Of a stretch of DNA of 44,970 bases, positions 1 through 44,970 are shown one piece after another. The stretch lies in assembly GCA_009377795.1 (NCBI GenBank), contig WHTJ01000031.1, positions 1 through 44,970 of the forward strand, written 5' to 3'. The stretch comes from Propionibacteriales bacterium (GTDB lineage Bacteria; Actinomycetota; Actinomycetes; Propionibacteriales; Nocardioidaceae). Position 1 is the stretch's first letter, and each line of letters starts with the position of its first letter. A program made the position numbers and the translations under genes. The notes under the pieces were generated by a model. It searched no databases. It was not told where the DNA came from and saw only the letters and a program-made list of their open reading frames with translations.

Positions 1-1137
1 CGCGTCGGCGTCGGTGAGCTCGTCGCCGGCCGCGGTCGCGGCCGGCGCCTTGGATCCGCGAGACTTGCTCGAGCCGGAATCGTCGTCCGATGCCAGGCTG
101 GCGACCATGTCCCGCAGGCTGGAGAGCTGCGTGACGATCCCGTCCCGCCGCTGCTCCAGCGCCGTCAGCTCCTTGCTGGTCTCCTCGATCTTGCGCTCGG
201 CCTCGAGTTGCCCGTGGGTCTCGATCTGTTCGGCCTGACTCCTGGCCGCGGCCACGATCTGCTCTGCCTCGCGGCGCGAGCGTGAGACCAGCCGCTCGGC
301 CTCGTCGTTCGCCTCGGTGCGCTTGCGGTTGGCCTCCTCGGTCGCGGCCTTCGCCCGAGCCTCGGCGGCCACGGCGCGTTCCTCGGCCTCGGTCACCATC
401 TGCCGGGTCTCCTCCATGGCGAGCGCGTGGTGCTCGGCTTGCTCCTTGGAGAGCCGCTCCTTCTCGACCGCGAGGGTACGCCGGGCCTCCTGGACCTCGC
501 GGTCGGCCGCCGAGCGAAGCCGCTCGGCCTCGCGGGTGGCCGACGTACGAACCGTGTTGGCCTCTTGCTCGCCCGCGAGCCGAAGTTGCTGTGCCTCGCG
601 CTTGGCCGACGCGAGGATGTCCTCGGACTCCACCTGGATGCGATTCCGCTCGGCCTCGAGATCCGCCGATACCCGCTTGCGGTAGTCCTCGACCTCGCCG
701 AGCTGCACCGACTTGATGTCCTCGGCCTCGCGGGCGGCGTCGGCCTGGGTGGCCGCGGCCGCCTTCTCGGCCCGCTCTCTGATCTGCTGGGCCTCTTCCT
801 CGGCCCCGCTGCGTACCTCGGCGGCCTCTTCTTCGGCGAGCCGCAGCATCTCCGCGGCTCGCCCACCGAGTCCGGAGTACGTCGGCTGGGAGGCCTCCGC
901 GATCTGTCTGCGCAACGACTCGTTCTGTCGTTCCAATGAGTCGAGGCGTTCCTGGGTCGAGCGTAGATTGGTCGCGGCCTCTCGGCGACCGGCCTCGTTG
1001 GCCTCGATGAACTTGTCGACCGCGTCGCGGTCGTACCCACCGCGTCTCACTACCGGGAATGGCGCGGAGGACTGGCCGGTGGCTTCGTCTGGGTGGTCGG
1101 TCGCGTCGAATATGGACAGGCCACGCTGGTCACTCAT
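1..1137 (-). CDS. DivIVA-domain coiled-coil protein (Scy/FilP-like), 3' part outside the window
   Basis: The frame is open for 379 codons from ATG 1137 to the window edge, so the C-terminus is missing. Residues about 20-40 contain FPVVRRGGYDRDAVDKFI, the N-terminal DivIVA motif (hydrophobic-RxGYDxxxVDxF). The rest is an almost unbroken, Ala/Glu/Arg/Gln-rich coiled coil with many REAE and EAE repeats. A Ser/Asp-rich linker (SLASDDDSGSSKSRGSK) appears near the visible end. A GAGGA ribosome site lies about 9 nt upstream. In Streptomyces, Scy and FilP are coiled-coil polarity and cytoskeletal proteins encoded beside mce, thiolase and meaB, and the same neighbours occur here. It probably acts in polar growth or membrane-curvature scaffolding. 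Scy, FilP or another DivIVA-domain protein cannot be told apart without the rest. The opposite-strand reading frames here are composition shadows. Confidence 0.85.
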   Translation of the reverse strand, partial: MSDQRGLSIFDATDHPDEATGQSSAPFPVVRRGGYDRDAVDKFIEANEAGRREAATNLRSTQERLDSLERQNESLRRQIAEASQPTYSGLGGRAAEMLRLAEEEAAEVRSGAEEEAQQIRERAEKAAAATQADAAREAEDIKSVQLGEVEDYRKRVSADLEAERNRIQVESEDILASAKREAQQLRLAGEQEANTVRTSATREAERLRSAADREVQEARRTLAVEKERLSKEQAEHHALAMEETRQMVTEAEERAVAAEARAKAATEEANRKRTEANDEAERLVSRSRREAEQIVAAARSQAEQIETHGQLEAERKIEETSKELTALEQRRDGIVTQLSSLRDMVASLASDDDSGSSKSRGSKAPAATAAGDELTDADA

Positions 1138-1186
1138 GTGCGATCGTCCTCACGTATTGTGGTGGCACCGCCTCCGATGCCCCTGA

Positions 1187-2524
1187 CTACGTCCCCCGAA
1201 ACCGGTTTATGGCATCTACGTGAGTGTCGCGCAAGAGGTGGTTGCGAACACCGAGACCCTCATCCGGTGCTAAGCAGCGTACCCCTACCTTGCCTTGATG
1301 TAGATTGCGACGCACCTCGTAGGCGGCTTGTCCAGTTTCGTCCAGCGGATAGGTCTTGGAAAGGGTGGGGTGGATGCGCGCCTTGGCGATCAGCCGGTTC
1401 GCCTCCCAGGCCTCCCGGTAGTTGGCGAAGTGGGAACCGAGGATTCGCTTGAGGTTCATCCACAGATGGCGGTTGTCGTACTCGTGCTGGAACCCCGAGG
1501 TCGACGCGCAGGTGACGATCGTGCCTCCCCGGCGGGCCACGAAGACGCTCGCCCCGAATGTCTCCCGGCCGGGGTGCTCGAACACGATGTCCGGGTCGTC
1601 GCCTCCGGTCAGCTCACGGATCCGGGCTCCGAACCGCCGCCACTCCTTGGGGTCCTGAGTCTGCTCGTCCCGCCAGAACCGATAGCCCTCCGCCCGCCGG
1701 TCGATGATCAGCTCGGCGCCCATGGCCCGGCACAACTCGGCTTTGTCCTCCGAGCTCACCACACAGACCGGGATCGCGCCGCCGTTGAGGGCGAACTGGG
1801 TGGCGTACGAACCGAGCCCGCCGGACGCACCCCAGATCAGCACGACGTCGCCCTGCTTCATGTCGGCGCCGTTGCGAGAGACCAGCTGCCGGTACGCCGT
1901 GGAGTTGACCAGCCCTGGACACGCGGCCTCCTCCCACGTGAGGTGGTCCGGCTTGGGCATCAGCTGGTTGGCCTTCACGAGGGCGAGCTCCGCCAGCCCG
2001 CCGAAGTTGGTCTCGAATCCCCAGATCCGTTGCTCCGGGTCGAGCATCGTGTCGTTGTGACCGTTCGGACTCTCCAGCTCCACCGACAGGCAATGCGCCA
2101 CCACCTCGTCGCCCGGCTTCCAGGCGTGCACGCCTGGGCCGGTACGGAGTACGACGCCGGACAGATCCGAACCCAGCACGTGGTACGGAAGGTCGTGCCG
2201 CTTCGACAGCGGCGACAGCCGGCCATACCGCTCCAGGAAGCCGAATGTCGGAATCGGCTCGAAGATGCTCGTCCAGACCGTGTTGTAGTTGATCGCGCTC
2301 GCCATCACCGCGACCAGGGCCTCGCCCGGCCCGAGCTCCGGGGTCTCGACCTCGTCGACGTGCAGGCTGCGGCGCGGATCCTTGTCCGCTGACTCCACGC
2401 CGTCGAACATCGCGACCTCGTCCTTGTGCACCGTGACACCCCGGTACGTCGGCGGGACCGCCAGGTTGGCGAAGTCCTTACCGCTGGTGTCGCCGGCCAG
2501 GATGGCGTCGAGTATGTCCTTCAC
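1187..2524 (-). CDS. ccr: Crotonyl-CoA carboxylase/reductase
   Basis: The 445-aa product is close to the family length (about 447). It reductively carboxylates crotonyl-CoA with NADPH and CO2 to (2S)-ethylmalonyl-CoA, for the ethylmalonyl-CoA pathway or polyketide extender units. It is a zinc-less medium-chain dehydrogenase: a GroES-like N-terminal domain ([29 protein letters not shown]) and a Rossmann domain with [14 protein letters not shown]. The family blocks [38 protein letters not shown] and [17 protein letters not shown] are present. Start: GTG 2524 gives VKDILDAIL, matching the usual Streptomyces start region, and a TACATT box ends 8 nt upstream, so the transcript may be leaderless. 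ATG 2551 and ATG 2584 are in-frame alternatives. It is divergent from the dehydroquinase gene and followed after 49 nt by the DivIVA-like gene. Confidence 0.95.
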
Positions 2525-2532
2525 GGGGTGGG

Positions 2533-2538
2533 AATGTA
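2533..2538 (-). promoter_or_regulatory. -10 box (TACATT) for leaderless ccr
   Basis: TACATT fits the actinobacterial TANNNT consensus and ends 8 nt before GTG 2524. That would place the transcript start at or next to the start codon. No Shine-Dalgarno sequence precedes any of the candidate ccr starts. The box favours GTG 2524 over ATG 2551, whose reading frame contains it. Confidence 0.45.
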
Positions 2539-2636
2539 CCCGCGTGCCCATGACGGCTGCATCCAGGTGTGACCGAGTTCGCATGTCGGACTTGTATGCT
2601 CCGCGTTGTCGCATCTCCACCCCCCGGAGGCCAACC

Positions 2637-3083
2637 GTGCAGGTCTGGGTGCTCAACGGTCCCAACATCGACCGGCTCGGTACCCGCGAGCCCGAGGTAT
2701 ACGGCTCCACGACGTACGCGGAGCTGGTGCGGCTGTGCGAGTCCACCGCCGGCGAGCTGGGTCTGGAGATCGACGTGCGTCAGACCGCCGACGAGGCGGA
2801 GCTCATCGGGTGGCTGCACCAGGCCGCGGACGGGGGAGCGGCCGTCGTACTGAACGCGGCCGGCTGGACGCATACCTCTATCGCGATCCGGGACGCGTGT
2901 GCGCTGCTGACCGCGCCGCTCGTCGAGGTGCACCTGAGCAACATCCATGCGCGTGAGGAGTTTCGCCACCACTCCTATATCTCCGGAGTCGCGAACGCGG
3001 TCGTCGCCGGACTGGGGGTCCATGGTTATGTCGCCGCGCTGCGGTGGTTGGCCGAATGGGGGCTGGCCGGCCAGGCAGAGTAG
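2637..3083 (+). CDS. aroQ: Type II 3-dehydroquinate dehydratase (AroQ family)
   Basis: The 148-aa length is typical for a type II dehydroquinase, which converts 3-dehydroquinate to 3-dehydroshikimate in the shikimate or quinate routes as a dodecamer. Visible active-site residues are Arg17 and Tyr22 ([12 protein letters not shown]), Asn73 and His79 (NAAGWTHTS), Glu97 and His99 ([14 protein letters not shown]) and Arg110. The usual N-P-G-A loop reads N-A-A-G-W, which keeps the spacing but changes the loop. The start is GTG 2637 with GGAGG at 2626-2630, 6 nt upstream. The gene is divergent from ccr, not beside other aro genes, so a catabolic or secondary copy is possible. Other aro genes would lie outside the window. 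Confidence 0.9.
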
Positions 3084-3093
3084 CGCGAGGGGA

Positions 3094-3123
3094 ACGGCCA
3101 GATGTGCAATCTCGGCGCGAAGG
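3094..3123. repeat. Intergenic core-repeat copy 1 (family core CGCGCCGAGATTGCA)
   Basis: The reverse strand of 3105-3119 is the exact 15-base core, followed in that orientation by CATC and TGGCCG. It lies between the convergent ends of aroQ and mce. The run from CGGCC to GCGAA here (27 nt) is the same as in copy 7 near 42126. GCGCGAGGGG-type sequences flank it on both sides. No U-rich tract follows. Confidence 0.75.
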
Positions 3124-3159
3124 GGAGGCGCGAGGGGGACGGCGAGAGGGACGCCGGGA

Positions 3160-3591
3160 TCAGCCGCCCGGTTGGACCAGCTCGACGAGGACGCCTCCGG
3201 CGTCCTTGGGGTGGATGAAGTTGACCCGTGACCCCGCCGTACCGTTCCACGGCTCGTCGTACAGCAGTCGCAACCCGCGCGCCCGCAGCTCGGCGCACGC
3301 GGCGTCCATGTCGCCGACCCGGTAGGCGAGCTGCTGGATGCCGGGCCCGTGCCGGTCGAGGAACCTCGCGATCGTCGAGCTCTCGTCGAGCGGAGCCAGC
3401 AGCTGGATGCACGATCCGGAGTCGCCGACGGCCAGCATGGCCTCCCGCACGCCCTGTTCCTCGTTCACCTCCTCGTGCACGACCTTCAGGCCGAACTTCT
3501 CGTCGTAGAAGGCGATCGCCTCGTCGAGATCGGGTACGGCGACGCCGACGTGGTCGATCGCGACCAGCAGGTGCTCGGGGACCATGTACAC
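3160..3591 (-). CDS. mce: Methylmalonyl-CoA epimerase, VOC fold
   Basis: The 143-aa glyoxalase/VOC protein interconverts (2R)- and (2S)-methylmalonyl-CoA, and possibly ethylmalonyl-CoA. Family blocks are IDHVGVAVPDLDEAIAFY, EVNEEQGVREAML, IQLLAPLDESSTIARFL, LLYDEPWNG, SRVNFIHPKDAGGVLVELVQ. Of the metal ligands, His14 and the C-terminal Glu (VELV) are visible, while the usual His-His is Gln-Gln (GPGIQQLAYRV). GTG 3591 has GGAGG at 3599-3603 with 7-nt spacing. ATG 3585 is an in-frame alternative with poorer spacing. It is divergent from the thiolase gene, as in Streptomyces SCO5398/5399. Confidence 0.9.
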   Translation of the reverse strand: MYMVPEHLLVAIDHVGVAVPDLDEAIAFYDEKFGLKVVHEEVNEEQGVREAMLAVGDSGSCIQLLAPLDESSTIARFLDRHGPGIQQLAYRVGDMDAACAELRARGLRLLYDEPWNGTAGSRVNFIHPKDAGGVLVELVQPGG

Positions 3592-3637
3592 ATCGTGGCC
3601 TCCGTCACCTCGCCCGCGCGAGCCGTTGTGACGTATG

Positions 3638-3643
3638 TATCGT
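3638..3643 (+). promoter_or_regulatory. -10 box (TATCGT) for leaderless thiolase gene
   Basis: TATCGT fits TANNNT and ends 6 nt before ATG 3650, where no Shine-Dalgarno is visible. It supports ATG 3650 over ATG 3635, which would lie upstream of the predicted transcript start. Confidence 0.45.
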
Positions 3644-3649
3644 GACGCC

Positions 3650-4840
3650 ATGAGTGGATCCGTGATCGTCGCAGGCGCCCGTACGCCGATCGGCCGCATG
3701 CTCGGCGGGCTGAAGAGCTTCTCGGCCGCCGACCTCGGCGGTTTCGCGATCAAGGCCGCCCTGGAGCGCGCAGGCGTGTCCGGTGACCAGGTCGAGTACG
3801 TCATCATGGGCCAGGTGCTGCAGGCCGGCGCCGGTCAGATCCCGGCCCGCCAGGCCGCCGTCAAGGGCGGGGTCCCGATGTCCGTGCCCGCGATGACCCT
3901 GAACAAGGTCTGCCTCTCGGGGGTCAACGCGATCGCGCTCGCCGACCAGCTGATCCGTGCCGGTGAGCACGAGATCGTAGTCGCCGGCGGCATGGAGTCG
4001 ATGACGAACGCTCCGCACCTGCTGCCGAAGTCCAGGGAGGGCTTCAAGTACGGCGACGTCACCATCCTCGACCACATGGCGTACGACGGCCTCTGGGACG
4101 TCTTCACCGACCAGGCGATGGGCGCGCTCACCGAGACGTGCAACACCGAGGGTCTGGGGCTGTCCCGTACCGAGCAGGACGAGTTCTCCGCCCGCTCGCA
4201 CCAACGCGCGGCAGAGGCCTGGAAGAACGGCCTGTTCGACGACGAGGTCGTGCCCGTCGAGGTACCACAGCGTAAGGGCGACCCCGTCGTGGTGGACGCC
4301 GACGAGGGGATACGCGGCGACACGACGGCCGAGTCGCTGGCCCGGTTGCGCCCGGCGTTCGACAAGGCCGGCACGATCACCGCGGGCTCGGCGTCCCAGA
4401 TATCCGACGGCGGCTGCGCGGTCGTGGTAATGAGCAAGGCCAAGGCCGAGGAGCTGGGCCTGACCTGGCTCGCCGAGATCGGCGCGCACGCGGGTGTGGC
4501 CGGTCCGGACTCCACCCTGCAGCTGCAGCCGGCGAACGCGATCGAGCAGGCCTGCCGGAAGCAGAGCCTGAAGCCCGGCGACCTCGAGCTGATCGAGATC
4601 AACGAGGCGTTCGCCGCGGTCGGGGTCGCGAGCGCCCGCGCACTGGGGGTCTCCGAGGACAAGGTCAACGTCAACGGGGGCGCGATCGCCGTCGGGCATC
4701 CGATCGGCATGTCCGGCGCCCGGATCGTCCTGCACCTCGCGCTTGAGCTGCGCCGCCGTGGCGGCGGCGCGGGCGCGGCCGCCCTGTGCGGCGGCGGCGG
4801 CCAGGGCGACGCGCTGATCGTGCGAGTTCCCGCCGGGTGA
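3650..4840 (+). CDS. Acetyl-CoA C-acetyltransferase (thiolase)
   Basis: The 396-aa biosynthetic-type thiolase condenses two acetyl-CoA to acetoacetyl-CoA, the entry to the crotonyl-CoA/ethylmalonyl-CoA route whose reductase is nearby. Catalytic Cys88 lies in NKVCLSG, His350 in GHPIGMSG and Cys380 in [12 protein letters not shown]. The family tract [20 protein letters not shown] is intact. ATG 3650 gives [12 protein letters not shown], and a TATCGT box 6 nt upstream suggests a leaderless transcript. The meaB start overlaps its stop by 4 nt, so the two are co-transcribed. Close to S. coelicolor SCO5399 by content and position. Confidence 0.95.
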
Positions 4841-5814
4841 CCAGGACAGGCGGCGCGCGCGGGCTCCCGGACGCGCCGGTCGAGACGCTCGTCGAGCGAG
4901 CCCGTTCCGGTGACCCTCGCTCCGTGGCCCGGCTGATCTCCCTGGTCGAGGACGCCTCGCCGAGGTTGCCGGACATCACCGCCGCGCTCGTCCCGTACGC
5001 GGGTCACGCCCAGATCGTCGGTATCACCGGGCCGCCAGGCGTCGGGAAGTCGACCACGACCTCGATGCTCGTGGCCGCGCTGCGCAGGCAGGATTCGCGG
5101 GTGGGTGTGCTGGCCGTCGACCCGACGTCGCCGTTCTCCGGCGGCGCGCTGCTCGGTGACCGGGTCCGGATGCAGGAGCACGCCGTGGACGCCGAGGTCT
5201 TCATCCGTTCGATGGCGACTCGGGGACATCTCGGCGGGCTGGCGTGGGCCACGCCGCAGGCGCTGCGGGTCCTCGATGCGGCCGGCTGTGACGTCATATT
5301 GGTCGAAACCGTCGGTGTCGGGCAGTCCGAGGTGGAGATAGCGGGGCTCGCGGACACCACGCTGGTGTTGCTCGCACCGGGGATGGGCGACGGCATCCAG
5401 GCGGCGAAGGCTGGCATCCTCGAGGTCGGCGACATCTACGTCGTGAACAAGGCCGACCGGGAGGGCGCCCACCAGGTGGTCCGGGATCTGCGGAACATGC
5501 TGGCGCTCGCGGACCGCCCGGAGGGCGCCTGGAGGCCGCCGATCATCGAGACCGTGGCGACGAGCGGCGAAGGTCTGGACAAGGTCGCGGCGGAGATCGA
5601 CCGGCACCGCGACTGGATGACCGGATCCGGCGAGCTGGACGCGCGGCGTCGCCGGCGGGCGCGGGAGGAGATCGAGGCGATCGCGGTGACCAGCCTGCGG
5701 GAGAAGTTCGAGAGCGTCCATGCCGACGTACGTCTGGACGCGCTGGCCGAGTCCGTCGTCCGCGGCGATCTCGATCCGTACGCGGCCGCCGACAGCATCA
5801 TCGCGGCCCTGTAG
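4837..5814 (+). CDS. meaB: MeaB-type GTPase, acyl-CoA mutase chaperone
   Basis: The 325-aa G3E-family P-loop GTPase loads and protects the B12 cofactor of methylmalonyl- or isobutyryl-CoA mutase. Walker A is GPPGVGKS (65-72), followed by [22 protein letters not shown], the Mg-binding ETVGVGQSE and the base-specific NKAD. A helical C-terminal dimerisation region follows ([14 protein letters not shown]). The start is GTG 4837, whose GTGA overlaps the thiolase stop, implying translational coupling. The likely client in this window is the mutase at 8063-9748. No mutase is fused to it, so it is not IcmF. Confidence 0.93.
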
Positions 5815-5826
5815 CATCGGGGCTCT

Positions 5827-5841
5827 GTGACGCTGCGTCAC
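5827..5841. terminator. Weak hairpin after meaB
   Basis: GTGACGC-T-GCGTCAC is a perfect 7-bp inverted repeat with a one-base centre, 12 nt after the meaB stop. Such a centre cannot close as an RNA loop without losing pairs, and no U tract follows. A binding site or a weak termination hairpin are both possible. Confidence 0.3.
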
Positions 5842-5969
5842 CGGGCCGGACGGGCGGCGACCCCGGATCGCTAGCGGCGCGCCTGACCGCGGGCTTACCG
5901 TTGATGCGGTACAAACGCAGCAAGGCATACTGTGCGGTGCATTGTTGGCTGCCCTGACGAGGAGGATTG

Positions 5970-6137
5970 GTGACCGGCGTGGTCAAGAGGGGTATGGTCG
6001 TTCTGATCGTGGCCTTCGCGGTTTTCTACTTGCTCTCACAGCCGGAAGGTGCTGCCGAGGCCATCCAGGGAGCCCTCTCCGCCGTGGGCGACGCGTTCGA
6101 GCAGATCATGACCTTCTTCTCGGCACTCTCTGAGTGA
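5970..6137 (+). CDS. Small single-pass membrane protein, 55 aa
   Basis: The frame starts at GTG 5970 with GGAGG at 5961-5965 (4 nt spacing) and ends in TGA 6135-6137. The product begins TGVVKRG and has one hydrophobic helix at about residues 9-23 (MVVLIVAFAVFYLLS), then an amphipathic, Ala/Glu-rich tail ending FFSALSE. The positive N-terminus predicts N-in topology. It lies 6 nt before the PH-domain membrane protein and is probably co-translated with it. I do not recognise a named family. The strong ribosome site, clean membrane segment and tight spacing support a real gene. Confidence 0.7.
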   Translation: MTGVVKRGMVVLIVAFAVFYLLSQPEGAAEAIQGALSAVGDAFEQIMTFFSALSE

Positions 6138-6143
6138 TGTGCC

Positions 6144-6671
6144 ATGTGGCGCTGGGTACGGCACGCGTTCGATCCGAAGATCGAACGCCATCTCCTCATC
6201 GAGGAGGGCGAGGAGATCATCGATGAGGTTCGCCACCACTGGGTGGTGTACATCATTCCGATGCTGGAGAGCCTGCTCGGTGCGTTGTTCTTCGTGTTGT
6301 TCCTGTTCAGCAGCGTGTGGCTGGCCTGGCTGCCCCTGCTGATCGCGCTGGCCCTGTTCGCGCATGCCATCTACAAGGCGCTCGCCGAGTACATGGACCG
6401 GTTCGTGATCACCAACATGCGGGTCTTCCGGATCTGGGGCGTGTTCTCGCAGCGGCTCGCCACCATGCCCATCGCCCGGATCCTCGACATCTCGGTGGAG
6501 AAGCCGCTGGTCGGCAGGATGACCGGCTTCGGACACTTCGTCTTCGAGACCGCCGCGCAGGAGCAGGGGATGCGGGCGATCCGGTACGTCGGCGAGCCCG
6601 ACGAGCGTGATCTCACGATTCAGCGCGTCATCTCGCGTTCCGGCCTGCGCGGGCCGCGCGCGACGTTCTGA
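6144..6671 (+). CDS. PH-domain (bPH2) membrane protein
   Basis: The 175-aa protein opens with MWRWVRHAFDPKIERHLLIEEGE, typical of bacterial PH-domain proteins. Two adjacent transmembrane helices (about residues 35-75: VVYIIPMLESLLGALFFVLFLFSSVWLAWLPLLIALALFAH) precede a bPH2 domain with YMDRFVITNMRVFRIWGVFSQRLATMPIARILDISVEKPLVGRMTGFGHFVFETAAQ. ATG 6144 follows the small membrane protein's stop by 6 nt and the MarR start follows by 4 nt, indicating one operon. Function is unknown; bPH2 proteins are commonly membrane-associated scaffolds. Similar membrane and MarR genes lie between meaB and icmA in Streptomyces. Confidence 0.8.
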   Translation: MWRWVRHAFDPKIERHLLIEEGEEIIDEVRHHWVVYIIPMLESLLGALFFVLFLFSSVWLAWLPLLIALALFAHAIYKALAEYMDRFVITNMRVFRIWGVFSQRLATMPIARILDISVEKPLVGRMTGFGHFVFETAAQEQGMRAIRYVGEPDERDLTIQRVISRSGLRGPRATF

Positions 6672-6675
6672 GGCG

Positions 6676-7179
6676 ATGCCACGCCGCGCCCGGCTGCCCT
6701 TCGACCCGATCGAGGAGGCCGCGCGGCAGTGGACCCGGCACCGCTGGGACGCCGTCGACGAGATGCGCGCGGTGACGTCGCTGATGCGGGTCCAGCAGCT
6801 CCTGCTCGGCGAGCTGGACGAGATCCTCAAACCGCACGGTCTGACCTTCGCCCGGTACGAGGCGCTGGTGCTGCTCAGGTTCAGCCGTCGCGGCTCGTTG
6901 CCGCTGGGGAAGATGGGCGAACGGCTGCAGGTGCATCCGACGTCGATCACGTCGATCATCGGCCGGCTCGAGGGCTCCGGGTTCGTCGTACGCCGGCGGC
7001 ATCCGGACGACGGACGGGCCGTGCTGGCGGAGATCACCGACTCCGGGCGCAATGTCGTCGAGGTCGCGACCGCTGACCTGGCCGCCGCCCGGTTCGGGCT
7101 CGGCTCGCTGGATGAGGCGCGACTGCACGAGATGTTCGAGCTGTTGCGGCCGGTCCGCGAGCACGCCGGCGACTTCTGA
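6676..7179 (+). CDS. MarR-family transcriptional regulator
   Basis: The 167-aa winged-helix protein has a helical N-terminus (DAVDEMRAVTSLMRVQQLLLGELDEILKPHGLTFARYEALVLLRF), the recognition helix MGERLQVHPTSITSIIGRLEGSGFV and the wing RRRHPDDGRAVLAEITDSGR, which carries the conserved DxR pattern. It starts at ATG 6676, 4 nt after the membrane-protein stop, as the last gene of that operon. Ligand and targets are unknown. No obvious MarR palindrome is visible directly upstream, consistent with expression from the operon promoter. Confidence 0.88.
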   Translation: MPRRARLPFDPIEEAARQWTRHRWDAVDEMRAVTSLMRVQQLLLGELDEILKPHGLTFARYEALVLLRFSRRGSLPLGKMGERLQVHPTSITSIIGRLEGSGFVVRRRHPDDGRAVLAEITDSGRNVVEVATADLAAARFGLGSLDEARLHEMFELLRPVREHAGDF

Positions 7180-7190
7180 CTCCACCCTTC

Positions 7191-7253
7191 TTCGCGCCGA
7201 GATTGCAGAAGTGGTCGATCTTGCATCGACCACTTCTGCAATCTCGGCGCGAA
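7191..7253. repeat. Perfect 63-bp inverted repeat (core-repeat copy 2)
   Basis: Two 29-bp arms, 7191-7219 and 7225-7253, are exact reverse complements around a 5-nt centre (CTTGC). Each arm carries the family core CGCGCCGAGATTGCA followed by GAAG and TGGTCG. It lies between the convergent MarR and PadR genes. A truncated echo, CTCGGCGCGAAAGG, follows at 7257-7270. The palindrome would form a very stable RNA hairpin on either strand, but no U tract is present. This is the most complete family member in the window. Confidence 0.9.
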
Positions 7254-7271
7254 AGGCTCGGCGCGAAAGGC

Positions 7272-7904
7272 TCAGTCGGGTTCGTCCTCGGCGAGGATCT
7301 GGTACAGCCGCTTTCGTACGCCCACGAGGGCCTTTCTGGCCTCTTCGCGCTGTGCGGGTGTGCCTTCGCGGCCCACCTGCATCAGGGCCGCGGCCACCTG
7401 CGCGGCCAGGTCCCGCAGGCCGAGCAGGTCGTCCGGTACACCGCCGCTCGCGGTCTCCCAGGGAACCCCGAGCCGGTCTCGATGCTCGTCGACGTAAACC
7501 CGGCCCTCGTCGGTGAGCTCCATCATGCGGCGTCCGCCGACCTTTTCGACGGTGACGAGGCCCTCGTCCTCGAGCTGCTGAAGCGTCGGGTAGACCGAGC
7601 CCGGGCTGGGCCGCCACACCCCGTCGCTGCGTTCGGTGATCTCCCGGATGATCTGGTAGCCGTGCATCGGTCGCTCCTCGACCAGCAGCAGGACGGCGGC
7701 CCGTACGTCGCCGCGACCCACTCGGGGTCCACCCCGGCCCATCCACGGCGGTCCGAAGTGCATCCCTCCCCGACCGAAGGCGTGGGGGTGCCGGTGACCC
7801 GGTCCGAACGGGCCGGTTCTGCGCCCGGCGGCGGCCATCGCCAGCCGGTGCCAGCGCGGCCACCAGGCTTCCACGGTCCACGGCAGTGCGGTTGATGCGT
7901 GCAT
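7272..7904 (-). CDS. PadR-family transcriptional regulator
   Basis: The 210-aa protein has an unusual N-terminal 60 residues rich in Gly, Pro, His and Arg (RRTGPFGPGHRHPHAFGRGGMHFGPPWMGRGG), then a PadR winged helix: DVRAAVLLLVEERPMHGYQIIREITERSDGVWRPSPGSVYPTLQQLEDEGLV and the wing KVGGRRMMELTDEGR. A C-terminal helix (QREEARKALVGVRKRLYQIL) would dimerise. ATG 7904 has GGAGGAGG just upstream. The gene is divergent from icmA, with a perfect palindrome (7942-7953) in the shared spacer, so autoregulation and control of icmA are likely. The His-rich tail might bind metal, which is speculation. Confidence 0.9.
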   Translation of the reverse strand: MHASTALPWTVEAWWPRWHRLAMAAAGRRTGPFGPGHRHPHAFGRGGMHFGPPWMGRGGPRVGRGDVRAAVLLLVEERPMHGYQIIREITERSDGVWRPSPGSVYPTLQQLEDEGLVTVEKVGGRRMMELTDEGRVYVDEHRDRLGVPWETASGGVPDDLLGLRDLAAQVAAALMQVGREGTPAQREEARKALVGVRKRLYQILAEDEPD

Positions 7905-7941
7905 GTCGGGTCCTCCTCCCGTTCGGCCAAGCGATAGCTCA

Positions 7942-7953
7942 ACGATATATCGT
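7942..7953. promoter_or_regulatory. Palindromic operator candidate ACGATATATCGT
   Basis: This is a perfect 12-bp palindrome, AT-rich in otherwise GC-rich DNA, 38 bp upstream of the PadR start and about 110 bp before the icmA start. PadR proteins commonly bind such dyads in their own promoters. It probably overlaps the padR promoter. Binding is inferred, not shown. Confidence 0.55.
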
Positions 7954-8062
7954 GATCCAACGCCGCCCAAGGGCTCGTCGCACCGGGGGTGTGGATTGGG
8001 AGAAAATAGTTGGACGTCCTAGTATTTTGGTCGAGGGCGCTACGACCGGAGGAGGCGGCGGC

Positions 8063-9748
8063 ATGGGTGAGAGGAACGGGCGCGAGCGCTGGCAGGAGAG
8101 GTACGCCAGGTCCCGAGTGCGTGACGCCGATTTCACGACCTTGTCCGGCATGGAGGTCGACCCGGTCTACGGACCCGAGGACGAGTCGGCGTACCCCGGA
8201 TTCGAGCGCATCGGCTGGCCGGGGGAGTTCCCCTTCACCCGCGGGCTGTACTCCACCGGCTATCGCGGGCGCACCTGGACGATCCGCCAGTTCGCCGGGT
8301 TCGGCAATGCCCAGCAGACCAACGAGCGTTACAAGATGATCCTCGAGGCCGGTGGTGGGGGACTGTCGGTCGCCTTCGACATGCCGACCCTCATGGGACG
8401 CGACTCCGACGACCCGAAGAGCCTTGGCGAGGTCGGACACTGCGGCGTCGCGATCGACTCGGCGGCCGACATGGAGATCCTCTTCGACGGCATCCCGCTG
8501 GAGGACGTCACCACGTCGATGACGATCAGCGGGCCCGCCGTGCCGGTGTTCTGCATGTACCTCGTCGCCGCGGAGCGCCAGGGCGCCGACATCGCCAGGC
8601 TCAACGGCACCCTGCAGACCGACATCTTCAAGGAGTACATCGCCCAGAAGGAGTGGCTGTTCGCCCCCGAGCCGCACCTGCGGCTGATCGGCGACCTGAT
8701 GGAGTACTGCGCGAACGAGATTCCGGCGTACAAGCCGTTGTCGGTCTCCGGCTATCACATCCGGGAGGCCGGCTCGACGGCCGCGCAGGAGCTGGCGTAC
8801 ACCCTGGCCGACGGGTTCGCGTACGTCGAGCTCGGGCTGTCCCGCGGGCTGGACGTCGACCGGTTCGCACCCGGTCTGAGCTTCTTCTTCGACAGCCACC
8901 TCGACTTCTTCGAGGAGGTGGCGAAGTTCCGGGCGGCCCGGCGTATCTGGGCGCGCTGGATGCGGGACGTGTACGGCGCAAGGACCGAGAAGGCCCAGTC
9001 GCTGCGGTTCCACACCCAGACCGCCGGGGTGTCGCTCACCGCGCAGCAGCCGTACAACAACGTCGTACGCACCGCCGTCCAGGCACTCGCCGCCGTGCTC
9101 GGCGGCACCAACAGCCTGCACACCAACGCACTCGACGAGACCCTCGCCCTGCCCACGGAGCAGGCGGCCGAGATCGCGCTGCGGACACAGCAGGTGCTCA
9201 TGGAGGAGACCGGCGCCGCCAACGTGGCCGACCCGCTGGGCGGCTCGTGGTACGTCGAGGCGCTCACCGACCGGCTCGAGGCCGAGGCGGAGGCCGTCTT
9301 CGCCCGGATCAAGCGGCTCGGCGGCGGGGAGGAGGCCACGCACGCCATCGGGCCGATGACGTCGGGGATCCTGCGGGGGATCGAGGACGGCTGGTTCATG
9401 TCCGAGATCGCGAACGCCGCGTTCCAGTACCAGACCGCCCTGGAGAAGGGTGACAAGAAGATCGTCGGGGTCAATGTCCACGACAGATCCGTCACCGGCG
9501 ATCTCGAGATCCTGCGGGTCTCGCACGAGGTCGAGACCGCGCAGGTCGACGTGCTGGCGGGTCGTCGGGCCGCCCGTGACGAGCGGGCCGTTTCCCGGGC
9601 ACTGGAGATGATGGCCGGGCAGGCGCACACCGACCAGAACATGATCCTGGCGATGCTGGAGGCGGTGCGCGCCGAGGCCACGCTCGGGGAGGTCTGCGAC
9701 GCGCTGCGCGCCGAATGGGGCGAGTACCGCGAACCGGCCCGCTTCTGA
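8063..9748 (+). CDS. icmA: Isobutyryl-CoA mutase large (substrate-binding) subunit
   Basis: The 561-aa protein matches the separate alpha subunit of B12-dependent acyl-CoA mutases, without the C-terminal cobalamin-binding domain. It would isomerise isobutyryl-CoA and n-butyryl-CoA with a separate small subunit (IcmB). Substrate-specificity positions point to isobutyryl-CoA: Phe77 (WTIRQFAGFG), where methylmalonyl-CoA mutases have Tyr, and Gln195 (KEYIAQKEWLF), where they have Arg. Other blocks are FDMPTLMGRDSDDP, SVSGYHIREAG, RFHTQTAGVSLTAQQPYNNVVRTA and GGTNSLHTNALDE. ATG 8063 has GGAGGAGG at 8048-8055 with 7-nt spacing. It is divergent from padR. Its chaperone may be the MeaB at 4837. No small subunit is encoded in the window. 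S. coelicolor icmA (SCO5415) lies in the equivalent region. Confidence 0.92.
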   Translation: MGERNGRERWQERYARSRVRDADFTTLSGMEVDPVYGPEDESAYPGFERIGWPGEFPFTRGLYSTGYRGRTWTIRQFAGFGNAQQTNERYKMILEAGGGGLSVAFDMPTLMGRDSDDPKSLGEVGHCGVAIDSAADMEILFDGIPLEDVTTSMTISGPAVPVFCMYLVAAERQGADIARLNGTLQTDIFKEYIAQKEWLFAPEPHLRLIGDLMEYCANEIPAYKPLSVSGYHIREAGSTAAQELAYTLADGFAYVELGLSRGLDVDRFAPGLSFFFDSHLDFFEEVAKFRAARRIWARWMRDVYGARTEKAQSLRFHTQTAGVSLTAQQPYNNVVRTAVQALAAVLGGTNSLHTNALDETLALPTEQAAEIALRTQQVLMEETGAANVADPLGGSWYVEALTDRLEAEAEAVFARIKRLGGGEEATHAIGPMTSGILRGIEDGWFMSEIANAAFQYQTALEKGDKKIVGVNVHDRSVTGDLEILRVSHEVETAQVDVLAGRRAARDERAVSRALEMMAGQAHTDQNMILAMLEAVRAEATLGEVCDALRAEWGEYREPARF

Positions 9749-9755
9749 CCCATAA

Positions 9756-9784
9756 GTCGCGCAGATCTGCAATCTCGGCGCGAC
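9756..9784. repeat. Core-repeat copy 3
   Basis: On the reverse strand this reads GTCGCGCCGAGATTGCAG followed by ATC and TGCGCGAC, so the core is exact and the ends GTCGCGC/GCGCGAC are inverted. It lies between the tandem genes icmA and the thioredoxin-like gene, 8 nt after the icmA stop. Confidence 0.7.
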
Positions 9785-9815
9785 GGGTGACGCGCAGGCG
9801 TGAGCGCCCTGCCGG

Positions 9816-9821
9816 TAGCCT
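9816..9821 (+). promoter_or_regulatory. -10 box (TAGCCT) for leaderless thioredoxin-like gene
   Basis: TAGCCT ends 7 nt before ATG 9829, and no Shine-Dalgarno is present. This gives the gene its own promoter just downstream of repeat copy 3, separate from icmA. Confidence 0.45.
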
Positions 9822-9828
9822 CGACCCC

Positions 9829-10803
9829 ATGACCGTTCCGTTTTCGCGTCCGGGCGCCGTCGACCTGTCCGGCCTGAAGAAGTCCGCCTCCGCAGGGCAG
9901 GCACCGAGTGGCCCTCAGCGCCCGCACGCCGCCGGCGGCGCGCCGCCGGGCGGGGGCTCCGGCGCGTACTCGGTCGATCTGAACCAGGACAACTTCCAGA
10001 CCGAGATGCAGCGGTCGATGCAGGTGCCGGTGGTCCTGAGCTTCTGGTCCCGCCAGTCGCCGCCGTCACAGCAGCTCAACGCCATGCTGGAGAAGCTCGC
10101 CGACGAGTTCGAGGGCCGGTTCCTCTTCGCCAAGGTCGACATCGACGCGAATCCGCAGATCGCCCAGGCGGTCGGCGTGCCGGGAGCTCCACTCGTCGGA
10201 GTGGTGCTCGGTGGCCAGCTGGCCCCGCTCGCACAGAACGCCGTACCCGAGGACGAGCTGCGGCAGGTCCTCAACCAGGTGGTCCAGACCGCGGTCGCGA
10301 ACGGCATGAACGGCCGGGTAGAGCCCCGCGAAGGCGCGGGCACGTCGCAGGCGGACACCGGCGAGGCCGAGTCGATGGCCGAGGAGGAGGGCGACCCGAA
10401 GTACGCCGAGGCGGAGGCTGCCCTGGCCGCGGGTGAGATCGACGCGGCGATCGCGGCGTACGAGCGCGTGCTCGAGGAGAACCCGGGCGACGACCAGGCG
10501 ACGATCGGGCTCGCGCGTACCCGCCTGGTGGCGCGTACCCAGGAGATCGACGTCGCCGCCGCACGCGAGGCCGCGGCGGCGAACCCCGCCGACGTGGAGA
10601 CCCAGATCCAGGTCGCGGATGCAGACCTGCTCGGCGGCCACGTGGAGGACGCCTTCGACCGGCTGGTCCAGACCGTGACCCGGGTCGGCGGCGACGAACG
10701 GGATCGGGTACGCCGGCATCTCGTCGAGTTGTTCGAGATCGTCGGCAACGACGACCCGCGGGTACCGGTATTCCGCACGCGCCTGGCCAACGCACTCTTC
10801 TGA
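9829..10803 (+). CDS. Thioredoxin-fold/TPR protein lacking the CXXC motif (CnoX/YbbN-like)
   Basis: The 324-aa protein has a low-complexity Gly/Pro/Ala-rich N-terminus (about 1-45), a thioredoxin fold (about 48-150: VDLNQDNFQTEMQRSMQVPVVLSFWSRQSPPSQQLNAMLEKLADEFEGRFLFAKVDIDANPQIAQAVGV) and a C-terminal TPR-like helical region (YAEAEAALAAGEIDAAIAAYERVLEENPGDDQATIGLARTRL). The WCGPC site is replaced by WSRQSPPS, so no thiol redox activity is expected. This architecture matches YbbN/CnoX, a thioredoxin-like co-chaperone that holds proteins for GroEL. Start ATG 9829, after a TAGCCT box. A putative thioredoxin (SCO5419) occupies the similar place in Streptomyces. Confidence 0.85.
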   Translation: MTVPFSRPGAVDLSGLKKSASAGQAPSGPQRPHAAGGAPPGGGSGAYSVDLNQDNFQTEMQRSMQVPVVLSFWSRQSPPSQQLNAMLEKLADEFEGRFLFAKVDIDANPQIAQAVGVPGAPLVGVVLGGQLAPLAQNAVPEDELRQVLNQVVQTAVANGMNGRVEPREGAGTSQADTGEAESMAEEEGDPKYAEAEAALAAGEIDAAIAAYERVLEENPGDDQATIGLARTRLVARTQEIDVAAAREAAAANPADVETQIQVADADLLGGHVEDAFDRLVQTVTRVGGDERDRVRRHLVELFEIVGNDDPRVPVFRTRLANALF

Positions 10804-10814
10804 GCGACGACGAC

Positions 10815-10820
10815 TAATCT
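10815..10820 (+). promoter_or_regulatory. -10 box (TAATCT) for leaderless membrane-protein gene
   Basis: TAATCT ends 8 nt before ATG 10829, in the 25-bp gap after the thioredoxin-like gene. No ribosome site is visible. Confidence 0.4.
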
Positions 10821-10828
10821 GAGGCGCT

Positions 10829-11482
10829 ATGCGTCGATTGGGAGGCCTTGCCCTGCTGGGTATGGCGGTGCTGGGCATCCTCGTCGGCGTGGCGCTTGCC
10901 GTGTTCTTCGGTCAGGACAACCGGATGGACACCGGACCCCATCGCCTCCAGACCGGCACCGCGGCGATCGTGACCGCACCACAGGCGATCGCGATCGCCG
11001 GACCTCGAGTCGAGCTCGAGGTCGCCGCAGTGGAGCCCGACCGGAACCTGTTCGTCGGCGTGGGCCACGACGTCGACGTACGGGACCTCCTCGGCCAGAC
11101 GCCACGCACCCGGATCGACTCCGTCGAGCTGCCGTGGCGGATCGAGACCTCCGGGGTGGACGGCAGCGGCGTACCCAGGAGTGCGCCCGAGGACGCCGAC
11201 TGGTGGATCGAGCAGGACCAGGGCCGGGGCCGGGCCACCGTGGCCTGGGACCTCCCGGATACCGCGATCGACGTCGTCATCCTCGACCGGGACGGACGAG
11301 AGGATCTGGCGGTCGACGTCACGGCGACCTGGGAGGCTCCCGGTGCCTTCGTCACCGGGATCGCGCTGGCCGTGTTCGGCCTGGGCGTGGGCATCTTCGG
11401 CTGGGCCGTGATCACCACCCGGGTGGCGCCGCGGGGTCTGCACGCCCGGCGTGGGCCCGAGGCCGGGACGGGGCGGGCATGA
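10829..11482 (+). CDS. Membrane protein with an exported middle domain, function unknown
   Basis: The 217-aa protein has an N-terminal transmembrane helix (about 5-27: GGLALLGMAVLGILVGVALAVFFG), a hydrophilic domain of about 140 residues with beta-rich stretches (RVELEVAAVEPDRNLFVGVG; VELPWRIETSG; RATVAWDLPDTAIDVVILDRDG), then a second helix (about 175-200: GAFVTGIALAVFGLGVGIFGWAVITT) and a short basic tail. Both ends are probably cytoplasmic with the middle outside. The ATGA overlap with the lipoprotein gene downstream suggests the two work together at the cell surface. I do not recognise a named family. Confidence 0.75.
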   Translation: MRRLGGLALLGMAVLGILVGVALAVFFGQDNRMDTGPHRLQTGTAAIVTAPQAIAIAGPRVELEVAAVEPDRNLFVGVGHDVDVRDLLGQTPRTRIDSVELPWRIETSGVDGSGVPRSAPEDADWWIEQDQGRGRATVAWDLPDTAIDVVILDRDGREDLAVDVTATWEAPGAFVTGIALAVFGLGVGIFGWAVITTRVAPRGLHARRGPEAGTGRA

Positions 11483-12444
11483 GGTCGAGGCTGATCGCCG
11501 GCGTGACATGTCTCGCCCTGGTATCGAGCGCGTGCGGCATCCCGTACCGCAAGGACACCGACGATCTGACCAAGGTCGCCGCGTCCGACTCGCAGGCCCG
11601 GCGCATCATCGCGGAGTTCAACCTGACCCGGCAGGAGGCCGACACGTTGCTCGACGGGTCGCTGTTGCCGGACATCGAGAGCGGCAGCCTGCTCGACATC
11701 GACCAGGGCGCGTACTTCGTGGCCGCTCGGGTCGCCGGCCACACCGCCGCGGCCAGGTTGCGGCTCGAGCCACCCGACGAGGTGCTGTCGCCGCGGTTCG
11801 CGGGTTACCCGATGTGGTTCGTGGCGGTCAGCCGGGACGCCGGGGGAGACACCCAGAGGGTGGTGGTGTTCGAGCGCCAGGACTCCGTCTCACCCTGGTT
11901 GATGACCATGGCGCCGGAGATCTCCGGCGACACCGAGCTGCCCGCGATGGAGCTGGACCGCGGCGACGCCGTCGTGACCGCGCCTCCCGACAGCGCCCGC
12001 GGGGTGGCCATGAGCGGGTCGGAGGCGCTGTCGAACTACGCCGCCGCGCTGACCGGTGAGGACGCGCCGGAGAACGACCTGTTCGTCGACGACGACTTCC
12101 TCCGGCGCACCCGCGAGTTCCAGCGCAGCCAGCGGTCGCTGCCGTTCGCGGACTTCACCCAGAGCTGGTCGGCGGAGCCGGCGAGCCTGGCTATGCGGGT
12201 CGCGGGCGGCGGCCTGCTGGTGTTCGGGACGCTGGAGCGTGCCGACGCCTACAGCGTGCACCCCAGCAGCTACATCGACTGGGGGAGCAACGCCGACGCC
12301 AAGGCGTACCTGCCGGGCCGGGCACTGAGCGCGGCGCGCCTGGACTACCGGCACCAGGTGCTGCTGTTCGTCCCGCCGAGGGGTGAGGGCGAGGCGCAGC
12401 TGATCGGCCAGTACGGCGGCGTGGTCGACGGCAGCGGCTCCTGA
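11479..12444 (+). CDS. Probable lipoprotein, function unknown
   Basis: The 321-aa protein starts MRSRLIAGVTCLALVSSACG. The basic start, hydrophobic stretch and Ser-Ala-Cys at residue 19 form a signal peptide with a lipobox-like site, although the -3 residue is Ser, not the usual Leu. The mature part has mixed alpha/beta character with SGSEALSNYAAALTGEDAPENDLFVDDDFLRRTREFQ and a C-terminal block (VAGGGLLVFGTLERADAYSV) resembling uncharacterised actinobacterial lipoproteins. It is translationally coupled (ATGA) to the membrane protein before it. A surface complex of the two is inferred. Confidence 0.7.
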   Translation: MRSRLIAGVTCLALVSSACGIPYRKDTDDLTKVAASDSQARRIIAEFNLTRQEADTLLDGSLLPDIESGSLLDIDQGAYFVAARVAGHTAAARLRLEPPDEVLSPRFAGYPMWFVAVSRDAGGDTQRVVVFERQDSVSPWLMTMAPEISGDTELPAMELDRGDAVVTAPPDSARGVAMSGSEALSNYAAALTGEDAPENDLFVDDDFLRRTREFQRSQRSLPFADFTQSWSAEPASLAMRVAGGGLLVFGTLERADAYSVHPSSYIDWGSNADAKAYLPGRALSAARLDYRHQVLLFVPPRGEGEAQLIGQYGGVVDGSGS

Positions 12445-12452
12445 CCAGTCAG

Positions 12453-12503
12453 CCACTCCTTCGCGCCGAGATTGCAGGAGTGGCCGTTTCCCTCGGCGCG
12501 AAG
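12453..12503. repeat. Core-repeat copy 4
   Basis: The core CGCGCCGAGATTGCA is followed by GGAG and TGGCCG. CCACTCCT and AGGAGTGG flank the core as inverted arms, and TTCGCGCCGAG pairs with CTCGGCGCGAA at 12492-12502, so two alternative hairpins are possible. It lies between the convergent lipoprotein and sugar-permease genes. Confidence 0.75.
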
Positions 12504-12510
12504 AAGGCCG

Positions 12511-13389
12511 TCAGCCCTTGACCGATCCGGCCATGAGCCCGCCGATGAAGTACCGGCCGAGCACGATGTAGACCACCAGAGTCGGAGCCGAGACGATGAG
12601 CGCTCCGGCCATGCTGGCGGAGTAGTTGCTGAGCTGCCCGCCGGCGAGTGCCTGGAGTGCGATCGTGGCCGGGCCGTTCTGCGTGGTGGACAGGAAGATC
12701 GCGAACAGGAAGTCGTTCCACACCGACGTGAACTGCCAGATCAGCGTCACCACGAAGCCCGGCGCCGAGAGCGGCAGGATGATCTGCGTGTAGGCCCGCC
12801 AGATGCCCGCGCCGTCCACCCTGGCCGCCTCCATGAGGTCCTCCGGCACGCTGGCGTAGTAGTTGCGGAAGATCAGTGTGCAGATCGGGATGCCGAAGAC
12901 GGTGTGCACCACGATCAGGGTGGCGATCCCGTTGGGCAGGCCGAGCGTTCCGGTGAGCTCGACGAGCGGCAGCATGATCGCCTGGTACGGGATGAACATG
13001 CCGAACAGGAACAACGCGAAGACCACGTTGGCCCGCGGGAATCGCCAGCGCGACAGCACGAAGCCGTTCATGGATCCGAGCACCGCCGACATGATCGACG
13101 CCGGGATCGCGAGCGCGAACGACCTCCACAGCGACGGCGACAGCGTGTCCCAGGCCTGCCGCCAACCGCTGGTCGTCCATTCCTGGGGGAGCAGCCATGC
13201 CTGCGCGGACGACGTCTCCGCGGGCGGTTTGAGGCTGGTGACGAACAGGACGTACGCCGGGAGGAGGATCATGACCAGGAACACCAGCAGCACGCCGTAC
13301 CGGACACCCCGCGCCACCGGCGACGACGGTCGCCGGGTGCGGGCGGGAGGCACCTGCTCGGGCGCCGCGACGAGCGTGGTCGTGGCCAT
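12511..13389 (-). CDS. Sugar ABC transporter permease, MalG type
   Basis: The 292-aa protein has six predicted membrane helices, the first being GVRYGVLLVFLVMILLPAYVLFVTS. The EAA loop EDLMEAARVDGAGIWRAYTQIILPL contacts the ATPase. It belongs to the CUT1 MalG-type permease family. ATG 13389 overlaps the preceding permease stop (TGATG), with GGAG about 7 nt upstream. ATG 13404 is an in-frame alternative. It is the last gene of the LacI-manA-SBP-permease-permease operon and ends at convergent repeat copy 4. No ATPase gene is present nearby. Confidence 0.93.
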   Translation of the reverse strand: MATTTLVAAPEQVPPARTRRPSSPVARGVRYGVLLVFLVMILLPAYVLFVTSLKPPAETSSAQAWLLPQEWTTSGWRQAWDTLSPSLWRSFALAIPASIMSAVLGSMNGFVLSRWRFPRANVVFALFLFGMFIPYQAIMLPLVELTGTLGLPNGIATLIVVHTVFGIPICTLIFRNYYASVPEDLMEAARVDGAGIWRAYTQIILPLSAPGFVVTLIWQFTSVWNDFLFAIFLSTTQNGPATIALQALAGGQLSNYSASMAGALIVSAPTLVVYIVLGRYFIGGLMAGSVKG

Positions 13390-14270
13390 CAGCGACGCTC
13401 CCATCTGCTGGTGAAGATCAGGTACGGGATCACCACGACGGCCACGACGAGCAGCAGGATGGTGGCGATGGTCGCGGCCTTGGCGTCGTCCCCGATCGTC
13501 GTCATCCCCCACAGATAGACCGCGGGAACCTCGGTGATCCGGGCCTCACCGGAGATCGCCATGATCAGGTCGAACACCTTGAGCGACATGTGGCCGATGA
13601 TCACCAGCGCGGAGAGCGCGGCGGGCGACAGCTGCGGGAAGATCACGTGCCGGTAGAGCCGGAACTCGGAGGCGCCGTCGATCCGGGCGGCCTCCCGCAG
13701 CTCGTCCGGGATGCTCCGCAGCCCGGCGAGGAACAACGCCATCACGTAACCGGACAGCTGCCAGACCGCGGGCATGGCCATGGCGGCCATGCCCCAGCCG
13801 GGGTCGGAGTACCACGGGTTCTCCAACCCCGACAGGCCGATGGTGCTGAACAACCGGTTGAGCCCGGTTGCGTCGTCGCCCTCCGAGGCGTTCAGCAGCC
13901 AGCGCCAGACCACACCCGAGGCGATGAACGACACCGCCATCGGGAAGAGGTACATCGACCGGAAGAACCCCTCGCCCCGCAGCCCCCGCTCCAGCAGCAG
14001 CGCCCACATGAGACCGAAGAACAGCGTGCCCACCAGGAACACGATCGTGAACGTGGCGAGGTTCTCCAGTGAGTCCTGGAAGCGCTGCTCCTGGAGCAGC
14101 GAGGTGTAGTTGTCGATGCCACTGGTGTCGACGGGGATCGAGCCATGCTCGTCGCTGAGCGAGATCGAGATGTTCCATCCGATCAGCCCGTAGACGAACA
14201 GTCCCACCAGCCCAATCGACGGCAGGATCATCAGCAGGCCTGGACCCCAGTGCCTGATCCCGTGTTTCAA
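13389..14270 (-). CDS. Sugar ABC transporter permease, MalF type
   Basis: The 293-aa protein has six membrane helices (for example WGPGLLMILPSIGLVGLFVYGLIGW) and a MalF-type EAA loop, DELREAARIDGASEFRLYRHVIFPQLSP. The start is read as TTG 14270, because GGAGGG at 14278-14283 sits about 7 nt upstream and the first helix follows at once (KHGIRHWGPG). No in-frame ATG or GTG fits. The gap to the binding-protein stop is 19 nt. It should pair with the MalG-type permease to import the sugar captured by the binding protein. Confidence 0.92.
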   Translation of the reverse strand: MKHGIRHWGPGLLMILPSIGLVGLFVYGLIGWNISISLSDEHGSIPVDTSGIDNYTSLLQEQRFQDSLENLATFTIVFLVGTLFFGLMWALLLERGLRGEGFFRSMYLFPMAVSFIASGVVWRWLLNASEGDDATGLNRLFSTIGLSGLENPWYSDPGWGMAAMAMPAVWQLSGYVMALFLAGLRSIPDELREAARIDGASEFRLYRHVIFPQLSPAALSALVIIGHMSLKVFDLIMAISGEARITEVPAVYLWGMTTIGDDAKAATIATILLLVVAVVVIPYLIFTSRWERR

Positions 14271-14289
14271 GCCGAGACCCTCCGGCCGT

Positions 14290-15564
14290 CTATCCGCTGC
14301 CGGTGTAGGTTTCCGCGGCCGCCACCAGCGCTTCCTGCAGCTTGCCGGTGTCCTTGGACGAGCTGAACTCGCCGATCGCGGAGGTGATCTCCTCCAGCCA
14401 GCCCAGCGGCGCCGCGGCACCGTGCGCGAGTGACGGCACGATGGTGTCGCTCTGCCAGTCCTGCATGGCCTCCTGCTGGTACTCGCCGTAGGCCTGCGGG
14501 TCGGCGTCCGTCCGTACCGGAATCGAGCCCTTCTTGGTGTTGAACGCCTCCTGGCCCTCGGCGCTGCCCACCGTGCGCAGCCAGTTCTCGGTGCCCTCGG
14601 CGTTCGGGGCGTCGACCGGGAGCGTGAACGAGTCGGCCAGGAAGTCGAAGACGCCGTCCGTCCCCGGAACCGGGAACCAGATGTATTCCTTCTGCGGCTT
14701 GAGCTTCGCCTCCTCGAAGCCGGCGTACGACCAGTCACCCATCACGGTGTACGCCGCTCGGCCGCTGATCATGTACTGGTTGGAGTCCGGCCAGTCCAGC
14801 CCGGCGCGGTCGCCGTTGGTGAACTCCATCAGCGCCGCGTAGTCCTCGATGGCCCGGGTCACCTCGGCGGAGTCCCATGCCGTCTCGCCGGTCCACAGCC
14901 CGTTGTAGGCCTCCGGGCCCAGGTCGGCGATCAGGACGGTCTCGAACAAGTGCACCTGTGTCCAGTCGGTCGCGACCGCGAGCGGCGCCTTGACCCCGTT
15001 GTCCTGCAGGGCCTGCAGGTCCTCCAGCCAGGCGTCGATCGAGTCCGGCGGCTGGCTCACCCCGGCGTTCTTCAGTACGTGGGGGTTGGCCCAGACGACG
15101 TTGGCCCGGTGGATGTTCGCCGGCACCGAGTAGATGGCGTCGTCCTCGGTGAGCAGGCTGACGACCTCCTCGGGGAAGACGTCGTTCCAGCCCTCCTCCT
15201 CGTAGAGGTGGCCGACGTCCTGGATCTGCTCCTGGGCGATGTAGTCACGCAGCTCTCCGCCCGCGTGCCCCTGGAAGGTGGACGGCGGGTCGCCTTGTTC
15301 GAGACGTGAGGCGAGAACGTTCTTGGCGTTGCTGCCGGCACCGCCCGCGACTACGCCGTTCACGAACGTCTGATCGGGATACTGCTGCTCGAACACCTGG
15401 ACCAGCCCGTCCAGGCCGGCCTTCTCCCCACCTTCAGACCACCAGGTGAAGACCTCGACCTCGTTGCTCGCGCCGGCCTGGCTGCCGTCGCCGTCGTCCT
15501 CGCCGCAGCCGGCGAGCACGATGCTCGCGGCCGCGGCTACGGCGACCAGCGGGATGCGTCTCAT
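14290..15564 (-). CDS. Sugar-binding lipoprotein of an ABC importer, glucose/mannose type
   Basis: The 424-aa protein has a lipoprotein signal (MRRIPLVAVAAAASIVLAGCG, lipobox LAGC). The mature protein closely resembles the glucose/mannose-binding proteins of the Thermus family: VFTWWSEGGEKAGLDGLVQVF, GGAGSNAKNVLASRLEQGDPP, GHAGGELRDYI, YSVPANIHRANVVW, ATDWTQVHLFE, FLADSFTLP and NTKKGSIPVRTDADP. Glucose or mannose as substrate is inferred from this and from the linked mannose-6-phosphate isomerase. ATG 15564 has GGAGG upstream and an ATGA overlap with the manA stop. It feeds the two permeases downstream. Confidence 0.9.
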   Translation of the reverse strand: MRRIPLVAVAAAASIVLAGCGEDDGDGSQAGASNEVEVFTWWSEGGEKAGLDGLVQVFEQQYPDQTFVNGVVAGGAGSNAKNVLASRLEQGDPPSTFQGHAGGELRDYIAQEQIQDVGHLYEEEGWNDVFPEEVVSLLTEDDAIYSVPANIHRANVVWANPHVLKNAGVSQPPDSIDAWLEDLQALQDNGVKAPLAVATDWTQVHLFETVLIADLGPEAYNGLWTGETAWDSAEVTRAIEDYAALMEFTNGDRAGLDWPDSNQYMISGRAAYTVMGDWSYAGFEEAKLKPQKEYIWFPVPGTDGVFDFLADSFTLPVDAPNAEGTENWLRTVGSAEGQEAFNTKKGSIPVRTDADPQAYGEYQQEAMQDWQSDTIVPSLAHGAAAPLGWLEEITSAIGEFSSSKDTGKLQEALVAAAETYTGSG

Positions 15565-16655
15565 GTTGCTGCCTCCGAATCGCTTGGGTTGGTGTCTCCG
15601 TCGTCCTTCCGGAGGGCCGGCGGATCTGTTCTGGAATCCGGGCCGGCGGCGGGGCGGCACCGCACCGCCCGCACTTCGCCGGTGAGCGTCAGGTCGCCGC
15701 ACGAGTACGGCGTGACCACGGTCTGCCCGGCGTGTACGGGCAGGCGGCCGCCGGTGGAGGTGGCGAGCTCGCCGGTGCCGTCGGGGACGACGAGTACGGA
15801 GAAACCCGCCTCGACCTCGGCATCGGCGAACCGCGCGTCGAGCACGTCCGCGCGGAAGAACTCGTCGGCCTTCGCCGGCAGCGCGGACTGGACAGCCGTC
15901 CACCCGGTGTCCCAGCGGCTCCGCAGCCGGGACAGCCGTTGATGCGAGAGCGCGGCGTGGTCCACGCAGGACTGCGCGACATCCGGATCGAGCCCGAGCC
16001 ACGCGTCGTCCTCGTGGATGCCGAACCGGGCGTGCTCCAGCATGACCGAGAAGTCGGTCGGCTCCTGCAGCTCGAGGAGGAACACGCCCGCGCCGACGGC
16101 ATGCGGCTGGCCGGCGGGCACGAGTACGGCGTCACCGCGACTCACCCGGAACTCGTGGAGGGCCTGGAGCAACCGGTGATCCTGCGCCTCGACCAGGTCG
16201 GCCACCTCGGCGCTCGACATCGGGGAGCGGAACCCCAGCCACACCCGGGCATCCGGGTCCGCGTCGAGGACCATCCACGCCTCGGTCTTGCCGTGCCGGC
16301 TGTGCAGATGCCGCGCCGCGAACCGCCGATCCGGGTGTGCGTGCACGGGGAGCCGCTCGCCGGCATCGAGCAGCTTCACCAGAAGTCCGGGGTCGGCGGC
16401 GTACCTCCTCATGTGCGCCGGGCCGAGCCACCCCGCCGGGTCGGCGGCGAGCGCGGCGGCGAGGGTGCCTCCACCGGGTAGGAGGGCCAGCCCGTCGCCC
16501 CCCTCGGCGAACAGCCGGGTGGTGGACGCCAGCCAGTCCTCCGGCCGGTGGTCGTCGAAGGTGTCGGGTACGGCCTCGCCGCGCCAGGCCAGGATCTTCC
16601 GGCCACCGCGGTAGAACCGCCGCGGCGTGTTGCGGGGAAGCACGATCGGCATCAT
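15561..16655 (-). CDS. manA: Mannose-6-phosphate isomerase, class I (cupin)
   Basis: The 364-aa protein interconverts mannose-6-phosphate and fructose-6-phosphate. The zinc site is visible as LPVHAHPDRRF (two His), KTEAWMVL (Glu) and VPAGQPHAVGAGVFLLELQEPTDFS (His). It begins PRNTPRRFYRGGRKILAWRG. ATG 16655 and ATG 16652 are adjacent and both overlap the LacI stop. I chose the first; no strong ribosome site decides. Its stop overlaps the binding-protein start. The operon context implies that imported mannose is phosphorylated elsewhere and enters glycolysis here. Confidence 0.88.
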   Translation of the reverse strand: MMPIVLPRNTPRRFYRGGRKILAWRGEAVPDTFDDHRPEDWLASTTRLFAEGGDGLALLPGGGTLAAALAADPAGWLGPAHMRRYAADPGLLVKLLDAGERLPVHAHPDRRFAARHLHSRHGKTEAWMVLDADPDARVWLGFRSPMSSAEVADLVEAQDHRLLQALHEFRVSRGDAVLVPAGQPHAVGAGVFLLELQEPTDFSVMLEHARFGIHEDDAWLGLDPDVAQSCVDHAALSHQRLSRLRSRWDTGWTAVQSALPAKADEFFRADVLDARFADAEVEAGFSVLVVPDGTGELATSTGGRLPVHAGQTVVTPYSCGDLTLTGEVRAVRCRPAAGPDSRTDPPALRKDDGDTNPSDSEAAT

Positions 16656-17665
16656 CGGTGCCACCGTCCCGACTCGCGCACGATCAGCTCGGTGGGCAGG
16701 ACGACCCGGCGGGGCGAGGTGTGCTCACCGTGGATCCGGGAGAACAGCAGGTCGGCCGCGACCGTTCCCAGCTCTACCGGCTGCTGGGCGACGACACTGA
16801 TCGCGGGCGAGAGCATGTCGGCCAGCTCGAAGTCGTCGAATCCGACGAGGGCGGGCGCCGTGGTCTGTCCTCGGAGCGCCCGCAGCGCCTCGACGGTGAC
16901 CCGGTTGTTCCCGGTGATGAGCGCGGTGACCGCGGGCTCTCGCGCCGTCCAGTCGTCCAGGAGCTCGCGGATGGCGTCGGCGCTGTGCGGGCCCATCGCG
17001 ACGACGTCCGCCGGGCGGTCGTGGCGGGCCATGGCGGTGCGGAAGCCCGCCAGGCGGCGCTGGGCCGTCCAGAACTGGGGATCGTCCCCGAGGAAGCCGA
17101 TGCGCTCGTGGCCGAGGGCCATCAGGTGGTCGACCGCGCTGCGCATGCCGCCCTCGTTGTCGGCGAGCACGGTATCGGACTCCACGCCGGTCGCCGGACG
17201 GTCGACGAACACGACCGGCAGGCCGCGGGCGACCTCGTCGGCGAGCCACTTGTGGTCGGACTGCGCGGGGACGATGATCAGGCCGTCCACCCGGCGGGCG
17301 AGAAACGCCCCGGCGATGGCCTGTTCGCGGTCCGGCAAGCCCTCGGCCGATGCGGTGATGAGTACGTGGTCCTGCCTCCGCGCCACGCGCTCGCACGCTG
17401 CTGCGACGGCGGAGTAGAACGGGTTCGCGAGGTCTTCGACGATCAGTCCGATGCTCGCCGTACGTCCGCTGCGCAGTCGCATCGCGCCGTCGTTGCGGCG
17501 GAATCCCAGCTCCTTGATCGCCGCGCGCACGCGCTCGGCGGTCTCGGGACGCACGTTCGGCTCCCGGTTGACGACGCGGGAGACGGTCTTCAGGGAGACC
17601 CGCGCGCGGCTGGCGACATCCACCATCGTCGGCCGGGCGCGACGACGGCGAGACAACGTTGTCAT
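16652..17665 (-). CDS. LacI-family transcriptional regulator
   Basis: The 337-aa repressor-type protein has an N-terminal HTH (TMVDVASRARVSLKTVSRVVNREPNVRPETAERVRAAIKELGFRRN) and hinge, followed by a periplasmic-binding-like sensor domain (ASIGLIVEDLANPFYSAVAAACERVA; GLIIVPAQSDHKWL; DNEGGMRSAVDHLMALGHERIGFLGDD; PALVGFDDFELADML). ATG 17665 lies inside a perfect palindrome (17652-17663), which suggests it represses its own operon. It is the first gene of the sugar-uptake operon (lacI-manA-SBP-permeases). A sugar or sugar phosphate should be the inducer. Confidence 0.92.
   Translation of the reverse strand: MTTLSRRRRARPTMVDVASRARVSLKTVSRVVNREPNVRPETAERVRAAIKELGFRRNDGAMRLRSGRTASIGLIVEDLANPFYSAVAAACERVARRQDHVLITASAEGLPDREQAIAGAFLARRVDGLIIVPAQSDHKWLADEVARGLPVVFVDRPATGVESDTVLADNEGGMRSAVDHLMALGHERIGFLGDDPQFWTAQRRLAGFRTAMARHDRPADVVAMGPHSADAIRELLDDWTAREPAVTALITGNNRVTVEALRALRGQTTAPALVGFDDFELADMLSPAISVVAQQPVELGTVAADLLFSRIHGEHTSPRRVVLPTELIVRESGRWHR
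17652..17663. promoter_or_regulatory. LacI-family operator candidate GACAACGTTGTC
   Basis: This is a perfect 12-bp dyad with the central CG step typical of LacI-family operators. It covers codons 1-5 of the lacI gene itself (ATG is 17665-17663). Repressor bound here would block the operon's transcription start. No second exact copy was seen in the window. Confidence 0.6.
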
Positions 17666-17764
17666 GACATGAGCATGCGGTGTCCGGCCGGGCCGCGTCA
17701 AGGTCGGATCGGCGGCTTCCCGTCGGGTGACCTCGCCAGCCCGGCGCGTCCGCGTGCCCGCGGG

Positions 17765-17910
17765 CTGTCTTGGGGGATTGGGTCGGGAAACGGTGGTCGG
17801 TCCGCGGGTTCTGGGACTGTCTTGGGGGATTGGGTCGCGAGACGGCGGTCGGTCTGCATCCTGGAACCGTCGTACGGCACTGGGTCGGAAGACGGTGGTG
17901 GGGTGGGGCG
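17765..17910. repeat. Three imperfect tandem repeats of about 50-52 bp
   Basis: Copies begin near 17765, 17817 and 17867. The first two share CTGTCTTGGGGGATTGGGTC, then a G/A-rich ACGGYGGTCGGTC segment. The third keeps only ACTGGGTCGG and GACGGTGG. The 257-bp gap between the LacI gene and the GNAT-Nudix gene (17666-17922) holds nothing else recognisable. Confidence 0.7.
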
Positions 17911-17922
17911 TGCGGTGCGTGC

Positions 17923-18951
17923 TCAGGCCTCGTCGAGTGGGTAACCGTTCTCCAGATACCGTGTCCCGCTGGTGGTTGCCGCGAGGATGGCGAGGATGCG
18001 GCGTACGGTGAAATCCGCGCAGCGCTCGCGGATCTGGTCCGGGTCGCAGAACTCCGCGCCACGGATCTCGCGCGGCTCGAACGTGAGCTGCCGCTCCATG
18101 CCCGCCTGATGGACACCGCCGTCGAACACGAACGTGCAGGCGTCGTCCCAGCCGCCCCACGTGGGCAGCCAGTCGACCACCAGCAGCCGGCCGGGGGTGA
18201 CGTCGAACGCGAGCTCCTCGGAGACCTCGCGGCGGGCCGCCGCACGCGGCGACTCGCCGTCCTCGACCACGCCGCCGGGCAGATCCCAGTCCGGCTTGTA
18301 CGTCGTGTGGCACATCAGCAGGCGGAAGTTCTCGTCCCGGATGGCCATCTGGGCGATCGCCCGCTTCCTGGGGAGCGCCGAGTTGAGCAGAGCACGGAAG
18401 CCCTCGGGCTCGCCCGGGTCGAGGTCGCTCGCCAGCCGGCCGAGCAGGACGAAGTCCCGGCGGGCGCCCGCGACCTCGCTGCGGCCGCGGGTCACGCCCT
18501 CCTTGCGCAGGCCCGCCCGCATGGCGACCCGCAGCGAGCGCCGGTTGTCCTGTTCGACGTACGCCTGGATGCGCTGCATGCCCAGCTCGTCGAAGCAGTA
18601 CTGCACCAGCAGGCGCACCGCATGCGTGCCGTAACCCCGGCCGCGGTACGGCGCATAGATCGTCCAGGACAGTTCGCCGAGCGCGTCGCCTTGATCGCGC
18701 ACCTCCACGTTGCCGACCGGCCGGCCGTCGCGTTCGACGAGGAAGTTCACCACTCTGCGCTCGTCGGCGTACCCCTGTCGCCACTCCTCCACCGCCTCGG
18801 CGAGCCCCCCACGCGGAGGAAAGCCGGGAAAGCCGAACCAGTGGACCATCTCGTCGTCGGCCAACGGGTGTACGACGTCGATGTCGCTGTCGCGCCATGG
18901 TCGCAACACCACGACACCGTCGTTCAGTGTGGGCTGCTCAGGTCCGCTCAC
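17923..18951 (-). CDS. GNAT acetyltransferase-Nudix hydrolase fusion protein
   Basis: The 342-aa protein joins two domains. Residues about 10-170 are a GNAT acetyltransferase (VVVLRPWRDSDIDVV at the start, acetyl-CoA loop YRGRGYGTHAVRLLVQYCF, C-terminal RSLRVAMRAGLRKEGVTRG). Residues about 195-320 are a Nudix domain with DWDLPGGVVEDGESPRAAARREVSEELAFDV, which fits GX5EX7REUXEE but has Ala for the last Gly. It may acetylate one metabolite or protein and hydrolyse a nucleotide-linked compound. Substrates are unknown. GTG 18951 is preceded by TAGGCT at 6 nt, suggesting a leaderless transcript. Repeat copy 5 lies between its start and the glgB stop. Confidence 0.85.
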   Translation of the reverse strand: MSGPEQPTLNDGVVVLRPWRDSDIDVVHPLADDEMVHWFGFPGFPPRGGLAEAVEEWRQGYADERRVVNFLVERDGRPVGNVEVRDQGDALGELSWTIYAPYRGRGYGTHAVRLLVQYCFDELGMQRIQAYVEQDNRRSLRVAMRAGLRKEGVTRGRSEVAGARRDFVLLGRLASDLDPGEPEGFRALLNSALPRKRAIAQMAIRDENFRLLMCHTTYKPDWDLPGGVVEDGESPRAAARREVSEELAFDVTPGRLLVVDWLPTWGGWDDACTFVFDGGVHQAGMERQLTFEPREIRGAEFCDPDQIRERCADFTVRRILAILAATTSGTRYLENGYPLDEA

Positions 18952-18957
18952 CCGGCC

Positions 18958-18963
18958 AGCCTA
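18958..18963 (-). promoter_or_regulatory. -10 box (TAGGCT) for leaderless GNAT-Nudix gene
   Basis: On the reverse strand TAGGCT ends 6 nt before GTG 18951. No ribosome site is present. The box sits 3 bp from repeat copy 5. Confidence 0.45.
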
Positions 18964-18966
18964 CGA

Positions 18967-19015
18967 TCGTGCCGAGATTGCAGTTCTGGCCGTCTTCTTC
19001 GGCCGCTCGGCGCGG
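18967..19015. repeat. Core-repeat copy 5
   Basis: The core has one change (CGTGCCGAGATTGCA), followed by GTTC and TGGCCG. CTCGGCGCG at 19006-19014 is a shortened inverted arm. It lies between tandem genes, 11 bp after the glgB stop on the reverse strand. Confidence 0.65.
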
Positions 19016-19025
19016 ATGGGGCGGC

Positions 19026-21179
19026 TCAGCCGTCGTACCGGAGCCAGATCACGCCCAGCGGCGGGAGCCGGACGGTCGCCGACGCCGGACGGTCGTGCCA
19101 GGCGGTCTCCTCGGCCTGGACCGCGCCGAGGTTCCCGACCCCGGAGCCGCAGTACGCCTCGGAGTCGGTGTTGATGATCTCCGACCACGTGCCGGCCGCG
19201 GGCAGCCCGATCCGGTAGTGCTCATGCGGAACGGCCGCGAAGTTGGCCACCACCGCGACCTGCTGGCCGGAAGCATCACCTCGCAGGAAGCTGAACACGT
19301 TGCCCACGGCGTCGTTGGCGTCGATCCAGGAGAAGCCGGCCGGCTCCTGGTCCAGGGCCCACAACGCCGGATGCTCGCGATAGGCCCGGTTGAGATCGCG
19401 TACGAGCGACTGCACTCCGCGGTGGTCGACATGCTCGACCAGCCACCAGTCCAGCTCACGCTCCTCCGACCACTCGGCCTCCTGTCCCAGCTCGGACCCC
19501 ATGAACAGCAGTTGCTTGCCGGGATGCCCCCACATGAAGGCGAGGTAGGCCCGCAGGTTCGCCAGCTGCTGCCACCGGTCTCCGGGCATCTTGCGGACAA
19601 GCGTGCCCTTGCCGTGTACGACCTCGTCGTGTGAGATCGGAAGCACGTAGTTCTCGGAGTACGCGTACATCATCGAGAACGTCAGCTGCTGGTGATGAAA
19701 CTGCCGGTGGATCGGATCGTGCGACATGTAGGCCAGCGAGTCGTGCATCCACCCCATGTTCCACTTCATTCCGAAGCCCAGACCGCCGAGATGCGTCGGC
19801 CTGGTCACCCCTGGCCACGACGTCGACTCCTCCGCGACGGTGACGATCCCGGGGAACCGCTTGTAGCAGGTGGCGTTCATCTCCTGGAGGAAGTCGACCG
19901 CCTCGATGTTCTCCCGTCCGCCGTAGACGTTCGGCTTCCATTCGCCCTCCTCGCGTGAGTAGTCGAGGTAGAGCATCGAGGCGACCGCGTCCACTCGAAT
20001 GCCGTCGACGTGGAACTCCTCCAGCCAGTACAGCGCGTTCGCCACCAGGAAGTTGCGCACCTCGCTCCGGCCGAAGTCGAAGATCAGCGTCCCCCAGTCC
20101 GGGTGCTCGCCCCTGCTCGGGTCGCCGTGCTCGTAGAGGGTGGTCCCGTCGAATCGGGCCAATGCCCATGCGTCCTTGGGAAAATGCGCCGGTACCCAGT
20201 CGACGATGACCCCGATGCCGGCCTGATGCAGCCGGTCGATGAGGAGGCGGAGGTCGTCGGGGTCGCCGTAACGGGACGTCGGCGCGTAGTACGACGTCAC
20301 CTGGTAGCCCCAGGACCCGCCGTATGGGTGCTCCATCACGGGCAGCAGCTCGACGTGCGTGAACCCCATGTCCACGATGTAGTCGACGAGCTCGGTCGCC
20401 AGGTCACGGTACGACCGGCCGCACCGCCACGACCCGAGATGCAGCTCGTAGATCGCGAGCGGGCTCTCCTGCGGCCCCCGTGTCGCCCGCCGGTCCAGCC
20501 AGTCCGCGTCGCCCCACGAGTATGCGGACTCGAAGACGACGGACGCGTTGGAGGGCGCGGGCTCGGCATAGAACGCGAGCGGGTCGGCCTTCTCCCGCCA
20601 GACCCCGTCGGCGCCGAGCACGTCGAACTTGTAGCGGGTCCCGAGGCCGACGTCGGGCACGAACAGCTCCCACACGCCGCTCGACCCCATCGACCGCATC
20701 GGGTGCGGCGTGGAGTCCCAGTGGTTGAAGTCGCCAGCGACCCGGACCCCGCGCGCGTTGGGCGCCCACACCGAGAACGACGTCCCCACCACCTCGCCCT
20801 GCGTGGTGTCGTAGCGCCGGACGTGCGCGCCGAGCACGCGCCACAGCTGCTCGTGCCGGCCCTCGCCGATCAGGTGGAGGTCGACCTCTCCCAGGGTCGG
20901 CAGGAAGCGGTACGGATCGTCGGTGCGCGTGACGTTCCCGTCGTACTCGACCTCCAGCCGGTAGTCGGGCACCTCGGGGCCGGGGAGCGTGCAATGCCAG
21001 ATGCCACGATGCTCGTGCTCCAGCCCGTGCCGGCTGTCGGCGGTGACCACGGAGACAGCCGAGGCGAGCGGGCGGAGCACCCGCACCTCGACGCCGTCGG
21101 GCGCGGCGTGTGCTCCGAGCACCGCGTGCGGTTCGGTGTGCGTGCCCTCGACGATGGAGTCGAGCTCGGCGGGGTTCAT
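19026..21179 (-). CDS. glgB: 1,4-alpha-glucan branching enzyme (GH13)
   Basis: The 717-aa protein has an N-terminal carbohydrate-binding domain ([18 protein letters not shown]), a second CBM48 domain ([22 protein letters not shown]), and a GH13 barrel with [33 protein letters not shown] (nucleophile Asp), [13 protein letters not shown] (acid Glu) and [13 protein letters not shown]. It adds alpha-1,6 branches to the maltosyl chains made by GlgE. ATG 21179 overlaps the pep2 stop (ATGA). It is the last gene of the glgE-treS-pep2-glgB operon, the same order as in Streptomyces and related to mycobacterial arrangements. Confidence 0.96.
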
Positions 21180-22573
21180 GGCGTGTCTTCGGGCCGGTCC
21201 GATCGGGCCAGCCGCGCGATGGCGGCCAACGGAATGGGGAGCCAGGTCGGGCGGTTGCGGGACTCGTAGACGACCTCGTAGACCGCCTTGTCGGTCTCGT
21301 AGGTCCGGATCAGCACATCCTGGTCGCGCGGGTCGCCGCCGGACTCCTCGGCGTATCCCTCGCAGAACGCCGCCCGGTTGCGCTGGGCCCACTCCCGGGC
21401 CCGGAACGCGATCTGCTGGTCGTGCGGATGGTCGACCAGCAGCGTCGCCGCGGCGTAGTCGAACGACCGCAGCATGCCGGCCACGTCGCGGACCGGCGAG
21501 TCGGGTTCGAGCCGCTCCGCCAGGGGCTTCGCCGGCTCGCCCTCGAAGTCGATCAGCTTCCAGCCCTTGACCGTGCGCAGGGTCTGCCCCAAGTGCAGGT
21601 CGCCGTGTATCCGGTGCGCCCTGACGGACGCGTCGAATGCGGCCAGCTCGTCGAACGCCTCCCGCAACGCGGGTGCGTACCGGCCGAGCTCGGGTACGAT
21701 CTCGACCGCCGCGTCCAGCCGGGAGCGCATGTCGTTCGCCAGCACCTCGAGCTGGCGGTGCCCCCACTGGACCTCGCCGAGGCCCTCTGCCATGTACGCG
21801 TGTACCGCGGCGGTCGCCGCGCCGAGACGGTGGGCCTCGGCCGCGAAGTCCCCGCCCACCTCGTCGGCATGGAGGTCCGCCTCGGCGTACAGGTCGCGCA
21901 CACTCGTGAGGGCGAGCGTCCAGCCGTCGGTGGCGGTACGCAGAAACTGTTGCAGCATCGCGAGATCGGCGGTATGCCCGCCCTCCCAGGTCGCCGTGAT
22001 CCAGCCGTAGAGCTCGGCCACGTGCTCGACCTTCTGGAGCGTCAGCTCCCGGTGGATCTCGATGTCGGGGTTGTGTCCCGGTGCGACCTTGCGGAACACC
22101 TTGAGCAGGGCCTCCTCGCCGTACGCCAGGGAGGAGTTGCTCTGCTCGACGGGAAGCAGCAGCGACGGCGCGTCGATCGTGGTGTCCACGTCGTCGAGCC
22201 GGTGGAAGCTCAACCCCTCGACCTCACGCTGGTCGAGTATTCCGCGCAGCAGATGCTTGGTGGCCCGGTGGTCGTGCAGGGCGTCGTAGACGAACACCTC
22301 GCCGAGCTCGGGCTCGGTCCAGGCGCCGATGAGTGCGTGTACGAGGTGCTCCTGAGCATCGTCGTAGTACGCGAGCGGGACCTGGTAGAGGTCGGACTCG
22401 CCGTTGTCGTAGACGACGGCGAACAGCTCGATCCGGAACGCCGGGCGTTCGTCCTCCGCGGAGAGCCAGAGAAACGGCGTACGTTCGGTAACCCGGAAGC
22501 GGCGACCCTTGCCGCCGAACCACCGTTGCTGGCCGATGTAATCGTGGAGAGGCTGGCTGAACGCCTCGGTCAC
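21176..22573 (-). CDS. pep2: Maltokinase
   Basis: The 465-aa protein phosphorylates maltose to maltose-1-phosphate with ATP, giving the GlgE donor. It shows [16 protein letters not shown] near the N-terminus, [26 protein letters not shown], the catalytic loop [12 protein letters not shown] and metal-binding [37 protein letters not shown]. The length is usual for actinobacterial Pep2/Mak. GTG 22573 overlaps the treS stop (GTGA) with GAGGAGGG 9 nt upstream. In some bacteria TreS and this kinase are fused. Here they are separate but translationally coupled. Confidence 0.95.
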
Positions 22574-24282
22574 GGTGATGAGCCCTCCTCGGGTCGTGGT
22601 AACCGGAACCAGTAGAACCCATAGCCGCCGAGCGTGAGCAGGTAGGGCAGCTCGCCGATCCGGGGAAATCTCACCCCGCCCAGGAGCTCGACCGGCTCGA
22701 CGCCTTCGAACCGGCGAAGGTCCAGCTCGACCGGCTGCGGGAAGCGGGAGAGGTTGTTGACGCAGAGCACCACGTCGTCCCCGAACTCGCGGACGTAAGT
22801 GAACACGCTCGGATTGGAGCCACCGAGGTCGGCGAAGCTGCCCATGCCGAAGGCCGGATGTTCCTTGCGGGCGTGGACCATCCGGCGGGTCCAGTGCAGC
22901 AGCGAGGAGGTGTTCTCGAGCTCGGTCTCGACGTTGACCCGCTGGTATCCGAAGACCGGGTCCATGATGACCGGCAGATTGAGCTTGCCGGGCGTCGCCG
23001 AGGAGAAGCCGGCGTTGCGGTCGAGTGTCCACTGCATCGGGGTGCGTACGCCGTCCCGGTCACCGAGCCAGATGTTGTCTCCCATGCCGATCTCGTCACC
23101 GTAGTACAGGACCGGGGAACCCGGCAGGGACAGCAGCATCGCGGTGAACAGCTCCATCTGGTTGGCGTCGTTCTCCAGCAGGGGCGCCAGCCGTCGCCGG
23201 ATGCCGATGTTGGCCTTCATCCGTGGGTCCTTGGCGTACTCGGCCCACATGTAGTCCCGGTCCTCGTCGGTCACCATCTCGAGGGTCAGCTCGTCGTGGT
23301 TGCGCAGGAAGATCCCCCACTGGGCGTTCTTCGGGATGTCGGGTGTCTGTTCGAGGACCTCCGAGATCGGGTAGCGGGACTCCCGGCGTACGCCCATGAA
23401 GATGCGGGGCATCACCGGGAAGTGGAAGCACATGTGGCACTCGTCGCCGCCGGTGTCGAAGTCGCCGAAGTAGTCGACGACGTCGGCCGGCCACTGGTTT
23501 GCCTCGGCGAGCAGCACGCGGTCGGCGTAGTGCTCGTCGACGTATGCGCGGACGCGTTTGAGGAACTGATGCGTCTCGGGAAGGTTCTCGCCGTTCGTGG
23601 CGTCGCGCTCGTAGAGATAGGGCACGGCGTCCAGCCGGAACCCGTCGATGCCGAGATCCAGCCAGAAGCTGAGCGCCTCGAACATCGCGTCCTGGACCGC
23701 CGGGTTGTCGAAGTTGAGGTCCGGCTGGTGGCTGTAGAAACGATGCCAGTAGTACTGGCCACGCACCGGATCCCATGTCCAGTTCGACGTCTCGGTGTCG
23801 ACGAAGATGATCCGCGCCTCCGACCAGCGGTCGTCGGTGTCGGACCACACGTAGAAGTCGCCGTACGGGCCGTCCGGGTCCTGTCGGGACTGCTGGAACC
23901 ACTCGTGCTGGTCCGAGGTGTGGTTCATGACGAAGTCGCCGATGATCCGGATGCCGCGCGAGTGCGCCGCGTCGAGCAGTTCCTTGAAGTCGTCGAGGGT
24001 GCCGACGTTGGGCTGGGGTGTGATGTAGTCGGAGACGTCGTAGCCGCCGTCGCGCAACGGCGACATGTAGAACGGCGGCAGCCAGAGGCAGTCCACGCCG
24101 AGCCACTCGATGTAGTCGAGCTTCTCGGTGAGTCCGCGGAAGTCGCCGATTCCGTCGCCGTCGGAGTCCTTGAACGAGCGCACCAGGATCTCGTAGAAGA
24201 CGGCCCGCTTGTACCAGTGCGGATCGTGGTCGGGAAGCCCCTCCGCGGTGTGCGGCAGGTCGGGGTTCGGAGTGTCGCTCAC
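22570..24282 (-). CDS. treS: Trehalose synthase/maltose alpha-D-glucosyltransferase (GH13)
   Basis: The 570-aa protein interconverts trehalose and maltose. It has WYKRAVFYEILVRSFKDSDGDGIGDFRGLTEKLDYIEWLGVDCLWLPPFY, the catalytic region GIDGFRLDAVPYLYERD (nucleophile Asp), VLLAEANQWP (acid Glu) and FLRNHDELTLEMV, then the C-terminal beta domain ending GYGFYWFRL. GTG 24282 abuts the glgE stop, with AAGGA about 9 nt upstream. Coupling to maltokinase drives flux from trehalose towards maltose-1-phosphate. Confidence 0.96.
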   Translation of the reverse strand: MSDTPNPDLPHTAEGLPDHDPHWYKRAVFYEILVRSFKDSDGDGIGDFRGLTEKLDYIEWLGVDCLWLPPFYMSPLRDGGYDVSDYITPQPNVGTLDDFKELLDAAHSRGIRIIGDFVMNHTSDQHEWFQQSRQDPDGPYGDFYVWSDTDDRWSEARIIFVDTETSNWTWDPVRGQYYWHRFYSHQPDLNFDNPAVQDAMFEALSFWLDLGIDGFRLDAVPYLYERDATNGENLPETHQFLKRVRAYVDEHYADRVLLAEANQWPADVVDYFGDFDTGGDECHMCFHFPVMPRIFMGVRRESRYPISEVLEQTPDIPKNAQWGIFLRNHDELTLEMVTDEDRDYMWAEYAKDPRMKANIGIRRRLAPLLENDANQMELFTAMLLSLPGSPVLYYGDEIGMGDNIWLGDRDGVRTPMQWTLDRNAGFSSATPGKLNLPVIMDPVFGYQRVNVETELENTSSLLHWTRRMVHARKEHPAFGMGSFADLGGSNPSVFTYVREFGDDVVLCVNNLSRFPQPVELDLRRFEGVEPVELLGGVRFPRIGELPYLLTLGGYGFYWFRLPRPEEGSSP

Positions 24283-26256
24283 CTAGCGGGTCCTTTGCAC
24301 TGTCAGGACGTGGGCGGGCTCGTGCGCGGGGTCGAGGCGCACGTAGTTGTGCTCCGCCCATCGCCATTTCTGGCCGGTGATCTCGTCATGTACGTGGAAG
24401 GTGTCGTGCCAGTCCATGCCGAGCGCCGGCATGTCGAGATGGACCGTGGTCTCCCGGGTCGCATGCGGGTCGAGGTTGAGGACCACGATCAGGGTGTCGT
24501 CGCCCTCCCTCTTCGAGTAGGCGATGATCGACCGGTACTCCGGGTCGTGGAAGGCGATGTTGCGCAGCCGCTGCAGCGCGGGGTGCGCGCGGCGGATCTG
24601 GTTGAGCCGGGTGAGGTACGGCGCCAGGGACCGGCCCTCGGACTCGGCCCGCTGCCAGTCGCGCGGCTTGTACTGGTACTTCTCGGAGTCGAGGTACTCC
24701 TCCGAGCCCGGTGTGACCGCGACGTGCTCGAACAGCTCGAACCCGGAGTAGACCCCCCAGCTCGGTGACGCGGTCGCGGCGAGGGTCGCCCGGATCTTGA
24801 ACGCGGCGGGCCCGCCGTACTGGAGGTAGGCGTTCAGGATGTCGGGTGTGTTCACGAAGAGGTTCGGGCGGAGTACCGGGCTGGTGTGGTGGGCGAGCTC
24901 GGTGAGGTACTCCTCCAGCTCCGCTCTCTCGTTGCGCCACGTGAAGTACGTGTAGGACTGGTGGAATCCGACCATCGCGAGGGTCCGCATCATCGCCGGC
25001 ACGGTGAACGCCTCGGACAGGAATACGACGTCCGGGTCGGTCTCGCGGATCTCGGCGAGCAGCCGCTGCCAGAACGGCACCGGCTTGGTGTGCGGGTTGT
25101 CCACACGGAAGATGCGTACGCCGTGGTCCATCCAGTGCCGCAGGACCCGGAGCACCTCGGCGTAGATCCCCTCCGGGTCGTTGTCGAAGTTGACCGGGTA
25201 GATGTCCTGGTACTTCTTCGGGGGGTTCTCGGCGTAGGCGATGCTCCCGTCGGCGCGCCTGGTGAACCACTCGGGATGCTCGGTCGCCCAGGGGTGGTCG
25301 GGTGCGCACTGCAGTGCGAGGTCGAGCGCGATCTCGAGGCCGAGGTCGTTCGCCCGCGCCACGAAGGCGTCGAAGTCCTCGAGGCTGCCGAGGTCGGGGT
25401 GGATCGCGTCGTGCCCGCCCTCGTCGGAACCGATGGCCCAGGGTGAGCCGGGGTCGCCGGGGTGGCAGACGAGGGTGTTGTTGGGCCCCTTGCGGTTGAT
25501 CGTGCCGATCGGGTGGATCGGCGGAAGGTAGGCCACGTCGAATCCCATGTCCGCGATCGCGTCGAGCCGCTTCGCGGCGGTGTCGAAGGTGCCCGACGCC
25601 CAGGTCTGGGTCCGGTCGTCGTACGTCGCGCCCTCCGAGCGGGGGAAGAACTCGTACCACGAGCCGTACAGTGCGCGCTCGCGGTCGGCGTAGAACGGGA
25701 ACGGGCCCTCGCGGGTGACCAGCTCGCGCAGCGGGTAGCTGCCCAGCACCTCGTCCACGTCGGGGCCGACGGCCGCGGCGAACCTGGCCTGTACCGGCCG
25801 CTCGGTGTCGCGCAGGGCTGCGACGGCGTCGGTCAGGACGCGCCGCTCCGGCTTGGCCGACCTGGGAAGCGCCGCGGCCGCGCGCTCCAGGACCAGCGCG
25901 CCCTCGGCGAGCATCAGCTCGACGTCGATCTCGGCCGGGATCTTGATCTCGGCGGCGTGCCGCCAGGTGGCGACCGGGTCGCTCCACGCCTCGACCGAGA
26001 AGCCCCAGCGCCCTTCGGCGTCGGGTGCGACCAGGGCCTGCCACTCATCGGGGTTCGCGCCGGTGGGGCGCATGAGCTGCAGCGGACGGTCCTTCCCGTC
26101 CGGACCGTGCAGCACCACGCCCGCGCCGAGGGCATCATGGCCCTCGCGGAACACCGTCGCGGTCACCGGGAACCGCTCGCCGGGTACGGCCTTCGCGGGC
26201 AGCCGGCCGCGGTCCACGACCGGGCTGATGTCAACAATCGGTATGCGTCCAACCAT
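24283..26256 (-). CDS. glgE: Alpha-1,4-glucan:maltose-1-phosphate maltosyltransferase
   Basis: The 657-aa GH13_3 enzyme extends alpha-glucan with maltosyl units from maltose-1-phosphate. The active site is Asp386 (GVRIFRVDNPHTKP) and Glu415 (VVFLSEAFTVP). Other family blocks are YGSWYEFFPRSEG, FDVAYLPPIHPIGTINRKGPNN, KKYQDIYPVNFDND and NTPDILNAYLQYGGPAAFKIR. It is first in the operon. ATG 26256 is preceded by TAGGTT at 8 nt, so a leaderless transcript is likely. It is divergent from a drug-type ABC exporter, whereas in S. coelicolor the divergent neighbour is glgP. Confidence 0.97.
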   Translation of the reverse strand: MVGRIPIVDISPVVDRGRLPAKAVPGERFPVTATVFREGHDALGAGVVLHGPDGKDRPLQLMRPTGANPDEWQALVAPDAEGRWGFSVEAWSDPVATWRHAAEIKIPAEIDVELMLAEGALVLERAAAALPRSAKPERRVLTDAVAALRDTERPVQARFAAAVGPDVDEVLGSYPLRELVTREGPFPFYADRERALYGSWYEFFPRSEGATYDDRTQTWASGTFDTAAKRLDAIADMGFDVAYLPPIHPIGTINRKGPNNTLVCHPGDPGSPWAIGSDEGGHDAIHPDLGSLEDFDAFVARANDLGLEIALDLALQCAPDHPWATEHPEWFTRRADGSIAYAENPPKKYQDIYPVNFDNDPEGIYAEVLRVLRHWMDHGVRIFRVDNPHTKPVPFWQRLLAEIRETDPDVVFLSEAFTVPAMMRTLAMVGFHQSYTYFTWRNERAELEEYLTELAHHTSPVLRPNLFVNTPDILNAYLQYGGPAAFKIRATLAATASPSWGVYSGFELFEHVAVTPGSEEYLDSEKYQYKPRDWQRAESEGRSLAPYLTRLNQIRRAHPALQRLRNIAFHDPEYRSIIAYSKREGDDTLIVVLNLDPHATRETTVHLDMPALGMDWHDTFHVHDEITGQKWRWAEHNYVRLDPAHEPAHVLTVQRTR

Positions 26257-26264
26257 CGGTTCCG

Positions 26265-26270
26265 AACCTA
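26265..26270 (-). promoter_or_regulatory. -10 box (TAGGTT) for the glgE operon
   Basis: On the reverse strand TAGGTT ends 8 nt before ATG 26256, with no ribosome site. It should drive glgE-treS-pep2-glgB as one transcript. Confidence 0.5.
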
Positions 26271-26404
26271 GCGGCGTTCGTCGCCATATGCACGGAGGGG
26301 AACACCCCGGTTACGGGAGTATTTCGGGGGAGTGGTCCGGGGTGACCTGCGGGAAGACTCCGAGGTACGCCGTACCCGACGTTCCGACGGCTCCGTGCGC
26401 TCGC

Positions 26405-26436
26405 CTTGACTTCAAGTTATGTTCAAGTTGAATGCT
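26405..26436 (+). promoter_or_regulatory. AT-rich regulated-promoter candidate with repeated TTCAAGTT
   Basis: TTGACT (26406-26411) and AATGCT (26431-26436) are 19 bp apart, the long spacing typical of MerR-regulated promoters. TTCAAGTT occurs twice in direct orientation, and CTTGA-CT-TCAAG and TTCAA-G-TTGAA are short dyads. The rest of the 404-bp glgE/exporter gap is GC-rich, so this patch stands out. No MerR gene is intact nearby. It may control the small frame at 26443 or the exporter genes. Confidence 0.4.
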
Positions 26437-26442
26437 CGGGGC

Positions 26443-26565
26443 ATGAACCAGAGTCCGCCGGTCCGCCGTACGTACACGGTCGGTGACCGCACAGTCCCCG
26501 CAACGGAGTACGTCCCGCCGGCCGGTCGGCCGCCGCGGCCGAGGGCTGTCGGAGGCGCCGTCTAG
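26443..26565 (+). CDS. Small 40-aa frame, possible MerR relic or leader peptide
   Basis: ATG 26443 opens a 40-codon frame 6 nt after the AATGCT element and ends at TAG 26563-26565. The product starts MNQSPPVRRTYTVGDRTV. The RTYTVGD stretch resembles the first strand of MerR regulators, but no HTH follows and the rest is Pro/Arg/Gly-rich. It may be a decayed regulator start, a leader peptide, or chance. The rest of 26257-26660 shows only the glgE promoter and the exporter ribosome site. Confidence 0.25.
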   Translation: MNQSPPVRRTYTVGDRTVPATEYVPPAGRPPRPRAVGGAV

Positions 26566-26660
26566 CGTCCGCCTCATGCGGAATGAAATCGGTGGACGGA
26601 CGGTTGGTCTGGTTGATCGAATGGCTGGGGCCGCCATAGCGACGAGGAGGGGTATCTCTG

Positions 26661-27632
26661 ATGGATCACGCAATCTGGGCCGAGGGGCTGGTCAAGCGAT
26701 TCGGTGAGACGACCGCGCTGGATGGGGTGGATCTCTCGGTGCGCACCGGCACGGTGTTGGGTCTGCTCGGCCCGAACGGCGCCGGCAAGACGACCGCGGT
26801 GCGGGTGCTGGCCACGCTGCTGCGGCCGGACGCCGGGCATGCGACCGTGGGTGGTTTCGACGTCGTCCGGGAGGCGCACCAGGTGCGGCAGCTGATCGGT
26901 CTGACTGGGCAGTACGCCGGGGTCGACGAGAACCTCACCGGCACCGAGAACCTCCTGCTGATCGGCCGCCTGCTGGGCATCGACCGGGCACGGGCCAAGG
27001 AGCGCGCCAAGGAGCTGCTGGCCGACTTCGGGTTGACCGACGCGGCGAGCCGGGCGGCCAAGACCTACTCCGGCGGGATGCGCCGGCGGCTGGATCTGGC
27101 GGCGAGCCTGGTGGGTCGGCCGCCGCTGCTGTATCTCGACGAGCCGACCACCGGACTGGATCCGCGAGCCCGGATGGAGCTGTGGGACCTGGTGCGGAGA
27201 CTGGTCGCCGACGGGGTGACGGTCCTGCTGACCACGCAGTATCTCGACGAGGCCGACGAGCTCGCCGACGAGATCATGGTCGTCGACCACGGCCGGGTGA
27301 TCGCCGCCGGAACCCCGGACGAGCTGAAGGCCAAGACCGGAGGCCAGACCCTGGCGGTGCGTCCGCAGGACGAGTCGCATCTGTCGGTGGTGACCTCGGT
27401 GGTCACCGAGCTCACCGAGGTCACGCCGGATGTGTCCGGACAGCTGGTGACCGCGCCGGTCAGCGACCCGGCGCTGCTTCCGGCCGTCGTACGCCGTCTC
27501 GACGACGCCGGGGTCGTGGTCACCGAGCTCACGTTGCGCAGCTCAAGCCTCGACGAGGTGTTCTTGTCGCTGACCGGGCACCCCGCAGAGGAACCCGACG
27601 AGACCAAGGAGACCGAGGGGGTCCCGGCATGA
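26661..27632 (+). CDS. ABC exporter ATPase, DrrA type
   Basis: The 323-aa ATPase has Walker A GPNGAGKTT, Q-loop GQYAGVDENLTGTENL, signature YSGGMRRRLDLA, Walker B LLYLDEPTTGLDP and the H-loop position occupied by Gln (LLTTQYLDEAD), as is common in DrrA-type exporters. The C-terminal DUF4162-like extension (LAVRPQDESHLSVVTSVV...SSSLDEVFLSLTG) is also DrrA-typical. ATG 26661 has GAGGAGG 10 nt upstream. It is coupled by ATGA to its permease. Such pairs export drugs or lipids; the substrate is unknown. Confidence 0.93.
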   Translation: MDHAIWAEGLVKRFGETTALDGVDLSVRTGTVLGLLGPNGAGKTTAVRVLATLLRPDAGHATVGGFDVVREAHQVRQLIGLTGQYAGVDENLTGTENLLLIGRLLGIDRARAKERAKELLADFGLTDAASRAAKTYSGGMRRRLDLAASLVGRPPLLYLDEPTTGLDPRARMELWDLVRRLVADGVTVLLTTQYLDEADELADEIMVVDHGRVIAAGTPDELKAKTGGQTLAVRPQDESHLSVVTSVVTELTEVTPDVSGQLVTAPVSDPALLPAVVRRLDDAGVVVTELTLRSSSLDEVFLSLTGHPAEEPDETKETEGVPA

Positions 27633-28462
27633 GCGCGCTCACGACCGCGGCCAAGACCAACACGATCGCCGCCGCCGCGGCGACGGCGCGTCCGCGAGTC
27701 AGTCCGGTCCAGGGGGCGCGACAGGCACTGACCCTGGCGTGGCGGACCATCGTGCAGATCCGGCACAACCCGTGGGAGCTGGGCGACTACAGCTTCCAGC
27801 CGATCCTGTTCGTGCTGCTGTTCACCTACATGTTCGGTGGCGCGATCGCCGGAGACACAGGGGACTATCTCAAGTTCGCGCTGCCCGGCCTGATCGTGAT
27901 GAACATGTTCTTCGTCACGATCTACGTCGGCACCGGGCTGAACACCGACCTGACCAAGGGCGTCTTCGATCGCCTGCGGTCGCTGCCGATCGCCCGGTGG
28001 GCGCCGCTTGCCGGCCGGATCGGGGCGGACCTGGTCAAGCACGCCTGGTCGATCTTCCTGCTGCTCGTGGTGGGCTTCATCCTCGGCTTCCGGGTCGATA
28101 CCTCGGTATGGGGTGTGCTGGGGATGGTCGCGTTGTTGCTGGTGTTCGCGCTGGCCTTCTCCTGGGTGTCGGTGCTGGTCGGAGTGTTGGCCAAGGACCC
28201 CGAGCACGTGCAGCTGTTCGGGTTCACCGCGCTGTTCCCGATCGTCTTCGTCAGCAACGTGTTCGTGCCCGCCGAGACGGTGCCGGGCTGGCTGAAGCCC
28301 GTCGTCGACGTCAACCCGGTGAGCATCCTCGCCGACGCCTCCCGTGGGTTGCTCACCGGCGGAGCGGTGGCCGAGCCGGCGACGTGGTCACTGGTGTGGG
28401 CGGTCGGGATCGTCGCGGTCTTCGCCCCGCTGTCGGTCTGGGCGCTCAAACGCAAGGTCTGA
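27629..28462 (+). CDS. ABC exporter permease, DrrB/ABC-2 type
   Basis: The 277-aa ABC-2 permease has an Ala/Thr-rich cytoplasmic N-terminus, then six helices including FQPILFVLLFTYMFGG, FALPGLIVMNMFFVTIYVG, HAWSIFLLLVVGFILGF, MVALLLVFALAFSWVSVLVGVL, GFTALFPIVFVSNVFVP and WSLVWAVGIVAVFAPLSVWAL. The DrrB-type segment GLNTDLTKGVFDRLRSLPIAR is clear. ATG 27629 overlaps the ATPase stop by 4 nt. The pair should form a drug or lipid efflux complex. Confidence 0.92.
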   Translation: MSALTTAAKTNTIAAAAATARPRVSPVQGARQALTLAWRTIVQIRHNPWELGDYSFQPILFVLLFTYMFGGAIAGDTGDYLKFALPGLIVMNMFFVTIYVGTGLNTDLTKGVFDRLRSLPIARWAPLAGRIGADLVKHAWSIFLLLVVGFILGFRVDTSVWGVLGMVALLLVFALAFSWVSVLVGVLAKDPEHVQLFGFTALFPIVFVSNVFVPAETVPGWLKPVVDVNPVSILADASRGLLTGGAVAEPATWSLVWAVGIVAVFAPLSVWALKRKV

Positions 28463-28470
28463 CGCCTCCC

Positions 28471-28536
28471 TCTTCGCGCCCCCTTCGCGCCGAGATTGCA
28501 GTTGTGGTCGACCCCAACTGCAAATCTCGGCGCGAG
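28471..28536. repeat. Core-repeat copy 6, near-perfect inverted repeat
   Basis: The left arm (28484-28504) has the exact core followed by GTTG and TGGTCG. The right arm (28515-28535) is its reverse complement with one extra A. A shortened echo, TTCGCGCC, precedes it at 28473. It lies between the convergent exporter and esterase genes. Confidence 0.8.
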
Positions 28537-28558
28537 TACGCGGCCGCGTGCGCCAGGA

Positions 28559-29587
28559 CTACGGAGCGAGCCGCTCGGCGAGGAACCGCAGTGACATCGG
28601 GTAGCGGTAGTCGATCGCGGTATGGGTGGCGTCGAAGAGCTCGAACCGCACGTCGGTGACCCCGATACCGGCCAGCGCGTCGCGGAACGCCTCCGCGGCG
28701 AGGTCGAGGTACCACTGGTCCTTGGTGCCGGCGTCGATCCAGATCGCGCGCAAACCGCGCAGCGCCTCGGCGTACCTTGGGACTATCCGGACGGGGTCCC
28801 AGTCCAGCCAGCGCTGCCACTCGTCCGGCCGAAGCACCCCGGTTCGCGGGTCGAACGGCAGCACCGGCGTGCCGTCGTCGCGGGCGGAGAAGCACGCGGA
28901 CACGCCCAGCATCATGAGCAGGGTCTCGTCGCCGTCCTTGGTGAACGCCGTGCGGGACCGGAAGTCGTCCCACCACTTCATGATGTCGCCGTCGTAGTCC
29001 CGCAGATGGCGCACCGACTTCCCGAACTCGGGGATGTAGCACAGCTCGTACAGCCCGTCGCCCGCGTGGGTCGCCAGACCGCCGAACAGGTCAGGTCGTA
29101 GCATCGGCGTGATCATCGCGCCGAAGCCGCCGCTCGACTTGCCCGCGATGCCGCGATGCGCGGGCCCGGTGAGGGTGCGGTAGTTCTGGTCGACGTACGG
29201 CACCACCTCGTCGCACAGGTACGTGTGGTAGCGGCCGGTGCCCGGCGAGTCGACGAACTGGGAGCCGCCGTACGCCGTCCACGCGTCGACCAGGACCACC
29301 AGGCACGGGGGAGCGGAGCCCTCGGCGAACAGCGCGTCCGCCGCGACGGGGTACGGCGTGCGGTACGGGCTCCGGTTGAACCACATCCGGACCTCACCGG
29401 TGTAACCCTGGATCACGTACACCGCGGGATAACGGCGCTCCGGCTCGTCGTCGTATCCCGGCGGGAGGTACACATAGAGCGGACGGTCGGCCGGATCTCC
29501 GAGCGGATTGCCCGCCAAGACCTCCGAGCGGAATGCGACCCGGTCGATCCGGCCGGCCAGCTCCCCGTCCATGTCCCACAGCGCCAT
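28559..29587 (-). CDS. Alpha/beta-hydrolase, putative esterase (esterase D/PF00756 type)
   Basis: The 342-aa protein has the layout of PF00756 esterases: RPLYVYLPPGYDDEPERRYPAVYVIQGYTG, a WFNRS segment, the nucleophile elbow GIAGKSSGGFGAM, and likely acid and base in AIWIDAGTKDQWYLD and FELFDATHTAIDYRY. No signal peptide is visible, so it is probably cytoplasmic. ATG 29587 is preceded by GAGGAGCAGGAG. The upstream frame to 29641 runs into a palindrome and is less likely. It sits between the exporter pair and glgP, an insertion relative to the Streptomyces glgE-glgP order. Substrate unknown. Confidence 0.82.
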   Translation of the reverse strand: MALWDMDGELAGRIDRVAFRSEVLAGNPLGDPADRPLYVYLPPGYDDEPERRYPAVYVIQGYTGEVRMWFNRSPYRTPYPVAADALFAEGSAPPCLVVLVDAWTAYGGSQFVDSPGTGRYHTYLCDEVVPYVDQNYRTLTGPAHRGIAGKSSGGFGAMITPMLRPDLFGGLATHAGDGLYELCYIPEFGKSVRHLRDYDGDIMKWWDDFRSRTAFTKDGDETLLMMLGVSACFSARDDGTPVLPFDPRTGVLRPDEWQRWLDWDPVRIVPRYAEALRGLRAIWIDAGTKDQWYLDLAAEAFRDALAGIGVTDVRFELFDATHTAIDYRYPMSLRFLAERLAP

Positions 29588-29620
29588 CTCCTGCTCCTCA
29601 CCCGGCTCGAGCCCTCGACG

Positions 29621-29659
29621 TGTCAGGCGGAGGTGCGCCATGGCACCCTCCGCCTGACA
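29621..29659. repeat. Inverted repeat, TGTCAGGCGG family, copy a
   Basis: TGTCAGGCGGAGG at the left pairs with CCTCCGCCTGACA at the right around GTGC-type inner arms, with one unpaired base. It lies 34 bp upstream of the esterase start, in the esterase/glgP divergent gap. It could be an operator or a small palindromic element. Confidence 0.7.
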
Positions 29660-29682
29660 CCATCACAGACCGCGAGCCTGCT

Positions 29683-29722
29683 GTCAGGCGATTAGTGCGC
29701 CGTGGCGCACTGTCTGCCTGAC
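29683..29722. repeat. Inverted repeat, TGTCAGGC family, copy b
   Basis: The symmetric layout is GTCAGGC, 5 nt, GTGCGCC, 2 nt, GGCGCAC, 5 nt, GCCTGAC. Outer and inner arms pair perfectly. The outer arm and the GTGCGCC-type inner arm resemble copy a, so the two form a related pair 24 bp apart. Confidence 0.75.
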
Positions 29723-29835
29723 GGGGGAGGGCGGCCGGGCGCTGCCGGGCGCGACCGGGCGCGACCTCCGGCTATGGTGCGAGATCGGGCTGTCTCGCCG
29801 CGTGTCGTGGATTCGCCAACCGCCACGGACGCCAT

Positions 29836-29841
29836 TACGGT
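29836..29841 (+). promoter_or_regulatory. -10 box (TACGGT) for leaderless glgP
   Basis: TACGGT ends 6 nt before GTG 29848, and no ribosome site is visible. It supports GTG 29848 over the TTG at 29842. Confidence 0.5.
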
Positions 29842-29847
29842 TTGCGC

Positions 29848-32433
29848 GTGCGAGCGATACGTCGATTCACCGTCCGCCCGGTTCTACCGGAGCCGTTACG
29901 GCCCCTGGGGGAGCTGGCGCACAACCTGCGCTGGTCCTGGCATCTGGAGTCCCAGGACCTGTTCGTGGACGTGGACGCCGACCTGTGGGAGGCCAGCGGC
30001 CACGATCCGGTCCAGCTGCTGGGCGCGGTCTCGTCCGCCCGGCTGGACCAGCTGGCGGCGGACCGGCGGTTCCTCCGCCGGCTCGATCTGGCGAGCGCTG
30101 ACCTGGACGAGTACCTCACCGGCGACCGCTGGTACCAGTCCCTGCCGGGCGGCAAGCCGGAGCAGATCGCGTACTTCTCGCCCGAGTTCGGCATCACGTC
30201 GGTCCTGCCGCAGTACTCCGGCGGCCTCGGCATCCTGGCCGGCGACCACCTGAAGACCGCCAGCGATCTCGGCGTACCCATGATCGGCGTCGGGCTGCTC
30301 TACCGGCAGGGCTACTTCGTGCAGTCGCTGTCCAAGGAGGGGTGGCAGCAGGAGCGCTACCCGGTGCTCGACCCTGACGGCCTGCCGTTGACCCTCCTCC
30401 GCGAGGCGGACGGGTCCCCGGCGACGGTCACCGTGGGCCTGCCCGGCGAGCACAACCTGGTCGGCCGGATCTGGGTCGCCCAGGTGGGCCGGGTCCCGTT
30501 GCTGCTGCTGGAGTCGGACGAGGAGGCGTCCGGCGCGGGGCGCGACGTGACGGACCGGCTGTACGGCGGCGGCGGCGAGCACCGGGTGCTGCAGGAGATG
30601 CTGCTCGGCATCGGCGGGGTACGCGCGCTGCGCACGTACGCCCGGCTCACCGGAACCCCCGATCCCGAGGTCTTCCACACCAACGAGGGCCACGCCGGAT
30701 TTCTCGGCCTGGAACGAATCCGCGAGCTGACCGCCGAGCGGGAGCTGGACTTCGACACCGCTCTGGAGCTGAGCCGGGCGGGCACCGTCTTCACCACCCA
30801 CACCCCGGTCCCGGCCGGCATCGACCGGTTCCCTCGGGAGCTGATCGAGCAGTACTTCGGCGCCGATGACGTCACCAAGGCAGTGCCGGTCGACCGCATC
30901 CTCGGGCTCGGCGCGGAGACCTACGAGGGCGGCGATCCCGGGGTGTTCAACATGGCCGTCATGGGCCTGCGTCTCGCCCAGCGGGCCAACGGCGTCAGCC
31001 GGTTGCACGGCGTGGTCAGCCGGGACATGTTCTCCGGGTTGTGGCCCGGGTTCGAGGCCCCGGAGGTGCCGATCACGTCGATCACGAACGGCGTCCACGC
31101 TCCCACGTGGGTGGCCCGGGAGGTGTTCGAGCTCGGCGCCCGGGAGGGCAGCGAGGAGCTCATCGAGCAGGCGCGCGGGTGGGACGCCGTGGACCGGATC
31201 TCCAGCCGCGCCATCTGGGACACCAAGCGCGCGCTGCGCCGGAAATTCGTCGAGGACGTACGGACCCGGCTGCGGGAGTCCTGGCTGAACCGCGGCGGTA
31301 CGCCGGCCGAGCTGGGCTGGATCGACAACGTGCTGGACCACGACGTGCTCACGGTCGGGTTCGCCCGGCGGGTCCCGTCGTACAAGCGGCTCACGCTGAT
31401 GCTCCGCGACCCGGAGCGGCTGAAGTCGCTGCTGCTCGATCCGGAGCGGCCGATCCAGCTGGTGATCGCCGGCAAGGCGCACCCGGCCGACGACGGCGGC
31501 AAGCGGCTGATCCAGGACATGGTGCGCTTCGCCGACGACCCGGCGGTCCGGCACCGGATCGTCTTCCTGCCCAACTACGACATCTCGATGGCGCAGCCGA
31601 TGTACCCGGGCTGCGACGTCTGGCTCAACAACCCGCTCCGCCCGTACGAGGCGTGCGGCACCTCCGGGATGAAGGCCGCGCTCAACGGCGGGCTGAACCT
31701 CTCCATCCGGGACGGCTGGTGGGACGAGTGGTGCGACGGCAACAACGGCTGGGCCATCCCGTCGGCCGAGGGTGTGGAGGATCCCGACCGGCGCGACGAC
31801 CTCGAAGCGGCCGCGCTGTACGACCTGATCGAGAACGAGGTCGCTCCCCGCTTCTACGACTCGGATGCGGACGGCCTGCCGATCCGGTGGATCGAGATGG
31901 TGCGACACACCCTGAAGTCGCTCGGGCCGAAGGTCCTGGCCTCACGCATGGTCCGGGACTACGTGCAGCAGCTCTACACTCCGGCGGCGGTGACCTCGCG
32001 GGCCCTGAACGACAACTTCACCGGCGCGACCGACCTGGCGCACTGGAAGCAGCGGGTGCGGGAGGCCTGGCCCTCGGTTCGGGTCGATCACGTGGAGTCG
32101 TCCGGCGTGGGCGACTCCCCGGAGATCGGGGACACCCTGAGCGTCGCGGTCTACACCTCGCTGGGCGCGCTCTCGCCGCCCGATGTCGACGTACAGGTCG
32201 TGTATGGCCTGGTGGACACCGGCGACCAGCTCGCGGAGTCCGAGACGGTGTCGCTCGACCACACCGACTCCTACGAGGCCGGACGGCACCGGTTCGCCGG
32301 GCGGGTCGATCTGACCCGGAACGGGCCGTTCGGATACACCGTACGAGTGCTGCCGCGGCACGAGCTGCTGACCTCCGGCTCCGAGCTCGGGCTCGTCTCC
32401 TGGCCCACGCAGGTCGACGACAGCCACGGATAG
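29848..32433 (+). CDS. glgP: Alpha-glucan (glycogen) phosphorylase, short GT35 type
   Basis: The 861-aa enzyme phosphorolyses glycogen to glucose-1-phosphate using pyridoxal phosphate. It begins VRAIRRFTVRPVLPEPLRPLGELAHNLRWSW, as the actinobacterial enzymes do, and shows AYFSPEFGITSVLPQYSGGLGILAGDHLKTASDLG, VFHTNEGHAGFLGLERI, TTHTPVPAGIDRF and the PLP lysine in EACGTSGMKAALNGGLNLSI. A C-terminal domain after about residue 720 is typical of this group. It corresponds to SCO5444, but here the drug-type exporter and esterase separate it from glgE. Start GTG 29848 rests on the -10 box and homology. Confidence 0.95.
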   Translation: MRAIRRFTVRPVLPEPLRPLGELAHNLRWSWHLESQDLFVDVDADLWEASGHDPVQLLGAVSSARLDQLAADRRFLRRLDLASADLDEYLTGDRWYQSLPGGKPEQIAYFSPEFGITSVLPQYSGGLGILAGDHLKTASDLGVPMIGVGLLYRQGYFVQSLSKEGWQQERYPVLDPDGLPLTLLREADGSPATVTVGLPGEHNLVGRIWVAQVGRVPLLLLESDEEASGAGRDVTDRLYGGGGEHRVLQEMLLGIGGVRALRTYARLTGTPDPEVFHTNEGHAGFLGLERIRELTAERELDFDTALELSRAGTVFTTHTPVPAGIDRFPRELIEQYFGADDVTKAVPVDRILGLGAETYEGGDPGVFNMAVMGLRLAQRANGVSRLHGVVSRDMFSGLWPGFEAPEVPITSITNGVHAPTWVAREVFELGAREGSEELIEQARGWDAVDRISSRAIWDTKRALRRKFVEDVRTRLRESWLNRGGTPAELGWIDNVLDHDVLTVGFARRVPSYKRLTLMLRDPERLKSLLLDPERPIQLVIAGKAHPADDGGKRLIQDMVRFADDPAVRHRIVFLPNYDISMAQPMYPGCDVWLNNPLRPYEACGTSGMKAALNGGLNLSIRDGWWDEWCDGNNGWAIPSAEGVEDPDRRDDLEAAALYDLIENEVAPRFYDSDADGLPIRWIEMVRHTLKSLGPKVLASRMVRDYVQQLYTPAAVTSRALNDNFTGATDLAHWKQRVREAWPSVRVDHVESSGVGDSPEIGDTLSVAVYTSLGALSPPDVDVQVVYGLVDTGDQLAESETVSLDHTDSYEAGRHRFAGRVDLTRNGPFGYTVRVLPRHELLTSGSELGLVSWPTQVDDSHG

Positions 32434-32453
32434 GCTGTCACCCGACGCCATTT

Positions 32454-32536
32454 GCGTGGCGTGTTCTGGTTGTGATCTCCGAGGGAATCCAGCCGTTTCG
32501 CGCCACGCAACGTGCGACCGCAGCCAGAACACGCCA
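32454..32536. repeat. Large imperfect inverted repeat after glgP
   Basis: TGGCGTGTTCTGGTTG (32457-32472) pairs with CAGCCAGAACACGCCA (32521-32536) with one G:T-type difference. GCGTGGCG and CGCCACGC (32501-32508) form an alternative inner pairing. It begins 21 bp after the glgP stop and may end that transcript. The rest of the 234-bp gap to 32667 shows no other clear signal. Confidence 0.65.
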
Positions 32537-32667
32537 CCTGACGGGTCGGCGAGGCGGCGCCGGGTAAAGAAATCCGGACCCGAACTCGAAGTCACGGTTC
32601 GGTGACCCCTTGCCGATGCATCATCGGGGGTGAACTCGGGGACTGGCCACGACGATGGAGGAGCAGG

Positions 32668-32934
32668 GTGACCAATCTCGCGATGCTCGCCGAGGAACTG
32701 CGCCAGTTCGCCGGTGCCGTCCGCGTCGCGGGCGACGACGTCGCAGGCGCCGCGCGGCAGGCGGGTGCCGCGCCGGTCGACCGGATAGGGCCGGCGGTGC
32801 TGGACTCCGCGGTCCTCGAGCTGCAGCAGGAGACCACCGGCGGCCTGGACCGCCTCACCGCCGCGGCCCGGGAGCTCGATGACGCGCTGGTCCGGCTGGC
32901 GGAGCGATCCGGCACCCTCGCGGAGGGCGGCTGA
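32668..32934 (+). CDS. Small helical protein, ESX/WXG100-like (tentative)
   Basis: The 88-aa, almost wholly helical protein starts at GTG 32668 with GGAGGAG at 32657-32663. It reads TNLAMLAEELRQFAGAVRVAGDDVAGAARQAGA, a centre with few helix formers (APVDRIGPAVLDSAV), then ELQQETTGGLDRLTAAARELDDALVRLAERSG. Two amphipathic helices around a turn and a size near 90 aa fit the general shape of type VII secretion targets, but no WXG triad is present. It is first of three tightly packed genes. Family assignment is uncertain. Confidence 0.6.
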   Translation: MTNLAMLAEELRQFAGAVRVAGDDVAGAARQAGAAPVDRIGPAVLDSAVLELQQETTGGLDRLTAAARELDDALVRLAERSGTLAEGG

Positions 32935-32936
32935 TC

Positions 32937-33770
32937 ATGGTCGCCGAGTCCGAGGACGTCACGCTCGACGGCGCACCGCATGCGGTCGAGGATCTCACCA
33001 CCCATCTCCAACGAACGGCGTTGTCCGTGCGCAACGCGTCCGACAGCTTCGCCGCGGTGGGCCGCGCCGGCGCGTTGTGGGACGGCGACGTCGCCCAGGG
33101 CTTCCTGCATCACGTCCACGAGGTGTCCCGCCGCCTGGACACCATCGAGGAGGAGCTGCGGGACGCCGACGTCGGCCTGCGGGCCTGGCGAGCCGGGTTC
33201 GAGGAGCGGCTGGCGCGGCTGAGCCACCTGCAGGACCAGTACCGCGCGCTCCCCCGGCCGGCGGACGAGCTCGACGACGGCACCGACGCCCGCGAGCGGC
33301 TGCGTGCCGAGATGGAGCAGGTCCGCGACGACCACGAACGGGAGGCCGGGCACGCCGCGAACCACCTCAGCCAGGCGGCCCGCGCGCTCGCGTCCGCCGG
33401 GAGCATCGACGTCTCCACCTGGGTGGCCGAGGCAGAGGCCCGGGTGCGCGAGATGGACGAGCAGATCAGCACGTGGATCGACTCGCAGGGCGGCCCGCTG
33501 TCCGACGCGGTCTCGTCCATGGGGCAGGCGACCGCGCTCAGCGCCACGGTGAGCGAGGCCGCGGGCGCGGTCACTCCCGGAGCCACCGCGGCGCTGACCG
33601 CCGCGGTGGTCAGCGTGGCGGCCACCGCGCCCGGCTCGCACCGGCTGGTCGCGGCCGCGCGCAAGGCGCAGCGGCCGATCCCGGTCGAGGCCCTCCCGCG
33701 GGCCACGTTCGCGCCAGGGGGACGGCACCGATCGACAGACTCCGGCGGCGGTGGGAGCATCAGGTGGTGA
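32937..33770 (+). CDS. Long helical protein, possible type VII secretion-associated
   Basis: The 277-aa protein begins 2 nt after the previous stop. Residues about 15-190 are heptad-rich helices (AVEDLTTHLQRTALSVRNASDSFAAVGRAGALWDGDVAQGFLHHVHEVSRRLDTIEEELRDADVGLRAWR). WDGDVAQGF occupies a turn between helices, like the W-x-G turn of WXG100 proteins. After about 190 come an Ala/Thr/Val-rich stretch (AGAVTPGATAALTAAVVSVAATAPGS) and a basic, Gly-rich tail. This suggests an ESX-like substrate or chaperone without an enzymatic domain. No secretion machinery genes are present here, so the role is inferred only. Confidence 0.6.
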   Translation: MVAESEDVTLDGAPHAVEDLTTHLQRTALSVRNASDSFAAVGRAGALWDGDVAQGFLHHVHEVSRRLDTIEEELRDADVGLRAWRAGFEERLARLSHLQDQYRALPRPADELDDGTDARERLRAEMEQVRDDHEREAGHAANHLSQAARALASAGSIDVSTWVAEAEARVREMDEQISTWIDSQGGPLSDAVSSMGQATALSATVSEAAGAVTPGATAALTAAVVSVAATAPGSHRLVAAARKAQRPIPVEALPRATFAPGGRHRSTDSGGGGSIRW

Positions 33771-34417
33771 TCTCGCCCACCGAGCAGCTGCCCGGCGTAT
33801 CGCTCAAGCTCCCCTCCGACTTCCACCTGCTGCCGCTCGATCCGGACCTCGCCAACCGGGTCGCGGCGCAGTCAGAGCTGCTCGACGCGCTTCCGCTCGC
33901 GGGCGGCGACCGGCGGGAGCTGGTGGCGCTGTACGTCGAGGCGCTCGCCACCCGGCTGCGCGACGCCGACGTCGCGGGTGCGGCGTTCTGCGCCGTACGC
34001 ATCGACGACCATGCCTCGACGGCCACCCTGACCGTGGGCTACCACTCCACGGCGACCACCGACCGGACCCTCGCCCTGCTCGGCACCGTGGCCACCCTGC
34101 GCGGCTCCGAGGACATGACCAGCGTGGAGACCACGACCTATGCCGGTCACCCGGCCGCGACCTGGATCGCCGAGCGGGTGCTTCCGGGCTCCGACGGCGG
34201 CGCCGACGACCTCGTCCTTCGCGAGCTGCAGGTGCTCGTGCAGGCACCCGAGGAGCCGGTCGCCGTGCTCATCACGCTCGCCACGCCGAACCTCGAGGAC
34301 TGGCCGATCTACCGCGACGTGGTGCGGTCGATCTGCGAGACCATCGAGTTCCAGCCCGCGCTCGACTCCGAGGAGTCCGACCACGGGCGGGTCCTGCTGC
34401 TGCCGGTCGGCGACGGT

Positions 34418-34438
<21 letters not shown>
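33767..34438 (+). CDS. Alpha/beta protein of unknown function, LpqN/PsbP-like pattern
   Basis: The 223-aa protein starts at GTG 33767 (GTGA overlap; GTG 33764 is an in-frame alternative with GGGAG upstream). It has LPGVSLKLPSDFHLLPLDPDLANRVAAQSELL, a helix (DRRELVALYVEALATRLRDADVAGAAFCAVRI), then beta strands and the C-terminal block EPVAVLITLATPNLEDWPIYRDVVRSICETIEF, which resembles the end of Mog1/PsbP/LpqN folds. Such proteins occur beside ESX-type genes in other actinobacteria. Its last 21 nt overlap the end of glgX on the other strand. Function unknown. Confidence 0.6.
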
Positions 34439-36529
<2,091 letters not shown>

Positions 36530-36604
36530 CCGGTCATCTTCGCCGATCGTCCCGCGAGACTCCCGTGCCGGGGCCGCGCGCCGTGTGCCGTTCCGGGCAT
36601 GGCT

Positions 36605-36610
36605 TAAGCT
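36605..36610 (+). promoter_or_regulatory. Possible -10 box (TAAGCT) for the enoyl-CoA hydratase gene
   Basis: TAAGCT lies 37 nt before GTG 36648 and fits TANNNT. This gene has a Shine-Dalgarno sequence, so a normal leader is expected. No clear -35 is visible. Confidence 0.3.
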
Positions 36611-36647
36611 CCAGGGCACGAAAGGCTGTCCCGCGCGAGGAGGACCG

Positions 36648-37427
36648 GTGGGCGAGTTTGTGCGGCTGGAGATCGAGGACGGGATCGGCACGATCCGGCT
36701 CGACCGGCCGAGGATGAACGCTCTCAACACGCAGGTGCAGGACGAGATCCGGGAGGCCGCGCGCGACGCGGTCGCCAAGCATGACGTGCGCGCCGTGATC
36801 GTGTACGGCGGGGACGAGGTGTTCGCCGCGGGCGCCGACATCAAGGAGATGGCCGACATGTCCTACACGGACATGGTGGACCGCTCGGCCGATCTGCAGT
36901 CCTCGATCGGAGAGGTGGCGCGGATCCCGAAGCCGGTGGTTGCGGCGATCACCGGATACGCCCTCGGCGGCGGTCTCGAGCTCGCGCTGTGCGCCGACTA
37001 TCGGGTGTGCGCCGACAACGCGAAGCTGGGCCAGCCGGAGATCCTGCTGGGCATCATCCCCGGTGCGGGTGGCACGCAACGGCTGTCGAGGCTGGTCGGC
37101 CCGTCCACGGCGAAGGACATCATTTTCACCGGCCGGTTCGTCGACGCCGCGGAGGCGGTCTCGCTCGGGATGGTGGACCGGCTGGTGCCGGCCGAGGACG
37201 TCTACGGCACGGCGCGCGAGTGGGCGGCGCAGTTCGCGAATGGGCCGGCGTACGCGCTGCGCGCGGCGAAGGAGGCGATCGACCGAGGTCTCGAGGTGGA
37301 CCTCGAGACCGGACTGGAGCTCGAGCGCCAGCAGTTCGCCGGGCTGTTCGCCACGCAGGACCGTGCGATCGGCATGCAGTCGTTCATCGACCACGGTCCC
37401 GGCAGGGCGACCTTCGAGGGTCGATGA
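36648..37427 (+). CDS. Enoyl-CoA hydratase/isomerase family protein
   Basis: The 259-aa crotonase-fold protein hydrates 2-enoyl-CoA to 3-hydroxyacyl-CoA. It shows GTIRLDRPRMNALNTQV, the oxyanion-hole region VFAAGADIKEMADMS, and GYALGGGLELALCADYRVCADNAKLGQPEILLGIIPGAGGTQRLSR, which holds both catalytic Glu positions (GLELAL and QPEI). GTG 36648 has GAGGAGGA closely upstream (spacing 3-4 nt); GTG 36660 is a less likely alternative. The methyltransferase start overlaps its stop (ATGA). It could serve beta-oxidation or the crotonyl-CoA supply for ccr. Confidence 0.93.
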   Translation: MGEFVRLEIEDGIGTIRLDRPRMNALNTQVQDEIREAARDAVAKHDVRAVIVYGGDEVFAAGADIKEMADMSYTDMVDRSADLQSSIGEVARIPKPVVAAITGYALGGGLELALCADYRVCADNAKLGQPEILLGIIPGAGGTQRLSRLVGPSTAKDIIFTGRFVDAAEAVSLGMVDRLVPAEDVYGTAREWAAQFANGPAYALRAAKEAIDRGLEVDLETGLELERQQFAGLFATQDRAIGMQSFIDHGPGRATFEGR

Positions 37428-38353
37428 GCGCGTCAGCCGAGCAGGTCGAGGCCGCCTTCCACGACAGCAAGCTGGCCCAGGTCGTCTACCACGACTGGGA
37501 AGCCGAGACGTACGACGAGAAGTGGTCGATCTCGTTCGACCAGCGCTGCATCGATTATGCCCGCGAGCGGTTCTCCGCGGTGGCCGGAACGTCCGGCTGG
37601 CCGTACGCCAAGTCGCTGGAAATCGGTTGTGGCACAGGGTTTTTCACGCTCAACCTCATGCTGGCCGGCGTACTCGATGAGGCCCACGTCACCGACATCT
37701 CCGCGGGCATGGTCGAAGCGGCCGAACGCAACGCCGCCCGGTTGGGACTCGGCATCTCGGGCGAGCCGGCCGATGTCGAACGGCTGCCGTACGACGACGA
37801 CACCTTCGATCTCGTCGTCGGACACGCCGTGATCCACCACATCCCGGACGTCGAGCTGGCGTTCCGCGAGATGCTGCGCGTGCTGAAGCCCGGCGGGCGG
37901 GTGGTGATCTGCGGCGAGCCGACGCGGTACGGGGACTGGGTGGCCAGGCGGCTGTCCCGGGCGACCTGGGAGGTGGCCACCCGGGTCACCAGGCTTCCCG
38001 GCCTGCGCGCGCACTGGGCGCGGTCGCGGCAGGAGCTCGACGAGTCGTCCCGGGCGGCCGCGCTCGAGGCGGTCGTCGACCTGCACACCTTCGATCCGGA
38101 CACGCTCGCGCGCATGGTGGTCCGTGCCGGGGGAGCGGAGGTCCGGACCGCGACCGCCGAGCTGACCGCGGCGTGGTGGGGTTGGCCGGTACGGACGTGG
38201 GAGGCGGCCGTGCCCGCCGAACGGCTCGGTCCGCGCTGGCGCAACTTCGCGTACCGGTCGTGGCTGGCGCTGGGCATGGTCGACCGGGCGCTGGATCGCG
38301 TCGTACCCGACGAGCTCTTCTACAGCGTCTCGGTCACGGCCGTGAAGCCCTGA
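37424..38353 (+). CDS. SAM-dependent class I methyltransferase
   Basis: The 309-aa protein has motif I LEIGCGTGFFTL, followed by EAHVTDISAGMVEAAERNA, a motif around RLPYDDDTFDLVVGHAVIHHIPDVELAFREMLRVLKPGGRVVICGEPTRYG, and a long C-terminal half without a clear family. The N-terminus (YHDWEAETYDEKWSISFDQRCIDYARERF) is typical of one actinobacterial group. It is translationally coupled to the enoyl-CoA hydratase gene, so its substrate may be an acyl or polyketide-like compound, but that is a guess. Confidence 0.85.
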   Translation: MSASAEQVEAAFHDSKLAQVVYHDWEAETYDEKWSISFDQRCIDYARERFSAVAGTSGWPYAKSLEIGCGTGFFTLNLMLAGVLDEAHVTDISAGMVEAAERNAARLGLGISGEPADVERLPYDDDTFDLVVGHAVIHHIPDVELAFREMLRVLKPGGRVVICGEPTRYGDWVARRLSRATWEVATRVTRLPGLRAHWARSRQELDESSRAAALEAVVDLHTFDPDTLARMVVRAGGAEVRTATAELTAAWWGWPVRTWEAAVPAERLGPRWRNFAYRSWLALGMVDRALDRVVPDELFYSVSVTAVKP

Positions 38354-38362
38354 TCCGGCGGG

Positions 38363-38401
38363 GATACGGGGCAACGGCGCGACGATGCGCGGTAACGGTC
38401 G
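38363..38401. repeat. Direct repeat flanking the AbiEi-like gene, left copy
   Basis: This 39-bp sequence contains GGCAACGGCGCGACG and matches 39424-39462 at 34 of 39 positions, in the same orientation. It follows the methyltransferase stop by 9 bp. Confidence 0.75.
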
Positions 38402-38436
38402 ACTTCACGCCCGATTTGTATAGATTCATCTGACCG

Positions 38437-39396
38437 TTAGCGGGTATCGATCCAGGGTCCTAGGCGAGCGCGCAGCCGCCGTACCAACAGAGCATGGCGA
38501 TGCAGGAGGTCGGCGTACGTCCACCGGACGACCCAGAAACCCTGCTCCTCGAGCCGCTCGGCTCGTACCTTCTCCCGCCAGAGCACGTCGCCGTGCTCGT
38601 CCTCTGGAGGGCCGCCGTCGCAGGCGTACTTCTGTCGGCCGTCCGCCTCCCCCACAAGCTGGGCCTCCGGCCACAGGAAGTCGACCCGGTCGCGTCCGAT
38701 CCACACCTGACACTCCGGTAGTGGTAGTCCCTCCTCGATGAACAGCGCGAACGACTCCGACTCCAGTGGAGACTCGCGGAGACCGCTCAGCTGGGCGATC
38801 GCTGTGCGTGCGCCGACAATCCCGGTCATCCGATCGCAGTCGGCCAGGCACGCGGTGAGCTGCTCGGAGGTCACGGCCTCGCTGCGGAGTGCATGGTCTC
38901 CGACGATCAGGGTGGTCGAGAGCGGGTGACGCCGGGCGACGTCCGTGATCGTGCGTGCGGTGGTCGTACAGCGCACACCGAACAGCTCGTCGCGATGAGC
39001 GGCCGGGACGCGTGCCACCTGGACCCTGAGTTCGGGATAGCGCCGTGGCGTGGCCGTGCCTGGTTGGGCAAGCAGCTCGATCGTCGGGGCGGCCGCGTGC
39101 GGCTGGGCGAGCCCGCGAAGCCGGGCGCCGCTGAGTCCGGTCACCCAGGTGGGTACGGCGATCCGGTTCTGTGCTGCGAAGGTGGCGAGGACGACGTCAC
39201 CTCGCGGTAGGTGGGCGATGCGCTCATATGTTCGCGAGCTGGTGTACGTCGCCTTACGCAGCCGGACGATCTGCCCGCCTCGGAGCAGCCGGCGGAGCCG
39301 CATCGGCGGGATTCCTGGGGCGTGGGCGTCCTCGGCGGTGAAGACGAGCTTGTTCGGGAGAGTCACCCGGCACATGGTCGTGCGGTCGGAGGTCAT
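38437..39396 (-). CDS. AbiEi-like/DUF559-type protein, solitary
   Basis: The 319-aa protein has an AbiEi-antitoxin-like N-terminus: PPMRLRRLLRGGQIVRLRKATYTSSRTYERIAHLPRGDVVLATFAAQNRIAVPTWVTGLSGARLRGL. The C-terminal half resembles DUF559 (Vsr-like PD-(D/E)XK) domains: ECQVWIGRDRVDFLWPEAQLVGEADGRQKYACDG...REKVRAERLEEQGFWVVRWTYADLL. This two-part form is common in actinobacteria, often without a partner toxin, and none is encoded beside it. The start is uncertain: ATG 39396 has GGAGG immediately before it, ATG 39375 is next, and a TTG at 39435 lies inside the flanking repeat. Role as antitoxin, nuclease or orphan regulator is unknown. Confidence 0.8.
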   Translation of the reverse strand: MTSDRTTMCRVTLPNKLVFTAEDAHAPGIPPMRLRRLLRGGQIVRLRKATYTSSRTYERIAHLPRGDVVLATFAAQNRIAVPTWVTGLSGARLRGLAQPHAAAPTIELLAQPGTATPRRYPELRVQVARVPAAHRDELFGVRCTTTARTITDVARRHPLSTTLIVGDHALRSEAVTSEQLTACLADCDRMTGIVGARTAIAQLSGLRESPLESESFALFIEEGLPLPECQVWIGRDRVDFLWPEAQLVGEADGRQKYACDGGPPEDEHGDVLWREKVRAERLEEQGFWVVRWTYADLLHRHALLVRRLRARLGPWIDTR

Positions 39397-39423
39397 CCTC
39401 CGCCGTCGTCCACGGGGCCGCTC

Positions 39424-39462
39424 GATACGCGGCAACGGCGCGACGTTGCGCGGCCACGGCCG
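39424..39462. repeat. Direct repeat flanking the AbiEi-like gene, right copy
   Basis: It matches the copy at 38363-38401 (34/39), in the same orientation, 1,061 bp away. Inside, CGGCAACG and CGTTGCG make a short imperfect dyad. Together the pair brackets exactly one gene. Confidence 0.75.
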
Positions 39463-39547
39463 GATCTGTGCCCGGTATGCCCGGGCCCGAATGACGGTTA
39501 ACGTGTAACGACGCTCCGTCGCCGGAGCCTCGCCGGGGCCGATCCAT

Positions 39548-39553
39548 TAGAGT
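39548..39553 (+). promoter_or_regulatory. -10 box (TAGAGT) for leaderless acyltransferase gene
   Basis: TAGAGT ends 6 nt before ATG 39560. The only ribosome-site-like bases are AGG touching the ATG. It supports ATG 39560 as start over the in-frame ATG 39593. Confidence 0.45.
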
Positions 39554-39559
39554 CCCAGG

Positions 39560-40306
39560 ATGCGAGATCGCCGTGAGGCTCGGGTGCCCACGATGGCCAG
39601 CCTGAGGTGGGTGGTCCGGCATCGCGCGTGGACGCCGTACCACCTGATGCGGTACTGGCGGTTCCTCCTGCTGAAGATCCGGCATCCGGGCGTCGTCACC
39701 GAGGGATTCGTGTCCCTCGACCGCGACGTCGAGATCTTCGCGCGGCGAGGGTACGGACGGATCATCCTCGGCCGGTGGGTGCATCTCGGCACCGGCACCA
39801 GCCTGCGCGCACACGAGGGCACCCTGCGGATCGGCGACAAGGTCGTGATGGGCAGGCACAACACGGTCAACTGCCATCTGGACATCGAGATCGGGGAGGC
39901 GGCCCTGTTCTCCGACGCGATCTACGTCTGCGACTTCGACCACGTGACCGCGGAGCTCGACGTGCCGATCAAGGATCAGGGCATCGTCAAGTCCCCGGTC
40001 AGAATCGGCCCGGACTGCTGGGTCGGTACCAAGGCGACGGTGCTGCGCGGTGCGTTCGTGGGCCGCGGGTCGGTGCTTGCGGCGCACACCGTGGTGCGCG
40101 GCGAGGTGCCGGCGTACTCGATCGTCGCGGGTGTGCCGGGGCGGGTGGTGAAGAATCGGCGGGACGAGTACGCCGAGGCGGCCACGGAACGCGCCGAGCT
40201 GAAGCAGATCGCCGACGAAACGGCCGAGGCGGCGGCCGGCCGGTTTCCCAAGCGCCGTACGAAAAAACCCGCAGGCCGGGTCGGGGGTCAGCGCCGGTCG
40301 TCGTGA
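39560..40306 (+). CDS. Left-handed beta-helix acyltransferase (hexapeptide repeat)
   Basis: The 248-aa protein has a basic N-terminus (LRWVVRHRAWTPYHLMRYWRFLLLKIRHPGV) and a hexapeptide-repeat beta helix (EIFARRGYGRIILGRWVHLGTGTSLRAHEGTLRIGDKVVMGRHNTVNCHLDIEIGEAALFSDAIYVCDFDHVTAEL...VRIGPDCWVGTKATVLRGAFVGRGSVLAAHTVVRGEVPAYSIVAGVPGRVVKNR), the latter typical of WbbJ/NodL-type O-acyltransferases. A charged C-terminal extension (about 205-248) follows. Its end overlaps the convergent GT4 gene by 19 bp. It may acylate a sugar or polysaccharide, perhaps the product of its glycosyltransferase neighbour. Confidence 0.88.
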   Translation: MRDRREARVPTMASLRWVVRHRAWTPYHLMRYWRFLLLKIRHPGVVTEGFVSLDRDVEIFARRGYGRIILGRWVHLGTGTSLRAHEGTLRIGDKVVMGRHNTVNCHLDIEIGEAALFSDAIYVCDFDHVTAELDVPIKDQGIVKSPVRIGPDCWVGTKATVLRGAFVGRGSVLAAHTVVRGEVPAYSIVAGVPGRVVKNRRDEYAEAATERAELKQIADETAEAAAGRFPKRRTKKPAGRVGGQRRSS

Positions 40307-41562
40307 TCGGCGTCCGATGCCGGCTCTGCGGCCAGGGTGAACTGGTTTCCTTCGCGTACGACGAAATCCGGTCTCGGCTGTGGCGCCTCGATGGTCGCGG
40401 CCCGCTCGTAGGCTCGTACCGTCGCCGCGGCCACCGACTCCCACCGGAAGCTCTCGCTCGCCTGCGCTCGCGCCAACACGGCCAGCCCGGCGCCGAGATC
40501 GGGCTCGGTGACGATGCGATCGATCGCGTCCGCCCAGTCCGCGGGGGAGCCGGCGTCGACCAGCAGGCCGGTCTCGTGGTCCTTGATGATCTCGGCCAGG
40601 CCTCCGCGCTGCGACGCCACGACCGGCGTACCCGCCGCGGCCGCCTCGAGCGCCACCAGCCCGAACGGCTCGTAGAGCGAGGGCACCGCGACGACGTCCG
40701 CGGCGGCCACCAGCGGTGGCAGCTCGGTGTCGTCGAGCCAGCCGGCGAACCGTATCGACCGGCCGAGGCGCAGCCTTCGCGCCTCCGCGCGCAGCGCCGC
40801 CTCGTGGGATCCGCGACCGGCGACCAGGAGCCGGATACCGGGATGGCGGCGCCGCAGCCGGGGCATGGCCGCGAGCAGGGTCTGCACTCCCTTCTCGTAC
40901 TCGAGCCTGCCGGTGAAGACGACCAGCGGACCGTGGCCTCCCCATTCCGAGCGGGCCCGGGCCCGCTCGGCCCCGGACACCGTCCAGGTGGCGAGGTCGA
41001 CGCCGTTGGGAATGACCTCGAGCTTGGGACCGGGGGTCGCGAACAGCGTGCCGCATTCGTGCGCGACGTATCCCGAGCAGCAGATGACCCGGTCGGCCAG
41101 GTACGTGAGCCACCACTCCACCGAGTGGATCGCGCGGTTCATCGGCTCCGGCAGCCAGCCGTTCCACCGGCCGGCCTCGGTGGCGTGGATGGTGGCCACC
41201 AGCGGCACGTCGTACACCGTGCGTACTGTGGCCGCGGCATGCGCGACCAGCCAGTCGTGGGCGTGCACCACGTCGGGTCGCCACCCGCCGAGTGCGGTCA
41301 GCGCGCCCCTGGTCAGCGCGTGGTCCAGGGACATCGTCCACGCGAAGAGGTCGTCCCGCGGTACGAGCGGAGGTTCCTGACGAACCCGCAGGACGCGTAC
41401 GCCGTCCACCACCTGGTCGGCGGGGGTGTCTTCGGTAGTCTGGGTAGCCACAACCACCTCATGACCGACGCCGGCCAACGCGGTCGACAGGGCCTGAACG
41501 TGTCGTGCGAGACCGCCGTAGATCAACGGCGGATACTCCCAGGACAGCATCAGCACACGCAT
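40288..41562 (-). CDS. GT4 glycosyltransferase, Rv3032-like alpha-1,4-glucosyltransferase
   Basis: The 424-aa protein starts MRVLMLSWEYPPLIYGGLARHVQALSTALAGVGHEVVVAT, close to the start of mycobacterial Rv3032, which elongates alpha-1,4-glucan in methylglucose lipopolysaccharide and glycogen. Other features are DVVHAHDWLVAHAAATVRTVYDVPLVATIHATEAGR, LEVIPNGVDLATW, LVVFTGRLEYEKGVQTLL and the GT4 Glu-x7-Glu motif in PSLYEPFGLVALEAAAAGTPVVAS. ATG 41562 has no clear ribosome site; TAACAT lies 10 nt upstream. It is divergent from a small membrane-protein gene. The Rv3030-like methyltransferase follows that gene on the same strand as this one. Glucan synthesis fits the surrounding glg genes. Confidence 0.87.
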   Translation of the reverse strand: MRVLMLSWEYPPLIYGGLARHVQALSTALAGVGHEVVVATQTTEDTPADQVVDGVRVLRVRQEPPLVPRDDLFAWTMSLDHALTRGALTALGGWRPDVVHAHDWLVAHAAATVRTVYDVPLVATIHATEAGRWNGWLPEPMNRAIHSVEWWLTYLADRVICCSGYVAHECGTLFATPGPKLEVIPNGVDLATWTVSGAERARARSEWGGHGPLVVFTGRLEYEKGVQTLLAAMPRLRRRHPGIRLLVAGRGSHEAALRAEARRLRLGRSIRFAGWLDDTELPPLVAAADVVAVPSLYEPFGLVALEAAAAGTPVVASQRGGLAEIIKDHETGLLVDAGSPADWADAIDRIVTEPDLGAGLAVLARAQASESFRWESVAAATVRAYERAATIEAPQPRPDFVVREGNQFTLAAEPASDADHDDRR

Positions 41563-41628
41563 GGTGGATGCGATGTTACCCGTGAGTCGGGCATACTCAT
41601 TCCACTCACGGTTGAAGGGAGACCTCCG

Positions 41629-42099
41629 GTGCCGGACGAGAACCCATCGAGCGAGCACTCGAGCAAGACGGCGGACGTCGCCGACGAGGCCGCCGTCGAT
41701 GCGAGCCACAATGGAGCGACCGCCGAGAGCGAAGCGGTGAGGAGAGTGCCGGACGAGCAGCCCAGATCGCGCCCGCGAAGGCGTCCGAGGGCGAGTGCCA
41801 GAGGGCTGATAAGCGTGATCAACAACATTCGCGGCTGGATCGCCTCGGCGGTCTGGATCATCGCGGTGGTGTGCGCGCTGATCCTCGCCATCGGTGCGCT
41901 CCTGGTCGCGCTGGAGTGGGCGAACGAAGACAACAGCATCGTCAGCTGGTTCCAGGACAGCGCCGACTGGCTGGCCGGGCCTATCGGTGAGATCTTCGAG
42001 TTCGACAGCGAGAGTAAGAACGCAATGGTCAACTGGGGGCTCGCCGCCGTCGTCTACCTCGTGGTCGGGAACATCGTTCAGCGGATCATCCGGCCCTGA
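41629..42099 (+). CDS. Small membrane protein with disordered N-terminus
   Basis: The 156-aa protein starts at GTG 41629 with AAGGGAG 7 nt upstream. Residues about 1-65 are charged, Ser/Glu/Arg-rich and likely disordered (PDENPSSEHSSKTADVADEAAVDASHNGATAESEAVRRVPDEQPRSRPRRRPRAS). Two membrane segments follow: WIASAVWIIAVVCALILAIGALLVALEW and MVNWGLAAVVYLVVGNIVQRI, with the stretch SIVSWFQDSADWLAGPIGEIFEFD between them. A shorter product beginning at INNIRGWIAS is possible if an internal start is used. No named family recognised. It lies between the GT4 and methyltransferase genes on the opposite strand. Confidence 0.7.
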   Translation: MPDENPSSEHSSKTADVADEAAVDASHNGATAESEAVRRVPDEQPRSRPRRRPRASARGLISVINNIRGWIASAVWIIAVVCALILAIGALLVALEWANEDNSIVSWFQDSADWLAGPIGEIFEFDSESKNAMVNWGLAAVVYLVVGNIVQRIIRP

Positions 42100-42125
42100 C
42101 CGAGCGGGTCCCGGTCGAGGTCCGA

Positions 42126-42183
42126 CGGCCAGATGTGCAATCTCGGCGCGAAAGGGAGTGCCCTATCGCATCGAGATTGCACC
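42126..42183. repeat. Core-repeat copy 7
   Basis: The core is exact on the reverse strand at 42136-42150 and is followed in that orientation by CATC and TGGCCG, as in copy 1. A degenerate second arm (TCGCATCGAGATTGCACC) ends at 42183, giving an imperfect inverted repeat. It lies between the convergent membrane-protein and methyltransferase genes. Confidence 0.75.
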
Positions 42184-42205
42184 AATGTTTTGCCTGATGC
42201 ACCGT

Positions 42206-42913
42206 CTACTTGCGGGCGACGAGGAACAGGTCGAGGCAGCGGTCCAGGTCGTCGTCCAGGGCGAAGTCGTCGACGCCGACCCCGGCGACGAGACGCCTGA
42301 GATCACCGGGCCAGGCGTCCGGCGGCCGCTCGAGCTGGGCGCCGACCAGGTCGCCGCGGGCCCGCTCCCATTCCTTCAGCCGGGGTCCGTGGCCGATCCC
42401 GCGACAGCTCACCGGCTCGGCGTGTGCGGCGACCAGTTCCCACAGCTCGCCGGCGGTCAGCTCGCGGGTGTGGAAGATGTTGCCGGGCGGGAAGGTCAGC
42501 CGGTTGGGCGTCGACAACGCGAGTACGCCGCCCGGTGCGAGCACGCGCAGGCACTCGGACACGAACCCGGGCTGGTCCCAGAGGTGCTCGACGGTCTGCA
42601 GGCTGACGACGAGGTCGTACGCCGCATCCGCGAACGGCAGGGCGCACAGATTCCCTTGTACGACGTGCAACCGCGGATACGTCCGCCGTACATGCCGGAC
42701 CGCGTGACCGTCGTAGTCGAGCGCCACCACGCGCACGCCCTGCCCGCGCAGCAGCTCCGCGCCGTAGCCCTCACCACAGCCCGCCTCCAGCACCTGCCCC
42801 GGGCCCACGAGATCGCACACCATGCGATACGCGACCTCGTGCCGGCGGAACCAATAGTTCTCGTGAAGCATGCCGGGCACGGTTCGCTCGCCGGTGATGG
42901 CGAGAGTCGGCAT
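42206..42913 (-). CDS. SAM-dependent methyltransferase, Rv3030-like
   Basis: The 235-aa protein reads MPTLAITGERTVPGMLHENYWFRRHEVAYRMV, then motif I VLEAGCGEGYGAELL, VVALDYDGHAVRHVRRTYPRLHVVQGNLCALPFADAAYDLVVSLQTVEHLWDQPGFVSECLRVLAPGGVLALSTPNRLTFPPGNIFHTRELTAGEL and GIGHGPRLKEWERA. This pattern closely follows mycobacterial Rv3030, encoded beside Rv3031 and Rv3032 and linked to methylglucose lipopolysaccharides. ATG 42913 was chosen; GTG 42952 is in frame upstream and AAGGAG lies between them, so the start is uncertain. With the GT4 gene 0.6 kb away, sugar or glucan methylation is plausible. Confidence 0.85.
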   Translation of the reverse strand: MPTLAITGERTVPGMLHENYWFRRHEVAYRMVCDLVGPGQVLEAGCGEGYGAELLRGQGVRVVALDYDGHAVRHVRRTYPRLHVVQGNLCALPFADAAYDLVVSLQTVEHLWDQPGFVSECLRVLAPGGVLALSTPNRLTFPPGNIFHTRELTAGELWELVAAHAEPVSCRGIGHGPRLKEWERARGDLVGAQLERPPDAWPGDLRRLVAGVGVDDFALDDDLDRCLDLFLVARK

Positions 42914-43013
42914 CTGACCTGCGCCGATGTCCAGAGCAGTGATCTCCTTCACGGGCGTCGCAGTACGTACAGCGTTCGTTGTGCTAAGCGCCGGGCGTCT
43001 GAACTCGTGCGGA

Positions 43014-43907
43014 TCATATTTGGTTGGCCAGATCGTTGGCGGCTTCGACGGCGATGTCGATGGCTCGGGTCGCGAGTGGCGATTGGGTGCGTTCGGCCGG
43101 CCAGTGCAGGTACAGCTCGCGGGCGGGTGATGGTCGCAGTTGGTGGATGGTGAGCCGGTCGTCGGACCAGGCATCGGATCCGAGGAGGGCGAGCCATGGC
43201 AGCACCGCCGAGCCTATGCCCGCCCGCACCATTGACAAGATGGTTTCGTGGCCGACGGTTCGAAACACGATCCGTGGCCGCGCGCCGGCGCGGGCGAGCG
43301 CCCGCTCCAACCATCTTTGGTGATAGGTGGGAGGCCAGGCGACCATCGGAGCATCGTCGAGCAGCTTCACCCGTACTGGACCATCGGGGAATGCGCCGGC
43401 GCCGGCCACCAGCAGGTAGTGCTCGTCGAGCAGTTTGACGTGCTCGACGTCGCCTTCGATCCGGCCGTCGTAGAACAGCAGGTCGAGATCTCCGATCTGC
43501 GGATCCTCCGGTTTCACCTCGGATAGTCTGATGTCGCAGCCGGGGTGCTCGTCTAGCAGCCGGCGTATGACGGCCGGCAGGATCAGGTTGGACACGCCTG
43601 GGAAGGTGCCGATGTCGATCCGGCCGTTACCCGCCTTGAACCGATCGACGGCGTCGGTCAGCGCCTCCGCTTTCGTGAGCAGGTCGCGGCCGTGGGTCAA
43701 GACCACCTCGCCAAGGGGAGTGATCCGTACCGGCCTAGGACCGCCGGGCCGGTCGAAGACGGCGCCACCGAGGGCCCGCTCGAGCGCGGCGATCTGCTGG
43801 CTCACCGACGATTGGGTGTAGCCGAGCCGGGCCGCCGATCGCCCGAAGGTGCCTTCCTCGGCGATCGCGGCCATGGTCCTCAGGTGGCGCAGCTCGACGT
43901 CAGCCAC
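43014..43907 (-). CDS. LysR-family transcriptional regulator
   Basis: The 297-aa regulator has an N-terminal HTH (VELRHLRTMAAIAEEGTFGRSAARLGYTQSSVSQQIAALERALGGAVFDRPGGPRPVRITPLGE) and a substrate-binding domain starting RIDIGTFPGVSNLILPAVIRRLLDEHPGCDIRLSEVKPED. GTG 43907 is preceded by TATGCT at 7 nt, indicating a leaderless transcript; ATG 43919 is a 4-codon longer alternative that would lie inside this box. It is divergent from the FMN-barrel gene, which it probably controls together with itself. Confidence 0.9.
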   Translation of the reverse strand: MADVELRHLRTMAAIAEEGTFGRSAARLGYTQSSVSQQIAALERALGGAVFDRPGGPRPVRITPLGEVVLTHGRDLLTKAEALTDAVDRFKAGNGRIDIGTFPGVSNLILPAVIRRLLDEHPGCDIRLSEVKPEDPQIGDLDLLFYDGRIEGDVEHVKLLDEHYLLVAGAGAFPDGPVRVKLLDDAPMVAWPPTYHQRWLERALARAGARPRIVFRTVGHETILSMVRAGIGSAVLPWLALLGSDAWSDDRLTIHQLRPSPARELYLHWPAERTQSPLATRAIDIAVEAANDLANQI

Positions 43908-43914
43908 GAGCCAT

Positions 43915-43920
43915 AGCATA
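43915..43920 (-). promoter_or_regulatory. -10 box (TATGCT) for leaderless lysR-type gene
   Basis: On the reverse strand TATGCT ends 7 nt before GTG 43907. It overlaps the alternative ATG 43919, which argues against that start. Confidence 0.4.
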
Positions 43921-43927
43921 GCCTACG

Positions 43928-43955
43928 GCGATCGATTTGATCGGAAACCATCGCT
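43928..43955. promoter_or_regulatory. Possible LysR binding region
   Basis: GCGAT (43929-43933) and ATCGC near 43950-43954 are inverted ends of an AT-richer patch containing GATCGATTTGATCGG, in the 204-bp gap between the two divergent genes. LysR regulators bind interrupted dyads in such gaps. A TAGCGT box at 43978-43983 may serve the forward gene. The rest of the gap, to 44100, is GC-rich without clear signals. Confidence 0.35.
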
Positions 43956-44111
43956 TTTCTTAATGCGCCGACGCTTCTAGCGTCGTTGACATGCCGACCT
44001 ACGGCACGCCGACCCCGGCCGCGGCGCCGGCCGGGAACCGACCGGCCCGCCGGCGTTTGGACCGGCCAAACCTGGTCTGGGTCCTAGCGGCGACTCACTA
44101 AGGAGCGGGAC

Positions 44112-44621
44112 ATGGAAGAGTTGGAGCCGACTCCTGAGCAACTGTCCTTCCCTCGCGGCGTACCCCTGACCGCGCTCAGCTGGGCGGACGTACGGACGCG
44201 GGTGGCCGAGGCGGACGACTTCCTGCTCGCAACTACCGACCCGGATGGGCGGCCGCACGTGGTGCCGGTGCTGGGTGTATGGCTGGAAGGAGCGGTCTGT
44301 TTCGTCACCTTCCGGCAGGCCCGCAAGGCCCGCAACCTCGTGCGGAATGACGGCTGCGCGGTCACGGTGCCCGGTCTTGATGTCGACTTGGTTCTTGAAG
44401 GCGCCGCCCATCTCGTTCGGAATGCAGCCCAACTGCAGAAAGTTGCGGACCTGTTTCCGGCCAAGTATCCGTGGTGGCATCCGTTCGTCAGAGATGGCGA
44501 GTTCTACGATCCGGCCGACACCGCCCTCAGCGATCCTCGGCACGTCTACGCGGTTGAGCCGGCGCAGGTGTTCGCATTCGGTAAGGAGGAAGGGTTCAGC
44601 GCAACCCGCTGGCGCTTCTAG
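44112..44621 (+). CDS. Pyridoxamine 5'-phosphate oxidase-like FMN/F420 split-barrel protein
   Basis: The 169-aa protein has the split-barrel start FLLATTDPDGRPHVVPVLGVWLEGAVCFVTFRQARKARNLVRNDGCAVTVPGLDVDLVLEGAAHLVRN, where RKARNL and the R-P-H-V-V-P strand are typical cofactor-binding parts of PNPOx/F420 family proteins. The C-terminal half holds YPWWHPFVRDGEFYD and ends VYAVEPAQVFAFGKEEGFSATRWRF. ATG 44112 has AGGAG at 44101-44105. It is divergent from the LysR-type gene. It may reduce or bind a small molecule with FMN or F420; which is not clear. Confidence 0.88.
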   Translation: MEELEPTPEQLSFPRGVPLTALSWADVRTRVAEADDFLLATTDPDGRPHVVPVLGVWLEGAVCFVTFRQARKARNLVRNDGCAVTVPGLDVDLVLEGAAHLVRNAAQLQKVADLFPAKYPWWHPFVRDGEFYDPADTALSDPRHVYAVEPAQVFAFGKEEGFSATRWRF

Positions 44622-44638
44622 ATGCTCCGACCGCACTT

Positions 44639-44676
44639 GGCCCCGCACCCCGCAGCAGCCACGGGGTGCGGGGGCC
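44639..44676 (+). terminator. GC-rich hairpin after the split-barrel gene
   Basis: GGCCCCGCACCCCG and CGGGGTGCGGGGGCC pair over 14 bp with one bulged G and a 9-nt loop, starting 17 bp after the stop. The U-poor 3' side (CTCGTGCG) is usual for actinobacterial terminators. The remaining bases to 44970 show no gene I can support, only a 22-codon frame at 44857-44925 behind GGAGGAA. Confidence 0.7.
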
Positions 44677-44970
44677 CTCGTGCGTTCGCTCGCTTGATTC
44701 GCCGCGAGCCGGCGCGTTCGGATGGCGCTCTCGGTTGGAACCACTAGGCGCCAGCGAGCAACCTAGGCCAATTACCCCTGTCTGTTCGCTAAGCACCCGC
44801 TCGACGCAGCCGACGGCCTGCCGCTCAGGAACGGCGTGAGCTGGAGGAATCCGAACATGGGCCACCTAAGGTGGTCCGTGCCGGCACGAACGCTTGAGAG
44901 CTCTGAGCAGCCAGCGCTTGTGTGACGATAACCAGGGGCACAGCGCTTCGGTGGTTGCGCCTCGGGATCC

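Follow-up and report, generated by a model that had tools for sequence, protein, structure and literature searches.

The DNA analysed here (hereafter the window) is a 44,970-nucleotide stretch of the genome of a Propionibacteriales bacterium, whose host group we take to be the high-GC actinobacteria. Its reverse strand carries a solitary gene (38437..39396) that encodes an AbiEi/nuclease fusion protein of 319 amino acids when read from the ATG at 39396. The open reading frame opens with a TTG at 39435, and the likely start is the ATG at either 39396 or 39375. To the left lies a SAM methyltransferase gene (37445..38353, forward strand) and to the right a hexapeptide acetyltransferase gene (39560..40306, forward strand), both assigned by Pfam. 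A preliminary description of this DNA reported direct repeats, identical at 34 of 39 positions, on both sides of the gene, and these were confirmed by their coordinates, 38363-38401 and 39424-39462, where both stand in direct order. The two 300-bp flanks of the gene match each other by blastn at E 3e-10, a comparison in which none of 254 control genes reaches 1e-5.

The match between the two repeats extends to 56 nt at 77% identity, and the 39 bp taken in that description as the repeat proved to be the best-conserved part of a larger unit of about 94 bp that is present on both sides of the gene. The left element, L (38360..38453, reverse strand), adjoins the 3' end of the gene, contains the first 39-bp repeat and overlaps the stop codon; the right element, R (39421..39514, reverse strand), adjoins the 5' end and contains the second. 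They match a covariance model at E 2e-18 and 5e-18, respectively, the model having been built from 12 copies of the repeat that include both L and R. A simple gene caller written for this analysis predicted no other gene between the two repeats, the GC content of the locus is similar to that of the rest of the window, and an Rfam search of 38200-39700 gave no match up to E 1. The preliminary description had proposed a search for gene and repeat as a unit elsewhere in the genome; a sequence search revealed no other close copy of the element there. The window copy may be inactive, given its diverged repeats and the lack of a close second copy, though its putative nuclease residues are intact.

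A dispersed repeat in the genome of the window

Further copies of the repeat were first seen in this genome by blastn with the left repeat as query. An exact pattern of the repeat gave one match on each of seven unrelated contigs. With the covariance model, 15 distinct sites were found at E<=1e-9, two of them at the gene; this number is a lower bound, since 150 of 6468 first-look candidates were scored and weaker copies may have been missed. Three of the 15 sites were not among the 12 model copies, of which the contig 40 row had been entered in an orientation that later scored lower. The repeats do flank the gene as first described, but they are not confined to it.

All 15 copies are intergenic or extend no more than 28 nt into the end of a gene, as judged with the simple gene caller. 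Thirteen lie within 77 nt of the 3' end of a gene, and the remaining two, R and a copy on contig 33, occupy divergent gaps. The adjoining genes come from families with no relation to one another, among them TPP enzyme, ilvD, ClpB-type ATPase, cytochrome b, EPSP synthase-like and hydantoinase. The copies are mildly clustered: two pairs lie less than 2 kb apart (simulated P 0.003) and three less than 6.5 kb (P 0.003), in simulations that ignored contig breaks. Compared along the full unit, about 100 columns, L and R have an identity of 62%; L is closer to copies on two other contigs, 35 and 56 (67% with each), while a copy on contig 9 is closer to R (72%); the two elements at the gene are therefore not fresh duplicates of one another. 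Among 99 other genomes of the same family, searched with stricter filters, six had one weak match each (best E 4.7e-4).

By eye, the unit of about 94 bp contains three copies of one motif of about 16 bp (consensus near CGTTACACGCCAACGG), one of them forward and the other two reversed. Covariation in the stem that repeat arms 1 and 2 could form was not above that of shuffled alignments, a result more in keeping with duplex binding sites than with a selected hairpin.

Three further loci of this genome were recorded. A second pair of repeats, inverted with respect to each other (contig 9, 10978-11072 and 12914-13007; L118), brackets a gene matching ilvD. A decayed AbiEi/nuclease relative with one in-frame TAG lies on contig 118 at about 54900-55751 (L024); the inverted repeat on its two sides is a different one, matching over 59 bp at 81% identity (E 6e-13). 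Finally, genes that by eye resemble ammonia/hydrocarbon monooxygenase subunits stand beside one copy of the repeat (L023, 7196-12446).

Matching flanking repeats across the gene family

The bracketing of the gene by matching repeats is a property of the family as a whole. For each of 63 distinct family genes, the 300 bp on the 5' side were compared with the 300 bp on the 3' side at a threshold of E<=1e-5, with L031 and L035 included and with L164 (identical to L032), L165 (our own locus), L195, L197, L202 and L206 dropped as duplicates. Matching repeats were present on both sides of 53 of the 63 genes, and 49 pass 1e-8. The positives are spread over all three samples: 15/19 for the window and 18 relatives of its order, 25/28 for a sample of the class and 13/16 for further paralogs. 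The same test detected no matching flanks around any of 254 neighbouring genes, taken from the window and from 20-kb stretches around the homologs, nor around any of 29 acetyltransferase genes. Ten genes lack detectable flanking repeats (L137, L136, L030, L033, L169, L177, L187, L199, L207 and L210), and three of the 53 positives are weak, with matches of 24-32 bp (L025, L189 and L168).

The matched stretch ranges from 24 to 193 bp with a median of 75. The best flank match is inverted in 32 of the 53 genes and direct in 21, so that no single simple type describes the ends of these elements. Taken on its own, the 5' flank is palindromic in 43/53 positives, as against 9/29 control genes. In L198 (genome G681) the flanks of the family gene bear a direct repeat of 233 bp at 85% identity, with internal repeated motifs, far longer than usual.

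The repeats vary by lineage, even among paralogs within one genome. When flanks from different genes of the class sample were deliberately mismatched, 78 of 812 pairs matched, which we attribute to common repeats or host flanks of close relatives; sharing was therefore binned by protein identity and tested on the repeats alone. Among the 53 positives, a repeat is common to 31 of the 86 protein pairs whose DNA-binding halves are at least 50% identical, and to none of the 1292 pairs below that value. Identity of the nuclease half predicts repeat sharing equally well; the test thus does not single out the recognising domain, and shared descent alone could explain part of the link.

Family genes are common in the class. 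At E<=1e-30 they were detected in 244 of 394 sampled genomes and in 103 of 138 genera; copy numbers from this survey are lower bounds, as five first-look candidates were scored per genome.

Domain structure of the encoded protein

The N-terminus of the window protein is antitoxin-like, as had been proposed: residues 18-51 (39244..39345, reverse strand) match the AbiEi_4 winged helix (Pfam PF13338, E 2e-6, above its cutoff), and the PADLOC AbiEi model matches the same end at E 3e-12. The proposed relation of the C-terminus to DUF559 fared less well at the level of sequence (Pfam, E 0.009, below cutoff), but its nuclease character is borne out by the predicted fold, which is clearly that of the Vsr/EDxHD nucleases. 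An AlphaFold2 model built from 19 sequences has a mean pLDDT of 84.4. Foldseek ranks Streptococcus agalactiae AbiEi first (E 8e-6), followed by Mycobacterium tuberculosis Rv2827c (E 2e-4), and places the catalytic domain of I-Bth0305I fifth (E 0.008; TM 0.76 on the target). In VIA alignments, residues 70-204 (38785..39189, reverse strand) superimpose on AbiEi 6y8q as its second domain (Z 12.3, rmsd 3.1), and residues 209-317 superimpose on I-Bth0305I (3r3p) over 97/97 residues (Z 12.3, rmsd 2.5); the match to DNA-bound Vsr (1cw0) has a Z of 11.0.

Columns invariant in all 19 aligned homologs include E208, E212, D239, E250, D252, K256 and R278. Four of these (D239, E250, D252 and K256) define a putative catalytic segment, residues 239-256 (38629..38682, reverse strand), which falls inside the domain that matches I-Bth0305I and Vsr. 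This segment would be expected to be catalytic. Pfam at E<=0.1 returned AbiEi_4, the weak DUF559 match and a chance-level TEBP_OB2-like match, with no transposase and no Y1 family; NCBIfam returned no family, and hence no transposase. A search of PDB sequences with the family profile gave no match up to E 0.1.

The locus in related genomes

The genes for an enoyl-CoA hydratase, the methyltransferase and the acetyltransferase are syntenic in relatives, the acetyltransferase being found in 34 of 98 genomes, the window's own included. Among 29 loci of relatives, both flanking genes were readable in 28. In 20 of these 28 the methyltransferase and acetyltransferase genes abut (gap of -28 to +30 bp), with neither gene nor repeat between them, and the window protein has no match in any of the 28 loci at E 1e-8. 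Among the genomes examined, a sample with one genome of the window's genus, the lineage of the window is thus the only one with the gene and the two repeats at this place. Sites lacking gene and repeats together were seen; a site with one repeat and no gene, which the preliminary description had suggested looking for, was not seen at this position. That description had also set against a mobile cassette the finding of repeats at many unrelated gaps combined with a lack of empty sites; repeats do occupy many unrelated gaps, and empty sites are nonetheless present.

Seven of the 28 relatives hold about 510-760 bp in the gap between the two genes, and one holds a different open reading frame. The gene in those seven (L040, L042-L044, L046, L050 and L051, of another family) is presumably cold-shock-like, as recognised by eye; the gap evidently accepts unrelated insertions.

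Dispersal of cognate repeats in other carriers

In the four lineages searched, the cognate repeat is dispersed in genomes that carry the element and is scarce or absent in most of the relatives searched, and solo copies are the rule. Genome G074 has 32 repeat sites (counted by hand from 63 rows of matches), two of which flank the gene; its congeners G084, G086 and G092 have no match to this repeat, and the family genes present in two of them, G084 and G086, are accompanied by different repeats. Genome G077 has the element and ten dispersed places (counted by hand from 44 rows), its repeat occurring at one place in G064 and not at all in G082 or G094. The three counted genomes thus hold 10-30 dispersed sites. 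In the genus of G494, the matches listed give at least 55 rows for G494, 83 for G477, 44 for G638, 37 for G509 and 14 for G572, and between 4 and 8 rows for the other seven genomes; these rows count both strands and flanks, and the comparison between genomes is a rough one. Two of these seven, G554 and G615, carry an element at the same site as G494, and in them the repeats have diverged and match rows are few.

Fifteen repeat-only loci, of 1.4-1.6 kb each, were retrieved, and 14 contain no family gene at E<=1e-3, the exception being L251 with a weak match (E 2e-4). Six of the 15 are inverted doublets. By a crude open-reading-frame test, none of 14 repeat-only copies in G494 lies inside a long frame, and at least seven lie within 28 nt of the 3' end of a gene.

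The edges of the element were approached at the site it occupies in G494 (L173), where the flanks in four congeners (G563, G581, G599 and G654) are 85-89% identical. Similarity stops at 1267-1273 and at 2529 of L173, the terminal repeats of the element matching each other at 1271-1360 and 2449-2537; in all four congeners it ends within about 16 bp of the terminal palindromes. By eye, similarity ends on the left at the stop codon of the neighbouring gene and on the right where the reading frame of the other gene closes. Limits that are also the ends of coding sequences agree with exchange bounded by the repeats and do not prove the edges. In place of the element the four congeners hold 445-516 bp of other sequence, so that there is neither a clean empty site nor a clean junction, and no target duplication was seen at this site. 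The substituted sequences (L244-L247) are similar among at least some of the four.

In the f23 sample, 8 of the 13 aligned elements, from different species, apparently lie in the same convergent gap as the element of G494 (by eye; L167 on one side only). Six are in one orientation and two in the other. The loci are L166, L167, L170, L173, L174, L178, L182 and L184.

Discussion

We observe a gene family in which each element consists of a single gene, encoding a two-domain AbiEi protein joined to a Vsr/EDxHD-type endonuclease, between cognate and mostly palindromic repeats. This architecture is family-wide; the repeats are dispersed in the genomes of carriers, they are tied to the lineage of the protein, and relatives have the site of the window element without gene or repeats. 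We consider it likely that 38360-39514 is a member of a widespread family of small selfish mobile elements, in which the nuclease would cut and repair would copy either the element or the repeats alone. The small mobile cassette of the preliminary description is thereby supported, on the evidence of the family and not of the 39 bp alone.

The closest parallel is the REPtron, the RAYT (TnpA-REP) transposase gene with its REP palindromes. There too a single gene lies between two palindromes, further copies of which, solitary or paired as inverted doublets, are scattered through the carrier genome, and high copy number is tied to the cognate gene, repeat and enzyme going together (PMC2817692, PMC8266576). 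Two of the features of REPtrons are found here: the gene is delimited by two repeats, with palindromic 5' flanks in most cases, and the repeats are over-represented in the carrier genome (that of the window, G074, G077 and five genomes of the G494 genus). The enzyme, however, is unrelated, with an AbiEi plus Vsr/EDxHD fold and no HUH/Y1 match, so that the element is not a member of the REPtrons and seems instead to work alike. REPs are given as 20-40 bp long (PMC3733652), against the median of 75 bp for the matched repeats described here. RAYTs have been dated to after the branching of the gammaproteobacteria, with no homologs reported in other major lineages (PMC2817692).

Several other accounts of the locus were weighed. 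The gene could encode a stand-alone, autoregulated DNA-binding protein for which the repeats are operators and the dispersed copies a regulon, the nuclease having decayed or being used otherwise. AbiEi and Rv2827c each bind their own promoter at inverted repeats (PMC7319586); the 5' repeat of the window sits where a promoter is expected, it holds the motif in three copies, and R and the contig 33 copy lie in divergent gaps, as promoters would. Yet a matching repeat is also present at the 3' end in 53 of the 63 genes, 13 of the 15 copies in the window's genome lie close behind genes, beside functionally unrelated neighbours, inverted doublets exist without the gene, and the putative nuclease residues are invariant, and we regard this account as unlikely; the regulatory role suggested in the preliminary description stands as a rival to that extent. 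A second account, a free-standing homing endonuclease that cuts one target and has its gene copied there by homologous repair, with the repeats as recognition sites and the solo copies as scars or protected sites, is a variant of the mobile-element reading and not a contradiction of it. It draws on the fold of the nuclease domain, closest to the homing endonuclease I-Bth0305I, whose family has targets of nearly 60 bp (PMC3943268), and on the convergent gap apparently shared by eight f23 elements. The two orientations in that gap are unlike plain homing, though inversion between the terminal repeats could give both, and with many dispersed repeat-only copies and elements in many different gaps, a homing gene of this plain kind seems to us distinctly improbable.

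That a solitary gene came by chance to stand between two copies of a dispersed repeat with which it has no connection was our early view, prompted by the 15 dispersed copies, by L and R being no closer to each other than to other copies, and by the second pair around the gene matching ilvD. It was dropped after the flank test on homologs and its controls: with the same bracket around 53 of 63 family genes and around none of the controls, and with the link between repeat and protein lineage, coincidence is very hard to sustain, the occurrence of the repeat in unrelated gaps notwithstanding. Scarcely credible, finally, is a solitary phage-defence nuclease gene lying between recombination-prone repeats. 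The names AbiEi and Vsr recall defence and DNA repair, and there is the PADLOC match, but three neighbouring genes (methyltransferase, acetyltransferase and glycosyltransferase) do not belong to toxin or defence families by Pfam, no phage homolog of the protein was found and the plasmid search gave one weak match, and defence leaves the cognate repeats unexplained. The stand-alone defence protein raised in the preliminary description therefore finds no support.

For the selfish mobile element that we favour, a mechanism can be proposed by analogy. The AbiEi part would bind motifs in the cognate repeat, as AbiEi and Rv2827c bind theirs, and the nuclease would then cut at the repeats or at a target, often the 3' end of a gene. 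Host repair or recombination would fill the break with a copy of the element or, in trans, of the repeats alone. Solo and doublet copies would then be passengers without autonomy, in the position that REPs and REPINs hold towards RAYT transposases. Homing enzymes of the EDxHD type, I-Bth0305I among them, appear to form dimers on their long target (PMC3943268), and a target of that length fits long repeats with several motifs.

We lean, with less assurance, toward a broader proposal: that these are an undescribed superfamily of prokaryotic mobile elements, common in the class, in which an AbiEi-Vsr/EDxHD fusion takes the place of a transposase and, with lineage-specific end repeats, drives miniature repeat-only copies, often at gene 3' ends, in convergence with REPtrons. 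The protein shares its first domain, by Pfam, and its second, by fold (6y8q, 1zel), with the AbiEi antitoxins of type IV toxin-antitoxin systems in S. agalactiae and M. tuberculosis (Rv2827c), but no AbiEii (DUF1814) toxin gene is adjacent, the methyltransferase and acetyltransferase genes being there instead, and it differs from AbiEi in its extra C-terminal nuclease domain and in the repeats on both sides of its gene. With I-Bth0305I and Vsr it shares the nuclease fold across the whole catalytic domain; here, in contrast, the nuclease is fused to AbiEi and bracketed by cognate repeats, and the window gene is intergenic and lies in no intron or intein. Insertion sequences with MITE derivatives likewise have terminal repeats, one gene and apparent non-autonomous derivatives, but no known transposase family was matched here, and no target-site duplication was seen at the G494 site. 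No family tested accounts for both enzyme and repeats; the logic of the system converges with that of REPtrons. The open-access literature, among the matches listed, yielded nothing that joins AbiEi or DUF559 with REP- or MITE-like repeats or with gene mobility, which does not prove absence from print.

In annotations, genes of this family presumably appear for the most part as antitoxins or as DUF559 proteins. Should they prove to be selfish elements, a large number of seemingly orphan antitoxins and nucleases would call for re-annotation, and an origin would be at hand for some of the palindromes that lie between actinobacterial genes. The family would also supply a range of nucleases that come naturally matched to long recognition sequences of their own, and the REP/RAYT way of life would have evolved a second time, independently.

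The apparent occurrence of f23 elements in a common gap in both orientations suggests either that this target is preferred or that the elements have inverted between their terminal repeats. The sequence TGATCA stands near the ends of many f23 repeats and could supply a stop codon in both directions at the 3' ends of genes.
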